Source: Acidimicrobiaceae bacterium (lineage in GTDB: Bacteria > Actinomycetota > Acidimicrobiia > Acidimicrobiales > Poriferisodalaceae). From it: a DNA stretch of 64,000 nucleotides. The notes under the pieces were generated by a model. That model saw only the letters and a list, made by a program, of their open reading frames with translations, did not search any database and was not told where the DNA came from. Both the position numbers and the translations under genes were made by a program. This document shows, piece after piece, positions 1 to 64,000 of the stretch. The first letter of the stretch is position 1. Each line of letters opens with the position of its first letter. The stretch covers positions 62,001 to 126,000 of the forward strand of contig JAPOPC010000034.1 in assembly GCA_026713105.1 (NCBI GenBank). The letters are read 5' to 3'.

Positions 1-668
1 AGCAGCTTGGAAGGCAGGTCGTCTGCCCGTTCCTGCCTCCGCTGATCGGTGAGCTCGCCGAAGTACACGAGTACTTCGCGGGTTGCGTCTGCACGCCGGT
101 CGAACTCGTCGCCCTTGGACTGCAGCACGTCGACTGCCCAGCGGGTGAACTTTGGCTCGTCCGACTCGGGCAGCCCCAGGATGCGGGCGATCACCCGGAC
201 CGGGATGTGCTTGGAGTAGGTGTCGGCTGCGTCGGTGACGCCGACGCCACCCCCATCTGTGCCGGTCTCGGCAGCGATGGCGTCGAGGCGCTCACGGGCG
301 ATGCTGCGGGTGACCTCAACCATGGCGTCGACGGCCGTGGGCCCGAAGAACGGGAGCAGCAGGCGACGGGCGTCGGTGTGGAACGGCGGGTCCGAGGTGA
401 TCGGCGGGGCGGTCAGGAGCCCGACGCCTTCAGGCGTGGGCGCCACGGCGATGTCACGTGAACTGAAGGTCTCGGTGTCGTAGGCGACCGCCGCGATGTC
501 GTCCCAGGTCGTGGGCATCCAGTGCCCGCCGTTGTGGCTGCTGTGTGCGACAGGGCACTCCGGCCGCAGTTCGTCCCAGACGTCGGCGGCACCTTGGATG
601 TACTCGTCGCTGTAGACGTCGAAATCCCGCTCCGGCGAAGAAGTGTCGATGTCAGCAGTCGTGCTCAT
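1..668 (-). CDS. Cytochrome P450, N-terminal part (runs off window edge)
   Basis: An open frame with no stop runs from ATG at 668 to the left window edge, giving 222 residues. It reads as the N-terminal third to half of a soluble bacterial cytochrome P450: a WxPxxWDDIAAVAYDTETFSS segment typical of the B-helix region, then SDPPFHTDARRLLLPFF, the family's S-D-P-P-x-H-T-x-x-R-R element (C helix, heme propionate contact), then an IxVRVIARILGLP segment. The I-helix, ExxR and Cys heme loop lie outside the window. AGGGAG five bases before the ATG supports the start. It is divergent from the MBL hydrolase at 782. Substrate unknown; it would need ferredoxin and reductase encoded elsewhere. Confidence 0.88.
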   Translation of the reverse strand, partial: MSTTADIDTSSPERDFDVYSDEYIQGAADVWDELRPECPVAHSSHNGGHWMPTTWDDIAAVAYDTETFSSRDIAVAPTPEGVGLLTAPPITSDPPFHTDARRLLLPFFGPTAVDAMVEVTRSIARERLDAIAAETGTDGGGVGVTDAADTYSKHIPVRVIARILGLPESDEPKFTRWAVDVLQSKGDEFDRRADATREVLVYFGELTDQRRQERADDLPSKL

Positions 669-713
669 GGTGGCTCCCTTGAGTCCCCGCGGGCGCGGTT
701 TGAAGCGCCCCCC

Positions 714-737
714 AGCGTAGGCGACGGGTTCTACGCT
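714..737. promoter_or_regulatory. Inverted pair of TACGCT boxes in a divergent promoter region
   Basis: AGCGTAG (714-720) and CTACGCT (731-737) form a perfect 7-bp inverted repeat with a 10-nt centre. Each arm contains a TACGCT -10-like hexamer, one facing the P450 (leftward) and one facing the MBL hydrolase (rightward). It may be two overlapping promoters, a regulator operator, or both. Confidence 0.4.
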
Positions 738-781
738 TCGCCGTAGCAGCGGAGCCTGTTCGAGGGACTCAGGGGGCGTAC

Positions 782-1726
782 ATGTCGGGACATGCAGCAC
801 ACGCAGCCGTCGAAGCGGCACAGCTCAGCGAGGTGGCACCGGGCGTATACAGCTACGTCCAGCCCGACGGCACATGGTTCATCAACAACATGGGATTCGT
901 CGTCGGAACCGACAGCGTCATCTCGATCGACGCGACCTCCACCGAGCGACGCACCCGTGCATACATCGATGCGATCGCGTCGGTGACGCCGAACCCGGTC
1001 ACGATCCTGGTCAACACGCACCACCATGCCGATCACACACATGGCAACTACCTGTTCGAAGACGCCACGGTGGTTTCCCATACGGCGTGCCGTGAGGTGA
1101 TGGTGGCGGCGGGCATCCCCGACTACAGCGCCGTCTTTCCCGGCGTTGACTGGGGGAGCCTGCAGTTCCGGGCCCCCGACGTGACCTTCGAGGGCTCGAC
1201 AGTGCTGCATCTCGACGACCGTCGCATCGAGCTGTCTGACTTGGGCTTTGTTGCCCATACCGACGGTGACATCCTGGCGTGGCTGCCCGATTGCCGGGTG
1301 CTCTTTTGCGGCGACCTGATCTTCCACGGAGGCACGCCGTTCGCGCTGTTTGGATCGGTGTCGGGGACACTCGACGCTCTCGATGTCATCGAGAGCTACG
1401 GGGCGGACGTCATCGTGCCCGGCCATGGCCCGCACTTCGGCGGCGATGACATCGCGCGGGTACTCGACGAGCAGCGCTCATACCTGCGATTCGTGCAGGA
1501 CGCTGCGGCCGAAGGAATAGCCGCAGGACGCTCGCCTCTGGAGCAGGCTCAGGCCAGCGACCTCGGCGCCCACGCCCGCTATACCGACCCCGAACGGCTC
1601 GCCGGCAACCTGCATGTCGCGTACCGAGAGGCTGCCCCCGACGGCTACGAGTTCCCCGGCGTCCCCCAGGCGATCATGGACATGGTCGCCTACAACGGCG
1701 GCGCCATGCCGCGCTGCCTGGCCTAG
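782..1726 (+). CDS. MBL-fold metallo-hydrolase
   Basis: 314 residues. The metal motif is NTHHHADHTHGNYLF (H-x-H-x-D-H), followed by FCGDLIFHGGTPF and VPGHGPHFGG, which supply the later Asp and His ligands of a dinuclear metallo-beta-lactamase-fold hydrolase. The C-terminal YRFVQDAAAEG-like helix resembles Zn hydrolases of the quinoprotein-relay or alkylsulfatase-like branches. No signal peptide is visible, so it is probably cytosolic. AGGGGG precedes the ATG. Its stop codon overlaps that of the convergent SMP-30 gene: the palindrome CTAG at 1723-1726 supplies TAG to both. Hydrolytic family is certain; the substrate (ester, lactone or thioester) is not. Confidence 0.85.
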   Translation: MSGHAAHAAVEAAQLSEVAPGVYSYVQPDGTWFINNMGFVVGTDSVISIDATSTERRTRAYIDAIASVTPNPVTILVNTHHHADHTHGNYLFEDATVVSHTACREVMVAAGIPDYSAVFPGVDWGSLQFRAPDVTFEGSTVLHLDDRRIELSDLGFVAHTDGDILAWLPDCRVLFCGDLIFHGGTPFALFGSVSGTLDALDVIESYGADVIVPGHGPHFGGDDIARVLDEQRSYLRFVQDAAAEGIAAGRSPLEQAQASDLGAHARYTDPERLAGNLHVAYREAAPDGYEFPGVPQAIMDMVAYNGGAMPRCLA

Positions 1727-2646
1727 AAGGGGAGCTTCAGGCCGGGGCGGGGCCACTCACCGACAGCTAGGCGGCCGGTGCCCGACAAGGTCACGTAGGC
1801 CGTGCGCATGTCGTCGCCGCCGAAGCAGATGTTGGTGGTGGCCGAGTCGTCGGTGGGGGCGAACTCGAGCTCGTCGCCGTCGCGGGTGAAGGTGCTGATG
1901 CCGCCGGTGAGGATGGTTGCCACGCTCACGTTGCCTTCGGCGTCCATCGCCAGCGAGTCGAAGTACTTGCGGCCGGCGGGGCGCGCCAGGAACCAGCCCC
2001 GTGCCGGAACGCCCGCGGCCACCTTGCCTGGTGCTTCGAGATCGAAGGCGAACATGGCGCCCTGGAAGGTCTCGGCCACATAGACACGGTCTTCCTCGGG
2101 GGAGATGCCGACGCCGTTCGGCCCGTCCATCGGGAAGGCGATCTCTTCGATGTGGCTGCCGTCGGCTTTGGCGTAGTAGAGCCCGCCGCGGTCGCGATCG
2201 CGGGTGCGGGTCTTGCCGTGATCGGTGAACCAGAAGCCGCCGGTGGAGTCGAACATGATGTCGTTCGGCCCCTTGAGCGACACGCCGTTCACGTCGGCAT
2301 AGACGATGTCCACCTCGCCGGTCTCGAGGTCGATGCGCTCGATGCGGCCGGTCGTGTAGTCCGACGCCACCTCGCCAGGAACCGTCCGCCCGCGCACGGT
2401 GATCCACTCGAATCCGCCGTTGTTGCACACGTACAGCGCCCCGTCAGGACCGAGCGCGGCGCCGTTCGGTCCGCCGCCAGGAGTAGCCAGGATGTCCTTG
2501 CGACCGTCGGAGACATCGACGCGGGTGATCGTGCCCCGCCCGATCTCCACGACGGCCACCGAGCCGTCTGCCAGCACCACCGGGCCCTCCGGGAAGATCA
2601 GGCCGTCGGTGATGGTCTCGAAGTGATCCGGTCCGAAAAAGCTCAT
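1723..2646 (-). CDS. SMP-30/gluconolactonase/LRE family protein
   Basis: 307 residues forming a six-bladed beta-propeller of the SMP-30/Gluconolactonase family. Visible hallmarks are FPEGPVVLADGS at the N-terminus (metal-binding Glu), NGAALGPDGALYVCNNGG, the GPNDIMFDSTGGFWFTDHG blade and DGPNGVGISPEEDRVYVAET. These Ca/Zn lactonases open sugar or other lactones. TAGCGT lies 8 nt before the ATG and no Shine-Dalgarno is seen, so the mRNA is probably leaderless. The gene converges on the MBL hydrolase with overlapping stops. A second SMP-30 protein is at 13003. Lactonase activity is inferred from family only. Confidence 0.87.
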   Translation of the reverse strand: MSFFGPDHFETITDGLIFPEGPVVLADGSVAVVEIGRGTITRVDVSDGRKDILATPGGGPNGAALGPDGALYVCNNGGFEWITVRGRTVPGEVASDYTTGRIERIDLETGEVDIVYADVNGVSLKGPNDIMFDSTGGFWFTDHGKTRTRDRDRGGLYYAKADGSHIEEIAFPMDGPNGVGISPEEDRVYVAETFQGAMFAFDLEAPGKVAAGVPARGWFLARPAGRKYFDSLAMDAEGNVSVATILTGGISTFTRDGDELEFAPTDDSATTNICFGGDDMRTAYVTLSGTGRLAVGEWPRPGLKLPF

Positions 2647-2654
2647 GGCCGCCG

Positions 2655-2660
2655 ACGCTA
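2655..2660 (-). promoter_or_regulatory. TAGCGT -10 box, leaderless SMP-30 gene
   Basis: TAGCGT on the minus strand ends 8 nt before the ATG at 2646. Transcription would start at or next to the start codon. Confidence 0.5.
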
Positions 2661-2706
2661 CTTCGCGAGCGTGCCCGGTTACCTGCCTAACCAGCGCTGC
2701 GAGGAG

Positions 2707-3756
2707 TCAACTCAGCGCGTCTCGCCAAGGACTCGCGTCGATGCCGGGATAGCGGTGCTCGAGCGCGTCTACTAGCTCGGGTGTCCAGTAGGGGTGGCCG
2801 GGCAAGGGGGCGCCGAACAGGGACAGTTCGTCGGGGGTGCAGGTTGCAGCAAATTGAATCCACGGCCGCCCCACCGTGACGGGCTGCACGTTGTCGTAAC
2901 CGATCCAGTCGGCGCCGCCCGGCTTGAACGAGGCGCTCATGAGGAAGCGGCTCCCGCCGGGCCTTCTCAGGTCGACGCCACGGTGCCAAGTATCGGGCCG
3001 GTAGGCCAGAAACGAGCCCCGGGTGCCGGCGGCAGAGATCCGCCGGCTCTCGGGTGGCCCGTCGTAGGGCCGTGCCGGATCGGCGGGGCCGCCCGCCAGC
3101 TCTGTCGGCGCGACGTCGGGCTCGACGTCGCTCAGGTACAGGAAACCCTCCAGGTTCCACCAGCCCGGCTCGAGGCGATCGGGGACGACATTGTGATTGC
3201 GGTCCTGGTGGAACGGCTGCTCATAGTTGGTCACACCCGTGTACTTGCCCCAGGTGCGGGCCTGGTAGATGCGGATGTCGTCGAGCCCCATTGCCCGACG
3301 GGCGAAGTGCACCACGTTGCGGTGCACTTGCAGCCGGTTCAGCCGGAGCGATTCGTAGGGGAACATGATGTGCCCCAGGAATTGCTCGGCCCGGAACGCC
3401 GGGCCGTCGTCGCCGGCCTTGCCGAACTTGTGGCCTTGGTCATGGCTGCTGCCGACGAACCGGCTTCGATGTGCCGCATCGCCGCCGTGGAACTCATCGG
3501 GATGCGGGTACAGATCCCAGAGATCTTCGACCGCGTGATCGATGTCGGCAGTTGGCACGAGCCCGTCCACGAGCACCCAGCCGTGCTCTTGCCAATGCAG
3601 CGCCGCCTCGTCGAGATCGGCAATGCCGACGCTCGTGGCGTCGGCATCAGTGCGATTGCCCACGCCCTCGGCGTTGGCATCAGGGCCATTGCCGATGCTC
3701 GTGGTGTCGGCATCAGTGCGATTGCCGACTCCAGTGGCTGCGTCGGTCGTGCTCAC
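2707..3756 (-). CDS. Phytanoyl-CoA dioxygenase (PhyH) family oxygenase
   Basis: 349 residues from GTG at 3756, five bases after the stop of the upstream SDR; an earlier in-frame ATG would lie inside the SDR gene and is rejected. Fe(II) facial-triad residues are visible: H183-x-D185 in YEQPFHQDRNH and H258 in DTWHRGVDL, with an Arg downstream for 2-oxoglutarate. The family hydroxylates acyl-CoAs or small metabolites using O2 and 2-oxoglutarate. The first 45 residues are a tandem 11-residue repeat (GVGNRTDAD-type), probably disordered, not part of the fold. It is likely co-transcribed with the SDR, suggesting hydroxylation followed by oxidation of the alcohol. Substrate unknown. Confidence 0.85.
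   Translation of the reverse strand: MSTTDAATGVGNRTDADTTSIGNGPDANAEGVGNRTDADATSVGIADLDEAALHWQEHGWVLVDGLVPTADIDHAVEDLWDLYPHPDEFHGGDAAHRSRFVGSSHDQGHKFGKAGDDGPAFRAEQFLGHIMFPYESLRLNRLQVHRNVVHFARRAMGLDDIRIYQARTWGKYTGVTNYEQPFHQDRNHNVVPDRLEPGWWNLEGFLYLSDVEPDVAPTELAGGPADPARPYDGPPESRRISAAGTRGSFLAYRPDTWHRGVDLRRPGGSRFLMSASFKPGGADWIGYDNVQPVTVGRPWIQFAATCTPDELSLFGAPLPGHPYWTPELVDALEHRYPGIDASPWRDALS
3640..3738. repeat. Three tandem 33-bp units inside the dioxygenase gene
   Basis: Units at 3640-3672, 3673-3705 and 3706-3738 each begin G-T-Y-G-G-C-A-T-C-A-G, and a diverged part-unit lies before them. Each unit is 11 codons, so copy changes would keep the frame. They encode the N-terminal GVGNRTDAD-type repeats of the PhyH protein. 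Confidence 0.85.
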
Positions 3757-3760
3757 GATC

Positions 3761-4567
3761 TCAGCCGGCGCCTTGGGCGTCGTCGACGGTGATGCAGGTG
3801 CCCGACACGAAGTCCGACAGCGGCGACACCAGGTACAGCAGCGTCGAGTCGAGCTGGGAAGCCTTGCCAAGACGTCGGCGCGGGAACATCTTGGTGATGT
3901 CGCCCATGCGCTCGAGCATGCCGTCCATCATCTCGCTCTCGAACGCTCCCGGGGCAATCGCGTTGACGTTCACGTGGTAGCGGCCGAACTCCTGTGCCAG
4001 TACCTCGGTCATGCGCACCACGGCGCTCTTGGTGATCGCATACATGGCAGTTCCGATCGGCGCCCGGAACGCTGCGCCCGAGGAGATGTTCACGATGCGG
4101 CCCGGGAGTTCGGCAGCTATGAGCCGCCGAGCCACCTCGCACGACAGGTGGAACAGCGAGGTGAGGTTCGTGGCGACCATCTCGTCGACGAACGCTGGGT
4201 CCATCTTCAGCGCTAGGCGGGCGTCGGGCTTACCGGCGTTGTTCACGAGGATCTGCACGGTGCCGAGCTGGTCTTCGGCAGTAGCCACCGCTTCGAAGAG
4301 CGCCTCGGTGTCGGTGACATCCAGCGGGATCGGCAGCACCGTGGCGCCGTCGGCCTCCAGCTCGGCTGCCAGCGCATTGAGCCGCTCGATGCGCCGGCCG
4401 CAGATGGCCACACTGGCCCCGCACGCGGCGAGCACGGTGGCGAAGCGACGACCCAATCCCGACGTCGTGCCGGTGACGAGCGCCGTCTGACCGCTGAGAT
4501 CCGCGGACCACTGGGGCGGGAGGCTGATTTCTGCTCCCGGGTTGCCGGCACTGGCGTCGTCATTCAT
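3761..4567 (-). CDS. Short-chain dehydrogenase/reductase (SDR)
   Basis: 268 residues. ATG at 4567 is chosen because GGAAGGAAG lies just upstream; an ATG 15 nt earlier would place that ribosome site inside the gene. Classical SDR features: TGTTSGLGRRFA cofactor loop (TGxxxGxG), NNAG, Ser in NISSGAA, and Y-x-x-x-K in YAITKS. It therefore should be an NAD(P)-dependent alcohol or ketone oxidoreductase. It sits directly before the PhyH oxygenase (5-nt gap), so the two probably form an operon acting on one substrate. It is divergent from the EamA transporter. Confidence 0.88.
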   Translation of the reverse strand: MNDDASAGNPGAEISLPPQWSADLSGQTALVTGTTSGLGRRFATVLAACGASVAICGRRIERLNALAAELEADGATVLPIPLDVTDTEALFEAVATAEDQLGTVQILVNNAGKPDARLALKMDPAFVDEMVATNLTSLFHLSCEVARRLIAAELPGRIVNISSGAAFRAPIGTAMYAITKSAVVRMTEVLAQEFGRYHVNVNAIAPGAFESEMMDGMLERMGDITKMFPRRRLGKASQLDSTLLYLVSPLSDFVSGTCITVDDAQGAG

Positions 4568-4632
4568 GATTCTTCCTTCCACAGCAGCGAGACGATCTCA
4601 GGCTGGCAGGGTATTGACCCACCCGACCGTCG

Positions 4633-4638
4633 TAGCCT
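4633..4638 (+). promoter_or_regulatory. TAGCCT -10 box, leaderless EamA gene
   Basis: TAGCCT ends 7 nt before GTG at 4646; no ribosome-binding site separates them. Confidence 0.5.
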
Positions 4639-4645
4639 CGCTCTG

Positions 4646-5698
4646 GTGAGGGGTTCGCGCCAGCAGGTCGCGACAGGCAACGGCGCGCGAGCCATCCCGG
4701 TGAACGGTGCCCAGGTGTTCGAGGTGACACCGGTTCGCGAGACCGCGCCCGTGCAGACAGTCGGCGGCGCCCTGCCGCTGCTCATCATGGGCCTGGTCGT
4801 CATTTCGTGGGGCCTCGGGCCGCCGATCTCCAAGCTGCTCACTGCGCCGCCCATGGTGAGCGCGTTCATCCGCTTCGGCATATCCACACCGTTCCTGCTG
4901 TTGGTGCTGGCACTGCGGGGTCGCTGGCTGTCCCGGCGGGTGTTCTTGCAGACAGCACTGCCGGGGCTGTCCTTCGGCATCAACATGGTCTTCGTCTTCG
5001 CCGCCGTGCAGGAAGTCACGATCTCGGTGATGTCGGTGATGATGGCCTTGCAGCCGGCCATGCTCCTGGCGATGGTGGGCCCGATCTTCGGCGACCGGGT
5101 CAGCGTGCGCCAGATCGTTTTCACACTGATCGGAGTGGCCGGCGCCGCCGGTGTGATTATGGGTGCGGGCGGCGAGTTCCGTGCCAGCACCTTCGGCCTG
5201 TTCCTCACCGCCATGTCGGTGCTGACGTTCACCGTGTATTTCGTGCTGACCCGGATGGCCAGATCGACCAGCGCAGTCGATCCGATCGAGTGGATGGCAG
5301 GCATCAACTTCTGGTCATTCGTTGCGGCGGTCGTGCCGACGCTGTTGCTGGTATCGCCCAGCGAGTTCTTCGAGTTCGGCGGGCTGGATTGGCTGTGGAT
5401 CGTGATCGTGGCTTTCGTGACCGGGGTGTTCGGCCACGTGCTGATGACGTGGTGCCACGGTCACATCGAGGTAGCCCGATCCTCGCTGTATGTGCTGGCC
5501 ATGCACATCGTGGCCGTGGGAACGGCCTGGCTGATCCATGGCGAACCGGTCACGCTCATGCAGTTCGGGGGCGGCGCCGTCGTGCTGTTCTCGGTGGCCA
5601 TGGTGATCCGCACGCCCGCTGGTTCGCGCGCTGCGCCCAAACCGGTTGGGCAGGCCGCCGCGCCCGAGGCGTCCGCCGCCGCACGTTCACAAGACTGA
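4646..5698 (+). CDS. EamA/DMT-family transporter
   Basis: 350 residues with ten predicted hydrophobic segments in two five-helix halves, as in drug/metabolite exporters of the EamA (DUF6) family: for example LPLLIMGLVVISWGLGPPISK at the start and GAVVLFSVAMVI near the end. It should be an inner-membrane exporter of small metabolites. GTG at 4646 follows a TAGCCT box by 7 nt, typical of leaderless genes here. The C-terminal 25 residues are Ala/Pro-rich and cytosolic. Neighbouring oxygenase and dehydrogenase genes are divergent. Substrate cannot be deduced. Confidence 0.85.
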   Translation: MRGSRQQVATGNGARAIPVNGAQVFEVTPVRETAPVQTVGGALPLLIMGLVVISWGLGPPISKLLTAPPMVSAFIRFGISTPFLLLVLALRGRWLSRRVFLQTALPGLSFGINMVFVFAAVQEVTISVMSVMMALQPAMLLAMVGPIFGDRVSVRQIVFTLIGVAGAAGVIMGAGGEFRASTFGLFLTAMSVLTFTVYFVLTRMARSTSAVDPIEWMAGINFWSFVAAVVPTLLLVSPSEFFEFGGLDWLWIVIVAFVTGVFGHVLMTWCHGHIEVARSSLYVLAMHIVAVGTAWLIHGEPVTLMQFGGGAVVLFSVAMVIRTPAGSRAAPKPVGQAAAPEASAAARSQD

Positions 5699-5810
5699 CG
5701 ATCTGGTTTCGCGCGGGCTGGGTACGCTCGGGCCTGCACAAAGCGTCAGCCGTGGCATCGGGGCAGCCATCGATACGCCGACGCAAGGCTGAGGGGCAAG
5801 GAGCATTCCT

Positions 5811-6632
5811 ATGGGCCGATTCGCCAATACCTGGCGGCTGACGAAGACATCGTGGTCGCTGCTGAAACAGGATCGGGAGCTGCTGTGGCTGCCAGTGCTG
5901 AGCATGCTTGTGATACTCGTTCTCGCGGCTGCGGCCTGCGTGGTGGGATTCGTCGTCGGAGACGTCGAAGAGGGCACCATCAGCGGCAGCATGGCAGTGC
6001 TGGGCATCGTCTTCTTGGTCGCCATGACGTCTGCCGGGGTGTTCTTCGAGGGGGCGCTCGTGGCGGGTGCCTATGACCGGATGACGGGCGGTGACCCCAC
6101 GGTGCGCAGCGCCATGGGCCGGGCGGGAACGCACCTGCCGGGCCTGATCGGCTGGGCGGTCATCACGGTCACCGTCGGAATCCTGATCCGGTTTCTCCGA
6201 GAGCGGTTCGGAGCGATCGGCAACATCATGGGGTGGATCGCCGAAGCAGCGTGGGGCATCGCCACCTATCTCGTCGTCCCCGCCATCATCGTGGATGACG
6301 AGCGGGCAGTCTCAGGCATCAAACGGTCGGCATCGCTGGTCAAGCAGACCTGGGGTGAGAACCTCATCTCGCAGGCTGGGTTTGGCTTGCTGGGGTTCGT
6401 GCTGATGCTTCCGGCGGTGATCGTGGGTGTGCTGATCGCCTTCATCGTGCCGGGCAGCGTGGGCGTCGTCGTCGGCACTGCCGTGGGCGTTGCGGGCGCC
6501 GTGACGGCGCTGGTCGTCGTGAACGCTCTGAGCATCTATTTCAAGACGGCGTTGTACGTGTACGCAACCCAGGGCGAGGTGCTGGGCGGCTACGACGGCG
6601 ACCAGATGCGCAACACCTTCCGTACCAAGTAG
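5811..6632 (+). CDS. DUF6159-like integral membrane protein
   Basis: 273 residues, start ATG with AAGGAG 8 nt upstream. The N-terminus FANTWRLTKTSWSLLKQDREL and four to six hydrophobic segments (about 24-48, 60-85, 110-130, 190-225, 228-255) match a family of actinobacterial membrane proteins known to me as DUF6159. The middle contains VPAIIVDDERAVSGIKRSASLVKQTWGEN, resembling the YciC/DUF975 motif in which regulatory proteins carry an amphipathic loop. Function unknown. It is monocistronic between EamA (113 nt upstream) and a convergent oxidoreductase. Confidence 0.75.
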   Translation: MGRFANTWRLTKTSWSLLKQDRELLWLPVLSMLVILVLAAAACVVGFVVGDVEEGTISGSMAVLGIVFLVAMTSAGVFFEGALVAGAYDRMTGGDPTVRSAMGRAGTHLPGLIGWAVITVTVGILIRFLRERFGAIGNIMGWIAEAAWGIATYLVVPAIIVDDERAVSGIKRSASLVKQTWGENLISQAGFGLLGFVLMLPAVIVGVLIAFIVPGSVGVVVGTAVGVAGAVTALVVVNALSIYFKTALYVYATQGEVLGGYDGDQMRNTFRTK

Positions 6633-6665
6633 CCCGATTGGCCAGCTTGGCGGCGAGGCGCACGG

Positions 6666-7514
6666 CTAGCGATCGCCCGAGGGCGCGACGCCATGCTCGG
6701 CGGCGAAGGTGGTGAGGCCGTCGCTGATCTCGGCGAGGTCGCCGGTATTCCACGAGACGACGAGCTCGGTCACGCCGACGGCTGAGTACTCGGCGGCCAA
6801 CTCCGGAGTCAGTTCATTGGCTGTGAGACGCACCGACACCTCAGCGGGGATGCCCTGGCGGCCTGCGACGTCGGCGGCTTCGCGGATTACCGGGAGGCGC
6901 TTCGCGACGCTTTCGGGCGACAGCATCATCGGATGCCAACCGTCGCCCAACCGCCCCACGCGCCGCAGCGCCGGAGGGCGGTTGCCGCCGATGAGGATCG
7001 GCGGCCGGGGATGCTGGAGCGGCTTGGGCGAACTGACCGCGCCCTGGAATGAGTAGTGCTGCCCATTGAAGTCGGCGCTGGGCTGGGTCCACAGCAGATC
7101 CAGCACTTCGATGAACTCGTTGCTGAGCCGGCCGCGGTCGTCGTATTCCGCGCTCAGCAGCTCGTTCTCCTCGGGCAGGCTGCCCACGCCCAGCCCGACC
7201 ACCAGGCGGCCCCCGCTCAGGCGATCCAATGTGGCCAGCTCCTTGGCCAGCACCATCGGGTGCAGGTAGGGCATCACCAGCACACTGGTGCCCAGTCGCA
7301 CTCGTGACGTGTGCGCTGCCATCCAGGTGAGCGTTACCAGCGCATCGTGGTAGGGCCGCTCACCCAGCCGGTCCCACACGTAGCCGACGTTGAGCACGTG
7401 ATGGTTCACCCACACTGAGTCGAAGCCGTGTTTCTCGGCCTCGATGGCCAAGGCGACGACTTCGGCGGGGTCGTCGACCCCGAAGTTGTTGGGCACGGTG
7501 AAGCCGTATTTCAT
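6666..7514 (-). CDS. LLM-class (luciferase-like) F420-dependent oxidoreductase
   Basis: 282 residues of the bacterial luciferase-like TIM barrel. Characteristic strings: FTVPNNFGVDDP at the N-terminus, HPMVLAKELATLDRLSGGRLVVGLGVG (the S-G-G-R-x-x-x-G-x-G motif) and PPILIGGNRPPALRRVGRLGDGW. Actinobacterial members usually bind F420 rather than FMN; that is a family inference. GAGGAC precedes the ATG. Two further LLM genes occur at 23213 and 24219. Substrate unknown; the adjacent class III aminotransferase on the same strand (81 nt away) could share a pathway. Confidence 0.86.
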   Translation of the reverse strand: MKYGFTVPNNFGVDDPAEVVALAIEAEKHGFDSVWVNHHVLNVGYVWDRLGERPYHDALVTLTWMAAHTSRVRLGTSVLVMPYLHPMVLAKELATLDRLSGGRLVVGLGVGSLPEENELLSAEYDDRGRLSNEFIEVLDLLWTQPSADFNGQHYSFQGAVSSPKPLQHPRPPILIGGNRPPALRRVGRLGDGWHPMMLSPESVAKRLPVIREAADVAGRQGIPAEVSVRLTANELTPELAAEYSAVGVTELVVSWNTGDLAEISDGLTTFAAEHGVAPSGDR

Positions 7515-7595
7515 TCGTAGTCCTCGCGGGGCAGCAGCAGGGCGGTGGCGGTGAGGCTGAGCTGATCGATCGGGCTCGATTTGGACCGTCGGGCC

Positions 7596-8819
7596 TCAGT
7601 CGAGTGCGGTGAACGCCGAGTCGGCGATGTCGCAGGTGCGCCTGATGTCGTCGTCGGTGTGGGCAGTGCAGACGAAATTGTTGTGATAGCTGAGCAGGTA
7701 GGCGCCGCGGCGGATGCACTCCGCCACCCAACGGGCGTGAAACTTCGAGCCTCCCTCGCCGACAATGCGCAGGTACGGCATCGCTGGCACGCCGGTCACG
7801 CGCAGCTCGTGGCCGTGCGCTGCCGCCACATCGGTCAGCGCTTCGCCCAGGCGAACCCCGGTCTGGGTCGCGGCGGCGGCCGCATCTGTCGCGCGCAGTT
7901 CCCGCAGCGTCGCGAGGGCTGCTGCCATCGGCGCGGCGTTGAAGAACTGGGTCCCCGTGAAGAACGTCTCTGCGGCGGCGTCTTTCAGTGCGTCGCTGCC
8001 CGCCAGCGCCGCCACGGGGTGCCCGTTACCGATCGCCTTGCCGAAGCACATGAGGTCGGGAGTGAACCCGTATGCGACATGCGCGCCGGCGAGATCGATC
8101 CGGAAACCGCTGCGCACTTCATCCAGGATCACGACGATGCCTGCTGCCCTGCATGCTGACTCGACTGCCGTCCAGTAACCGTCTGCCGGCAGTTCGTTGT
8201 CGGCGAAGACGGGGTGGTGGTACGGCGACGAGATGAAGCAGGCGATGTCGCCCGGGTGGGCGTCGATGGCGGCTTGCACCGCTGCCGCATCATTCCACGG
8301 CACCTCGATGACGAAGGCTTGGTCCTCCGCAATGGTGCCCTTGTTGCCCGGCGGCTGCATCCACGGGGCCGAGCCGTGGTAGCCGCCTTCAATCTTGAGG
8401 ATGTAGCGCCTCTCGGTTGCGGCGCGGGCAACCATGACGGCGAGCCCTGTCGCATCGGCGCCGTTCTTGCCGAACAGCGCCCAGTCGGCGCCGTCCACGA
8501 GATCAACGAGCTCTTCTGCCAGCTCGACCATGACCGGTGCGGCGAGGCTGACCGTGCTGCCGTCGGCGGATTGCTTTTCCGCGGCCTCTTCCACCGCCGG
8601 GTGGTTGTATCCCAAGATGTTCGGGCCGTAGGCGCACATCCAGTCGATGTATGAGTTGCCGTCCACGTCGGTGAATCGGGCACCCTCCGCAGAGGAGAAA
8701 AAGACCGGCCCGTCCTCGATGACGGCAGGGCCGTAGTGGCCGTACACGCCTTTGGGAATCACCGCCTGCGCACGCTCGTACAACTCGCGTGACTTCGAAG
8801 TTGGCATCGGTTCGCTCAT
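7596..8819 (-). CDS. Class III aminotransferase, glutamate-1-semialdehyde aminomutase-like
   Basis: 407 residues from ATG 8819 (GGGGGAAC upstream). PLP fold-type I, class III: GxxYIDWMCAYGPNILGYNHP near the N-terminus, GGYHGSAPW, the cofactor Asp in VVILDEVRSGFR and the Schiff-base Lys in MCFGKAIGNGHPVAAL. This arrangement resembles GSA aminomutases and omega-amino acid transaminases. With no hem genes nearby, and with a substrate pocket string differing from HemL, I read it as a catabolic transaminase, not haem synthesis. It is followed by the LLM oxidoreductase on the same strand. Confidence 0.84.
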   Translation of the reverse strand: MSEPMPTSKSRELYERAQAVIPKGVYGHYGPAVIEDGPVFFSSAEGARFTDVDGNSYIDWMCAYGPNILGYNHPAVEEAAEKQSADGSTVSLAAPVMVELAEELVDLVDGADWALFGKNGADATGLAVMVARAATERRYILKIEGGYHGSAPWMQPPGNKGTIAEDQAFVIEVPWNDAAAVQAAIDAHPGDIACFISSPYHHPVFADNELPADGYWTAVESACRAAGIVVILDEVRSGFRIDLAGAHVAYGFTPDLMCFGKAIGNGHPVAALAGSDALKDAAAETFFTGTQFFNAAPMAAALATLRELRATDAAAAATQTGVRLGEALTDVAAAHGHELRVTGVPAMPYLRIVGEGGSKFHARWVAECIRRGAYLLSYHNNFVCTAHTDDDIRRTCDIADSAFTALD

Positions 8820-8951
8820 GGCGTTCCCCCGGTGAGTCTGGCTAGAGCCTGTCATAACGGATTTGGGCTCGCGACGGCCGCAGCGCGGCGTGGATCAGGC
8901 CGCGTGCTTGGGGTGCGCGGCGACGAACCGGCACGCACCCTGGTCGACCGA

Positions 8952-9635
8952 TCAGCTCGACCAGGCCTGTCCGAACGTGTTGCGGTACGCCATCTCGGCT
9001 GGCGGCCGTCGAGTGATCGGGCCGTTGCCCCTGCCGACCGGGTACCCGATCGGCACCATCGCGACGGTGGCCCATCCGTCGGGCACGCCCAGCAACGACT
9101 TCACCTCGTCCTCGCGGAAACAGTGCAGTGTCGTGAGGGTGCAGCCCAGCCCTTCGGCTACGCACGCCAGCATCAGATTCTGCACTGCGGGATACACCGA
9201 GCCGCCGCCGACCATGCTGACCCGGTCCAAGTTGGCATCGGTGATCGCCATCATTGCGGGGTTGGCGCAGAACAGCATGATCGCTGGGGCCTCATGCAGG
9301 TGATCGGCGAGGTAGTCGCCCGCGGCCACGATCCGCTCCCACTTGGCGACTTCGTCGGCGGGGAGGCCTTCGAATCGCTTCAAGAAGCCTTGGGCGAACT
9401 TCGCCCACTCCGGCGCATAGACGTCGGCCAGTCCTTGCTTGACAGCCGGGTCGGTAGCGACGATCACGCGCCACGGTTGCTGGTTGCCGCCGGTCGGCGC
9501 CCAGCACGCCGCTTGCACGACCCGTTCGAGGACATCGGGCGGAATCTGGTCGGTTCGCAGACGGCGCACGGCCCGCAGCGTGCTCATCGTTTCGTAGAGA
9601 TCTGCTGGGGGTGGCTGCGCTGATGCTGCTGACAT
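8952..9635 (-). CDS. Nitroreductase family protein
   Basis: 227 residues from ATG 9635, chosen because AAGGA lies 8 nt upstream; a GTG 6 nt earlier would be too close to that site. Nitroreductase fold: TMSTLRAVRRLRTDQIPPDVLE (FMN-binding Arg pair), ACWAPTGGNQQPWR (S/T-G-G-N-x-Q-x-W) and EGLGCTLTTLH near the C-terminus. FMN-dependent NAD(P)H oxidoreductases of this family reduce nitro groups, quinones or flavins. It is divergent from the CoA transferase at 9724. Substrate unknown. Confidence 0.86.
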   Translation of the reverse strand: MSAASAQPPPADLYETMSTLRAVRRLRTDQIPPDVLERVVQAACWAPTGGNQQPWRVIVATDPAVKQGLADVYAPEWAKFAQGFLKRFEGLPADEVAKWERIVAAGDYLADHLHEAPAIMLFCANPAMMAITDANLDRVSMVGGGSVYPAVQNLMLACVAEGLGCTLTTLHCFREDEVKSLLGVPDGWATVAMVPIGYPVGRGNGPITRRPPAEMAYRNTFGQAWSS

Positions 9636-9711
9636 GGTCACCGTCCTTGGAGGCGTGGTCTCCGTAGTTTGGCAAGCCAGGGCCGATGGGCTGCGACAAG
9701 CGGGTGGGGGT

Positions 9712-9717
9712 TACGAT
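9712..9717 (+). promoter_or_regulatory. TACGAT -10 box, leaderless CoA-transferase gene
   Basis: TACGAT ends 6 nt before ATG at 9724, and this decides the start over an in-frame codon 90 nt upstream. Confidence 0.5.
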
Positions 9718-9723
9718 CCGGCG

Positions 9724-10911
9724 ATGGGAGTGCTTGACGGCTACGCCGTGCTCGACTTGTCGATATTGGTGCAGGGTCCCCAGGCGGCGTTGACCCTGGG
9801 TGACATGGGAGCGTCGGTCACCAAGATCGAGCTGCCGGGCATGGGTGACTTGGCGCGGGTCATTCCCGTGTTGCCCGATGATCCGCGAAATCCGTATTAC
9901 GAAGCGTGCAACCGGGGGAAACGGTCGGTCACCCTCGACCTGCGCACGCCGGGCGGCAAGAGCGCGCTCGAGCGGTTCGTCGCTGAGACCGATGTGCTGA
10001 TCCACAACTTCGTACCCGGGACCATGGAGGCCTGGGGCCTGTCGTATGAGCACCTGTCGGCCATCAATCCCCGGCTCGTGTACGCGACCGGTTCGACCTT
10101 CGGGCCGATCGGGCCCAAGTCCGGCCGTGAGGGAGCCGATTCGAGCGGTCAGGCAGAAGGCGGGCTCATGTTCGCCACCCGGATCGACGGCGGCCCTCCG
10201 GTGATGAACGGGGCTGTCATTTCCGACCATGTCGGCTGTCAGAACATGGTCTCCGGCATCCTTGGGGCGCTGCTCCATCGCCGGGAGACCGGGCTCGGGC
10301 AGCGGGTCGACGTGTCGCTCGTGGGCGGCATGATCTACGCCCAGGCGTCGGAGATCACCTACACGCTGCTGACCGGCCGCAACCCCGAGCGGATCGATTC
10401 GGGCCACGCATTTGTTCCCACCCTGCTTCACACCGTGGAAGCGGCCGACGGTTGGATCCACCTGCTCAGCGGAACCGGGCCGGGGTGGCCCGTATTTGCC
10501 AAGCTGCTCGACCGGCCGGACCTCGCCGACGACCAACGGTTCTTGGACCTCATCCTGAGCTCTGAAGCACGGGCCGAGTTGGTTGCCATCATCGACGAGG
10601 TGTTCCCGACGAAGACCCTCAAAGAGTGGGAAGCGGTGCTCACTGGGGCCGGTGTTCGTTACGGGCTAGTCCGCGATTACGAAACGATTGTGGCCGATGA
10701 GTCGATGTACAAGAACGGCTACTTGCGACGGGTGGAGCACCCCGATGGCGACCGTGCGGTAATCGGCACGCCGATCCGCATGTCGGCCACACCGCTCGAA
10801 CCCAGTGCCGTCGCCCCCGAGCTCGGTCAGCACACCGAGGAGGTGCTGCTCGAGCACGGCTACACGTGGGACGACATCACTGCGCTGCGAGAGGAAGGCG
10901 TCTTCGGCTGA
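9724..10911 (+). CDS. CaiB/BaiF class III CoA transferase
   Basis: 395 residues from ATG 9724. The N-terminus MGVLDGYAVLDLSILVQGP, the LGDMGASVTKIELP stretch and DVLIHNFVPGTMEAWGL are family III CoA-transferase signatures; the catalytic Asp is probably the one in AVISDHVGCQNMVSG. These enzymes move CoA between carboxylic acids through an aspartyl-CoA thioester. It is the first of three paralogues in the window (others at 25106 and 45430). The convergent acyl-CoA dehydrogenase at 10969 supports a role in acyl-CoA catabolism. Specific acid unknown. Confidence 0.87.
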   Translation: MGVLDGYAVLDLSILVQGPQAALTLGDMGASVTKIELPGMGDLARVIPVLPDDPRNPYYEACNRGKRSVTLDLRTPGGKSALERFVAETDVLIHNFVPGTMEAWGLSYEHLSAINPRLVYATGSTFGPIGPKSGREGADSSGQAEGGLMFATRIDGGPPVMNGAVISDHVGCQNMVSGILGALLHRRETGLGQRVDVSLVGGMIYAQASEITYTLLTGRNPERIDSGHAFVPTLLHTVEAADGWIHLLSGTGPGWPVFAKLLDRPDLADDQRFLDLILSSEARAELVAIIDEVFPTKTLKEWEAVLTGAGVRYGLVRDYETIVADESMYKNGYLRRVEHPDGDRAVIGTPIRMSATPLEPSAVAPELGQHTEEVLLEHGYTWDDITALREEGVFG

Positions 10912-10968
10912 GCGCGCCGCTTCGGCCTGTTGCATGCTCTGCGGCGGGGGAGCGGTAGTGCGGTGGGT

Positions 10969-12183
10969 TCAGCTTGTCGCGTAGGTGGCAGCGAGCGAGC
11001 GTGCGATGCGGTCGGTCTGGATCTCGGTGCTGCCGTCGACGTAGTTGGCGATGCGAGCGCCGACGAGGTGGTGACCCCACGGATAGCTGCTGCGCAGGCC
11101 TTCAGCGCCCATCGCCTGGATGCATGCGGCGATGTCGGCCTCCGCCGTCTCGGTGGCGAACTTCTTCGCGTGAGCGGCGGGCAGGATTGCGCCTGAGGCG
11201 TCGCCGGTGCGCAGAGACTCGGTGACAACTGCGACGGCTCGCTCGGTGAGCAGCTGGGCCGCCTCAAGTCGGTTCTGCACGTCGGCCAGCTTCCAAGCCA
11301 GCCCTTGGTGCCCGAGGATGGACTTGCCGAACGCCTCGCGCTGCGTGGCGTAGCGCACCGCGCCTGCCAGCGTCGCCTCGACCATGGCGCAGCACATGAC
11401 GGCGACGTAGGTGCGGGCGCCGTTCACGCTGGACATGGCTGCGAGGAATGCTTGCCCGGGTGGGCCGATGAGATCTTCGGCGGGGGCGATGTAGCCGTCG
11501 AGCCGGAAGCCGCCTGTGCCGATGAGGTGACCGCCCGCCAGTTCATAGGGGGGCAGCCGTTCGAATCCCGGCCGGGTGCCGTCGATGAGGAACGATGCGA
11601 TGCCACGGCCCCGAGAGCCGGGTTCGGTCTGCGCATAGCAGAAGATGACGTCGGAGTGAGCGGCGTTGGTGATCCACGCCTTGGCGCCGTCGAGCCGCCA
11701 GCCGCCCTCGATGCGTGTTGCGGTGGTGGCGATGTTGGCGAAGTCGCTGCCGGCGCCCGGTTCGGTCAGGGCTGTCGAGCCGAACCGGCGCCCGGCCATG
11801 AGGTCGGCGAGGTAGCGCTCGCGGTGGGCGTCGCTGCCGAGCTGCGCCACTCGTGCCGCGACGTTGCCGGTGTTGACGAGGCTGAAGGCGAACGGCATCG
11901 AGGTGGCGCTCAGCACTTCGACGATGCGGCACTTCTGGGCGAAGCTCATCCCGAGGCCACCCAGGTTGGTGGGTACCTCCATGGCGAGGAGTCCGATTGC
12001 GGAGGCCTCTCGCAGGGCTTCTGGCGCCATGCGCTTCTCGCTCTCCCAGCGGGCCACGTTCGGCGCCACGGCCGTGTCGCGGAATTGCGCAACCTCGCCT
12101 GTGAACGCCTCGAATGCCATCGCGTCCATGCCGGTGGTCGGATCGTCGGACTCGGCTGAGGTGACGGAATCAGCTGCGGTCAT
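10969..12183 (-). CDS. Acyl-CoA dehydrogenase
   Basis: 404 residues from ATG 12183; this start follows a minus-strand TACCGT box by 7 nt. Typical ACAD order: N-terminal helices, then FGSTALTEPGAGSDFANIATTATR (FAD/substrate binding), GWRLDGAKAWITNA, then the C-terminal helical domain with GAEGLRSSYPWGHHLVGARIANYVDGSTEIQ, where STEIQ is the position of the family's conserved T-x-E-I loop. It should dehydrogenate acyl-CoA at the alpha-beta carbons with FAD and pass electrons to ETF. Chain length unknown. It is divergent from the NUDIX gene. Confidence 0.88.
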   Translation of the reverse strand: MTAADSVTSAESDDPTTGMDAMAFEAFTGEVAQFRDTAVAPNVARWESEKRMAPEALREASAIGLLAMEVPTNLGGLGMSFAQKCRIVEVLSATSMPFAFSLVNTGNVAARVAQLGSDAHRERYLADLMAGRRFGSTALTEPGAGSDFANIATTATRIEGGWRLDGAKAWITNAAHSDVIFCYAQTEPGSRGRGIASFLIDGTRPGFERLPPYELAGGHLIGTGGFRLDGYIAPAEDLIGPPGQAFLAAMSSVNGARTYVAVMCCAMVEATLAGAVRYATQREAFGKSILGHQGLAWKLADVQNRLEAAQLLTERAVAVVTESLRTGDASGAILPAAHAKKFATETAEADIAACIQAMGAEGLRSSYPWGHHLVGARIANYVDGSTEIQTDRIARSLAATYATS

Positions 12184-12190
12184 CGCGGCG

Positions 12191-12196
12191 ACGGTA
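12191..12196 (-). promoter_or_regulatory. TACCGT -10 box, leaderless acyl-CoA dehydrogenase gene
   Basis: Minus-strand TACCGT ends 7 nt before ATG at 12183 and fixes that start. Confidence 0.5.
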
Positions 12197-12241
12197 GCAG
12201 TGGCGCTTCTGGCAACCCGGAGCCGATCGGGCTCGGCCACC

Positions 12242-12247
12242 TACGCT
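12242..12247 (+). promoter_or_regulatory. TACGCT -10 box, leaderless NUDIX gene
   Basis: TACGCT ends 8 nt before GTG at 12256. A GAGCC/GGCTC inverted repeat (12220-12234) lies between this box and the divergent one at 12191. Confidence 0.45.
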
Positions 12248-12255
12248 GCGATGTC

Positions 12256-12891
12256 GTGGTTGGGCAGCACTCTGTCATTGGGGCGTTCGAAGCTGAGCGC
12301 TTGTCGGCGGTGCTGAGCCAGGAGTTGGACTCACTGCATCAGGGGCCGACGGCCGCCGTTGCGGCCGTCGTGCGACAGGGCGCCGGGGGTCCCGAGATGC
12401 TGTTCATTGAGCGCGCGATCCGCAACGGGGATCCATGGTCTGGCCACATGGCGTTTCCGGGTGGCCGGACCGAACCCGACGACGACGACACGTTCGACAC
12501 CGCAGTGCGCGAGAGCCGCGAGGAGATCGGTTTCGACATCACCGCGCACGCGGGGGTCCGCTGGCTCGGCCGGCTCAATGATCTGGAAGGCAACCCTCGT
12601 TGGCGCGGTGCTGCGCTGCGGGTGACCCCGCATGTGTGCTGGCTCGAGGGTGACCGCCCTGACTTGACGCTCAACTACGAAGTCGCGGACGCGCTGTGGG
12701 TATCGGTGGCGGAGCTGGCCGACCCGAAGCACCACATCGACTACCTCTACCCGCCGCGGCCCGATGAGCGCTTTCCGGGCATCGAAGTTGGGCACGGACG
12801 GGTGGTCTGGGGCATGACGCTGCGGATGCTGCAGGACCTCTTCACCCGAGCCGGCCACCCGCTGCCCATCACATTCAGTCCTTCGAGCTGA
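12256..12891 (+). CDS. NUDIX hydrolase, CoA-pyrophosphatase (NudL) type
   Basis: 211 residues. The Nudix box is G-G-R-x-E followed by RESREEIGFD (G-x5-E-x7-R-E-x-x-E-E-x-G). A preceding RAIRNGDPWSGHMAFPGGR segment matches the NudL/CoA-pyrophosphatase subgroup motif around the box. Such enzymes hydrolyse CoA, acyl-CoA or other nucleoside diphosphates to 4'-phosphopantetheine and 3',5'-ADP. GTG start follows TACGCT by 8 nt. An overlapping ATG 5 nt upstream is out of frame. Adjacent acyl-CoA genes fit a CoA-related substrate, but this remains inference. Confidence 0.82.
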   Translation: MVGQHSVIGAFEAERLSAVLSQELDSLHQGPTAAVAAVVRQGAGGPEMLFIERAIRNGDPWSGHMAFPGGRTEPDDDDTFDTAVRESREEIGFDITAHAGVRWLGRLNDLEGNPRWRGAALRVTPHVCWLEGDRPDLTLNYEVADALWVSVAELADPKHHIDYLYPPRPDERFPGIEVGHGRVVWGMTLRMLQDLFTRAGHPLPITFSPSS

Positions 12892-13002
12892 CCCGGCGGG
12901 CGCTGCATCCAGTGCCGTCCCCGTCCTGTGTTCGTTAGTGTCCGCACACCGATGGCCGAAGCCGATGGGTGACTGTCAGGACTTGGAGTAGGGGAGACGT
13001 CG

Positions 13003-13842
13003 ATGAGTGCCGGATTCGAGTTGGAGCTGCTGAGTTCGGGATGGGGGTTGATCGAAGGGCCCCGGGTGGACGAGCACGACAATTTCTATTTCTCCGATGT
13101 GCCCAACGGCGGTGTGCGACGGCGGACGCCCGACGGCGAAATTGAGGTGGTGGTACCGAAGCGTCGGGGCGTGGGCGGCATGGTGCTGCACGCCGACGGC
13201 GGCGTGGTGGTGAGCGGGCGCAATATCCAGCACGTCACCGACGCCGGCTCGGAGGTGCTGTTCGCTCCCGATGTCGCCGGCTTCAACGACATGCACACCG
13301 ATGCGTTGGGCCGCGTCTATGTCGGTTCGCTGCGGCGCAATCCCTTCGACGAGTCATCTGCCGATGTGCCGGGCGAGCTGTACCGCATCAACCTCGACGG
13401 CTCCGCTGACGAGGTGTACGGCGACGTGCGGCTCACGAACGGCATCGGCTTCTCGCCCGATGGCTCACGCCTGTATCACTCTGACAGCATCCCGGGTCGC
13501 GTGTGGGTGTCCGATGTGGACGGCGACGCGGTTTCCAACCGCCGGGAGTTCGTGCGGGAAGGCAAAGTGCCCGACGGCTTGGCGGTGGATGTCGAGGGCG
13601 GCGTGTGGGTGGCGTTGGCTGAAGGCGGCCGGGTACAGCGCTACACGCCCGACGGCGAGCCCGACGTTGCCGTGCCGGTGCCCGACCACTTCGTCACCAG
13701 CGTCTGTTTCGGCGGCGCTGACATGCGCGATCTCTACATCGTGACCGGCGGCGGCACGGACGATGGCGGCTGCATCTTCCGCACCCGTGCCCCCGTAGCC
13801 GGCGTGCCGACCCCGTTGGCGCGGGTGCGCCTAAGTCGATGA
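13003..13842 (+). CDS. SMP-30/gluconolactonase-like beta-propeller
   Basis: 279 residues. SMP-30 hallmarks: WGLIEGPRVDEHDNFYFSDVPNGGV, GFNDMHTDALGRVYVGS, LTNGIGFSPDGSRLYHSDS and VPDGLAVDVEGGVWVAL. Together these are the Glu, Asn and Asp metal ligands of Ca/Zn-dependent lactonases. GGGGAG before the ATG is a strong ribosome site, unlike the leaderless neighbours. It is 10 nt upstream of an alpha/beta hydrolase, so the pair is an operon probably opening a lactone or ester in a catabolic route. It differs in sequence from the paralogue at 1723. Confidence 0.85.
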   Translation: MSAGFELELLSSGWGLIEGPRVDEHDNFYFSDVPNGGVRRRTPDGEIEVVVPKRRGVGGMVLHADGGVVVSGRNIQHVTDAGSEVLFAPDVAGFNDMHTDALGRVYVGSLRRNPFDESSADVPGELYRINLDGSADEVYGDVRLTNGIGFSPDGSRLYHSDSIPGRVWVSDVDGDAVSNRREFVREGKVPDGLAVDVEGGVWVALAEGGRVQRYTPDGEPDVAVPVPDHFVTSVCFGGADMRDLYIVTGGGTDDGGCIFRTRAPVAGVPTPLARVRLSR

Positions 13843-13852
13843 GCACAGTCCG

Positions 13853-14632
13853 GTGAGCAACATCTTTCGCTGGTCCTACGGTGCCCATGACGCGCCAGTG
13901 CTGTTGTGCCTGCACGGCATCGGCTCGTGCGCTGATGCCTTTCTGGGTCAGCGCCCGCTGGCTGAGCGCCTGGGGAGGCGGCTGGTGGCTTGGGACGCTC
14001 CTGGCTACCGCTATTCGGCTGATCCCGACGACGCCCCCGGCATCGACGGCTGGGCTGATGCGGCTGCGTCGCTCATCTCTGCAGAGTCGGATGGCCCGGT
14101 CGCCGTGCTCGGTGTCTCGTGGGGCGGCGTCACCGCGACCAGACTGATTCTGCGCCATCCCGAGCTGGTCTCGGCGCTCGTTCTGGCCGACTCGAGCGCC
14201 GGCGCTGGAACCAAGCCCGAACAGGCGGAAGCCATGCGTGCGCGGGCGATCGACTTCGTCGACCTGGGTCCCGAGGGCTTCGCCGCCGCACGGGCGCAGC
14301 GGCTCGTCAGCCCCGATGCAGCCGACGATCTTCGATCTCATGTCGCCGACATGATGATCCCGTCAATCCGCATGCCCTGCTACCAGTGGGCGTGCGACTC
14401 GATGGCCGAATCGAACCACTACCCGGACCTCGGTCGCATCGCAGCGCCGACGCTGGTGGTGGTGGGGGAGCACGACGAGGTCACCCCACCGCGCGCGTCG
14501 CAGCGGCTGGCGGAGGGAATCCCCGATGCTCGCTACGCGGAGATCGCCCACGCCGGCCACCTCGCCAACCAAGAACAGCCCGAGGCGTTCAACAACACCG
14601 TCGCGGAGTTCCTGGCGGGCGCGACTGGCTGA
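13853..14632 (+). CDS. Alpha/beta hydrolase
   Basis: 259 residues. The triad is clear: nucleophile Ser in GVSWGG (G-x-S-x-G), Asp in VVGEHDEVTPP, His in AHAGHLANQEQPEAF; the oxyanion HG is in CLHGIGSCADAF. The overall pattern resembles 3-oxoadipate enol-lactonase (PcaD) and related C-C or ester hydrolases. GTG start at 13853, 10 nt after the SMP-30 stop, implies co-transcription. Specific reaction is unknown; PcaD-like lactone hydrolysis is plausible next to a lactonase but no other pca gene is near. Confidence 0.83.
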   Translation: MSNIFRWSYGAHDAPVLLCLHGIGSCADAFLGQRPLAERLGRRLVAWDAPGYRYSADPDDAPGIDGWADAAASLISAESDGPVAVLGVSWGGVTATRLILRHPELVSALVLADSSAGAGTKPEQAEAMRARAIDFVDLGPEGFAAARAQRLVSPDAADDLRSHVADMMIPSIRMPCYQWACDSMAESNHYPDLGRIAAPTLVVVGEHDEVTPPRASQRLAEGIPDARYAEIAHAGHLANQEQPEAFNNTVAEFLAGATG

Positions 14633-14653
14633 GCACCGCTGCGGTCTCGCGAA

Positions 14654-15433
14654 TCAGCGCGGGGGCAGCCGGATGCCGCCGTCGACCCGGATGACCTCGC
14701 CGTTCATGTATGGATTGGTGATGCACTCCATGACCATGAAGGCGAGCTCTTCGCCGTAGCCGAGCCGCTTGGGGAACAGCACGCTCTGGCCCAGGTGCGC
14801 CTTGAACTGATCGGACTGCTCGCCTTCGCCGTAGATCGGAGTATCAATGAGGCCCGGCGCGATCGTGTTGACACGGATGCCGGTAGCGGACAGGTCACGG
14901 GCGATCGGCAGGGTCATTCCCACCACTCCGCCCTTGGAGGCCGAGTAGGCGGCTTGGCCAATCTGGCCGTCGAATGCCGCGACCGACGCCATGTTCACGA
15001 CCGCTCCCCGAGAGCCGTCGGCATCGGCGGGTTCGGTCTTGGCCATCGCCGACGCCGCCTGGGCGAGCATGTTGAACGAGCCGATCAGGTTCACATTGAT
15101 GACAAACCGAAACTGTTCGAGGTCCATCGGCACGTTGTTGCGGTCGATGGTGCGCCCGGCTCGGCCCAACCCTGCAGAATTGACCAGTGCACGCAGCGGC
15201 CCCATCTCCGATGCGGCATCGACGGCGGCGCCGGCGTCGTCGACACTCGTGACGTCGCAGCGCACGAACAGACCGCCTAAAGACGACGCCACCTCGGTGC
15301 CAAGGTCGTCCTGCAGGTCGGCAATGACAACATGGGCGCCTGCGTCGGCGAGCTGGCGTGCGCTGGCCTCGCCGATGCCTGACGCGCCGCCGGTGACGAT
15401 GGCTGATGCGCCGCTGAGATCAAGACGTGGCAT
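14654..15433 (-). CDS. SDR, 3-hydroxyacyl-CoA dehydrogenase type II (HSD10)-like
   Basis: 259 residues from ATG 15433 with AGGAGG 7-8 nt upstream. SDR motifs: TGGASGIGEASA, D in ADLQDD (NAD preference), NSAGLGRAGR, Ser in MASVAAFDGQIGQAAYSASK, Y-x-x-x-K. The string GQIGQAAYSASKGGVVGMTLPIARDL and the C-terminal VIRVDGGIR are close to the HSD17B10/3-hydroxyacyl-CoA dehydrogenase II group, which oxidises 3-hydroxy(methyl)acyl-CoA in beta-oxidation and isoleucine degradation. It converges on the hydrolase at 13853. A GACAAC palindrome lies in its promoter region. Confidence 0.86.
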   Translation of the reverse strand: MPRLDLSGASAIVTGGASGIGEASARQLADAGAHVVIADLQDDLGTEVASSLGGLFVRCDVTSVDDAGAAVDAASEMGPLRALVNSAGLGRAGRTIDRNNVPMDLEQFRFVINVNLIGSFNMLAQAASAMAKTEPADADGSRGAVVNMASVAAFDGQIGQAAYSASKGGVVGMTLPIARDLSATGIRVNTIAPGLIDTPIYGEGEQSDQFKAHLGQSVLFPKRLGYGEELAFMVMECITNPYMNGEVIRVDGGIRLPPR

Positions 15434-15471
15434 CTGGGCAACCTCCTGGTTCGCTAGCTCCGGACGCGGTT

Positions 15472-15484
15472 GACAACGGTTGTC
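15472..15484. promoter_or_regulatory. GACAAC-G-GTTGTC palindrome, candidate operator
   Basis: A perfect 6-bp inverted repeat with one central base lies 39 nt before the HSD10-like SDR start. Its size and position suit a TetR-type acyl-CoA regulator, but no regulator gene is nearby and it does not match the KstR AAC-N2-GTT spacing. Confidence 0.35.
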
Positions 15485-15648
15485 GGCCAATCCAGCGCCG
15501 GATCTGGGCCGGTGTGACGCTATCCGCAGCCACCGTTCGCCGAGTCGAGCCATCCCCAGCGCTCACCAAGAGGCAGAGCCAATCGGCGGTGCCGTGAACC
15601 GGCAAACCGCTAGCGTCGGCTGTCGGCTTGTCCGAAGGGGCCACAGGG

Positions 15649-17010
15649 ATGACGGAATCACGGGCGACGGCGGCGCCCGGCGGGCAAGCCCGGCCCCCCG
15701 ACGGTGTCGACGGAGATGCCGCCACGCCTTCGGAGCCTGAGCCCTACGAGCGCACGGCCACATTCGCCGCACTAGGGGTTCCGGCGTTCCGGCTGCTGTG
15801 GCTCAGCGGCGTGTTCTCCTTCATGAGCATCCAGATGCAGTTCCTGCTGCGAGCGCTGCTGGCGTGGGATCTCAGGGAGAGCGAAGGGGCACTGGGCATC
15901 GTGTTCTTCTGCTTCGGCCTGGCGTTGGGACTGTCGACGCTCTTCGGCGGCGTCGCGGCAGATCGGCTCTCGAAACGACGGCTCATGCTGTTCGGGCAAT
16001 TCGTGCTGCTGCTCGGTTCGATTGGCATGGGATTGGCGCTGGCAACCGATCTCATCCAGTTCTGGATGCTGCTCGTTTCCAGCGCGCTGCAAGGTCTGAT
16101 GTTCGGCCTGATCGGTCCGGCCCGCATCTCGATGACGACCGAACTCGTCGGGCGGGAGCGATTGGGCAACGCGATCACGCTCTCATCGCTGTCGCTCAGT
16201 GGCAGCCGCGTCATAGCGCCGTCGACGGCTGGGCTGCTGGCCGGGTGGGCGGTGTTCGGTCTCGCCGGCGCCTACTTCGTCTCAGCCGTCATCGCGACCC
16301 TGAGCTTCGTGCTGTTGCTGCCGCTGCCGGAGACGAGCAATCGAACGGCCACTCCCGACGGCGCCGCACGTCGGGTCCGTCACGCCCGCAGCAACCCGCT
16401 GGCCGAGATCGGCCAAGGTGTCCGCTATGCCATGAGCCGGGACTATCTCCGCAAGCCCATTCTGACGTCGATCATCGTGATCATGTTCGGCTTCAGCTAC
16501 GTCGCCTTTCAGCCTGCGCTCGTCGAAGGCGTCTTCGGTCTCGGCGACGCGCATGTCGGGTTCATCTCTGGGGCGTCGTCGATCGGTGCCGTGGTCGCGT
16601 CGATCGTGCTCGCGTCACGCGCCGACTCGCCGAAGGCAGGCTCGATCCTGACCGGCCTGGGCTTTGCCTTTGGTGCTTCGATCATCGTGCTCAGCTGGGC
16701 GCCGAGTTATCCGATCGCGCTGGCGGTCACTGCAGTCATCGGCGGTGCCTCAACCGGGTTCATCTCGCTCATCCAGACGATCGTCATGCGTGCGACCGAC
16801 GAGGCCTACCAAGGCCGCGTCCAGTCGCTGGTGCAGTTGCCGTTTGCCGCATTCGCCATGGCCGCCGCGCCGCTGGGAGTGCTGGCCGAGTGGGCTGGCG
16901 TCCGAACCATGTTCCTGACCATGGGAATCGCTGTCACGCTCAGCATGGTGGTGTATTCGATGGCCAACGCGAGCAGCGGTAGGGCTCCCGAACCGGCGGC
17001 ATCGCACTAG
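15649..17010 (+). CDS. MFS transporter
   Basis: 453 residues; ATG 15649 preferred over an upstream in-frame TTG because AGGGG precedes it and a TAGCGT box lies at 15611. Twelve hydrophobic helices in two halves; the loop 2-3 motif ADRLSKRRLMLFGQ (G/A-D-R-x-x-R/K-R) is the MFS motif A. The N-terminal 45 residues are Gly/Pro/Glu-rich and cytosolic. The set GVAADRLSKRR and PARISMTTELVGRERLGNAITLSSL resembles the enterobactin-exporter (EntS)/multidrug branch of MFS. Likely an exporter; substrate unknown. Confidence 0.84.
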   Translation: MTESRATAAPGGQARPPDGVDGDAATPSEPEPYERTATFAALGVPAFRLLWLSGVFSFMSIQMQFLLRALLAWDLRESEGALGIVFFCFGLALGLSTLFGGVAADRLSKRRLMLFGQFVLLLGSIGMGLALATDLIQFWMLLVSSALQGLMFGLIGPARISMTTELVGRERLGNAITLSSLSLSGSRVIAPSTAGLLAGWAVFGLAGAYFVSAVIATLSFVLLLPLPETSNRTATPDGAARRVRHARSNPLAEIGQGVRYAMSRDYLRKPILTSIIVIMFGFSYVAFQPALVEGVFGLGDAHVGFISGASSIGAVVASIVLASRADSPKAGSILTGLGFAFGASIIVLSWAPSYPIALAVTAVIGGASTGFISLIQTIVMRATDEAYQGRVQSLVQLPFAAFAMAAAPLGVLAEWAGVRTMFLTMGIAVTLSMVVYSMANASSGRAPEPAASH

Positions 17011-17081
17011 CCGCGACCGGCCAACACAGCGCAGCAGCCCCACACAGATCGCATGCGGGCATCGCGCCCCGTGCCGACTCG

Positions 17082-19625
17082 CTAGCTGATCTGTTCGAGG
17101 ATCGAGGTTTCCGACAGGCTCGATCGAATGTCAGTGTCGGCGACCGTTGGCACGTCGGGGCACCAGTGCGACATCGCCGCTTCCAGCGTCGCCTTGACGT
17201 CTGCGGCGATTGCAGGCGCGTCTGCTTCGTCGCACTCGATAACCACACTGTCGTGCACGGTTTGCACGGCATCTGCGGTCGGGTAACGGGCCAGCACCTC
17301 GCCGAGGCGTCCATATGCGTCGAGCATTACGTCGGCCACGCCGCCTTGGATCGGCGCGTTGCGGTAGGCGTTGGCCATCTGTCCGACTCTGGTGTGCAGC
17401 GCTCGCTGCAGCAGGAACTGCTGGTCGGCTTCGCCCATCAAAATGCCGACCTCATCGACCACGGCGCGACGCAGGTGCCGATGCTCCAGCACCTTTTCCA
17501 CTGCGGGTCGCAGGGCACCGGCTGCCGGCGTCGGGGGTGCGATCTCGAACCGCTGCAGCACCTGGCGCCACACCTCAGCGGGCCGAGGCTTGGCCGAAGA
17601 ACCGACCACGGCCGCGGCTTCGCCCAGCACCCAGTCCACGGAGAAGGTGAATTGCTGGCGACGGCCAGCCGGTGTCCGGGAGCTGAACGACAGCGGCGAG
17701 CCATCGGACCGCACGACCACCGGCGCCGCGAATGACAGCGCCCATGCCACCTCCGCGACGTCGACCTCTCGCAGGTCGATCTGTGGGCCCTGAGCGAATC
17801 GGCCAGCGTCGATCGCCTCTGCACGCTCCGCAGCGGCCACCGCTTCGTGGACCTCCTCGGCACTGTGATGCCGACGCTGCTGATTGCGCAGTGTCCGGCG
17901 GGCATCGTCAGTGCGCGGCCACAGGGCTCCCAAGCGCAACGACAGCGGCCAGTCGGCGTCCAGCGAGGTTGCCGCGAAGTGCCCAATGAATCGGTCACGC
18001 TCGTCGACCCATGCGGCGATCCCGGGGTATGCGGCGAGGTAGGCCTCGATCAGCGCGTCCGCCTCGCCGCGGCTGGTCGGCACGCCGGCATCAGTCAGCC
18101 CGCGAGATAGCCCCGCGCCGCGCTGCCCGTACAGGATTCCGAAGTTGATGCGTTTGGCCTTCGTGCGGAATTCCTCGTAGCGGGGCCGGTCCAGCGCAGC
18201 CAGACCCGCCGGACCGCCGAGCTGCACGCCGAACATCCGCTCAGCCGTGGCGGTGTGAATGTCGTGGCCCGCGATGAACGCTGCCCGCAGGCCCTCGTCG
18301 CTGGCCAACTGTGTGGCGAATCGCAATTCCGCCTGACTGAGGTCGGAATACACGAAGGCCCGACCGGGCGGCGCCTTCATGTAGGGCTTGAGACGTGGGG
18401 TGAAGTTCTGCGCGTTCGGATTGCGGCTGGCCAGCCGGCCCGTGTTGGTGCCCACCACCTGCAGGTACTCCGGGTGGAGCCGACCATCGGGCCACAGGTG
18501 CTCAGACATCGTGTGGCCGTAGGTGCTGAGAGTCTTGGACAGATCTCGGTACGCCAGGAGCACCGTGCAGATGTCGCCGCCGATGCCCGCGAGCACCGAC
18601 GCGCCGAGCGAGTCGGTCGGCGCCAGCGGCCGGGCGCGGCCATCGGTCTTCAGCGTCCACGCTTCGACCCGGTCGGCCGCGAAGCGATTCAGCACCTCGC
18701 GTGCCTGCAGTTCGCTGTCTGGATTCCAGTTCGGTTCGAGGCCGCCGCCGAACAGGTCGCCTTGACCGCCGCCGGTCAGCTCAGCGAGCTGTGTCAGCAC
18801 CTCGGTTCGCCGGATCGCCAGCTCGGTCAGCTCGGCCTCCCACCCCGCTGCATCGAAGGGCAAGCCCGCCCGCTCCATGCGGTCCAGAAATGGGCGGGCT
18901 GACTGCTCCAGGCGGCATACCTCCTCCAGCCCAGTCTTCTGGAGGCGCTCGCGCAGGACGTCGGATACCCACAGCGTCTCGACGGCATCCGCCGCGGCGT
19001 AGGCCACTTGGCGGTCGTTCAAGGGGCCATCGGCGCCGAATGACAACTGCGTCGTGGCCTTGCCCTCGACGCGCAGCCCCAGGTAGCGCTCGGCTGCCCA
19101 GGCCAGCCCGTGGAAGAAGCCGAACCCGGTCAAGCCCTGGTGCAGCAGGGCATCGGCTAGTTGGGCGTCCCACCAGCGCAGCGACCCGACGGCCGCTCCA
19201 GCCGCGATGGCTGGCTCCATGAGATGGGTGTCGATGACCCGATCGTCGAAGTTTGCATTCCAGGCATCCGACGCCAGATCCCGCACCCGGAGACCGTTGT
19301 GCAGTGCTGTGGCCAGTTCTGCCAGATCGTGCGTGGTGACGTCAACGACCCAAGCGCGTTCGGTGCCGTCGGGGGCACGGGTCGCCGCCGAGATCACCCG
19401 TAACTGCGGGACGTGGCCGCGTGCCGCCATACCGCGCGGCTCGTATTCGGTCTCGGTGTCGATCGCACGACCCACCGAGGCGGCCAGTGCATCGACGAAG
19501 TCGCCGAGCCCATCAGGACCCACCACGCTGACCGGCACATCGGCAGGATCCTTCGTCTGCACCGGGCGTGGATCGAGCCGTTGGGCATCGATGCTGCCGT
19601 CGGCGACATCGGCTGCGAGGTCCAC
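17082..19625 (-). CDS. DNA polymerase I-like: 3'-5' exonuclease plus polymerase, with large insertion
   Basis: 847 residues without the 5'-3' exonuclease domain. The DEDDy proofreading domain looks intact: D56-T-E58 (Exo I), NANFDD about 123-128 (Exo II), Y209-A-A-A-D213 (Exo III). Family A polymerase motifs: A, YSDLSQAELR with D428; B, R487-x3-K491-x3-F495-G-x2-Y499-G; C, VHDS with H791-D792. Phe at 495 corresponds to E. coli F762. The B-to-RNAPIQGG distance is about 262 residues versus roughly 88 in E. coli Pol I, so some 175 residues (about 555-735, including REVDVAEVAWAL) are inserted in the palm. Actinobacterial 3'-5' exo/polymerase proteins exist and are usually nearer 560-600 residues. 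Repair or replication role is inferred. Confidence 0.85.
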   Translation of the reverse strand: MDLAADVADGSIDAQRLDPRPVQTKDPADVPVSVVGPDGLGDFVDALAASVGRAIDTETEYEPRGMAARGHVPQLRVISAATRAPDGTERAWVVDVTTHDLAELATALHNGLRVRDLASDAWNANFDDRVIDTHLMEPAIAAGAAVGSLRWWDAQLADALLHQGLTGFGFFHGLAWAAERYLGLRVEGKATTQLSFGADGPLNDRQVAYAAADAVETLWVSDVLRERLQKTGLEEVCRLEQSARPFLDRMERAGLPFDAAGWEAELTELAIRRTEVLTQLAELTGGGQGDLFGGGLEPNWNPDSELQAREVLNRFAADRVEAWTLKTDGRARPLAPTDSLGASVLAGIGGDICTVLLAYRDLSKTLSTYGHTMSEHLWPDGRLHPEYLQVVGTNTGRLASRNPNAQNFTPRLKPYMKAPPGRAFVYSDLSQAELRFATQLASDEGLRAAFIAGHDIHTATAERMFGVQLGGPAGLAALDRPRYEEFRTKAKRINFGILYGQRGAGLSRGLTDAGVPTSRGEADALIEAYLAAYPGIAAWVDERDRFIGHFAATSLDADWPLSLRLGALWPRTDDARRTLRNQQRRHHSAEEVHEAVAAAERAEAIDAGRFAQGPQIDLREVDVAEVAWALSFAAPVVVRSDGSPLSFSSRTPAGRRQQFTFSVDWVLGEAAAVVGSSAKPRPAEVWRQVLQRFEIAPPTPAAGALRPAVEKVLEHRHLRRAVVDEVGILMGEADQQFLLQRALHTRVGQMANAYRNAPIQGGVADVMLDAYGRLGEVLARYPTADAVQTVHDSVVIECDEADAPAIAADVKATLEAAMSHWCPDVPTVADTDIRSSLSETSILEQIS

Positions 19626-19735
19626 GAGCGAACCCTAGGACGCACCTGTGACGCTCACCGGCCGCTCGAGACGACGTTGCGCGGCCGCTCGCCGAACCGA
19701 CCGGGACGCAACGTCCGATCAGCCCGAAGCTCGAT

Positions 19736-20821
19736 CTACGGGTACTGGATCTCGATGAAATCGTCCGGCGAGCCGTCGCCCGCTGCGGTCTCGGCCTCGA
19801 TGAGCTCGTGCAGCCGTTTCGCCACCGGTCCGACCTTGCCGCCGCCGATCGGGGCGCCGTCCCACTCCACCACCGGGAACACGTGGGTGTCGCCGCCCGA
19901 CATGATCAGCTCGGCACCGCGGCGTGCCTCTTCGGCTCGCAGCGGCCTCTGCTCCACGCTTGCCAGCAAGCCCTCGTCGCACAGCGGCCCACGGGCCAGA
20001 TCGAGCAGGCGCCGCATGGTGGTGCCATGCAGGATGCCCTCGAATGGGGGAGTGACGAACACGCCGTCGGTGCTCACGCTGCACACGTTCAGCACGCACG
20101 CCTCGGCGATGAAGCCGTCGTCGTCCACGATGATGCCGAACGTGCCGCCGCTGTCGGCAGCCTCCATGTGGGTCAGCACGTTGAGCAGGTAGTTGTTCGA
20201 CTTGATCTGGGCGAGCAGCGGCGGCTTCTGCGGCGTCTCTCGCACCGTCGCTTCGCGGAAGCCGTCCCTCATCGGATCGAAGCCCCCGGCGCCGAAGCCC
20301 ATTGGGTCGAGCACGACGCAGTAGAAGCATGGCTCCTCGCATTCGGCGGGCATGAACGAGAAGCCGCCGGGTCCGGGCGTCAGCCAATACCGCACGATGC
20401 CGTCGCGGGCGCCCGAGGCAGCGGCCGTGTCAGCCACCATCTGGATGAGCTCGTCGCGAGACCACGGGACCTGCAGGCGGGCGCCCGCTGCGCTCGCGAG
20501 CAGTCGGTCGATGTGGATACCCAGCCGGTACAGCCGGCCGTTCACCAGCGAGCAGGTGTCGAAGACGCCGTGGCCCCGGTGAACCATGTGATCGTCGAGC
20601 GGCACGGTCATGACGGTGGGATCGGTGACGACCCCGCCGAGATAGGAGCTGAACATGGCGTAACAGCCGCGCTTGCCCCGCCGCCTGGCGGCCATCCGCT
20701 CGACGGCTTCGGCGGCGCTCAGGACCCGTTGGGCCGGGCGCAGATCGGCGCCTGTCTCGTCCTGTGTGCTGGCATCGCCGTTCACGTTCTCGTCGGCAGT
20801 TGGGACCGTCCGCAGCGCCAC
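19736..20821 (-). CDS. Class IV aminotransferase (BCAT / D-amino acid transaminase-like)
   Basis: 361 residues from GTG 20821, 6 nt after a TAGTAT box. Fold-type IV PLP enzyme: DDHMVHRGHGVFDTCSLVNGRLYRLGIHIDR (N-terminal substrate/cofactor region), Schiff-base Lys in QIKSNNYL and the phosphate-binding GILHGTTMRRLL loop. Family members transaminate branched-chain or D-amino acids or act as aminodeoxychorismate lyases. The N-terminal 45 residues are polar and not part of the fold. It is divergent from pgsA. Substrate cannot be assigned from sequence reading. Confidence 0.85.
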   Translation of the reverse strand: MALRTVPTADENVNGDASTQDETGADLRPAQRVLSAAEAVERMAARRRGKRGCYAMFSSYLGGVVTDPTVMTVPLDDHMVHRGHGVFDTCSLVNGRLYRLGIHIDRLLASAAGARLQVPWSRDELIQMVADTAAASGARDGIVRYWLTPGPGGFSFMPAECEEPCFYCVVLDPMGFGAGGFDPMRDGFREATVRETPQKPPLLAQIKSNNYLLNVLTHMEAADSGGTFGIIVDDDGFIAEACVLNVCSVSTDGVFVTPPFEGILHGTTMRRLLDLARGPLCDEGLLASVEQRPLRAEEARRGAELIMSGGDTHVFPVVEWDGAPIGGGKVGPVAKRLHELIEAETAAGDGSPDDFIEIQYP

Positions 20822-20827
20822 GTGCCG

Positions 20828-20833
20828 ATACTA
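20828..20833 (-). promoter_or_regulatory. TAGTAT -10 box, leaderless aminotransferase gene
   Basis: Minus-strand TAGTAT ends 6 nt before GTG at 20821. Confidence 0.5.
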
Positions 20834-20917
20834 CGTGGACTGCCTTGCCTGGCTCCGGAAGCCACCGCAGCAATGCAGCCGAGCGGTCCTCAGCATCCCG
20901 CCCCACCCCTGCTGCCG

Positions 20918-20923
20918 TAGCCT
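20918..20923 (+). promoter_or_regulatory. TAGCCT -10 box before pgsA
   Basis: TAGCCT ends 9 nt before ATG at 20933, divergent from the box at 20828. Confidence 0.45.
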
Positions 20924-20932
20924 CGCCGGGCA

Positions 20933-21532
20933 ATGGCGGTTCCGGATGGGGAGGACGCGCCTCCGGCGTTCGGGCCGGCGGCTCTGGTCACTCCGGCCAA
21001 CCTCGTGACGGTCGCCCGCATCGCGGCCTCGCCGGTTTTCATCGTGATGATCGTGTCGTGGGGCGCACGGTGGGCAACGTTCGCCGTCGGGTTCGTGATC
21101 GCCATGACCGACTACCTCGACGGCTGGCTTGCCCGCCGTCACGGTTCGACCCGCGCCGGCGCATTCTTGGACCCGCTGGCAGACAAGGTATTCGTGCTCG
21201 GCGGGATGGCAGCGCTTGTGTGGAATGGCCAATTCCACGTGGTGCCGGTGGTCATCATCGCCGTGCGAGAGCTGGCCATTAGCGCGTACCGGTCAAGAGC
21301 CGGTCGCCGGGGCATCTCGATCCCGGCCACCAAGCTGGCCAAGTGGAAGACGTTCACCCAGCTCTGGGCCATCGGCTTCGCGGTCATGCCGCCGCTGGCG
21401 ACGAACGCCCACTGGATCGCCACGCTCACCTTGTGGGTCGCGGTGGCGCTCACGGTCTGGACCGGCTGGTCGTACCTGCGCTCGGCACGCAGCGTTGCCG
21501 CGGCCCAGCTCGGCGACGACGCAGACGGCTGA
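20933..21532 (+). CDS. pgsA: CDP-diacylglycerol-glycerol-3-phosphate 3-phosphatidyltransferase
   Basis: 199 residues with several membrane helices and the CDP-alcohol phosphotransferase motif D60-x2-D63-G64-x2-A67-R68 ... G76-x3-D80-x3-D84 in TDYLDGWLARRHGSTRAG. The spacer between R68 and G76 is seven rather than the usual eight residues. NLVTVARIAASP near the N-terminus is typical of PgsA. The enzyme condenses CDP-diacylglycerol with glycerol-3-phosphate to make phosphatidylglycerol phosphate at the membrane. The location before cinA mirrors the pgsA-cinA-recA order common in bacteria; here recA is 7 kb further on. Confidence 0.88.
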   Translation: MAVPDGEDAPPAFGPAALVTPANLVTVARIAASPVFIVMIVSWGARWATFAVGFVIAMTDYLDGWLARRHGSTRAGAFLDPLADKVFVLGGMAALVWNGQFHVVPVVIIAVRELAISAYRSRAGRRGISIPATKLAKWKTFTQLWAIGFAVMPPLATNAHWIATLTLWVAVALTVWTGWSYLRSARSVAAAQLGDDADG

Positions 21533-21557
21533 GGCCGAGCCGGTAGGCGAAGCCGTG

Positions 21558-21586
21558 GCCCGAGCGGCCCGTGAGCGCAGCGAGCA
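21558..21586 (+). repeat. Intergenic 29-nt repeat, copy 1 (pgsA-cinA)
   Basis: A sequence beginning GCCCGAGCGGCCC and ending in a GCAGCGAGCA-type tail. A second copy with three mismatches lies at 31975-32003. Both copies sit between a stop codon and the TAGNNT promoter of the next gene. Confidence 0.6.
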
Positions 21587-21613
21587 GCCAGGGTGCGCGT
21601 AGCCGGCCGCAAT

Positions 21614-21619
21614 TAGGGT
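21614..21619 (+). promoter_or_regulatory. TAGGGT -10 box, leaderless cinA
   Basis: TAGGGT ends 8 nt before GTG at 21628 and supports that start over an earlier in-frame codon. Confidence 0.5.
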
Positions 21620-21627
21620 CACGCCTT

Positions 21628-23112
21628 GTGAAGACCGAGATCGTCGCCGTAGGCACAGAACTGCTGTTGGGCCAGATTGTCGACACCAATTCGTCGTGGA
21701 TGGGCGAGCAGCTCGCCCTGGCCGGCATCGACAGCCACTACCAGACGAAGGTGGGCGACAACTGGGACCGCATCGACGCATCGTTCCGGCTGGCGCTCGA
21801 CCGCAGCGATGCCGTCATCGTGTGCGGCGGGTTGGGGCCGACCCAAGACGACATCACCCGTGAAGTGCTCGCATCGGTGATGGGTGTCGAACTGGTGCTC
21901 GATGAGCGGATCGCCGAGCGAATCCGCGCCATGTTTGCCAGCCGCAGCCGCCCGATGCCCGAGAACAATCTGCGCCAGGCCATGGTGCCCGCCGGCGCCA
22001 CGCCGATCCCGCAGCAGCCCGGCACGGCCCCCGGATTGATGGCGCCGATTCGCTGGGTGCGGGGCGTGGGCGCAGTGCCGCCGGGCGCCGAGCCTCCAGG
22101 CGGCGCTGAGGTGCTCGACCGTGTGGTCTACGTAGTGCCCGGCGTGCCCTATGAGATGCGCGAGATGCTCAATGGCACGGTGCTGGGCGACCTGCAACGT
22201 CGCGCCGGGGTGAGCGCGACGATCGAGAGCCGGGTTCTGCGGACGTGGGGCCAGAGCGAATCGGGGCTGGCCGAGATGCTGGCCGGCCGCATCGACGAGC
22301 TCGACGAGACCGGCAACCCGACGCTCGCGTTCCTGGCCAGCGGCATCGAGGGCATCAAGGTCCGCATCACTGCCAAGGGGGCCGACTCTGCTGAGGCGTG
22401 GAGTCTGATCGACGCTGAGCAGGCGGTGTTGGAACCGGTGCTGGGCGACTTGGTGTTCGCCTACGACGACGACAACATGGAAATGGCAGTTCTCGGCGAG
22501 CTCAGCCGTCTCGGGCTGACGCTGGGCGTGGCTGAGACGATCACCGGCGGGCGCATGGCGAACCGCCTGTCATCCGCCGAAGCGGCCATGCGGGCAGGCA
22601 CCGCCTTGGGCGGGGCGAAGCTGGGCGATGCTGGCTTGGCGTCGGCAGGCGACGCGGAGACGAATTCAGCAAACTCGGCGACGTCAGCTCGTTCGAGTGT
22701 TCGGACGTTCGCCGGCGGCATCGTGGCCCGCTCAGAGCACTTGGCCGAGTACCTGCTGCATGCCGGATCGTCGGAAGTGTCGCCCATGGGAGATGGCCTC
22801 GTGCCTCCGCTGGCGTCGACCGCCGGTGCCGAAGCGCTCGCACGGGCCGCTCGGCTGCGCACGGGCGCCAGCGTCGGCCTTGCGGTGACAGCAATCGAGG
22901 ACCGTGCTTCAGCAACACCCGAGCACCCATACGGCACCGCATTCCTTGCTGTGTCGATTTCGGCGCAAGCGGCACACGGCGACACGCCCGCCGTGGCGCA
23001 CCGGGACCAGGCAGACGAGATCCGCCTGCCGGGCGACCGCGAGCGGCTTGCCGACTACAGCGCCATCTCGGCGCTCAACTTGCTGCGCCTCATCCTGCAG
23101 GGTCGCCGCTAG
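21628..23112 (+). CDS. cinA: CinA-family protein with degenerate amidase domain
   Basis: 494 residues from GTG 21628 (VKTEIVAVGTELLLGQIVDTN, the canonical CinA start). The N-terminal MoCF-like domain is well kept: CGGLGPTQDDITREV and VYVVPGVPYEMREML, associated with ADP-ribose/NAD pyrophosphatase activity. The C-terminal nicotinamide-nucleotide amidase domain looks damaged: family AESCTGG reads AETITGG (T304), and GGVVAYSNEAK reads GGIVARSEHLA (Y to R368, K to A373); about 30 Ala/Ser-rich residues are inserted between. So NMN deamidation is doubtful. Leaderless start; downstream of pgsA. Confidence 0.88.
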   Translation: MKTEIVAVGTELLLGQIVDTNSSWMGEQLALAGIDSHYQTKVGDNWDRIDASFRLALDRSDAVIVCGGLGPTQDDITREVLASVMGVELVLDERIAERIRAMFASRSRPMPENNLRQAMVPAGATPIPQQPGTAPGLMAPIRWVRGVGAVPPGAEPPGGAEVLDRVVYVVPGVPYEMREMLNGTVLGDLQRRAGVSATIESRVLRTWGQSESGLAEMLAGRIDELDETGNPTLAFLASGIEGIKVRITAKGADSAEAWSLIDAEQAVLEPVLGDLVFAYDDDNMEMAVLGELSRLGLTLGVAETITGGRMANRLSSAEAAMRAGTALGGAKLGDAGLASAGDAETNSANSATSARSSVRTFAGGIVARSEHLAEYLLHAGSSEVSPMGDGLVPPLASTAGAEALARAARLRTGASVGLAVTAIEDRASATPEHPYGTAFLAVSISAQAAHGDTPAVAHRDQADEIRLPGDRERLADYSAISALNLLRLILQGRR

Positions 23113-23212
23113 TGGGCTGATCCGACAGCTCGAGTCGGGGATCAAACGGTCCCCACGCGACGACCGCTGCAGACTTACCGCGAATTCGAACTCTGGATGG
23201 CAGGCTGTCCCG

Positions 23213-24115
23213 ATGCGTTTCGGATTCTGGACGAAGAACGACCAAGAGATCTCAGCGATCATCGAGTGCTGCCAGCACGCTGAGGCAACCGGCTGGGACG
23301 GCTTGTGGTTCGCCGACCACTTCATGCCCAACGAGGAGAACGTGGACCAGCCCATTCACGAGGCCTGGTCGGTGCTGGCCGCGCTGGCAGTGGCAGTGCC
23401 CCGGGTGCGACTGGGCCCGCTGGTTGCGGGCAACACGTATCGCAATCCGGCGCTGACCGCCAAGACCGCTGCGACCATCGATCACATCTCCGGCGGCCGG
23501 GTGGTGCTCGGCATCGGTGCCGGCTGGCAGGAGAACGAGCACGAGGCCTACGGCTTCGAATTCGGGACGCTGCGCAGCCGCATGGACCGATTCGACGAAG
23601 CCGTCGAGATCATCAGCTCGCTGCTCGGCAACCACCGCACGAACCTGAACGGCGAGCACTACACGGTGGCCGAAGCGCCGCTCGACCCCAAGCCGGTGCA
23701 GTCGCCAATCCCGCTGCTCATCGGCGGCGGCGGGCGCAAACGCACGCTGCGGACCACCGCTCGCTGGGCCACGGAATGGAACTACTGGGGCATGCCCGAC
23801 GACATCGCCGATCTGTGCAGCGTGCTCAACGGGCACTGCGAGGCGATCGACCGCGACCCCGCTGAGATCAGCCGCTCCGCGTGCGCCCTGCTGTTCATCA
23901 ACGAAGACTCGGCCAAGCTCGACCGCTTCCGCGCAATGGACCTCGGTCGGGCCACCATCGTGGGCACACCCGGCGAGGTGAGCGAGGTAGTCGAGCAGTA
24001 CCGCCAGGTCGGCGTGGACGAGCTGATCATCCCCGATTTCACGTTCGGCCCGATGGACGCCAAGAAGCATTCCATGGACCTGTTCATCAACGAAGTGGCG
24101 CCCAACTTCCGCTGA
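23213..24115 (+). CDS. LLM-class F420-dependent oxidoreductase
   Basis: 300 residues from ATG 23213 (MRFGFWTKND); a longer frame begins inside cinA and is rejected. Luciferase-like barrel: WDGLWFADHFMPN, NPALTAKTAATIDHISGGRVVLGIGAGWQENEH (S-G-G-R-x-x-L-G-I-G-A-G-W, F420-type wording), PLLIGGGGRKRTLRTTARWATEWN and GTPGEVSEVVEQYRQVGVDELII. Likely reduces or oxidises an organic substrate with F420. It precedes another LLM gene by 103 nt on the same strand and may be co-transcribed. The two are only distantly similar. Confidence 0.87.
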   Translation: MRFGFWTKNDQEISAIIECCQHAEATGWDGLWFADHFMPNEENVDQPIHEAWSVLAALAVAVPRVRLGPLVAGNTYRNPALTAKTAATIDHISGGRVVLGIGAGWQENEHEAYGFEFGTLRSRMDRFDEAVEIISSLLGNHRTNLNGEHYTVAEAPLDPKPVQSPIPLLIGGGGRKRTLRTTARWATEWNYWGMPDDIADLCSVLNGHCEAIDRDPAEISRSACALLFINEDSAKLDRFRAMDLGRATIVGTPGEVSEVVEQYRQVGVDELIIPDFTFGPMDAKKHSMDLFINEVAPNFR

Positions 24116-24177
24116 GCGCCCAACTTCGGGGAGGCGCACAGCGCGAACGCCAGCCGGCGTACCCCGCACGACACCAA

Positions 24178-24208
24178 ACCACGAGCCAGACCACGAGCCA
24201 GACCACGA
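24178..24208 (+). repeat. 12-bp direct repeat, two and a half copies
   Basis: ACCACGAGCCAG is present twice in a row (24178-24189, 24190-24201), then ACCACGA. It ends just before the AAAGGA ribosome site of the LLM gene at 24219. No function assigned. Confidence 0.7.
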
Positions 24209-24218
24209 AAGGAATGCG

Positions 24219-25070
24219 ATGAAGATCGGTCTGTTCCAGATCAACATGGGGGCGCTGGGCGAAGCGGCCGGCCCCGAGGGCGCCGGGCGAATTGCCGTCG
24301 CCGCCGAGCAGGCAGGCTTCGAGTCGGTCTGGACGGGGGAGCATGTGGTGCTTCCCGATCCGCAGGCACCGCCGTCGCCGGTGCCGCCGCTGCACCCGAT
24401 GCTCGATCCCGCGGTTGCGCTCGCCTACGTTGCAGCGCTCACCAGCGAGATCAAGCTGGGCACCGGCATCATCATCGTGCCCCAGCGCAACCCGCTGGTG
24501 CTGGCCAAGGAGCTCGCCAGCGTGGATGTGCTGTCGGGGGGACGGCTGCTGTTCGGCGTGGGCGTCGGCTATCTGGGCGCCGAGTTCGAGGCGCTGGGCA
24601 TCCCCATGGAAGACCGAGCCCGCCGCACCGAGGAGTACATCGAGGCGATGCGGGCGATCTGGTCGATGGATCAGCCGGCCTACGACGGCGAGTTCGTGAG
24701 CTTCTCGAACGTGCAGGCCCGGCCTCGGCCGGTCCAGCAGCCGGGACCTCCGGTAGTGATGGGCGGCCACACCGCGCCGGCGTTCCGCCGGTCGGTCACC
24801 ATGAGCGCGGGCTGGTACGGGTTCGCGCTCGACTACGACGCCACCCAGAGCTGCATCGAGGGGCTGTCCGAAGCGGGCGCCCGCTACGACCGCCCCGCCG
24901 AGCTCGGCCGCTTGGAGATCACCGTCACACCCCGGGTGCGCCCGACACCGGAGATGGTCGAGCGCTTCGCCGAGATGGGCGTCGACCGGCTGGTGCTGCT
25001 GCCCAACGGCCAGACCGTCGACGAGATCGCCGCGTTCGTCGACCACATCGGCACCACGCTGCTGTCCTGA
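24219..25070 (+). CDS. LLM-class F420-dependent oxidoreductase
   Basis: 283 residues, ATG 24219 with AAAGGA upstream. MKIGLFQINMG start, FESVWTGEHVVLPD, NPLVLAKELASVDVLSGGRLLFGVGVGYLGAEFEALG, then PPVVMGGHTAPAFRRSVTMSAGW. This matches the TIGR03619-type F420 LLM subgroup. The PDPQAPPSPVPPLHPMLDP loop is characteristic of the subgroup's active-site lid. Cytosolic; substrate unknown. Together with the gene at 23213 it may form a two-gene redox unit. The upstream gap carries a short tandem repeat. Confidence 0.87.
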   Translation: MKIGLFQINMGALGEAAGPEGAGRIAVAAEQAGFESVWTGEHVVLPDPQAPPSPVPPLHPMLDPAVALAYVAALTSEIKLGTGIIIVPQRNPLVLAKELASVDVLSGGRLLFGVGVGYLGAEFEALGIPMEDRARRTEEYIEAMRAIWSMDQPAYDGEFVSFSNVQARPRPVQQPGPPVVMGGHTAPAFRRSVTMSAGWYGFALDYDATQSCIEGLSEAGARYDRPAELGRLEITVTPRVRPTPEMVERFAEMGVDRLVLLPNGQTVDEIAAFVDHIGTTLLS

Positions 25071-25105
25071 GGTCTTGGCATCGTCGTCGCTGACGCGACG
25101 TCGGC

Positions 25106-26350
25106 TCAGCGGCGTGCGGGGCCTGATTGGCGGAATATGGGTGGGCCCGCGGAGACCACGCCGTCGGCTTCGAGCGCGTCGATCGTGATGTCGTCGAGAC
25201 CTGCTAGTTCGGCGAGCACTTCGCGGTTGTGCTGCCCGCGATCGCCGGAGACTGATCCGCGCTGGGCGCCTGCGTCTGCTCCGGTGAAGCGCCACGGCGA
25301 CTGGGGCACGGTGAGCGGCACCGCCGCTTCGCCGGCCACGACATCCACGAATGCGCCACGTTCGTGCGCCCAGTCGGTCTCGGCCAACTCGGCCACCGTG
25401 CGCACCTCGGCGGCCATCACCGACTTCACGCCGATCGCGTTCTCCACGGCTTCGGCGCTGTCGAATTGGCTCACCCAGTCGGCGAAGATGGCCTCGATCT
25501 CGGCCCGGTGATGCACCCGGTCCTCGATGCGGGCGAACCGGGGGTCCTCGCGCAGATCGGGGCGGTCCATCGCTGCGGTGATCACCTTCATGCCGAAGTT
25601 GGCCGTGAGATCCAGCGTCACCGTGACGTGGCGGCCATTCGACAGGGGGTAGATCGCGGCCCAGTTCTGACCTCCCTTGAAGCCGATCTGGGGGTCTTGG
25701 CCAGTCATGTCGGTGGCGGCCAGGTCGTTGCACATGAGCGTGCTCTCGGCCATGGACACCTCGACGGCCTGCCCGTGGCCGGTCCGATGCCGCATGTGCA
25801 GTGCCGCCAGGATCGCGCCCAGCGCGTGGAGACCGGTGTAGGTGTCGGCATGGGACATCGGATCGTTGCGGTAGGGCTCATTGCCGCGCCGGCGAGCCAC
25901 CATCTCGGTGACGCCGGCCTCGGCGTGCAGGACCCCCGCAAAGGCGCCGCGGTGGCTGCGGCTGTTCCCGTGCCCCCAGCCCGACACGGAAGCGACGATG
26001 ATCCCGGGGTTGACCTCGGCGAGCGCGTCGTACCCCAGCCCGAGCTTGTCCAGCACGCCGGGACGGTAGTTCTCGAGCACGATGTCGGCCTTGGGAACCA
26101 TGGTCATCAGCACTTCGCGGCCCGCCTCAGTCGTGAGGTCGAGCGAGACGCATTCCTTGCCGGCGTTGAACTGTGCGAAATAGGCCGACTGGCCGTCCAC
26201 GTGCGGCACAACGAAGCGGGTCAGATCGGCATCGGGCGGCTCGATCTTCACCACCCGGGCGCCGAGGTCGGCGAGCAGGCGGCCGGCAATCGGGCCCGCG
26301 ACAGCGCGGGTCAAATCCAGCACCAGGACATCTTCGAGCGGCCGTTCCAC
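25106..26350 (-). CDS. CaiB/BaiF class III CoA transferase
   Basis: 414 residues from GTG 26350. Family III CoA-transferase strings: VLDLTRAVAGPIAGRLLADLGARVVKIEPP, FAQFNAGKECVSLDL, DIVLENYRPGVLDKLGLGYDAL; catalytic Asp in HADTYTGLHALGAIL, which aligns with the formyl-CoA transferase aspartate. Last gene of a leftward operon enoyl-CoA hydratase (27711), MFS (26392), CoA transferase, with gaps of 11 and 41 nt. This suggests uptake of a carboxylic acid, activation by CoA transfer and hydration. The acid is unknown. Confidence 0.88.
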   Translation of the reverse strand: MERPLEDVLVLDLTRAVAGPIAGRLLADLGARVVKIEPPDADLTRFVVPHVDGQSAYFAQFNAGKECVSLDLTTEAGREVLMTMVPKADIVLENYRPGVLDKLGLGYDALAEVNPGIIVASVSGWGHGNSRSHRGAFAGVLHAEAGVTEMVARRRGNEPYRNDPMSHADTYTGLHALGAILAALHMRHRTGHGQAVEVSMAESTLMCNDLAATDMTGQDPQIGFKGGQNWAAIYPLSNGRHVTVTLDLTANFGMKVITAAMDRPDLREDPRFARIEDRVHHRAEIEAIFADWVSQFDSAEAVENAIGVKSVMAAEVRTVAELAETDWAHERGAFVDVVAGEAAVPLTVPQSPWRFTGADAGAQRGSVSGDRGQHNREVLAELAGLDDITIDALEADGVVSAGPPIFRQSGPARR

Positions 26351-26391
26351 GGCGTTTGACGATAGAGCCGCGCGGCGGCCGTTGCCCGGTG

Positions 26392-27699
26392 TCAGGTGCC
26401 GCGGCCCGCGTTGCCGGCCGGCATTGGCATCCAGACGCTGGGCGGTGACAGTTGCGCGGGAGAACGCCGTACCGGCGCAGGGGTGGCCGGCTCGAGCGGC
26501 ACCGGGTTAGGTGTCAGCCCCCAGATGACCACCACGCCCGCAAGCGCAACGGCCCCGGCGAGCGCTATCGGCACCAGCGTCCCGCCCGAGCTCTCCAGCA
26601 GGAAGAACATGGCGATCGGGCCGATCATGCTCCCGATCCCGTAACAGAAGAACAACCGCCCCAGCACCGAACCGATGCCGGCCACGCCAAAGAGATGGGG
26701 CGTCACATCGCCCTGCAGCGCAACGAAGCCGCCGTAGCCGATACCCAAGATGACGGCGAACACCACGATCTGCGCGTAGCGATCCGAGGCGAAGAACCAG
26801 ATCGCGAACGCAACCGGCAGCATCGCGAACGAGATCTTCAGCAGGCGGATCGAGCCCAGCGGCCGAGCGAAACTGGTCAGCAGCAGGCGGCCGAAGATGC
26901 TCGCGCCGCCGACCACAGACAGCAGCCACGCGGCTGCTCCGGCACTGATGCCGACGGAAGTCGCGAAGGGGATGATCGCCGCCAGCGAGCCGATGACCGG
27001 CACGGCGAAGAGTGCAGAGCCGATCGTGAGCTGCCAGAACGCCTTGGTCCGAAAGACGCGGCGCACATGCTCCCGCGGATGCGCGGTGGCCACGATCGGT
27101 GTGCGCCGCACCAGCACCAAGCACACCAGCACGGTGACCGCCCCGATGACTGCAAGCCAGCGAAACGCCTCCCGCCAGCCCAGGTTCTCGATCATCCGCT
27201 GGGCGAGCGGCACCAGCACCATGGTTCCCAAGCCGGGCCCGGTGGCCACCAGGCCCTGAGACAGCGGTCGGTGCTTGAGGAACCACGACGCAGCCGTGGC
27301 GAACAGCGGTGAGACGAACAAACCCGCCCCGAACCCGCAGCCGACGCCGTACACGACGTAGCCGTGCCAGAGCTGCGAGACCGACGAGGTGGCCACCAAC
27401 CCGGCCACGAACAGCGCGCCGCCCACGGCCAGCAGCGGCCTGGGACCGAGGTGATGCAGCAACGGGCCCGAGATGATCCCCGTGCTGAAGAACAGCAGGG
27501 TCGCGATCCCGATCATGACCGAGGTGCCGCCCTGACCGGCCCCGAACTCGGTCGCCATCGAGTCGATGAACGCGCCGAAGGTGTAGATGGTGCCGAAGGC
27601 CACGCCGCACGCCAGTCCTGCGCCGATCGCCACCAACCAGGCGCGCCACGAGTCGATGAGCTCGGGTTGGCTCGCAAGCGGGGGAGCGGCGGTCGCCAC
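26392..27699 (-). CDS. MFS transporter (monocarboxylate/oxalate-formate type)
   Basis: 435 residues, GTG 27699, with twelve hydrophobic helices. ACGVAFGTIYTFGAFIDSMATEFG at helix 1, then ISGPLLHHLGPRPLLAVGG, VSPLFATAASWFLKHRPLSQGLVATGPGLG and GDVTPHLFGVAGIGSVLGRLFF resemble the OFA/monocarboxylate-porter branch of MFS. The C-terminal tail is Pro-rich. Position in one operon with an enoyl-CoA hydratase and CoA transferase suggests that it imports the acid those enzymes process. No signal peptide; inner membrane. Confidence 0.84.
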   Translation of the reverse strand: MATAAPPLASQPELIDSWRAWLVAIGAGLACGVAFGTIYTFGAFIDSMATEFGAGQGGTSVMIGIATLLFFSTGIISGPLLHHLGPRPLLAVGGALFVAGLVATSSVSQLWHGYVVYGVGCGFGAGLFVSPLFATAASWFLKHRPLSQGLVATGPGLGTMVLVPLAQRMIENLGWREAFRWLAVIGAVTVLVCLVLVRRTPIVATAHPREHVRRVFRTKAFWQLTIGSALFAVPVIGSLAAIIPFATSVGISAGAAAWLLSVVGGASIFGRLLLTSFARPLGSIRLLKISFAMLPVAFAIWFFASDRYAQIVVFAVILGIGYGGFVALQGDVTPHLFGVAGIGSVLGRLFFCYGIGSMIGPIAMFFLLESSGGTLVPIALAGAVALAGVVVIWGLTPNPVPLEPATPAPVRRSPAQLSPPSVWMPMPAGNAGRGT

Positions 27700-27710
27700 A
27701 GCTCAGGCCG

Positions 27711-28571
27711 TCAACCCTCTGTGCTGATCTCGCCAGTGAGGTCTGCCACTCGCATCTCGCCTTCTCGTGTCTGCCCGCCGAGTTCGATGAACTGTTCCAT
27801 TGCAGGCATGGCCTCCGGAGTTCGCAAGAGCCGCTGGAACAGGTACCGCTCTTCGAACAGGCCCTCCCGCAGTGGCAGCTCGTCGGCGGCGTTGACGGCC
27901 TGCTTGGCCAGCGCGACCGCGTGGGGCGGGAACTTCGCGATGCGGTAAGCCAACGCAGTCACAAAGGGCCTCAGCTCGTCGGCGGGCAGCGCCCGGTTGA
28001 GATAGCCCCACTGCTCGGCGGCGCGCGCGTCGAGGTCGACGCCGCCCAGGATCACCTCCATGGCTCGCCCTCGCCCGACGAGGCGTGGAAGACGCTGCGT
28101 GCCGGTGCCGCCGGGCAGGATGCCGATGGGCACCTCCATCTGGTTGATGACGGTGCGATCGATGGCGCCGAAGCGCATGTCGCACGACATCGACAGCTCG
28201 CTCCCGCCGCCGCCGACCCGGCCGCCTATCTCGACGATGGTGGCCTTCGCCATCGTGCGGTAGCGCTCGCACATGTCATGGAACCCGGCGTGCTCGGTGG
28301 GCCGCTCGGCCTCTCCGTCGGTCGGGTAGCCCAGGATCGCCGTCACGTCGAAGTGCGCGATGAAGAAATCTGGGTTGTCGCTGCGCAGCACGACCACCCG
28401 CACTGAGTCGTCATCGGCCACGTGCGTGCTGAACTTGGCGAGCTCGCGAAACAGCGCAGGCGTCATCACGTTGATCGGCGGTGCGTCGATGGTGGCAAAC
28501 GCCACCCCTGCGTCACGTTCGATGTGCAGCAGCACGAAGTCGTCGTCGGTCATCTGGGCTGGGGTGCTCAT
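27711..28571 (-). CDS. Enoyl-CoA hydratase/isomerase family protein
   Basis: 286 residues from ATG 28571; a longer open frame upstream lacks codon-like composition. Crotonase fold: VAFATIDAPPINVMTPALFRELAKF, VVVLRSDNPDFFIAHFDV, ATIVEIGGRVGGGGSELSMSCDMRFG (oxyanion-hole GGG) and EVPIGILPGGTGTQRLPRLVGRGRAMEVIL. The catalytic Glu pair of true hydratases is only partly obvious, so isomerase or hydrolase activity is also possible. First gene of the MFS-CoA transferase operon; its upstream region backs onto the recA promoters. Confidence 0.86.
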   Translation of the reverse strand: MSTPAQMTDDDFVLLHIERDAGVAFATIDAPPINVMTPALFRELAKFSTHVADDDSVRVVVLRSDNPDFFIAHFDVTAILGYPTDGEAERPTEHAGFHDMCERYRTMAKATIVEIGGRVGGGGSELSMSCDMRFGAIDRTVINQMEVPIGILPGGTGTQRLPRLVGRGRAMEVILGGVDLDARAAEQWGYLNRALPADELRPFVTALAYRIAKFPPHAVALAKQAVNAADELPLREGLFEERYLFQRLLRTPEAMPAMEQFIELGGQTREGEMRVADLTGEISTEG

Positions 28572-28747
28572 GGGTCGCAGCGTGCCACATGACTGTGACA
28601 TCGCGACGTGCCGAGCCCTGGATCGCTGGGCACGCCTGAGGTGGTGTGCAGCCTCATCGAACGCGTCCAAATCGATTATCAGGCCGTGCCTGCTTCGTTG
28701 TGCGCGACTGAGGTGTCGTGCAATGGCCAGATTCGGCCCGTCTTGCC
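28572..28747. other. Upstream part of a 415-bp gene-free gap
   Basis: Between the enoyl-CoA hydratase and recA there is no gene from 28572 to 28986. This first part has an imperfect direct repeat (GCACGCCTGAGGTGGTGTGC near 28630 and GCGCGACTGAGGTGTCGTGC near 28702) but no clear function; the rest contains the recA promoters. Confidence 0.5.
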
Positions 28748-28777
28748 TTGACACGAACTGATGTTCGGAACTACATT
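28748..28777 (+). promoter_or_regulatory. recA distal promoter with LexA box in the spacer
   Basis: -35 TTGACA (28748-28753), an 18-nt spacer, -10 TACATT (28772-28777). Within the spacer, at 28754-28767, lies CGAAC-TGAT-GTTCG, a perfect match to the Gram-positive/actinobacterial SOS box CGAAC-N4-GTTCG. LexA bound here would block the promoter. It lies 210-240 nt before the recA ATG. Confidence 0.85.
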
Positions 28778-28906
28778 GCTGTTATTCGAAGCGGCCGTCG
28801 CGCCAGCGCAGAGCGCAGGGGCGGCGGCTGCCAGTGCAGCGGCGTGCGGCGCACCGAGCGTTGCCGCGGTCCGCAGGAGATCAACCGGCAGAAAATCACC
28901 CGAGAG

Positions 28907-28929
28907 TTGTCACACCCCGCTTCTACGGT
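28907..28929 (+). promoter_or_regulatory. recA proximal promoter, RecA-NDp (PafBC-type) element
   Basis: TTGTCACAC (28907-28915), 8 nt, TACGGT (28924-28929). This fits the mycobacterial LexA-independent damage promoter consensus tTGTCRgtg-N8-TAnnnT at every capital position. It lies 57 nt before the recA start. The same element, GTGTCACAC-N8-TACCGT, occurs at 55412. Confidence 0.75.
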
Positions 28930-28986
28930 GCCCCTAGACGGCATCGCACGCTGGGTGCGGCCGAACGGGAGTCCGAGGAGGACGAC

Positions 28987-30078
<1,092 letters not shown>

Positions 30079-30173
30079 CACCGTCGACGACAGGCCGGTT
30101 GTCCTAGCCTGATCCGGTCGTAGGCGAGCGGGGTGATTCGGCCTCGGCTTGGTCTCGGATCGGGGAGAATCAG

Positions 30174-31961
30174 GTGGCACAGCAGCGCGGGAAGCAGAAG
30201 ACCGACAAGCCGCAGAACATCTTCAACTTCGACTACTCGCGAGATGCCGACGGGCGGCCGCCGCAGTCGTACTACGACGACATCAAGCAGCGGTTCGCCG
30301 AAGAACGCGATCTGCGGCTGAGCTACCGGCCTCCGGGCACGCAGCTCTATACCTCCGACCTCGACGGAGATCTGGCCCGCTACGCCGAAGATCCGTACGC
30401 GACCGAGCGCATCGAGCGTCCGCCAGTGCACGACGAGGTCGAGGTGCTGTTCATCGGGGGCGGATTCTCGGCGCTGCTGACGTCGGCTCGGCTGCGGCAG
30501 AAGGGTGTCGAGAGCATCCGCATCATCGAGCGCGGCGCCGACGTGGGCGGCACGTGGTACTGGAATCGATACCCCGGTGTGGCCTGCGATGTCGTGTCAT
30601 ACGACTACCTGCCGCTGTTGGACGAAACCGGCTACGTGCCATCGCGCCACTACGCCACCGGCGACGAGATCTACGAGTACTGCCGGATGATCGCTCAGAA
30701 GTACGAGCTCTACGACCTGGCGATGTTCCAGACGACGGTGACCTCGACGATTTGGGACGGCGAAGCTGAGGTGTGGCGCATCGGCACCGACCGGGGTGAC
30801 GAGATCACTGCCCAGTTCGTCATCTGTGCCAACGGCACCCTCGCGAAGCCCAAGCTGGCGGTCATCGAAGGAATGGAACGGTTTGGCGGCCACTCATTCC
30901 ACACGTCTCGGTGGGACTACGATTACACCGGCGGCGATCTCGAGAACCTCGCTGACAAGCGGGTCGGCATCATCGGCACTGGCGCGACGGCAGTGCAGGC
31001 CATCCCGCAGCTCGGCGAGATGTCCAAGGAGCTCTACGTCTTCCAGCGCACGCCGTCCTCGATCGACATCCGTGACGATTGGGAGACCGACCAGGAGTGG
31101 GCGGCGAAGCTGGAGCCGGGCTGGCAGGCGCGCCGGCGCGAGCGGGCAATGGCAGGACCCCGCATCAGCGATGAGCAGAAGGCGCGCCGTGCGGCGATGA
31201 CCCGCGAGGAGAAGATCCGCCGTCAGGAGAACGCCAACATCGACGCGATGATGCGCATCCACCGGCGCATCGACGAAGTCGTGGAAGACCGCGAGACAGC
31301 CGAATCGCTCAAGCCCTGGTACATGCTGATGTGCAAGCGGCCCTGCTTCCACAACGACTACCTGCCCACGTTCAATCGCCCGAACGTGCACCTGGTCGAC
31401 ACCAAGGGCAAGGGCATCACCCAGATCACTGAGCAGGGACCGCACTTCGACGGCACGCAGTACGAACTCGACCTGCTGATCTACGCCACCGGCTTCGAGG
31501 TGCAGCAGACCGGCATCTACAACCGCATCGTCGGCGAGAACGATCTCGAGCTCAACGACAAGTACTCCGAGGGCATCCGCACGCTGCTGGGCATCCACAC
31601 GGCCGGCTACCCAAACCTGTTCATCATGGGCGGCTACCAGGCCTTTTTTGCCTTCAACCTGACCGATGTGCTCAACAGTCAGGGCGAGCACATCGCCGAG
31701 TGCATCGACTTCGTCCGCCGGGGCGGTCTGCAGTCGATGGATTGCCTGCCCGAAGCCGAGGAGTGGTGGGTGCAGCAGGTCATCGCCAACCGCGGCAAGA
31801 CCACCCGTAACCGCGACTGCACTCCCGGTTACTACAACTTCGAGGGTGCCGAGAACCGACGCCAGGACGGCAACTTCAACGGCAACATCAAGCAGTACCT
31901 GGGCTTCATGTCACACGCCCGCGAAAACATGTCGCAGAATTTCGCCTTCACCCAGCGCTGA
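30174..31961 (+). CDS. Flavin-containing monooxygenase (Baeyer-Villiger type)
   Basis: 595 residues, GTG 30174 with GGGGAG upstream; TAGCCT at 30105 could be its -10. FAD Rossmann motif GGGFSA (95-100), GGTWYWNRYPGVACD (FAD/active site), the BVMO fingerprint F237-x-G239-x3-H243-x3-W247, and a second NADPH Rossmann motif GIIGTGATAVQ near 267. Such enzymes insert oxygen into ketones or oxidise heteroatoms with NADPH and O2. About 85 residues precede the FAD motif, as in cyclododecanone/steroid-type BVMOs. It sits between recA and miaB, where recX is often found. Confidence 0.88.
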   Translation: MAQQRGKQKTDKPQNIFNFDYSRDADGRPPQSYYDDIKQRFAEERDLRLSYRPPGTQLYTSDLDGDLARYAEDPYATERIERPPVHDEVEVLFIGGGFSALLTSARLRQKGVESIRIIERGADVGGTWYWNRYPGVACDVVSYDYLPLLDETGYVPSRHYATGDEIYEYCRMIAQKYELYDLAMFQTTVTSTIWDGEAEVWRIGTDRGDEITAQFVICANGTLAKPKLAVIEGMERFGGHSFHTSRWDYDYTGGDLENLADKRVGIIGTGATAVQAIPQLGEMSKELYVFQRTPSSIDIRDDWETDQEWAAKLEPGWQARRRERAMAGPRISDEQKARRAAMTREEKIRRQENANIDAMMRIHRRIDEVVEDRETAESLKPWYMLMCKRPCFHNDYLPTFNRPNVHLVDTKGKGITQITEQGPHFDGTQYELDLLIYATGFEVQQTGIYNRIVGENDLELNDKYSEGIRTLLGIHTAGYPNLFIMGGYQAFFAFNLTDVLNSQGEHIAECIDFVRRGGLQSMDCLPEAEEWWVQQVIANRGKTTRNRDCTPGYYNFEGAENRRQDGNFNGNIKQYLGFMSHARENMSQNFAFTQR

Positions 31962-31974
31962 GGCTGAGCCCCGG

Positions 31975-32003
31975 GCCCGAGCGGCCCGCGAACGCAGCGA
32001 ACA
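31975..32003 (+). repeat. Intergenic 29-nt repeat, copy 2 (monooxygenase-miaB)
   Basis: GCCCGAGCGGCCCGCGAACG and a following nine-base tail differ from the copy at 21558 in three bases. It lies 13 nt after the monooxygenase stop. Confidence 0.6.
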
Positions 32004-32046
32004 AGAGCGGGAGGCGAGGGAAAGCAGGCGTTCTCGAGCGCGCCCC

Positions 32047-32052
32047 TAGCCT
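32047..32052 (+). promoter_or_regulatory. TAGCCT -10 box, leaderless miaB
   Basis: TAGCCT ends 7 nt before GTG at 32060. Confidence 0.5.
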
Positions 32053-32059
32053 TGACGCC

Positions 32060-33556
32060 GTGGCTGCGGGCGAGCATGAGGGCGACGTCGAGGGCCGGCG
32101 CAGCTATTTCGTGCGCACCTATGGGTGCCAGATGAACGAGCACGATTCCGAGCGAATCGCAGGCCTGCTCGAAGCCGACGACTTGGTGGCCGCGTCGACG
32201 ATGGCCGATGCCGATGTGATCGTGTTGAACACCTGCTGCATTCGCGAGAACGCCGACAACAAGCTCTACGGGCAGCTCGGGCACCTCAAGCGCCTCAAAG
32301 AGGAACGGCCAGACGTGCAGATCGCAGTTGCCGGCTGCCTGGCGCAGAAGGACCAGGACTTGGTCCGCCAGCGGGCTCCCCATGTCGATGTGGTCTTCGG
32401 CACTCACAACGTGGCACGCGCCGTCGACTTGCTGAGCGAGGCTCGCGTGTCGGGCCCGGTGACGGAGATCCTTGCCGAGTCTGAAGAATTCCCATCGGCG
32501 CTGCCGGTACGGCGAGATGCCCAGCACGTCGCGTGGGTCACGATCCAGATCGGCTGTGACAACTCGTGCGCGTTCTGCATCGTGCCCTCCGTTCGGGGCC
32601 GCGAGATCTCCCGCCCGTTCGGCGAACTCATCGACGAGGTGCGTCGTCTGGCAGCCGACGGCGTCAGCGAGGTGACACTGCTCGGGCAGAACGTCAACAG
32701 CTACGGCCGCGACGTCACCCTGGCGCTGCGCGGCGCGAACGGCGCGCCTCCCGCGGACCATCCCGCCGATGTCGTCTGGCGTGCCGGCGAGGCTTGGGCC
32801 GAAGGGCGGCGCACCGCCCGCCCGCTGTTCGGCGACCTGCTCCGCGCGGTCGGTGCAGTTGACGGCATCGAGCGGGTGCGCTTCACCAGCCCGCACCCGA
32901 AAGACCTGCGAGCCGACGTGATCTCGGCCATGGCCGAGACGTCATCAGTGTGCGAGCACCTCCACCTGCCGCTGCAGTCCGGCAGCGACAACGTGCTCGC
33001 AGCCATGCACCGGGGCTACACCGCCCAGCGCTACCTGGAACGACTGGAGGCCGCCCGGACCGCCGTCGACGATCTCGCAGTCAGCACCGACATCATCGTG
33101 GGCTTTCCCGGCGAGTCCGAGCACGACTTCGCTGCGACGCTGGAGCTGGCCGCAGAAGCCCGTTTCGACAGCGCATTCACCTTCGTCTTCTCGCCGCGGC
33201 CCGGCACCGAAGCTGCCCAACTCGCCGATCGCTTTGTGGCCCCCGAAGTGTCGGCTGAGCGCATGGAGCGACTGCGAACCGTCATCGAGCGCTCGGCACG
33301 CCTGGGCAACGAGTCCCGAGTCGATCGCATCGAGGAGGTGCTGGTCGAGGGGCCTTCGAAGCGAGATCCGGGCACGCTCACCGGCCGCACCCGCCAGAAC
33401 CGCCTGGTGCATTTCGCATCGACCAAACCGCTGCGAACGGGCACCTATGCCCGGGTGCTGGTGTGCGAGGCTGCCACCTTCCATCTCAGCGGCGAACTCA
33501 TCGAGGTCACCGCACCGGCCCGGCACCGCACCCGCATCCCGGTTGCCGCTCGCTGA
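32060..33556 (+). CDS. miaB: tRNA-2-methylthio-N6-dimethylallyladenosine synthase MiaB
   Basis: 498 residues. N-terminal UPF0004 Cys ligands C23 (TYGCQMNEHDSE), C59 (LNTCCIREN), C93 (AGCLAQ) and the radical-SAM cluster C166-x3-C170-x2-C173; C-terminal TRAM domain with EVLVEGPSKRDPGTLTGRTRQNRLVHF. It adds a methylthio group at C2 of i6A37 in tRNA, the step after MiaA. An insertion of about 25 residues follows QNVNSYG relative to mycobacterial MiaB. miaA starts 13 nt after its stop, so the two form an operon. Confidence 0.96.
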   Translation: MAAGEHEGDVEGRRSYFVRTYGCQMNEHDSERIAGLLEADDLVAASTMADADVIVLNTCCIRENADNKLYGQLGHLKRLKEERPDVQIAVAGCLAQKDQDLVRQRAPHVDVVFGTHNVARAVDLLSEARVSGPVTEILAESEEFPSALPVRRDAQHVAWVTIQIGCDNSCAFCIVPSVRGREISRPFGELIDEVRRLAADGVSEVTLLGQNVNSYGRDVTLALRGANGAPPADHPADVVWRAGEAWAEGRRTARPLFGDLLRAVGAVDGIERVRFTSPHPKDLRADVISAMAETSSVCEHLHLPLQSGSDNVLAAMHRGYTAQRYLERLEAARTAVDDLAVSTDIIVGFPGESEHDFAATLELAAEARFDSAFTFVFSPRPGTEAAQLADRFVAPEVSAERMERLRTVIERSARLGNESRVDRIEEVLVEGPSKRDPGTLTGRTRQNRLVHFASTKPLRTGTYARVLVCEAATFHLSGELIEVTAPARHRTRIPVAAR

Positions 33557-33569
33557 GAGTCGGGACGCC

Positions 33570-34601
33570 ATGGGTGGTGACGGCGCCCAACGGCCGCTAG
33601 TGATCGTCGGGCCGACGGCGAGCGGCAAGTCGGCGCTGGCACTCGAACTTGCACGGCGCGCACGCGCCCCGAACGAGGGCCAGATTGCGGCCGAACTGGT
33701 GTCGGTCGACTCCATGCAGGTCTACCGGGGAATGGACATCGGTACTGCGAAACCCACCGCGCCCGAGCAGGCGGAGATTCCGCACCACCTCATCGACCTT
33801 GTCGAACCGGCAGAGCGATTCACCGTCGTCGACTACGCCGACAACTTCTCCTCGGCAATGGCCGACATTGTCCGCCGCGGCGCAGTGCCTTTGCTCGTCG
33901 GCGGGACCGGCTTGTACCTACGCGCCGTCGTCGACGGGTTGACCCCGCCGCCGGAGTTCACCTACATCGCCACCGAACTCGAATCCGAAGCCGCCGCCAT
34001 ATCCGTGGCGGCAGCGGCACCGGACGGGCTCACCGTCTGCGGGGGCACGGCTGACTCGGCTGCGATTCGCCAAGCCGCGGAAGGTCGAGCGCCCGGCGCG
34101 GCCGTGTTGCACCAGCGCCTCGCCGAACTGGACCCTGTTGCCGCGTCACGCATGGAGCCGACGAACCTGCGGCGAATCGTGCGGGCGCTGTCGGTCTGCC
34201 TCGGAACCGGCCAGCCGTTCTCGTCGTTCGGACCGGGTCTGCAGACCTATCCCGAGGTTCCCTTCCGGCTCGTGGGGATCAACGTCGACCGCGACACGCT
34301 CGACGAGCGCATCGCCGAGAGGTACCGACACCAGATGGACCGGGGTTTCTTGGATGAGGCCCGGGGCCTGATGGAGGCACCGCTGTCTCGTACCGCAGCG
34401 CAAGCTCTCGGCTACAAGGAGTTGCGAGCCCACCTGGAAGGGGAGTGTTCGCTGACCGAGGCACTTGATATCGCTGTCGCACGGACTCGGAAGTTCGCCC
34501 GCCGTCAGCAGCGCTGGTTTGCCAGAGACCCGCGGATCACGTGGATCCCGTCCGGGAGCACTGCTGAGATGGCGGACCGTGTGCACCAACTTGAAGCCTG
34601 A
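33570..34601 (+). CDS. miaA: tRNA dimethylallyltransferase MiaA
   Basis: 343 residues from ATG 33570; a longer frame starts within miaB and is rejected. P-loop GPTASGKS (14-21), VSVDSMQVYRGMDIGTAKP (D-S-x-Q-x-Y), HHLIDLVEP, GGTGLYLRAVVDG, and C-terminal TRKFARRQQRWFARD are MiaA hallmarks. It transfers the dimethylallyl group to N6 of A37 in tRNAs reading UNN codons. An Ala-rich stretch, ISVAAAAPDGLTVCGGTADS, of about 25 residues interrupts the swinging domain. It is convergent with dapC. Confidence 0.96.
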   Translation: MGGDGAQRPLVIVGPTASGKSALALELARRARAPNEGQIAAELVSVDSMQVYRGMDIGTAKPTAPEQAEIPHHLIDLVEPAERFTVVDYADNFSSAMADIVRRGAVPLLVGGTGLYLRAVVDGLTPPPEFTYIATELESEAAAISVAAAAPDGLTVCGGTADSAAIRQAAEGRAPGAAVLHQRLAELDPVAASRMEPTNLRRIVRALSVCLGTGQPFSSFGPGLQTYPEVPFRLVGINVDRDTLDERIAERYRHQMDRGFLDEARGLMEAPLSRTAAQALGYKELRAHLEGECSLTEALDIAVARTRKFARRQQRWFARDPRITWIPSGSTAEMADRVHQLEA

Positions 34602-34642
34602 AGACAACCGACTACACATAGCCTCAAGCTGAAGTTGAATGT

Positions 34643-35839
34643 TCAGTCGATGCGGGACTCGACCATGTCCAGAATGTCGTCGGTCAGCACAGCGGCAACC
34701 CTGACGTAACCCGCAGCCGAGGGGCCGTAGAACTCGCCGGGTGAAACGAGAATCCCCGCCTCGGCGAGGAGGGTGCGGGTGAATGCCCACGCATCGCCGT
34801 CAGGTGCAGCAGCCCACAGGTAGAACCCGCCGCGGGGAAGCGGGGGCTCGGGACCGAACCGGCCCACGATGCGGGCGAGACGCTCTAGCCGCGACCGGTA
34901 TCGCTCTCGTTGTTCGGCGACGTGGACGCTGTCGGCCAGTGCTGCGACGGCCGCCGCTTGGGCGGGACCCGGGACCATGAATCCGGCGTGCTTGCGCAGC
35001 TCCCGCAGGTAGTGGACGAGTTCGGGGTCTCCGGCGTAGAAGCCCACCCTGACGCCGGCCAGGTTGGACCGCTTGGACAGCGAGTGAACGGCCACCACGC
35101 CATCAGCGTCGGCACGCCGAGAGCGGTGAGTCGCGGCGTCCGCATCCGCGGCGGCGCTCCGGGAGTGATCAGCGGCGGTGTCAGGAGCCGTCGGCGCCAG
35201 GATCGTGTGTGGGGGTCCGTCCCAGGTGAACTCGGCGTAGCACTCGTCGCTGAAGACTGGCACGCCTCGCTCGCGCCCCCAGTCCGCCGCAGCGGCCAAA
35301 TCGTCGAGACCGCCCGCTGGATTGCCCGGCGAGTTGACCCACAAGACCAATGCCCGATCGGCATCAGCCTCGGAAATGGCGTCGAGCTGGATCGACCAGT
35401 GCTCGTCTGCCGGCACCCCGACCGCCCGGCAGCCGGCCAGCTCGGCTCCCATCGCGTAGCTGGGGTAGCTGACCTCGGGATACAGCACGGTGTCGCGCTC
35501 AGGGGTGCGCAAGCGCAGCCAGTGCGGCAGCCCGGCCACAAATTCCTTCGAGCCGATCGTTGCCGCGATCTCGGCATCGGCGTCCACCTGCACGCCGAAC
35601 CGCTGTTCACACCAGCGTGCAGCAGCATCCCGCAGCTCTGGCGTGCCGATCGACGGCGGGTAGCCCCGCTCGGAGTCCGACCCGCCCAGCGCAGCCAGCA
35701 CGGCCGACGACGGCGGGTCCACCGGCGTGCCGATGGACAGATCCACCAGCCCGCCGTCATGGCGGTCGGCCAGTGGCTTCAGTTCGTCCAGCCGGTCATA
35801 GGGATACGGCGGCGGAACGAATCGGGCGCGAGTGCTCAC
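34643..35839 (-). CDS. dapC: Succinyldiaminopimelate transaminase, DapC type
   Basis: 398 residues from GTG 35839, just after the vapC stop. Fold-type I aminotransferase: VDLSIGTPVDPPSSAV, GYPPSIGTPELRDAAARW, GSKEFVAGLPHWLRLR, NSPGNPAGG, DECYAEF, Schiff-base Lys in SLSKRSNLAGVRVGFY. The GSKE and SLSKRSNLAG strings match the actinobacterial DapC family, which makes N-succinyl-LL-2,6-diaminopimelate with glutamate for lysine and cell-wall DAP. About 25 Ala/Asp/Arg-rich residues are inserted before the Lys. dapF lies 2 kb upstream on the same strand, with hflX and vapBC between them. Confidence 0.85.
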   Translation of the reverse strand: MSTRARFVPPPYPYDRLDELKPLADRHDGGLVDLSIGTPVDPPSSAVLAALGGSDSERGYPPSIGTPELRDAAARWCEQRFGVQVDADAEIAATIGSKEFVAGLPHWLRLRTPERDTVLYPEVSYPSYAMGAELAGCRAVGVPADEHWSIQLDAISEADADRALVLWVNSPGNPAGGLDDLAAAADWGRERGVPVFSDECYAEFTWDGPPHTILAPTAPDTAADHSRSAAADADAATHRSRRADADGVVAVHSLSKRSNLAGVRVGFYAGDPELVHYLRELRKHAGFMVPGPAQAAAVAALADSVHVAEQRERYRSRLERLARIVGRFGPEPPLPRGGFYLWAAAPDGDAWAFTRTLLAEAGILVSPGEFYGPSAAGYVRVAAVLTDDILDMVESRID

Positions 35840-35843
35840 TGGA

Positions 35844-36248
35844 TCAGTGTGCACCGATCGGCGTCCAGACGATCCCGTCGATGTGGGAGAAGTGCTGGTC
35901 GGCCGAGACGAGGTCTGCCCCCGTCTCCATCGCGTGGGCCGCAATCCAGACGTCATTGGTCGGAATCGGACGACCCTTCGCTCGAAGCGCGGCTGCGATG
36001 CGTGAGTAGCGGTCGGCGGTCACCGGCCCGACCTCCACCACAGAGGCGTACGGATTGTCGATGAACGATCGTAGGTCTGCAAGATTCCGCTCCGGACGTG
36101 AGCCGCGTCGAAATCCGTACATCAGCTCGCCGATGACGACTGCTGAGAGCAGCAGCTCACGGGCGCTCCTGACGATCTGCGCCACTTCCTGCTGGCCGCG
36201 CATCAGCAGTGTGTAGGCGTTGGTGTCGAGCAGCAGCCTCACTGCCAC
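35844..36248 (-). CDS. vapC: VapC-family PIN-domain toxin (putative RNase)
   Basis: 134 residues from GTG 36248, overlapping the antitoxin gene by 10 nt. PIN-domain acidic residues D8 (LLLDTN), E41 (VIGELMYGF), D99 (PTNDVWIAA) and D117 (LVSADQHF) are all present, so the nuclease site looks intact. VapC toxins cleave tRNA or rRNA when freed from VapB. The pair sits inside the dap/hflX block, between hflX and dapC, an ordinary place for a gained TA module. RNA target unknown. Confidence 0.88.
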   Translation of the reverse strand: MAVRLLLDTNAYTLLMRGQQEVAQIVRSARELLLSAVVIGELMYGFRRGSRPERNLADLRSFIDNPYASVVEVGPVTADRYSRIAAALRAKGRPIPTNDVWIAAHAMETGADLVSADQHFSHIDGIVWTPIGAH

Positions 36249-36499
36249 GCTGCCTCGTCGATGACGGCGAGATCCTGCAGCGCGGCATCCATTTCGTCGG
36301 CTTCCTCTGGCGACCAGCTGCCGATGAGATGGTCGAGCGAGTCACCGACGCAGTCGCCGCCGGGGGTTTCCGACAGTCCGGCGCCTTTGCGCAGGAGTCG
36401 GAGCGCCGCCTGATTCAGCGAGACACCTTCGCGTTGAGCGAAGCGCCGCATCGCCTCGCCGAGTTCGTCGCCGAAGCCCCGGACCGTGAGCTGCTGCAT
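36239..36499 (-). CDS. vapB: VapB-type antitoxin
   Basis: 86 residues; ATG 36499 with AGGAG 8 nt upstream. The N-terminus MQQLTVRGFGDELGEAMRRFAQ reads as a ribbon-helix-helix DNA-binding domain (beta strand then two helices with SLNQAALRLL). The C-terminal half (SWSPEEADEMDAALQD) is acidic and should wrap the toxin. Its stop lies inside the start of vapC, implying translational coupling. A set of TGANTC repeats upstream may be the operator. Confidence 0.85.
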   Translation of the reverse strand: MQQLTVRGFGDELGEAMRRFAQREGVSLNQAALRLLRKGAGLSETPGGDCVGDSLDHLIGSWSPEEADEMDAALQDLAVIDEAAWQ

Positions 36500-36514
36500 T
36501 GGCGGGCTCCTGTG

Positions 36515-36553
36515 TGATTCAAGAATGAGTCACTATGAATCGTAGTCTGAGTC
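36515..36553. promoter_or_regulatory. TGANTC repeat cluster, candidate VapBC operator
   Basis: TGATTCA (36515-36521), TGAGTCA (36526-36532), TGAATC (36536-36541) and TGAGTC (36548-36553) occur 16-54 nt before vapB; the outer GATTCA/TGAATC make an inverted repeat. The cluster overlaps the 3' end of hflX. RHH antitoxins usually bind such repeats for autoregulation. Confidence 0.45.
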
Positions 36554-37894
36554 GCTAACGGCAAACTCTGCGAACAGGCTGCGGGCGACGTCGTCGAGGC
36601 GGGCGTGCACCAGGGTCCCATCGTCGTCGTGAGTCTCGGAGAGCACTTCGCCTTCCCGATGCACGGCCGCGAGGGCGTCGCCGCGGGAGTACGGGATGCG
36701 CAGCTCCGTCACTTCAGTGAGGTGCCGGAGACGGTCGCCGACGGCGAGCAGGAGATCCTCCACGCCGTCACCGCTGTTGGACGAGATCGCATGGGAACCC
36801 TCATAGCGCCCCAGCAGTCGTCCCACGATGCCGTCATCGGCGGCGTCGCTTTTGTTGAAAGCGATCAGTTCGGGGACATCGCCCGCGCCGATCTCTCGCA
36901 GCACGGAGCGCACCACATCGATGTGCATCTCCGGCTCCGCGGCCGAAGCGTCCACAAGGTGCACCAGCAGGTCGGCCTCGGCCACCTCCTCCAGCGTCGA
37001 CATGAATGCTTCCACCAGCGATGTAGGCAGCTTCTTGATGAACCCGACGGTGTCCGTCATGAGCACCGTCTCGCCGCCGGGAAGCTGCAGGCGACGGGTA
37101 GTGGCATCGAGCGTGGCAAACAGCCGGTCCTCGATCAGCACATTGGCTCCGGTGAGGCGGCGCAGCAGCGTCGACTTGCCGGCGTTGGTGTAGCCCACGA
37201 CGGCGACCGTGTGATATCTGGATCGGCGGCGCGACTTGCGCTGATTCAGCCGGGTGCGTCGCAGGCCGCGCAGATCTTTCTCGAGCCGTGCCAGACGTCG
37301 CTGAATCCGGCGCCGATCCACCTCGAGCTGGGTTTCGCCCGGTCCCCGTGTGCCGATGCCGCCAGCCTGCTGGGACAGCTGCCGACCTCGGCCTCGCAGC
37401 CGGGGGAGCCGGTAGCGAAGCTGCGCGAGCTCCACCTGTGCCTTGCCTTCAAGCGTCGTGGCGTTCTGGGCGAAGATGTCGAGGATGACCGCGGTGCGGT
37501 CCAGCGCGGTGCGCTTGAGAATCCGTTCCAGGTTGAACTGCTGCGCCGGCGACAGCTCGTCGTCGAACACCACCGTGTCGGCATCGTGCTCGAGGGAGGC
37601 ATCCAGGATTTCGTCGGCTTTCCCGCGCCCCACAAACGTCGCAGGATCGGGAGCATCCCGCCGCTGAACAATCCGCTCCACCGAATCGGCCCCAGCAGTG
37701 TCCACCAACCGCTCTAGCTCATCAAGATTGGCATCCACCTCGTCCGCGGTCCGCTCCGCGAGCTGCACCCCCACCAGCACGATCTGCTCCCGAAAAGCCC
37801 GATCAATCAGCCCAGATTCAGCCCCCCCAAACTCACCGAACCCCCCACGATGGCTCTCGTCGGACGGCTCCGCCGGCTGTTCAGATTCAACCAT
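36533..37894 (-). CDS. hflX: GTPase HflX
   Basis: 453 residues from ATG 37894, whose first base is the last A of the dapF TGA (TGATG overlap); an upstream in-frame start would sit inside dapF. HflX order: N-terminal glycine-rich domain (ATFVGRGKADEI, VVFDDELSPAQQFNLERIL, DRTAVILDIFAQNATTLEGKAQVELAQL), RLRGRGRQLSQQAGGIGTRGPGETQLE, then G1 GYTNAGKST, G3 DTVGF, G4 NKSD. It is a ribosome-associated GTPase that splits or rescues stalled 70S/100S ribosomes under stress. Translationally coupled to dapF. Confidence 0.95.
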   Translation of the reverse strand: MVESEQPAEPSDESHRGGFGEFGGAESGLIDRAFREQIVLVGVQLAERTADEVDANLDELERLVDTAGADSVERIVQRRDAPDPATFVGRGKADEILDASLEHDADTVVFDDELSPAQQFNLERILKRTALDRTAVILDIFAQNATTLEGKAQVELAQLRYRLPRLRGRGRQLSQQAGGIGTRGPGETQLEVDRRRIQRRLARLEKDLRGLRRTRLNQRKSRRRSRYHTVAVVGYTNAGKSTLLRRLTGANVLIEDRLFATLDATTRRLQLPGGETVLMTDTVGFIKKLPTSLVEAFMSTLEEVAEADLLVHLVDASAAEPEMHIDVVRSVLREIGAGDVPELIAFNKSDAADDGIVGRLLGRYEGSHAISSNSGDGVEDLLLAVGDRLRHLTEVTELRIPYSRGDALAAVHREGEVLSETHDDDGTLVHARLDDVARSLFAEFAVSDSDYDS

Positions 37895-38889
37895 CAGGCG
37901 TCCTGCAAGGGTGCAGGTATGGGCCACTCATGGTCGCCGAGCGGTTCCACCCAGACGCTGAGAATGGGATGACTGTCATCAGTGTCAATAGACACGGTTG
38001 CCGTGCCGCCTGGCATTGCAACGACCGTCTCGCTGCCCGGTGCCACGAGACCCCAATCCTGCGCTCGCACAGCCGCAGTGACGGCACCCGTCCCACATGC
38101 CTGCGTCAGGCCTGCGCCGCGCTCCCAGACGGACATTCCGAGTGACTTGCCGTCATCGCCGATAGGCCAAATGAACTCCACGTTGATTCCCGTGCTCTCG
38201 GGGAAATAGCTTTCATAGAGCTCGCCAAGTCGCGCCGTCTCGGCCTTGTCGATTTCAGCCCCGGCGGCGACAACGAGGTGCGGATTTCCTACATCGCCGG
38301 TTCCGCGCGCGGCCTCATCGAAGCGAGCGCTGATGAGATCGTCGAGTTCGGTCGTGATGCTCGGTCCGGGGACAACCTTGGGCATGTGGACTTCAGCGAG
38401 CGACTTGACGGGCTCGACCGAGCCGCTCTCGGTCATGGCGAATTCGGCACTCAAGGTCACCCGCCGCGCTCCGTCCACCGTGTCAACGGTGAGTTCGAGA
38501 AGGCTGTCGGGTGCTTCTTCACCCTCGCCGAACTCCATGCTCGAAACGAGAGCGCAGGCAACCTCATTGGCTAGACAGGCGAGTCCGTTGCCGCTCACCT
38601 CCGCTGACGACCCGTCCGAGTTGAACAGCGTCATCCGAACTTGCCTGACCTGCGGCGCAGAAGAGGCTTCGAGTGCGTCCGACGCCACGCTCGGCTGCGT
38701 GGCACTTGTATCTATGGCCAGGATCAAGCCGTCGGCGCCGATACCGCAGCTTCGGTCGCAGAGCTGCGACGTCAGCGTTGGCCAATCGAGACGGAGCGAG
38801 TCGAGAGCCGCCTTCTCGTGCGGCTGCATGAGCGCGATCAAGAAGTCATTGCCGAGAGCTTGGTGCTTGGCGAACCGAAGCGTCTCCAT
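37894..38889 (-). CDS. dapF: Diaminopimelate epimerase, first catalytic Cys replaced
   Basis: 331 residues, ATG 38889. DapF architecture: KHQALGNDFLI at the N-terminus, CGIGADGLI, FNSDGSSAEVSGNG, GNPHLVV, and VWERGAGLTQACGTGA. The second catalytic Cys is kept (C265 in ACGTGA), but the usual first Cys in CGNG is Ser99 (SGNG). The enzyme would interconvert LL- and meso-diaminopimelate by a two-base thiol mechanism. Loss of one thiol should lower activity unless Ser or another base serves. DNA looks somewhat less GC-rich than its neighbours. hflX overlaps the stop. Confidence 0.9.
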   Translation of the reverse strand: METLRFAKHQALGNDFLIALMQPHEKAALDSLRLDWPTLTSQLCDRSCGIGADGLILAIDTSATQPSVASDALEASSAPQVRQVRMTLFNSDGSSAEVSGNGLACLANEVACALVSSMEFGEGEEAPDSLLELTVDTVDGARRVTLSAEFAMTESGSVEPVKSLAEVHMPKVVPGPSITTELDDLISARFDEAARGTGDVGNPHLVVAAGAEIDKAETARLGELYESYFPESTGINVEFIWPIGDDGKSLGMSVWERGAGLTQACGTGAVTAAVRAQDWGLVAPGSETVVAMPGGTATVSIDTDDSHPILSVWVEPLGDHEWPIPAPLQDA

Positions 38890-38956
38890 GGCTCCATTGT
38901 CACACCTCGCCCGCGGATTCCCAGCGTGAATTGCGGGCGCTTCGAATGCCTGAGCG

Positions 38957-39916
38957 CTAGGTGGTGGGTTCGCGCTTGCCGAATCCCTTGAATGTGTCGC
39001 CGATCGCTGTGGCCACCGAGGCCAGCTTCGAGCGACCCTCGTTCAGCCGGGGCGCAAGCTGCGTCAGGTCCTCCACGGTCCAGCGCCCATCGGTAGCAAT
39101 GATGTCGTCACCCGAGAGCGACCAGCCCTGATACAGGCCCACCTCATTGCCTCCCACGTGGAAGACACCCCCGGTGAACGGGCACTCTTCCATCGCCAGG
39201 TATCCCACCAGCGGGCTCACGTTGGCCGGGTCGTACAGATCGAATTCGGCTGGGTCGTCGGGCGCCCGCACCACCTCTTCGAGCCCAGGCGTCTGCAGCG
39301 TCAACCGTGTTCGGGCAATCGGCGCCAGGCAGTTCACCCGCACGTTGTAGCGAGCCAGCTCGCCTGCGGCCACCAGCGTCATGGCCGCAATGCCGGCCTT
39401 TGCGCCCGAGTAGTTGAACTGACCGAGATTGCCGAGCATGGCGCCCGAGGCGGTGTTGATGACCGAACCGGTGACTTCCTTGCCTGCCTTGGACTGCTCA
39501 CGCCAGTAGGCGGCCGCCCAGCGGGTGGGGCAGAAGTGACCCTTCATGTGCACCTCGACGACGGCATCCCACTCCGGCTCGGTCATGTTGACCACCACCC
39601 GGTCGCGCAGGATGCCCGCGTTGTTGACCAGCACGTCCAGGTCGCCGAACGCTTCGACGGCCTGGTTGACCATGCGCTGCGCGCCCTCCCAGTCGGTGAC
39701 GCTGTCGCCGTTGGCGACTGCCTCGCCACCCATGGCCTCGATCTCCGCCACGACCTCGCCTGCGGGGCCTTGGTCGGCGCCCGTGCCGTCGGCGGAGCCG
39801 CCGAGGTCGTTGACGACGATTTTCGCCCCTTCAGATGCCATCAGCAGGGCATGCTCGCGGCCGATGCCCCGGCCGGCGCCAGTGATCAGGACGACACGTC
39901 CGTCAAGTGCACCCAT
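38957..39916 (-). CDS. SDR, MFE-2/HSD17B4-like dehydrogenase
   Basis: 319 residues, ATG 39916 with GGGAGAA upstream. TGAGRGIGREHALLMASEGAKIVVNDLGG (the NDLGG after the second strand is typical of peroxisomal MFE-2 hydroxyacyl-CoA dehydrogenase and related SDRs), NNAGILRDR, VEVHMKGHFCPTRWAAAYWRE, Ser in INTASGAMLGN and Y-S-G-A-K. It should act on 3-hydroxyacyl-CoA or a bulky alcohol with NAD. The C-terminal 60 residues (VGLYQGWSLSGDDIIATDGRWTVEDL) are beyond the Rossmann core and also occur in this subgroup. Monocistronic, downstream of tRNA-Gly. Confidence 0.87.
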   Translation of the reverse strand: MGALDGRVVLITGAGRGIGREHALLMASEGAKIVVNDLGGSADGTGADQGPAGEVVAEIEAMGGEAVANGDSVTDWEGAQRMVNQAVEAFGDLDVLVNNAGILRDRVVVNMTEPEWDAVVEVHMKGHFCPTRWAAAYWREQSKAGKEVTGSVINTASGAMLGNLGQFNYSGAKAGIAAMTLVAAGELARYNVRVNCLAPIARTRLTLQTPGLEEVVRAPDDPAEFDLYDPANVSPLVGYLAMEECPFTGGVFHVGGNEVGLYQGWSLSGDDIIATDGRWTVEDLTQLAPRLNEGRSKLASVATAIGDTFKGFGKREPTT

Positions 39917-40089
39917 GTTGTTCTCCCGTCTCGATGATCTCGCCTAGATGAGCATTCGGGCGCGCCATCAGCGTCGTCCGTAGTCCCGTTCGGCCGCTGC
40001 GGTGGCCGCAAAAACCGCACAAGATTGGCACATCCGGACGCTCGACGCGACGCCAACGGCGATCACTGTGCGCACACACGAGAATCTGG
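39917..40089. other. Gap between SDR and tRNA-Gly
   Basis: 173 bp without a gene. A CGGCC/GGCCG stem around 39989-40007 followed by CAAAAA is the only structure seen. It should hold the SDR promoter and the end of the tRNA transcript; neither is clear. Confidence 0.3.
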
Positions 40090-40163
40090 AGCGGATGACC
40101 GGGGTCGAACCGGCGACCTCAACCTTGGCAAGGTTGCGCTCTAACCAACTGAGCTACATCCGC
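40090..40163 (-). tRNA. tRNA-Gly(GCC)
   Basis: Read on the minus strand: acceptor GCGGATG pairs with CATCCGC, D-arm GCTC-AGTTGGTTAGA-GC, anticodon stem CAACC/GGTTG around TTGCCAA with anticodon GCC, T-loop GGTTCGACCCC. The discriminator base is U, as expected for Gly. No encoded CCA. Confidence 0.96.
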
Positions 40164-40174
40164 GCGGGCGGATC

Positions 40175-40180
40175 ACTGTA
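40175..40180 (-). promoter_or_regulatory. TACAGT -10 box of tRNA-Gly
   Basis: Minus-strand TACAGT ends 11 nt before the mature tRNA 5' end, matching the spacing at the two other tRNA genes. Confidence 0.5.
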
Positions 40181-40250
40181 GCAAGCGGCCCCCGCAGAGA
40201 CGCGTGGATCCGGCAGGCCGCTGCCGCGCCCGGGCAAGTGCCCGGATCGG

Positions 40251-40475
40251 CTATTCCTCGGGAGGCCGCAGGTCGATTCTCAGCGTCAGGATCCCGTCGT
40301 CGAACGTGGCGGTGGCATCGCCGATCATGGCGTAGTCCATGAAGTCCAGCTCGGCCTGGCGGATGAAGTGGCGTCGCTCCTCGCCGCCGACGGCGGGAAG
40401 GTTCCGCTTGCGCACCGCCTCGGCACGTTCCGCGAAGCGGGTGATCATTTCCTGAGGATCGAAGGTTTCGCTCAT
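40251..40475 (-). CDS. Small conserved-looking hypothetical protein
   Basis: 74 residues from ATG 40475 (MSETFDPQEMITRFAERAEAV); a longer frame from 40559 overlaps the next gene. The N-terminal half is an amphipathic Arg/Glu-rich helix, followed by RRHFIRQAELDFMDYAMIGDATATFDDGILTLRIDL, which reads as helix then two short beta strands. I do not recognise the family. It is the last of three leftward genes (metX, membrane peptide, this), 13 nt after the previous stop. Codon use is gene-like. Confidence 0.6.
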   Translation of the reverse strand: MSETFDPQEMITRFAERAEAVRKRNLPAVGGEERRHFIRQAELDFMDYAMIGDATATFDDGILTLRIDLRPPEE

Positions 40476-40488
40476 GTCGTTCTGGCTC

Positions 40489-40698
40489 TCATGATGGCTC
40501 GGCCGCGGTGTTCTCTTCACCTTGCCACCGATCGGGGGCTGTGCGCCGCAAGTACACAACGAATCCGGTGGCGCACGCGACGGTGAGCAGGCCGAGCACA
40601 GCTACCAGCACCCACCACACCCCCAAGCCCGAGCCGACAGGCTCGGAAGGCACGTTGGCATGCACGTCAGCCAGCAGCGCCGCGGCGCCGCCGATCAA
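40489..40698 (-). CDS. Small single-pass membrane protein
   Basis: 69 residues starting with TTG at 40698, which overlaps the metX stop (TTGA arrangement) and suggests coupled translation. One strong membrane helix at about 27-49 (VWWVLVAVLGLLTVACATGFVVYL) is followed by RRTAPDRWQGEENT, so the tail is probably cytosolic. Its length resembles small membrane modulators. No family recognised. If the TTG start is wrong, ATGs are absent in frame, so it may be a chance frame. Confidence 0.5.
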   Translation of the reverse strand: MIGGAAALLADVHANVPSEPVGSGLGVWWVLVAVLGLLTVACATGFVVYLRRTAPDRWQGEENTAAEPS

Positions 40699-41933
40699 CG
40701 GGTGACTCCCGGGGGTCCCGAATCGCTCTTGTAGATGTCATCGATGAACTCGCCCATCGGGGGGCCAGTCTGATCGGGCTCGGTGAGAAAGCCGTCGTGG
40801 CCGTTGTCGCTGTCGATGTCGACGTGCTCGACACGCACAGTTCCCCGGCGTGCCAGCGCCTCGGTGATCCGCAGCTGCTGGGGCCTCGGGTACAAAAAGT
40901 CGGTGCGAACGCTCATCACCATCGTCGGCGCGACGATCCGGTCGAGCGCTGCATCGATGCCGCCACGGCCGCGTCCGACGTCGTGCAGGTCCATCATCTT
41001 GTTCAGCACCAGGTAGGTGTTGGCGTCGAAGCGGGGCACGAACTTTGCCCCCTGGTAGTCGAGGTAGCTCTCCACGTCGAAGCGCTGGGCGAGTCGCAGC
41101 GGGAGGATCGGGTCTTCGCTGTGGCGGGCGAACCGGCGGTCGAACTCGTCGCCCGAGCGGTAGTGGATCATGGCGATCCGGCGAGCGTTGGCGAGGCCTC
41201 GATGCGGCCCGTCCCCATCGGCGGCGTCGTAGTAGCGGCCGCCACGGAACTTGGGATCGTCCAGGATTGCTTGGCGGCCAACCTTGCTCCAGGCGATCTG
41301 CTGTGCCGACGCTTCGGCCGCGGACGCGATCACCACCAGCGAGCCGACCCGCCGCGGATAGGTGATGCCCCACTCCAGCACGGTCATGCCGCCCATCGAG
41401 CCGCCGACCACCGAGAGCCAGCGGTCGATGCCCAAGTGCCGCCCCAGCGCCCACTGCGACCGCACGACGTCGCGGTTGGTGACGACCGGAAAGTCGGGCC
41501 CGTAGCGCTCGCCCGTCGCCGGGTTCACCGACGAGGGGCCGGTGCTGCCTTGGCAGCCGCCGAGCACGTTGGCGCACACCACGAAGTAGCGGTTGGTGTC
41601 GAGGGGGCGGCCGGGTCCGATGAAGTCGTTCCACCAGCCTTCGGTGGGCTGCGACGGCGGGTGTGCGGGGCCATGAGCGTGCGCGTCGCCGGTCAGCGCA
41701 TGGCACACGAGCACGGCGTTGGCGGCATCGGCGTCAAGGGCGCCCCATGTCTCATATGCGAGTACCGGGCCCTGCAGTGTGCCGCCGCCCTCCAGCGTGA
41801 ACGGACGATCCGGGGACAGCTCGTAGAAGCGCCGCTCGGCCGCGCCGAGGTCCGGGTGCCATGCACCCGAGGCGGGCAGCGGCCAGGCCGCCGCACCGTC
41901 GTTCGGGGCGCTTGTGCGCCTCGCACTGTCCAC
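40695..41933 (-). CDS. metX: Homoserine O-acetyltransferase MetX
   Basis: 412 residues, GTG 41933 with AAGG 7 nt upstream. Alpha/beta-hydrolase fold with nucleophile S179 in VGGSMGGMT, Asp in VRTDFLYPRPQ and His in NGHDGFL; the N-terminal HPDLGAAERRFYELSPDRPF and the YETWGALDADAANAVLVCHALTGD signature are MetX specific. It acetylates L-homoserine from acetyl-CoA for the sulfhydrylation route to methionine. No metY next to it. A structured leader of about 65-100 nt precedes it. Confidence 0.94.
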   Translation of the reverse strand: MDSARRTSAPNDGAAAWPLPASGAWHPDLGAAERRFYELSPDRPFTLEGGGTLQGPVLAYETWGALDADAANAVLVCHALTGDAHAHGPAHPPSQPTEGWWNDFIGPGRPLDTNRYFVVCANVLGGCQGSTGPSSVNPATGERYGPDFPVVTNRDVVRSQWALGRHLGIDRWLSVVGGSMGGMTVLEWGITYPRRVGSLVVIASAAEASAQQIAWSKVGRQAILDDPKFRGGRYYDAADGDGPHRGLANARRIAMIHYRSGDEFDRRFARHSEDPILPLRLAQRFDVESYLDYQGAKFVPRFDANTYLVLNKMMDLHDVGRGRGGIDAALDRIVAPTMVMSVRTDFLYPRPQQLRITEALARRGTVRVEHVDIDSDNGHDGFLTEPDQTGPPMGEFIDDIYKSDSGPPGVTR

Positions 41934-41956
41934 AGCTGAGCCTTCGTCCTGGGCCT

Positions 41957-42026
41957 TCGAATCCGGAGGGCCTACCTCCAGCGGTCAATTTGCCGCTGGA
42001 TAGGCAAGGGTACCGGTCGTCTCCGG
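41957..42026 (-). ncRNA. Structured 5' leader of metX, candidate RNA switch
   Basis: Minus-strand RNA forms an outer helix CCGGAG (42026-42021) with CTCCGG (41968-41963), an inner helix GCCTA/TAGGC (42005-42001 and 41974-41970) and a perfect hairpin CCAGCGG/CCGCTGG (41999-41993 and 41984-41978, 8-nt loop). An alternative hairpin CCTcCGgattCGaAGG would use the outer-helix 3' strand, and AAGGs near the start follow. It has no SAM-I or SAM-IV GGCAACC core that I can find. Pairing is seen in one sequence only; covariation is untested. Confidence 0.45.
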
Positions 42027-42043
42027 CCTGTCTAAAGGGAATA

Positions 42044-49084: not shown

Positions 49085-50812
49085 GTGACTATGGCCCGGC
49101 CCCTGCGGCGGCGCCACGCAGCGGCGTCGTTCGGGTGGGTCCTCGCCGCGGCCGCACCGCTGGCCTTCGTGGCGGTGTTCTTCGCCTACCCGGTGCTCAC
49201 CGTCGTGGGCGACGGGCTGAGCGGCCTCGGCGATCTGCTGGGACGCCCCGCGATCGGGAGGGTGCTGTGGTTCACGGTCTGGCAGGCGGTGGCCTCCACG
49301 GCGCTCACCTTGGCCGTCGGCATTCCGGCTGCGGCGGCGCTGGCGCGCCTGGCCCCGAGAACGCGGCGGTTGGTCCGTGCGGTCATCACCGTCCCGTTTG
49401 TGTTGCCCACGGTGGTGGTGGCCGGTGCGTTCGAAGCGGTGTTCGACCGGTTCGGGCTCGACGAGGGTGCCCTGTCGTTGCACCACACCGTGTGGGCGAT
49501 CCTGCTGGCACACGTCTTTTTCAATTATGCCGTCGTCGTGCGGACCGTGGGCTCGTGGTGGGCCGGCCTCGACGGGCGCAATGCCGATGCGGCTGCCTTG
49601 CTCGGGGCGACGCCGGTGCGCACGTTCCGGCACGTCACCTGGCCGCTCCTGCGCCCGGCTGTCGCGGCCGCTGCGGCGGTCACGTTCCTGTTCTCGTTCA
49701 CTTCATTCGGGGTGATCCTGATTCTCGGCGGGCCTGCCCGGGCCACGGTCGAGACCGAGATCTACCGGTACGCCATTACCCGGCTCGACTTCGAGACGGC
49801 CTCCGCGCTCGCGCTCTGCCAGCTCGTTGCCGTGGCGGCGCTGGTGACGCTGGCGGGCGTGGCCGAGCGCCGCCGGTCGGTCGCTCGGCGGGCGCCGGGG
49901 CGCACAGCACCGCGGCGCCGACACGGTCTGATCGCCGTCAATGCCGCCGTGGCCTTCGGGCTGCTCGGCGTGCCGATTCTCACGCTGGTGGAGCGGGCGT
50001 TTGCGACCGGCGAGGGTTACGGCGTGGCCAACTTCGCCGCGCTGGCCGATCGCGTGCAGATGCTGCCTGCCTCTGCGCTTGCGGCACTGCAACATTCACT
50101 GGGATTTGCCGCGCTCGCGACCCTGATCGCCACGGCGGTCGGCTCGCTGGCGTCGGCGGCCGTGGTCGGCAGCCGGCCGAGCACCGCCGGGCGCCGCGTC
50201 GCCGTCGAGCGAGAGCCCGTGCCGTCGCACGGGGCCGTGCGTCCTCGGGTGCGCGACGGGCCATTCCGCCGGCACGGCACGGCATGGCTGCGGCGCCTTT
50301 TCGATATCGGATTGACGCTGCCGCTCGGTGTGTCCGCCGTGACTGTGGGGCTTGGCATGCTGCTGGCGCTGGACACGCCGCCGGTGAACTTCCGCACAGC
50401 GTGGTGGATCATTCCCGTGGCGCACGCCCTGGTCGGGATGCCCTTCGTCGTGCGGACGCTCGTGCCGACGCTGCGATCGATCGACAACCGGCTGCGGGAG
50501 GCGGCATCGGTGCTCGGCGCCTCACCGCTGCGCACCCGCCGCGAGGTCGACGTGCCGATTGCCTCACGAGCAGTGGCAGTAGGCGCCGCGTTCGCCTTCG
50601 CCGTGTCACTCGGCGAGTTCGGCGCGACCGCATTCCTGCCGCGGCGCCCCGACACGCTGACCGCCCCGCTCGCACTCTTCCGACTGCTCGGTACACCAGG
50701 GGCAACCCTGCGCGGCCAGGCGATGGCGCTGGCGGTCGTGCTCATGGCCGCAACGGCCCTGTCGGTACTCGTCATAGAAGGCCTGCGCCGAACCGACGAA
50801 TCGCTCTTCTAG
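49085..50812 (+). CDS. thiP: Thiamine ABC transporter permease, fused two-domain
   Basis: 575 residues; GTG 49085 or ATG 49091. Two fused binding-protein-dependent permease domains, each with an EAA loop: DAAALLGATPVRTFRHVTWPLLRPAV and REAASVLGASPLRTRREVDVPIASRAV. About twelve membrane helices; slightly longer than E. coli ThiP because of a polar insert at about 360-395 (RRVAVEREPVPSHGAVRPRV). With thiB it forms the importer's membrane core. No thiQ ATPase follows; a convergent acetoacetyl-CoA synthetase does. Confidence 0.92.
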   Translation: MTMARPLRRRHAAASFGWVLAAAAPLAFVAVFFAYPVLTVVGDGLSGLGDLLGRPAIGRVLWFTVWQAVASTALTLAVGIPAAAALARLAPRTRRLVRAVITVPFVLPTVVVAGAFEAVFDRFGLDEGALSLHHTVWAILLAHVFFNYAVVVRTVGSWWAGLDGRNADAAALLGATPVRTFRHVTWPLLRPAVAAAAAVTFLFSFTSFGVILILGGPARATVETEIYRYAITRLDFETASALALCQLVAVAALVTLAGVAERRRSVARRAPGRTAPRRRHGLIAVNAAVAFGLLGVPILTLVERAFATGEGYGVANFAALADRVQMLPASALAALQHSLGFAALATLIATAVGSLASAAVVGSRPSTAGRRVAVEREPVPSHGAVRPRVRDGPFRRHGTAWLRRLFDIGLTLPLGVSAVTVGLGMLLALDTPPVNFRTAWWIIPVAHALVGMPFVVRTLVPTLRSIDNRLREAASVLGASPLRTRREVDVPIASRAVAVGAAFAFAVSLGEFGATAFLPRRPDTLTAPLALFRLLGTPGATLRGQAMALAVVLMAATALSVLVIEGLRRTDESLF

Positions 50813-50882
50813 CCAAGTCTCCAACCCGTCACCGGCCGATCGCACCACAAGCAGCCCTCGATGCCCACGGCGTGGGTGGGTG

Positions 50883-52970
50883 CTATGGGGTCAGGGCGGG
50901 GTGGTTGGCGTAGTGGGCGAGTGCGTCGGGGTCGTCGATGGCTTCGAGGTTTGCCACCGGGCGACCTTCGACGACGTCTCGAATGGCCAGTTCCACGAGC
51001 TTTCCCGAACGGGTGCGGGGGATAGCGGGCACCTGGGCGACGACTGCGGGCACATGGCGCGGCGACGCTCCAGAACGGACCTGCGAGCGGATCTTGGCGG
51101 TGAGCTCGTCGTCGAGCGTCACGCCCTCGCGCAGCTTCACGAACAGCACGACCCGTGTGTCGGTGCTGGCGGGCGATCCGTCGCCCGCGTGCACGCGCTG
51201 GCCGATGACCACGCTCTCGAGCACCTCGTCGATCCGGTCGACCTGGCGGTAGATCTCCGCGGTGCCGATACGCACCCCGCCAGGATTCAGCGTGGCATCG
51301 GAGCGCCCGCTGATGATCATGCCGCCGCTGGGAGTCCATTCGGCGAAGTCGCCGTGATGCCACACGCCGTCGAAGCGCTCGAAGTAGGCAGACCGGTAGC
51401 GAGCGTTGTCGGCGTCGTCCCAGAAGCGCAGCGGCATAGACACGAATGCGTTGCGGCACACCAGCTCGCCCTGGGAACCCGTCCCGAGCGACGCACCGTC
51501 GGCGCCCGCCACGTCGACATCGAGGCCGAGCGCAGCCACCTGGATCTCGCCGCGGCGCACCGGACCCGTCGGGTCGCCGATCACGAAGCCGCCGCAGATG
51601 TCGGTGCCGCCCGAGAACGAAGCCAAGTGGACGTCGGCTTTCACCTGCTCATACACCCAGTCGAAGCCCTCCGGCGCCAAGGGAGAACCTGTCGAAGAGA
51701 TCGTGCGCACGGTGTCGAGCGCATGGGTCTGCGCCGGTCGCAGGCCGGCCTTCATGGCGCCTTCGATGAACTTGGCGCTGACGCCGAACAGCGTGACGCC
51801 GCAGTGGTCGGCCACGTCGAACAGCCGCGCCGGACCGGGATGAAACGGCGACCCGTCGTAGAGCACCAGCGATGCGCCGCTGGCCAGCCCGGCGACGAGC
51901 CAGTTCCACATCATCCAGCCGGTGGTGGTGAAGTACATGACACGATCGCCCGGGCGGACATCGAAGTGCAGCCGCTGTTCGCTCCACAGCTTGAGCAGCG
52001 CGCCGCCGGCCCGGTGAACGATGCACTTCGGCTTCCCGGTGGTGCCCGATGAGTACAAGATGTACACGGGCTGGTCGAAGTCGAGCCGTTCGAAGGTGAG
52101 ATCGTCGCCGGTTGCGGCGCGGTGAGGCGCCAGCCACTCAGCCCACGACGTCGACGATTCCGGCACATCGCCGGATGACTCGGCCGCGCTGGCGTCATCG
52201 CTGCGGTCGTAGGGAGCGATGACGAGCCGCCACAGCGATGCACCCGAACTCGCCAGGCTGGCGGCCACCTCGGCGGCCTTGCCGGCAGTGCGATGGCGGA
52301 TGCCGTTGTAGTAGTACCCATCGACAGCAACCATGACGGTCGGGGAGATCTGGCCGAAGCGGTCGAGCACGCCGTCGATGCCGAAGTCGGGGCTGACCGA
52401 GGAATACACGGCGCCCAGCGACGCCGCGGCCAGGAACACGATGAGCGCCTCGGGGCCGTTGGTGAGCATGGTGGCGACCCGGTCGCCCACGCCGACCCCG
52501 TCCGCCGCCAGCGCACGCTGGCACGCCGCCACCTCGGCCCGCAGCTCGCCGTGCGTCATGGTCAGCTTGGTCTCGTCCTCTCCGATGAAGGTCAGGGCGG
52601 TGTGAGTGGGTGGCGGGCCGCCCGCAGATACAGGCCGCAGGTAGTGCTCGGCGATGTTCAGCTTCGAGCCGGCGAAGAACTCAAGACCAGGACCTGGAGG
52701 GCCATTTCTTCCCCCGCCCGACCCCTCGCCCAGGAATTCGGGGCCGAGCTCGCCGATGCCGTCGCAGAACTCCCACACGGCGCGCCAGAACGCCTCGGGA
52801 TGGCGCACCGACCATGCGTGCAGGTTCGCGTAGGAGTGGCGGCTGAGCCCCATGCCGACCTGTTCGGCGAACTGCCAGAGTTGGGTCGAGGCGCATCGCG
52901 GGGCGTCGGGCCGCCACAGCACGCCTGCGTCGGCGACTGCGGATTTCTCGCTGTCTGGAGAGCTGCTCAT
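50883..52970 (-). CDS. aacS: Acetoacetyl-CoA synthetase
   Basis: 695 residues from ATG 52970, preferred over TTG 52979 because TAACTT ends 7 nt upstream. ANL adenylate-forming enzyme: WSVRHPEAFWRAVWEFC and HYLRPVSAGGPPP at the N-terminus are AacS-like, then P-loop YILYSSGTTGKPK, AVYSSVSPDFGIDGVLDRFGQI, TTTGWMMWNWLV and the C-terminal SGRSDATLNPGGVRIGTAEIYR hinge with RTRSGKLVE. It activates acetoacetate with ATP and CoA in the cytosol, feeding ketone-body carbon to fatty acids or PHB. Family is sure; acetoacetate is the likely acid. Confidence 0.92.
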   Translation of the reverse strand: MSSSPDSEKSAVADAGVLWRPDAPRCASTQLWQFAEQVGMGLSRHSYANLHAWSVRHPEAFWRAVWEFCDGIGELGPEFLGEGSGGGRNGPPGPGLEFFAGSKLNIAEHYLRPVSAGGPPPTHTALTFIGEDETKLTMTHGELRAEVAACQRALAADGVGVGDRVATMLTNGPEALIVFLAAASLGAVYSSVSPDFGIDGVLDRFGQISPTVMVAVDGYYYNGIRHRTAGKAAEVAASLASSGASLWRLVIAPYDRSDDASAAESSGDVPESSTSWAEWLAPHRAATGDDLTFERLDFDQPVYILYSSGTTGKPKCIVHRAGGALLKLWSEQRLHFDVRPGDRVMYFTTTGWMMWNWLVAGLASGASLVLYDGSPFHPGPARLFDVADHCGVTLFGVSAKFIEGAMKAGLRPAQTHALDTVRTISSTGSPLAPEGFDWVYEQVKADVHLASFSGGTDICGGFVIGDPTGPVRRGEIQVAALGLDVDVAGADGASLGTGSQGELVCRNAFVSMPLRFWDDADNARYRSAYFERFDGVWHHGDFAEWTPSGGMIISGRSDATLNPGGVRIGTAEIYRQVDRIDEVLESVVIGQRVHAGDGSPASTDTRVVLFVKLREGVTLDDELTAKIRSQVRSGASPRHVPAVVAQVPAIPRTRSGKLVELAIRDVVEGRPVANLEAIDDPDALAHYANHPALTP

Positions 52971-52977
52971 CGAGCGC

Positions 52978-52983
52978 AAGTTA
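52978..52983 (-). promoter_or_regulatory. TAACTT -10 box, leaderless aacS
   Basis: Minus-strand TAACTT ends 7 nt before ATG at 52970. Confidence 0.5.
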
Positions 52984-53054
52984 GCCAGCGGATGTCACAC
53001 GTTCGATTCCAACGGCCAACACGGATTCCACAGAATCGCCTGCAGGGGCGCGGG

Positions 53055-53060
53055 TAGGGT
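53055..53060 (+). promoter_or_regulatory. TAGGGT -10 box, leaderless TIGR03084 gene
   Basis: TAGGGT ends 8 nt before ATG at 53069. Confidence 0.5.
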
Positions 53061-53068
53061 CCGCACCC

Positions 53069-53848
53069 ATGGACGAGATCTGCGACGACCTTCAGGCAGA
53101 AACCGACGCGCTCGGCGATGTGGTCAGCGACCTCAGCGAGGAGCAATGGCGCCTGCCCACGCCTGCGGAGGGCTGGGACAGCCGCGAGACGATGGTGCAC
53201 CTGGGCATGACCGACTGGGTGGCGACGCTGGCTGTCGTCGATCCCGAGCGTTTCGGCGGGTTCACGGCCGCGGCCGAACGGGGCGAGATGGACCTGCACA
53301 CCGCAGCGGGCTTCGACTTCGCCTCCATGTCGGGAGCGGAGATCTGGGACTGGATGTGCGCCGAGCGTTCCAAGATGCTCGATGCGGTGCGCCCGCTTGA
53401 CCGCAAAGACCGGATTCCGTGGTTTGGCCCGTCGATGGGCGCCCTGTCGTTCGTGACTGCCCGGCTCATGGAGACGTGGTCGCACGGCCATGACGTGGCC
53501 GACACCCACGGTCGGGAATTGCCCCGCACCGATCGGCTGCGTCATGTCGCCCACATCGGTGTGGGCACTCGTGGCTGGAGCTACGCGAACCGGGGCCTCG
53601 AGGCGCCAGACGGTCCCGTGCGGGTGGAATTGGATGCCCCGAGCGGGGCTGTGTGGACGTGGGGGCCAGACGACGCCGCCGACAAGGTGAGCGGCGACGC
53701 CTATGAGTTCTGCCTGGCAGTGACCCAGCGGCGTTTCCACACCGAGACGGGCCTGTCGGTCACCGGGCCACTGGCGAAGGGGTGGATGGACATCGCCCAA
53801 GCCTTCGCCGGCCCGCCCACTGACGCCGAGGGCCGCCGCACAGAGTGA
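53069..53848 (+). CDS. TIGR03084-type DinB/maleylpyruvate isomerase-like metal protein
   Basis: 259 residues. DinB/MDMPI-like four-helix domain: LQAETDALGDVVSDLSEEQWRLPTPAEGWDSRETMVHLGMTDW contains the first His ligand, and LMETWSHGHDVAD supplies the second Glu/His-x-His set. A C-terminal beta domain (PVRVELDAPSGAVWTWGPDDA) resembles the wHTH/SCP-like tail of these actinobacterial proteins. Family members are often mycothiol-dependent transferases or isomerases, here only inferred. Its TGA overlaps the coaE GTG (GTGA), so it heads a three-gene operon with coaE and the double-hotdog protein. Confidence 0.82.
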   Translation: MDEICDDLQAETDALGDVVSDLSEEQWRLPTPAEGWDSRETMVHLGMTDWVATLAVVDPERFGGFTAAAERGEMDLHTAAGFDFASMSGAEIWDWMCAERSKMLDAVRPLDRKDRIPWFGPSMGALSFVTARLMETWSHGHDVADTHGRELPRTDRLRHVAHIGVGTRGWSYANRGLEAPDGPVRVELDAPSGAVWTWGPDDAADKVSGDAYEFCLAVTQRRFHTETGLSVTGPLAKGWMDIAQAFAGPPTDAEGRRTE

Positions 53849-54480
53849 TCGGGGTGCTGATCGTCGGACTGACGGGCGGCATCGGCGCCGGCAAGAGCAC
53901 GGTCGCGCAGCTGCTCGCCTCCCATGGCGCAGCGGTCGTGGACGTCGACGCGCTCGGGCGCGAGATCATCGCCCCAGACGGCTCGGCCGTCGAAGCGGTG
54001 CTCGAACGATTCGGCCGCCATCTGGCGGGTCCCGATGGCGGCATCGACCGGGCTGCGCTCGCGGCGATCGTGTTCAACGACCCTGACGAGCTCGCTGCGC
54101 TCAACGCGATCAGCCATCCGGCGATCAACGAGCTCCTCGACGAACGCGTCGGCGCCATCGCAGACACCGGTGCCACCGATGTCGTGGTGCTGGACATGGC
54201 GGTCCTGGTGGAAAGCACGCTCGGCCGCGACACCGCGTTCCCCTATGAAGTGGTGGTGACGGTGGAGGCCCCGCCCGACGTACGAGTGGAGCGGCTGATC
54301 CAGCGGGGCTTGACGAGCGATGACGCCAAGGCCCGCCTGGGGTCGCAGGCCACCGACGAACAGCGCAGGGACGCGGCCAACTTCGTCATTCACAACGGCG
54401 GTGGCACCGACGAGCTTGCCGATGCGACGGCCCAGCTCTGGGATGCCCTGCGCCGGCTCGCTGACGAGCGCGCCGCATGA
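53845..54480 (+). CDS. coaE: Dephospho-CoA kinase
   Basis: 211 residues. P-loop GLTGGIGAGKST (8-19), VVDVDALGREIIAP (D-x-D-x-x-x-R acceptor site), AALAAIVFNDPDELAALNAISHP and ATDEQRRDAANFVIHNGG, all typical of CoaE. The usual PLLFE reads AVLVE. It phosphorylates dephospho-CoA at the 3' hydroxyl, the last step of CoA synthesis. GTG start overlaps the upstream stop and its own stop overlaps the next start (ATGA). Linkage to acyl-CoA thioesterase-like and ACAD genes fits CoA metabolism. Confidence 0.95.
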   Translation: MIGVLIVGLTGGIGAGKSTVAQLLASHGAAVVDVDALGREIIAPDGSAVEAVLERFGRHLAGPDGGIDRAALAAIVFNDPDELAALNAISHPAINELLDERVGAIADTGATDVVVLDMAVLVESTLGRDTAFPYEVVVTVEAPPDVRVERLIQRGLTSDDAKARLGSQATDEQRRDAANFVIHNGGGTDELADATAQLWDALRRLADERAA

Positions 54481-55334
54481 GCGCCGAACCGGCGCCTCCC
54501 GTTCGCTACCCGCCGCAGGATCACATCCTGCGGCATCTGCGCCTCAGCCATCAGATGACGGGCGACGGCACGCTGACAGCCACCATGCCCATCCTCGACG
54601 ATCTAGCCGACAGGCCGCTGGCCGAGGGCGGCTGGCTGCGTCTCGGCGCCGTCGCCACGCTGGTGGATTCGGTGGCGGGGCATCACGCCGTCCTGCAGGT
54701 GACGCCCGACTGGTCGGCCACGCTGCACCTTTCGACGGTGCTGGCCGCACGGGCTGAGGGCTCGCTGGCGATCGCCCGTTGCTCGCCGCTGCGGGTCGGC
54801 CGGAACCAGGTTGTCACCGAGACGTCGGTGACCGACGAAGCCGGGACCGAGATCGCGCGCTCCACGTGTACCTATGCCCGGCTGCCCCGCCGGGACGACA
54901 CCCCGGTGGTGGATTCGACGGCCCGGGAGAACACCGTCGACTACCGCGAGGACCACGAGCTGGATCCCCGACCGCCGCTGGACGACTACTTGCGGATCAC
55001 CCCGGTGCCCGGCGAGGCCCGCATCGAGCTGCCGATGCACAACCGCATCCGCAATTCGTTCGGCTCGCTGCAGGGCGGGGCGTCGATCGTGGTGGCCGAG
55101 GTCATGAGCACGCACTTGGCGCAGATGAACGACAGCAGCGAGCGCCCGTCGCGCTGCGTGTTCGCCGACATGCACTACCTGGCGCCTGGCCGCGGTGGGC
55201 CATTCCGGGTCGAAGGCGAGGTGCTGGCAAGCACCGGCCACCTCGTGACAACCCGAACACGCATCTTCGAGACCACCGGCGAGACCGACCGGCTGCTGCA
55301 AACCGCAACCGCAACGGCCGAGTACCTGGACTGA
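54477..55334 (+). CDS. Double-hotdog thioesterase-like protein
   Basis: 285 residues carrying two PaaI/4HBT-type hotdog halves: residues 10-145 (GGWLRLGAVATLVDSVAGHHAVLQ, SATLHLSTVLAARAEG) and 165-285 (MHNRIRNSFGSLQGGASIVVAEVMSTHLAQ, CVFADMHYLAPGRGG). The second half has the N/D-x-x-G-x-x-Q-G-G helix found in PaaI thioesterases; the first resembles it less. Probably hydrolyses or binds acyl-CoA in the cytosol. ATG overlaps the coaE stop, so coupled. Substrate not deducible. Confidence 0.82.
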   Translation: MSAEPAPPVRYPPQDHILRHLRLSHQMTGDGTLTATMPILDDLADRPLAEGGWLRLGAVATLVDSVAGHHAVLQVTPDWSATLHLSTVLAARAEGSLAIARCSPLRVGRNQVVTETSVTDEAGTEIARSTCTYARLPRRDDTPVVDSTARENTVDYREDHELDPRPPLDDYLRITPVPGEARIELPMHNRIRNSFGSLQGGASIVVAEVMSTHLAQMNDSSERPSRCVFADMHYLAPGRGGPFRVEGEVLASTGHLVTTRTRIFETTGETDRLLQTATATAEYLD

Positions 55335-55411
55335 TCTCAGGGTCCGGTCCGAGCTCGAGGTACCGAATCCTCCGGGACCTCCGCGCACCGGGCCGAAAAG
55401 GCGAGTGACGT

Positions 55412-55434
55412 GTGTCACACCGGCCCTCTACCGT
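55412..55434 (+). promoter_or_regulatory. RecA-NDp (PafBC-type) promoter of the HAD gene
   Basis: GTGTCACAC (55412-55420), 8 nt, TACCGT (55429-55434), then 7 nt to the ATG. Spacing and the TGTCACAC string are the same as at the recA proximal promoter, fitting tTGTCRgtg-N8-TAnnnT. The -10 distance indicates a leaderless message. Confidence 0.65.
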
Positions 55435-55441
55435 GCATGCC

Positions 55442-56359
55442 ATGACCACCGCGCCACTTGGCACTTCGGCTCGGCCTCCAGCCGAATTGCCGCGGGTGGC
55501 GGCGTTCGACATCGACGGCACGCTCCTGACTCGTCACGGGACGATCACCGAGCGGACCGCCGCTGCGCTCGGGGCGCTTGCTGAAGCCGGCGTCATTACG
55601 GCGCTGGCCACCGGCCGGCCGTGGCCGCAGGCAGCTTGGGTACTGCGCAGGGCGGCGGGGCTGTCGTACGCGGTGTGCCTCAACGGTGCGGTGGTGATGG
55701 ATGCTGGGGCCGGCGAGCAGATCGCAGACCGGTCCATGACGCACTTCGAGGCCATCGAAGCTGCCGAGATCGCCCGCAAGCTCCTTCCCGATGTGAGCCT
55801 CGGGCTCGACATGGCCGACGGCCGGCACTTGTGGGAGCACAGGTTCGCTCCCCAGATGCCAGCCGACCTGATCGCAGACCTCAGTGAGTCGCGAGTCGCC
55901 GACGCCATCGCAGGAGTCGACGGGCCGGTGCTGACCTGGCTCGTTCACGTGCCGGGCATGAGCACGCTCGACATCGTGGACGAGCTCTCGTCACATATGC
56001 CGCTGGGCACCGAAATCCGCCCTTCCGGTTTGGACATGGCAGAAATCGCAGCCGCGGGCGTCAGCAAGTCGGCCGGCCTCGAGATCGTCTGCCAGCGGTA
56101 CGGCATTGCAGCATCCGATGTCGTGGCGTTCGGTGACGGCCTCAACGATGTCGACATGCTGCGGTGGGCGGGCCACGGCGTCGCGATGTCGAACGCTGCG
56201 CAGATGGTCCAGGACGCAGCCGACAGCATCGCACCGAGCAACGAAGACGACGGCGTGGCCGTCGTTGTCGAGGCGATGCTGGCCGGGGAGAGCTGGCCCC
56301 CAGTCCCGGGCGGCAGTACGTTCGCTGCGACATCGCCGGACGGGGGGCCCGATGGCTGA
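55442..56359 (+). CDS. HAD superfamily (Cof-type, IIB) phosphatase
   Basis: 305 residues from ATG 55442. HAD motifs: I AFDIDGTLL (D-x-D), II ATGR, III/cap with LCLNGAVV-type strand, Lys in GVSKSAGLEIVCQRYGI, IV VAFGDGLNDVDMLRWAG. The C2 cap between motifs II and III makes it Cof/YbjI-like, hydrolysing sugar phosphates or nucleotides; substrate unknown. Its promoter element matches that of recA, so it may be induced by DNA damage. It overlaps the next gene by 8 nt. Confidence 0.88.
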   Translation: MTTAPLGTSARPPAELPRVAAFDIDGTLLTRHGTITERTAAALGALAEAGVITALATGRPWPQAAWVLRRAAGLSYAVCLNGAVVMDAGAGEQIADRSMTHFEAIEAAEIARKLLPDVSLGLDMADGRHLWEHRFAPQMPADLIADLSESRVADAIAGVDGPVLTWLVHVPGMSTLDIVDELSSHMPLGTEIRPSGLDMAEIAAAGVSKSAGLEIVCQRYGIAASDVVAFGDGLNDVDMLRWAGHGVAMSNAAQMVQDAADSIAPSNEDDGVAVVVEAMLAGESWPPVPGGSTFAATSPDGGPDG

Positions 56360-56888
56360 AGGGGACAGCGGCACGCCAGCGGGCGAACCACCTGCGCGGA
56401 GCGGCTCTGGCGACAGCAGGTCCAGGCGACCGTCGATATGGGAGCGGATGCGTCGCGGCATGGCCGACCACAACGCCACAGCACCCAGTGGGCCGATGGG
56501 TATTCCCGATGCCCCCACGTCCTCCCCCGATGATCCCGACGCCATCGGCGATGAGGCCGCCGGTGGAGACGACGGCCCGACCACCGAGTTGGTGCTCGAG
56601 CGCATCCATCACTACCGAGACACCATTCGCAGTTATCAAGTGCTCATCGAGGGTCAGCGCGTCGGACTGATCCGCGACAGCAATACCGAGAGCTTCGTGC
56701 TGCGGCCCGGCAGCTACACGCTGAGGCTGCAGCTTCTGTGGATCTTCAGCCCCAAGATCGTCGTGGAGCTGCCGGAGGGCGGGCAGACGCGCATGGTCTG
56801 CGGCCCCAACGGCGGGATCCTGCACGCATGGCGGCTGTTCTTCGCCCCGACCACGGCGATCTTCCTAAGGTTTGCAGATGAAGCGTGA
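56352..56888 (+). CDS. Hypothetical protein coupled to the HAD phosphatase
   Basis: 178 residues from ATG 56352, inside the end of the HAD gene. The first 90 residues are Gly/Ser/Pro/Asp-rich and likely disordered; the C-terminal 85 (ELVLERIHHYRDTIRSYQVLIEGQRVGLIRDSN, FVLRPGSYTLRLQLLWIFSPKIVVELPEGG, LHAWRLFFAPTTAIFLRF) read as a beta sandwich with an LRPGSYTLRL edge. I do not recognise the family. Its final codons RFADEA-stop are copied in a tandem repeat downstream. Translational overlap implies a shared role with the phosphatase. Confidence 0.68.
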   Translation: MAEGDSGTPAGEPPARSGSGDSRSRRPSIWERMRRGMADHNATAPSGPMGIPDAPTSSPDDPDAIGDEAAGGDDGPTTELVLERIHHYRDTIRSYQVLIEGQRVGLIRDSNTESFVLRPGSYTLRLQLLWIFSPKIVVELPEGGQTRMVCGPNGGILHAWRLFFAPTTAIFLRFADEA

Positions 56889-56986
56889 ACAGCCTTCGCT
56901 TTGCGGACGAAGCGTGACCCAGCCTGAGGTTTGCGGAGGAAGGGTGACCCAGGCTGAGGTTTGCGAACGAATCCTGAGCGAGGGTC
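56868..56986 (+). repeat. Four tandem 29-30-bp units spanning a stop codon
   Basis: Units start at 56868, 56897, 56927 and 56957. The first encodes the end of the upstream protein (RFADEA-stop); units 2-4 re-encode RFADEA-stop, RFAEEG-stop and RFANES-stop in their own frames. The block fills the gap before the acyl-CoA dehydrogenase promoter. Confidence 0.85.
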
Positions 56987-56991
56987 GCCGG

Positions 56992-56997
56992 TAAGGT
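56992..56997 (+). promoter_or_regulatory. TAAGGT -10 box, leaderless acyl-CoA dehydrogenase gene
   Basis: TAAGGT ends 8 nt before ATG at 57006, just after the tandem repeat. Confidence 0.5.
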
Positions 56998-57005
56998 TCG
57001 GCGCC

Positions 57006-58283
57006 ATGAGCGTGCGGCAGGCATCGGTCAGCGCGACCTCGGGTGATGAGCTCAGATCTGAGCTCGATGCGTGGCTCGCGGACAACTGGGATCCCGGCAT
57101 CAGCGTGCGGGAATGGTGGGGCCGCCTCGCCGCAGCGCGACTGTCCAATCCGACGCTGGCAGAGCCGTTCGGTCGGGGCTGGGGGCGCAGCGAGACACGC
57201 GTGCTGGTCGAAGCCATCCGCGCTTCGGGTGCCATCGGCTCACCGGCGGGCTTGGGCATGCTTCTGGCGGCACCGACCATCCTGGAACACGGCACACCCG
57301 ATCAGATCGAGCGTTTCGTGCCCGCCATTCTCAACGGCACCGACGCGTGGTGCCAGCTGTTCTCCGAGCCCGGCGCCGGCAGCGACCTCGCCGGCCTGCA
57401 GACCAAGGCCATCCGTGACGGCGATGAGTGGATCGTGACTGGTCAGAAGGTGTGGACCTCCGAGGGCGCGCATGCGGACCTCGGCATGCTCGTCGCCCGT
57501 ACCGATCCCGAGTCGCCCAAGCACCGCGGCCTCACCTGGTTCGCCTTCGAGATGGATCAGGACGGCGTGGAGGTTCGGCCGTTGCGCGAGATGACTGGCC
57601 GGTCGCTGTTCAACGAAGTGTTCATCGACGGCGCTCGGGTGCCCCACGCGAACGTCATTGGCGAGCTGAACGACGGCTGGCGCGTCACCAACACGACCCT
57701 CATGGTCGAGCGGGCAGGCATCGGCGGCAGCCACGGCCTCGCGTTCGCAGCGGCGCATCCTGGCACGGTCGCCGGGCATCTCGACCGGCCGGCCGGCACC
57801 TTCCGCGGCAAGCGGCTCGCACTGGCGGCCGGGGGAGTGGGCCCGGGCACGTTCAACCAGCTCAGCGAAGAGGCCCGCACCCGCGGCCGTGACGGCGACC
57901 CGGTCGTCCGCCAGGAGCTCGCAGCGTTGCATACCGATCTCGAGGTGATGCGACTGTCGGCAATGCGCAGTCGACAGAAATCCCAGCGCACCGGCGGCGA
58001 GGGCAACCTGGCGAAGCTGCGCATGACCGCGGCGCTGCGCCGGGCCCGGTCGCTGGCCAGCACCATCCTGGGCGCCGACATGACCCTGTGGGGCGACAAA
58101 GCGGCCACCGACGGCGTGCTGCAGGAGATGACGGTCTTCTCACCGGCGCCGTCGATTTACGGCGGCACCGACGAGATCCAGCGGAACATCCTGGGCGAGC
58201 GGGTGCTGGGGCTCCCCAGGGAACCCGGTCCCGATCCGGCCACGCCTTTCCGGGAACTTCCCCAGAACGCCACATCTTGGTAG
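57006..58283 (+). CDS. Acyl-CoA dehydrogenase
   Basis: 425 residues from ATG 57006; a longer open frame upstream runs through the tandem repeat. ACAD signatures: LFSEPGAGSDLAGLQTKAIRDGDEWIVTGQKVWTSEG (FAD and substrate), NEVFIDGARVPHANVIGELNDGW, and APSIYGGTDEIQRNILGERVLGLP near the C-terminus. A 30-residue polar stretch around 250-280 is longer than in short-chain ACADs. It should be an FAD enzyme passing electrons to ETF. Different subgroup from the gene at 10969. Substrate unknown. Confidence 0.88.
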   Translation: MSVRQASVSATSGDELRSELDAWLADNWDPGISVREWWGRLAAARLSNPTLAEPFGRGWGRSETRVLVEAIRASGAIGSPAGLGMLLAAPTILEHGTPDQIERFVPAILNGTDAWCQLFSEPGAGSDLAGLQTKAIRDGDEWIVTGQKVWTSEGAHADLGMLVARTDPESPKHRGLTWFAFEMDQDGVEVRPLREMTGRSLFNEVFIDGARVPHANVIGELNDGWRVTNTTLMVERAGIGGSHGLAFAAAHPGTVAGHLDRPAGTFRGKRLALAAGGVGPGTFNQLSEEARTRGRDGDPVVRQELAALHTDLEVMRLSAMRSRQKSQRTGGEGNLAKLRMTAALRRARSLASTILGADMTLWGDKAATDGVLQEMTVFSPAPSIYGGTDEIQRNILGERVLGLPREPGPDPATPFRELPQNATSW

Positions 58284-58350
58284 TGCGCTGCATCCCGGGT
58301 CGGCGCGAACCCCGAGCGCGGGTCCGAGATGCAGCACAGAATGTGAGCCG

Positions 58351-59748
58351 GTGAGCATCCCCGAACCGCCGCACGGCCGAGAATCTCCGCAGGGCCTTGA
58401 GATCCTGCCCGAGAGCGGTGCCGACTTCGCTGGTGTGCAGGAATCGGTGATCGAGCGACAACCGTCTTCGGCGCCGCCCCGCCTCGTGGTGCTGGTGGTG
58501 CTCATCGCAGCTCTGGCTCTGGCCGCGGTGGTCGTGGCGTGGGTGCGCAGCGGCGGCGACGAGCCCGACGCAGCGATTGCGGCAACCACCACGACAACCG
58601 AACCCCCGGCCACAACCACGACGGTCGGGCCCACTCCGACGCCACGCACGACGCTGCCACCGCCGACGGCGCTGGATGGGCCCATCGGCGACTTGCCGCC
58701 CGCACGCCCCGCCGCCGAGCTCATTGCCACACTCGCCGGTGACCCAACCGGCAACGTCCGCGGCTTCCTGTTCCAGCTCGACCTGGTGAGCGGGGCGGCG
58801 CAGTACGTGCCGCTGCCCCGCCTGCCGCACACCCTGTTCGAGCTCGACGGCGAGATCGTGGTCGGCATCGGGCGCGACGTGCTGCGCGTCGACACCGACA
58901 GCGGGGATCTCATCGTCATCGCCGAGGACGTGACCGAGATGCTGCCTGCGCACAGCCCGCCGGGAATCGTCGCGGTGGTGCGCGGCAGCGAGCATCTCTT
59001 CGCCCGTGTGGTCGGTCCCGACGGCGTGTTCCGCTCCGCAGTGCAGATGCCCAACGAGGCCGTCGTGCATGGTGCGCTCGGCGACCATGTTGTGGTGTCC
59101 ATGGCAGGCAGCGTCATGGCGCTCGACGGGCGAAACCAGGCGCTGCAACTCGGTGCCGGCCGGGTGCTCGCCGTCGGCGACGGGCATGTCGTGCGATTGC
59201 AATGCGAGGAATACGGCTGCCAGATCACCGACACCTCATTCAGCGCCAGCGTGGGCGACGATCGCCGCGACGACTGGTGCGACGACATCTGCGCGGAAGC
59301 CTCTGGCCGCTTCGGCGAACGCGACGACCAGGCCGAGCTGGAGGAGAACTGCTCGACGCTGTGCGAGGACTACCCGATCGTGACCGGCGCGATCACCGAG
59401 CGGCGTGTGGAAGTGCCAGCGGAGCTGCTTGCGGCGTCGCCGGATCGCTGGAGCGCCCAAGGACTGATGTCGCCAGACGGCAACCGCATCGCGTTGCGGC
59501 TCCTGCACGGCAACGGAGCTCCGGCAGGCGTCGTAGTCGTGGACCTCGAAGAGGACTGGGGGCGTCACTCGCCCGAGATCGGCGTCGACCTCGGACACAT
59601 GGCGTGGGCCCCCGACAGCCGGTACCTGCTGTACACGCTCGACAACGACGTCATGGTCTGGGATGTCGAGGCTGCCGAGGGAGAGCTGCCCTCGGGCCGG
59701 GCACACGTCGGCGAACCGCTGGAGCAACTCGTCCTGCGGTCGCCCTGA
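58351..59748 (+). CDS. Membrane-anchored hypothetical protein with cysteine-rich insert
   Basis: 465 residues, GTG 58351. One membrane helix (about 45-65) then a Thr/Pro linker (75-110), so the rest lies outside the cell. The ectodomain reads as repeated beta strands (LFELDGEIVVGIGRDVLRVD, SMAGSVMALDGRN, HMAWAPDSRYLLYTLDND) like an incomplete beta-propeller. Between about 290 and 340 are six cysteines (LQCEEYGCQ, WCDDICAEAS, ENCSTLCED), probably disulfide bonded. No family recognised. It has no clear ribosome site and no TANNNT at the usual distance. Confidence 0.72.
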   Translation: MSIPEPPHGRESPQGLEILPESGADFAGVQESVIERQPSSAPPRLVVLVVLIAALALAAVVVAWVRSGGDEPDAAIAATTTTTEPPATTTTVGPTPTPRTTLPPPTALDGPIGDLPPARPAAELIATLAGDPTGNVRGFLFQLDLVSGAAQYVPLPRLPHTLFELDGEIVVGIGRDVLRVDTDSGDLIVIAEDVTEMLPAHSPPGIVAVVRGSEHLFARVVGPDGVFRSAVQMPNEAVVHGALGDHVVVSMAGSVMALDGRNQALQLGAGRVLAVGDGHVVRLQCEEYGCQITDTSFSASVGDDRRDDWCDDICAEASGRFGERDDQAELEENCSTLCEDYPIVTGAITERRVEVPAELLAASPDRWSAQGLMSPDGNRIALRLLHGNGAPAGVVVVDLEEDWGRHSPEIGVDLGHMAWAPDSRYLLYTLDNDVMVWDVEAAEGELPSGRAHVGEPLEQLVLRSP

Positions 59749-59810
59749 CGGCGCGCTGCGATCACCCCGCACTCGAACAGGCCGAACGAGTCGCCGGCGG
59801 CGATGCTCGG

Positions 59811-60521
59811 TCAGGCGTCTGTGGCGAGTTGTTCGGCGGTGACGATCACGAACAGGCCGGCTGCCTCGATGAGCGGGGGAGCGTCGGGCGGCGCGCCCGC
59901 AGTGTGGACGGCGAGTTCGACGTGAGATTTGCGGCCGTCGCGGCGAGTCTCGCGAGCGTCATAGGTCACGGGTTCGTCGATCGGCACGCCGCCCCGGTAG
60001 TCGATCTCAAGGCGCGCCGTGTAGGCGGCGATTCCCAGGCAGACCATGAGGTAGCCGAGCACGTCGTCGACCACCGCGCACACTGCGCCTCCATGTACCC
60101 GGCCTGGGGCGCTCTCGAAGGCGGCACCGAAGGTCACTGCGGCACGGACGCCGTCGCCGTGGCGGCGCATGTCCACTTCCATGGCGGTCGGATTGGCTGG
60201 GCCGCTGAATGCTCGGTCGCTGAACGCCATGACCTCAGCGCCGTCGGGCGGTCTCGGATCGATGTAGCGGCGGGCGAAGTAGTCCGCAGGGCGCGGCACT
60301 GCTGCTGAGCCGGCTTCGAGCCGCTCGGCGGTGGCGTCGGCCCACGCGGCGATCTCCGCCAGCGTGTCGGCATCGGTGCGATGCCTCACGAAGGCATGCG
60401 CCAGCCGCCGCAACGCCCCTGCCGCTGCGCTGCGCTCGGCGAGTTGAGCATCGGGATAGATCAGATGCAGGTCGCTGCGTGCATCGACGCTGGTGTCGCC
60501 GTGCGGCAACGAGGCGTCCAC
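59811..60521 (-). CDS. PaaI-family hotdog thioesterase
   Basis: 236 residues, GTG 60521. The C-terminal hotdog holds GRVHGGAVCAVVDDVLGYLMVC, the H-G-G-x-x-x-x-x-x-D motif of PaaI/YigI thioesterases, and ARLEIDYRGGVPIDEPVTYDARET. The N-terminal 90 residues are helical and atypical. Probably cleaves an acyl-CoA. Last gene of the leftward unit ABC exporter, ABC ATPase, SnoaL-like, thioesterase; the gap to the previous gene is 6 nt. Confidence 0.82.
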   Translation of the reverse strand: MDASLPHGDTSVDARSDLHLIYPDAQLAERSAAAGALRRLAHAFVRHRTDADTLAEIAAWADATAERLEAGSAAVPRPADYFARRYIDPRPPDGAEVMAFSDRAFSGPANPTAMEVDMRRHGDGVRAAVTFGAAFESAPGRVHGGAVCAVVDDVLGYLMVCLGIAAYTARLEIDYRGGVPIDEPVTYDARETRRDGRKSHVELAVHTAGAPPDAPPLIEAAGLFVIVTAEQLATDA

Positions 60522-60527
60522 GGGGCC

Positions 60528-61073
60528 TCAGCGGCCGAGCCGGCCGGGCTCGCCGTAGGGATAGTCGACCAATTCGCTGGAGGGGTGCTCGAGATCGAAC
60601 GTCCAGTACTGGCGGATCTCGGCAATCAGCCGATCGCCCCCCTCGACGTGCGGGCCGAAGTCGTAATGCTCGCTGCCGCGCACCGCGAACGGCACGCCGC
60701 CGCTGTGCGCCTCCGGGTTGCCGGTGTCGCTGTGCGTCGTGGGGCTGCTGGTGCCGCTCCGAGGTGCAGGCATCGTGCCGGACATCCTCCACTCGATCGC
60801 CGCAGTGTCGCCGTCGGTCACCAGCCGCTCGCAGTGCCACGATGCGCCCTGCCACTTGGAGGCGATGCGCGACCAGAAGCGACCGATCGTCGCTGCCCCC
60901 CGCACGGGTGCGTGATTCGTGTCGTACACCACGGCGTCATCGGTGAAATGCCTCGCTACTGCCGCGGCATCGCCGGAGGTGCATGCGTCGAAATAGCCGG
61001 TGATCCGCGCTTCGATGCCCGCCGCTGCGCTCGCAGCTTCCCCGGTCGTGTTCATGTCAGCCTGCTCGCCCAT
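60528..61073 (-). CDS. SnoaL-like / NTF2-fold protein
   Basis: 181 residues from ATG 61073 (ATG 61055 possible). ARITGYFDACTSGDAAAVARHFTDDAVVYDTNHAPVRGAATIGRFWSRI is the cone-shaped NTF2-like start of SnoaL proteins, with WRMSGTM and YDFGPHVEGGDRLIAEIRQYW at the pocket end. A Ser/Thr/Gly-rich loop (APRSGTSSPTTHSDTG) is inserted in the middle. Such proteins are polyketide cyclases, isomerases or ligand-binding; no reaction can be assigned. Coupled to a thioesterase 6 nt downstream. Confidence 0.75.
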   Translation of the reverse strand: MGEQADMNTTGEAASAAAGIEARITGYFDACTSGDAAAVARHFTDDAVVYDTNHAPVRGAATIGRFWSRIASKWQGASWHCERLVTDGDTAAIEWRMSGTMPAPRSGTSSPTTHSDTGNPEAHSGGVPFAVRGSEHYDFGPHVEGGDRLIAEIRQYWTFDLEHPSSELVDYPYGEPGRLGR

Positions 61074-61138
61074 GTCGCCAGTCTCGCAGGCCCCCGCACA
61101 GCGGGTTCGAAGCAGTCTGGATAAGGCGTTTGCGGTTC

Positions 61139-61951
61139 TCAGTTGACCGCCCAGGACAGCCAGCGGCCGTCACGCCGTTCCAGACGCAGCTTGTGCGAGA
61201 AGCACTCCGAGAGCGTCTCGGCGGTGAGTACGTCGCCCAGGGGACCGCATGCCAGCGGCACGCCGTCGCGCAGGAGCAGCCCGTGTGTGAAGGACGGGGG
61301 GATCTCATCGGTGTGATGGGTCACCAGCACGGTGGCCGGCGTCTGGGGGTCGGCGGCCAGTGATTCCAGGCTGGCCACGAGCTGTTCGCGGCCCGCCAAG
61401 TCCAGACCGGCCGTTGGCTCGTCGAGCAGCAAGAACTCGGGGCGACCCATGAGCGTGCGGGCGAGCTGCACCCGCTGCTGCTCGCCCGACGACAGGGTGG
61501 CGAATGCCCGCTCGGCGAGCTGGGATGCTCCGACGCGCTTCAAGCACGCCAGCGCGGCCGCCCGGTCTGCCTCGGTGTAGGTGTGCCACCAGGTCTCCAG
61601 CGCTGCGTAGCGCGCCGTCATCACGATGTCGAGGCCGCTGATATTCGGTCGGAACTGGTCTCGCAGCGACGAGCTGGCCAGCCCGATGCGTCGGCGGTGC
61701 TCGCGTACGTCGACGGTGCCCCACCGCTCGCCCAGCACATCGACGGTGCCCGTGGTGGGGAAGCGGTACAGCGACAGGATCTTGATGAGGCTCGTCTTGC
61801 CCGAGCCGTTGGGCCCCAGCACGATCCACCGCTCGTGCGGGGCGATGTCCCAGTCGAGCGGCCCCAGCACCGTCCTGCCGTCGTAGACGACCGACACATC
61901 CCGCAGGGAGGCCGTCGGCTGGACAGCTGGCTGATGCTGGGGGTCACTCAC
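61139..61951 (-). CDS. ABC transporter ATP-binding protein
   Basis: 270 residues, GTG 61951, 6 nt after the exporter stop. Walker A GPNGSGKTS, signature LSSGEQQR, Walker B FLLLDEPTAG, H-loop THHTDE. Its order and the FRPNISGLDIVMTARYAALETWWHTYT region resemble stand-alone ATPases such as the ModF/YlmA-type group, without membrane domains. It may act as the partner of the exporter or as a regulator. It is not ThiQ-like in the visible strings. Confidence 0.87.
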   Translation of the reverse strand: MSDPQHQPAVQPTASLRDVSVVYDGRTVLGPLDWDIAPHERWIVLGPNGSGKTSLIKILSLYRFPTTGTVDVLGERWGTVDVREHRRRIGLASSSLRDQFRPNISGLDIVMTARYAALETWWHTYTEADRAAALACLKRVGASQLAERAFATLSSGEQQRVQLARTLMGRPEFLLLDEPTAGLDLAGREQLVASLESLAADPQTPATVLVTHHTDEIPPSFTHGLLLRDGVPLACGPLGDVLTAETLSECFSHKLRLERRDGRWLSWAVN

Positions 61952-61957
61952 CAGTGC

Positions 61958-64000
61958 TCACGTCTCGTTGGGGCGGCCCTCGCCGGCATGCGACACCCAC
62001 GTGGCGTACATCTCGGCGTACCGGCCGCCCAGTGCCACCAGCTCGTTGTGGGTGCCCAGCTCCATCACGCCGCCCTCGTCGATGACCGCGATCCGGTCTG
62101 CCCGCATGGCCGTTGCCAGACGGTGGGCGATCAGCACCGCCGTGCGCCCTTCGAGCAGCAGGTCGAGTGCGCCTTCGATCTCGGCCTCGGTGCTGAGGTC
62201 GACGCTGGAGGTTGCCTCGTCGAGCACGATCACTCGGGGCCGTGCCACGAAAGCCCGCGCCAACGCCAGCAGCTGGCGCTCGCCTGCCGACAGCGACACG
62301 CCCCGCTCGTGCACCGGCGTGTCGGCCCCCGCGGGCAGGCTCTCGATGAGCCGGCGCAGGCCGACCAGGTCGAGCGCGGCGTCGATGTCGGCGTCGAGCT
62401 GAGCGTCGTCGTCTCGGCCCCTGCGACGCAAGCCGAAGGCGATGTTGTCGCGGATGGTGCCGTGGAACAGGAACGGCTCCTGGGGCACCACGCCGAGCTG
62501 TTCGCGCAGCGACGACAGCGTCACGTCGCGCAGGTCCCAGTCGTCGATCGTGATCCGGCCCTGCGTCGGGTCGTAGAAGCGGATGATCAGCTTCGCGATC
62601 GTGCTCTTGCCCGCCCCCGTCGGCCCCACCAAGGCGAACGTCTCGCCCGGGCGGATGTCCAAACTGACGTCGCTCAACACTTCGGGCAGTTCGGGTTCGG
62701 CGGGCTCGCCGCTGTCGAGGTCTCGGCCGTCGCCGCCGTGCTCCGCTCCCGCGCCGTTGCCCAGCGCCGGCAAGCCCATCGGGTCGAATGACGCAGTGAA
62801 CTGTCCAGCGGGCTGTTTCGCCGCGCCGTCGGCGCCCGCACCGTCGGGTCCCTCGCCGGCGGCCCCGTCGCCGTCGCTGTCGCCCGACGCAGCATCGTCG
62901 TCGTAAGCGAACGACACGTTCTCGAGCCGGATGTGACCGCTGACCGGCGGCAGGTCGGCTGCGTCGGGGTGCTGGCGCACGGTCGGCTGGGTGGCCAGCA
63001 CCCCGCTGATCTTGCGCAGGCCTGACTGGCCCTGCTGGTAGGTGCTGTAGAGCTGCGCGAGCTGCTGGATCGGGGCGAAGAACGTCGTGACGTACAGCAC
63101 GAATGCGCCCAATTCCCCGACCGTGAGGCTGCCCCGCAGCACCATTGCCCCGCCGATCGCCAGCACCAGCCCCTGGGCTGCAATGCCGATGGCCTCGGTG
63201 CTGGGCCCGTAGATCGCCTGGACCTTCGACATCGACAGGTTGGCGTCGCGGAAGCGAGCGGTCACCTTGCGGTGCCGCACGGCGTTCTCCAGGCGACGAC
63301 CCGTGGCCGCAATCACCCGGATTCCCGCCAGGTTCTCCGACAGGTCGGCCAATACGTCGGCGATGCGGTCGCGTATCTCGCCGTAGCCGGTCTCGCTGCG
63401 GGTGCGGAACCACAATGTCAGCGCCACCAGCGGCGGGATGATCCCCACGAGCAGGATCATCGCCAGGAACGGGTTGTAGAGGAACAGCACCACGGTCACG
63501 ACGCCCACCGTGAGCACCTGGATGAGCAGGTTCACGAAGCCTTCGTTGATGAGCAGCGCGACGTACTCCATGTCGGAGGTCATGCGGCTGAGCAGCACCC
63601 CGGATTTGGACGTCGTGTACCAGTCGAGCGAGAGCCGCTGGTAATGGCTGAACAGGCGCAACCGCAGGTCGAACATGACCTGTTCGGCGATGCGCCCGTT
63701 CAGGCGTTGACGCAGCCGGCTGAGCAGGATGCTGATGGCGACAACGCCCACAAAGACCAGCACGACCATGTTGAGAGCGAAACGATCGCCGGCCCTGATG
63801 CCGCGATCGATGCCCTGCTGAAAGAGCACCGGCACCGCCTGCATCGCTGCGGTCTCGGCACCAAGCAGCAGCAGTGCCAGCGCGACGCCCCAGCTATGGG
63901 GCACCAGCATGGCTCGAAGGTCGAAAGGGCGGCCTCGCGGGGGGCCGGCGCGCTCTGCCACATGGTCGAAATCGACATCGGGCTCGGGGTGTTCGGGCTC
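61958..64000 (-). CDS. ABC exporter, fused membrane and ATPase domains (5' end may lie outside)
   Basis: At least 667 residues from GTG 63961; the frame stays open to the window edge, so the true start may be further right. Six-helix type IV exporter membrane domain (25-320), then ATPase domain with Walker A GPTGAGKST (446-454), Q-loop VVPQEPFLF, signature LSAGERQ, Walker B VIVLDEATSSVD and H-loop AHRLA. An acidic/Gly-rich insert of about 70 residues (354-425) splits the ATPase after FAYDDD, the A-loop Tyr. Half-transporter; would dimerise. Substrate unknown. Confidence 0.9.
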   Translation of the reverse strand, partial: EPEHPEPDVDFDHVAERAGPPRGRPFDLRAMLVPHSWGVALALLLLGAETAAMQAVPVLFQQGIDRGIRAGDRFALNMVVLVFVGVVAISILLSRLRQRLNGRIAEQVMFDLRLRLFSHYQRLSLDWYTTSKSGVLLSRMTSDMEYVALLINEGFVNLLIQVLTVGVVTVVLFLYNPFLAMILLVGIIPPLVALTLWFRTRSETGYGEIRDRIADVLADLSENLAGIRVIAATGRRLENAVRHRKVTARFRDANLSMSKVQAIYGPSTEAIGIAAQGLVLAIGGAMVLRGSLTVGELGAFVLYVTTFFAPIQQLAQLYSTYQQGQSGLRKISGVLATQPTVRQHPDAADLPPVSGHIRLENVSFAYDDDAASGDSDGDGAAGEGPDGAGADGAAKQPAGQFTASFDPMGLPALGNGAGAEHGGDGRDLDSGEPAEPELPEVLSDVSLDIRPGETFALVGPTGAGKSTIAKLIIRFYDPTQGRITIDDWDLRDVTLSSLREQLGVVPQEPFLFHGTIRDNIAFGLRRRGRDDDAQLDADIDAALDLVGLRRLIESLPAGADTPVHERGVSLSAGERQLLALARAFVARPRVIVLDEATSSVDLSTEAEIEGALDLLLEGRTAVLIAHRLATAMRADRIAVIDEGGVMELGTHNELVALGGRYAEMYATWVSHAGEGRPNET

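Follow-up and report, generated by a model that had tools for sequence, protein, structure and literature searches.

The window analysed here, a 64,000-nucleotide stretch of a 3.96-Mb draft genome (117 contigs, 94% complete), carries on its forward strand a recA gene (28987..30078, ATG at 28987, 363 amino acids) with a ribosome-binding site, GAGGAGG (28975..28981, forward strand), read from the sequence 5 nt upstream of the start codon. The nearest named recA loci all belong to the Acidimicrobiia (an Acidimicrobiaceae MAG at 85% and Aquihabitans at 79%). A divergent enoyl-CoA hydratase-like gene starts at about 28571, and two promoter-like elements lie on the forward strand between that gene and recA. 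The distal, P2-like promoter (28748..28777) consists of TTGACA (28748-28753), an 18-nt spacer and TACATT (28772-28777), with a predicted start at about 28784, and its spacer opens with a perfect LexA (SOS) box, CGAACTGATGTTCG (CGAAC-TGAT-GTTCG, 28754..28767). An earlier note on this DNA had described this promoter and the box in its spacer, and re-reading of the coordinates bore it out to the base. The proximal, P1-like promoter (TTGTCACACCCC-N5-TACGGT, 28907..28929) reads TTGTCACACCCCGCTTCTACGGT in full and is made up of TTGTCACAC (28907-28915), an 8-nt spacer and the -10 hexamer TACGGT (28924-28929), with a predicted start at about 28936-28937. Between the two lies a GC-rich spacer of about 93 bp (28787..28879, forward strand); an Rfam search of the stretch between the promoters gave no match and its RNA folding is unremarkable (z -1.07), so that a structured 5' leader was rejected. 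A search of plasmid records with the recA upstream region also gave no match.

The distal promoter, with 10 of 12 letters matched, is the only sigma-70-like site between 28500 and 29100, where 0.1 would be expected, and the palindromic CGAAC-N4-GTTCG that overlaps it is the SOS box of actinobacteria, placed inside a promoter as there and with no difference at recA. A single exact box lies in the window (0.11 expected) and six lie in the whole genome, compared to five for a reversed-pattern control; by itself the box therefore proves nothing, and it was rejected as a genome-wide marker, being useless without promoter context. What is special about the box at recA is its place in the sole sigma-70-like promoter of the stretch together with its conservation. 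Upstream of lexA itself, many relatives in the class have one or two perfect LexA boxes, and the boxes of this genus at that position are weak (L018:6705-6738; CGAACAAATGCGCG and CGAACACTTGTTGC; two mismatches).

The proximal element agrees with the mycobacterial RecA-NDp consensus (tTGTCRgtg-N8-TAnnnT, lower case marking weaker positions) at six of six positions in TTGTCR and three of three in TAnnnT, which follows TTGTCR at 11 nt, and departs from it in the GTG part, where it has CAC instead; it is thus a variant. Among the recA upstream regions of Acidimicrobiia the motif takes the form TGTCACACCCC-N5-TA(C/G)G(G/T)T, extending to CACCCC. The proximal element is an exact match to the class form TGTNACACC-N7-TANNNT, of which there are two in the window and none in 100 shuffles. 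If one mismatch is allowed, the relaxed pattern of mycobacteria stands at chance level within the window and was rejected, and only the class form is specific. The chance-level result would suit the reading that only the LexA promoter functions and the second element arose by chance, which is scarcely credible given that the element recurs in 70 of 109 relatives compared to 0.47 in shuffled sequences and is preserved in a second genome of the same genus (G224). The RecA-NDp-like element proposed in the earlier note therefore stands as a site, to the base, and falls as the mycobacterial motif letter for letter. We read it as a class-specific version of the RecA-NDp/PafBC promoter, in which, judging by its letters and their conservation, TGTCACACCCC-N5-TANGNT would replace TTGTCRGTG-N8-TAnnnT. 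The other exact element of the window, TGTCACACCGGCCCTCTACCGT (55413..55434, forward strand), lies 7 nt before the ATG (55442) of a HAD-like gene, which is a possible candidate for a further member of the regulon.

The decisive evidence for both elements is comparative. Across 109 recA upstream regions of class Acidimicrobiia, drawn from 41 families, the exact LexA box is present in 91 (0.03 in shuffles) and exact TGTCR-N11-TAnnnT, on the sense strand, in the 70 noted above, with a single match on the opposite strand. Each of the two is carried by at least one genome in 34 of the 41 families, and of the 60 regions with exact copies of both, all 60 have the second nearer to recA (median distance 65). 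In G224 the distal block is identical at every base, the proximal block differs by one change, in its spacer, and the alignment shows that the intervening segment of about 93 bp is missing; the absence of this segment with both blocks nearly unchanged indicates that the blocks are maintained as separate units. At the recA genes of Streptomyces, Cellulomonas, Nocardioides and Tetrasphaera a LexA box or near-box precedes TTGTCRGTG-N8-TAnnnT (canonical or with one mismatch), and since the canonical motif of these Actinomycetes holds the same position, the canonical and class forms are variants at one place. A natural experiment is provided by one relative (G151; L206), a single draft genome in which lexA was undetected and the recA LexA box is absent, and which has retained PafC and exact TGTCR-N11-TAnnnT. 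Conservation, order and spacing were thus observed directly in these genomes, and they show the two-promoter arrangement to be general for the class and not special to this genome.

Both regulators named in the earlier note are encoded elsewhere in the genome, as it had supposed, and its suggestion that the SOS and LexA-independent responses both reach this lineage is supported at the sequence level, by lexA, pafB-pafC and class-wide conservation, for the whole class rather than one genome. The genome search, in which absence of the genes would have spoken against the idea, found a single, full-length copy of lexA on contig C71 (207.6 bits) with both LexA domains, and the Ala-Gly cleavage site, the GDSM serine and the VK lysine expected of a cleavable LexA are visible in its sequence. 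Exactly two WYL genes are present, side by side on contig C58, and these are pafB-like and pafC-like. The pafC-like protein has an HTH_PafC domain (49.6 bits) and, among solved structures, matches chains of PafBC (E 7.9e-21) and of PafC (E 5.9e-20), and the pafB-like protein aligns with class PafB proteins, retaining the invariant FERDK...LG helix. A single-sequence search of PafB against the PDB was unsuccessful; a seven-member PafB profile that includes the protein itself matches Mycobacterium smegmatis PafB at E 1.6e-42. Both partners of a RecA-NDp system, pafB and pafC, are thus encoded in this genome. The pair adjoins xanthine-dehydrogenase-type genes, and the Pup ligase/Dop-type genes are on contig C12, so that in this 117-contig draft the operon with pafA that marks the mycobacterial pafBC locus was not found.

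Nearly all genomes of the class have PafBC, either as a fused protein or as two separate ones. Absence of PafC was rejected as a natural experiment, since the f5/g12 genomes without a PafC match carry a fused two-WYL protein; in family f5, PafB and PafC form one such protein of approximately 640-740 amino acids (L285, L286, L282 and L284; G063, G093, G108 and G099). The tiny 1-Mb genomes of family f27 have a shrunken WYL pair alongside a degenerate element, which fits a link between PafBC and the element and does not prove it.

A match to TGTNACACCCC-N5-TANNNT with at most one mismatch occurs 31 times in this genome, compared to one match for the reversed-pattern control; of the two motifs that the earlier note proposed to scan genome-wide, the second element therefore gave a signal and the LexA box did not. 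Among 59 genomes of the order, exact TGTCACACCCC-N5-TANGNT has 90 matches in 37 genomes compared to none for the control. The 73 downstream proteins that were scanned include RecA (13), DUF222 (7), UvrD/PcrA-type helicases (5), DNA methylases (5), RmuC (2) and YifB (2), with UvrB, Lhr-type helicases, a RadA-like protein, a calcineurin-type phosphoesterase and a UPF0102 (YraN) protein each confirmed singly; an addB-like gene also stands behind the motif in the order. In this genome one exact site stands before an addAB-like pair, made up of a gene for a 1123-amino-acid PD-(D/E)XK nuclease and, behind it, one for a UvrD helicase that also has a nuclease domain. HNH or DUF222-HNH genes lie downstream of about eight sites, exact or near. 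The genes downstream of the motif are, as observed, rich in DNA repair functions, as in RecA-NDp promoters, and the regulon predicted from them resembles the PafBC regulon of mycobacteria, which includes recA, uvrA and others (PMC8223512).

An ATG or GTG that opens a long frame lies 6-8 nt after the -10 in 35 of 83 exact sites, where about four would be expected, and at this distance the start codon is probably the first transcribed base. This marks TAnGnT as a real leaderless -10 and places TGTC near -29 to -26, like the -26 motif of PafBC (PMC11804915). The recA leader, of about 50 nt with its GAGGAGG site, is unlike these leaderless genes behind the same element. Leaderless starts are common in actinobacteria, and the element also precedes genes that have no known repair role (the HAD-like gene of the window, a TIR protein and a VWA protein), as would be expected if it were an ordinary constitutive -10 promoter of the leaderless type that favours a certain motif upstream and is under no damage control; the repair-rich list of matches, the 90 exact sites against none in the control, and the canonical RecA-NDp in the same position at Actinomycete recA together make this very improbable. 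Control of the proximal element by some damage activator other than PafBC (ClgR, a different WYL protein or one that acts on the TGTNACA half-palindrome) deserves somewhat more weight and is still unlikely. In its favour, ClgR is reported, in work cited in PMC5656591, to recognise mycobacterial recA P1, and position 5 of the motif is variable in this genome (C, G or A), which leaves TGTNACA. Against it, the fixed distance to the -10, the TGTC core, the position at recA and the repair-gene regulon are all as in PafBC promoters, and in a regulator search that covered the WYL and LexA families the only WYL genes of the genome are the pafB-pafC pair.

Our data therefore argue that recA very probably has two damage-responsive promoters, of which LexA controls the distal and PafBC the proximal one. 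LexA bound to the spacer box would hold off the distal sigma-70-type promoter until RecA-ssDNA triggers its self-cleavage and the promoter is released. In mycobacteria, PafBC activated by ssDNA joins RNAP-SigA at a PafBC-specific -26 motif, replacing the -35 contact (PMC11804915). The PafBC of this lineage would likewise be switched on by ssDNA at its WYL domains, read the TGTCACACCCC motif at about -26 of a proximal promoter that has no -35 box, and, by sigma adaptation, enable the housekeeping RNA polymerase to start from the TACGGT -10. Binding of LexA and PafBC at these sites, and the response of both promoters to damage, are predicted by homology; for PafBC we infer binding from position, spacing and regulon, since the GTG part is replaced by CACCCC.

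The principle of this arrangement is already known. The mycobacterial recA gene also has a distal LexA-controlled promoter (P2) and a proximal LexA-independent one (P1), both upstream of recA (PMC5656591), and the dual arrangement that the earlier note had likened to it matches in order and type. The two differ in the proximal motif (TGTCACACCCC-N5-TACGGT here, tTGTCRgtg-N8-TAnnnT there), in the approximately 130 nt between the promoters here, and in pafBC lying away from pafA. With the RecA-NDp/PafBC promoters of Actinobacteria the proximal element shares the TTGTCR core, the 11 nt to TAnnnT, the missing -35 box and a repair regulon including recA, whereas the class consensus is extended to CACCCC, many targets are leaderless and tandem copies occur at DUF222/HNH genes. 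What is new is the class-specific form of the motif, the extent of the regulon and the spread over Acidimicrobiia; a literature search, with subscription journals outside its coverage, returned no paper naming both Acidimicrobiia and PafBC. The two-pathway damage response of mycobacteria would thereby be extended to a little-studied class outside the Actinomycetes, the precise motif would make the regulon readable from any Acidimicrobiia genome, and the class form offers a testable case of PafB and its promoter motif changing together. More speculatively, the rewired -26 motif TGTCACACCCC may define a PafBC regulon that joins repair genes to multicopy, tandem-promoter DUF222/HNH genes and to certain anti-phage genes (TIR, type I-G CRISPR, DUF4007), a reading that we consider doubtful; if true, phage defence and mobile nuclease genes would be induced by DNA damage along with repair.

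Several individual sites of the motif in this genome (G000) deserve mention. At HNH and DUF222-HNH genes on contigs C50, C51 and C101 (L258/L277, L260/L261 and L265/L281) the elements are in tandem, approximately 100-111 bp apart, and an ATG stands 7 nt behind each copy, as though a duplication had copied the promoter together with the gene start. Another tandem pair, 89 bp apart (L253/L254; C24:178975-179085), precedes a gene whose protein has an HNH-like end and no Pfam match. Imperfect elements lie upstream of a DUF4007 gene adjoining a cysteine-desulfurase-like gene (L015/L026; C42:53056) and of a Cas_GSU0053 (csb1, type I-G CRISPR) gene (L270/L378; C29:10755). The gene for a DUF1883-TIR protein (L259; C50:23822), possibly a defence gene under damage control, has an exact element 6 nt before its ATG.
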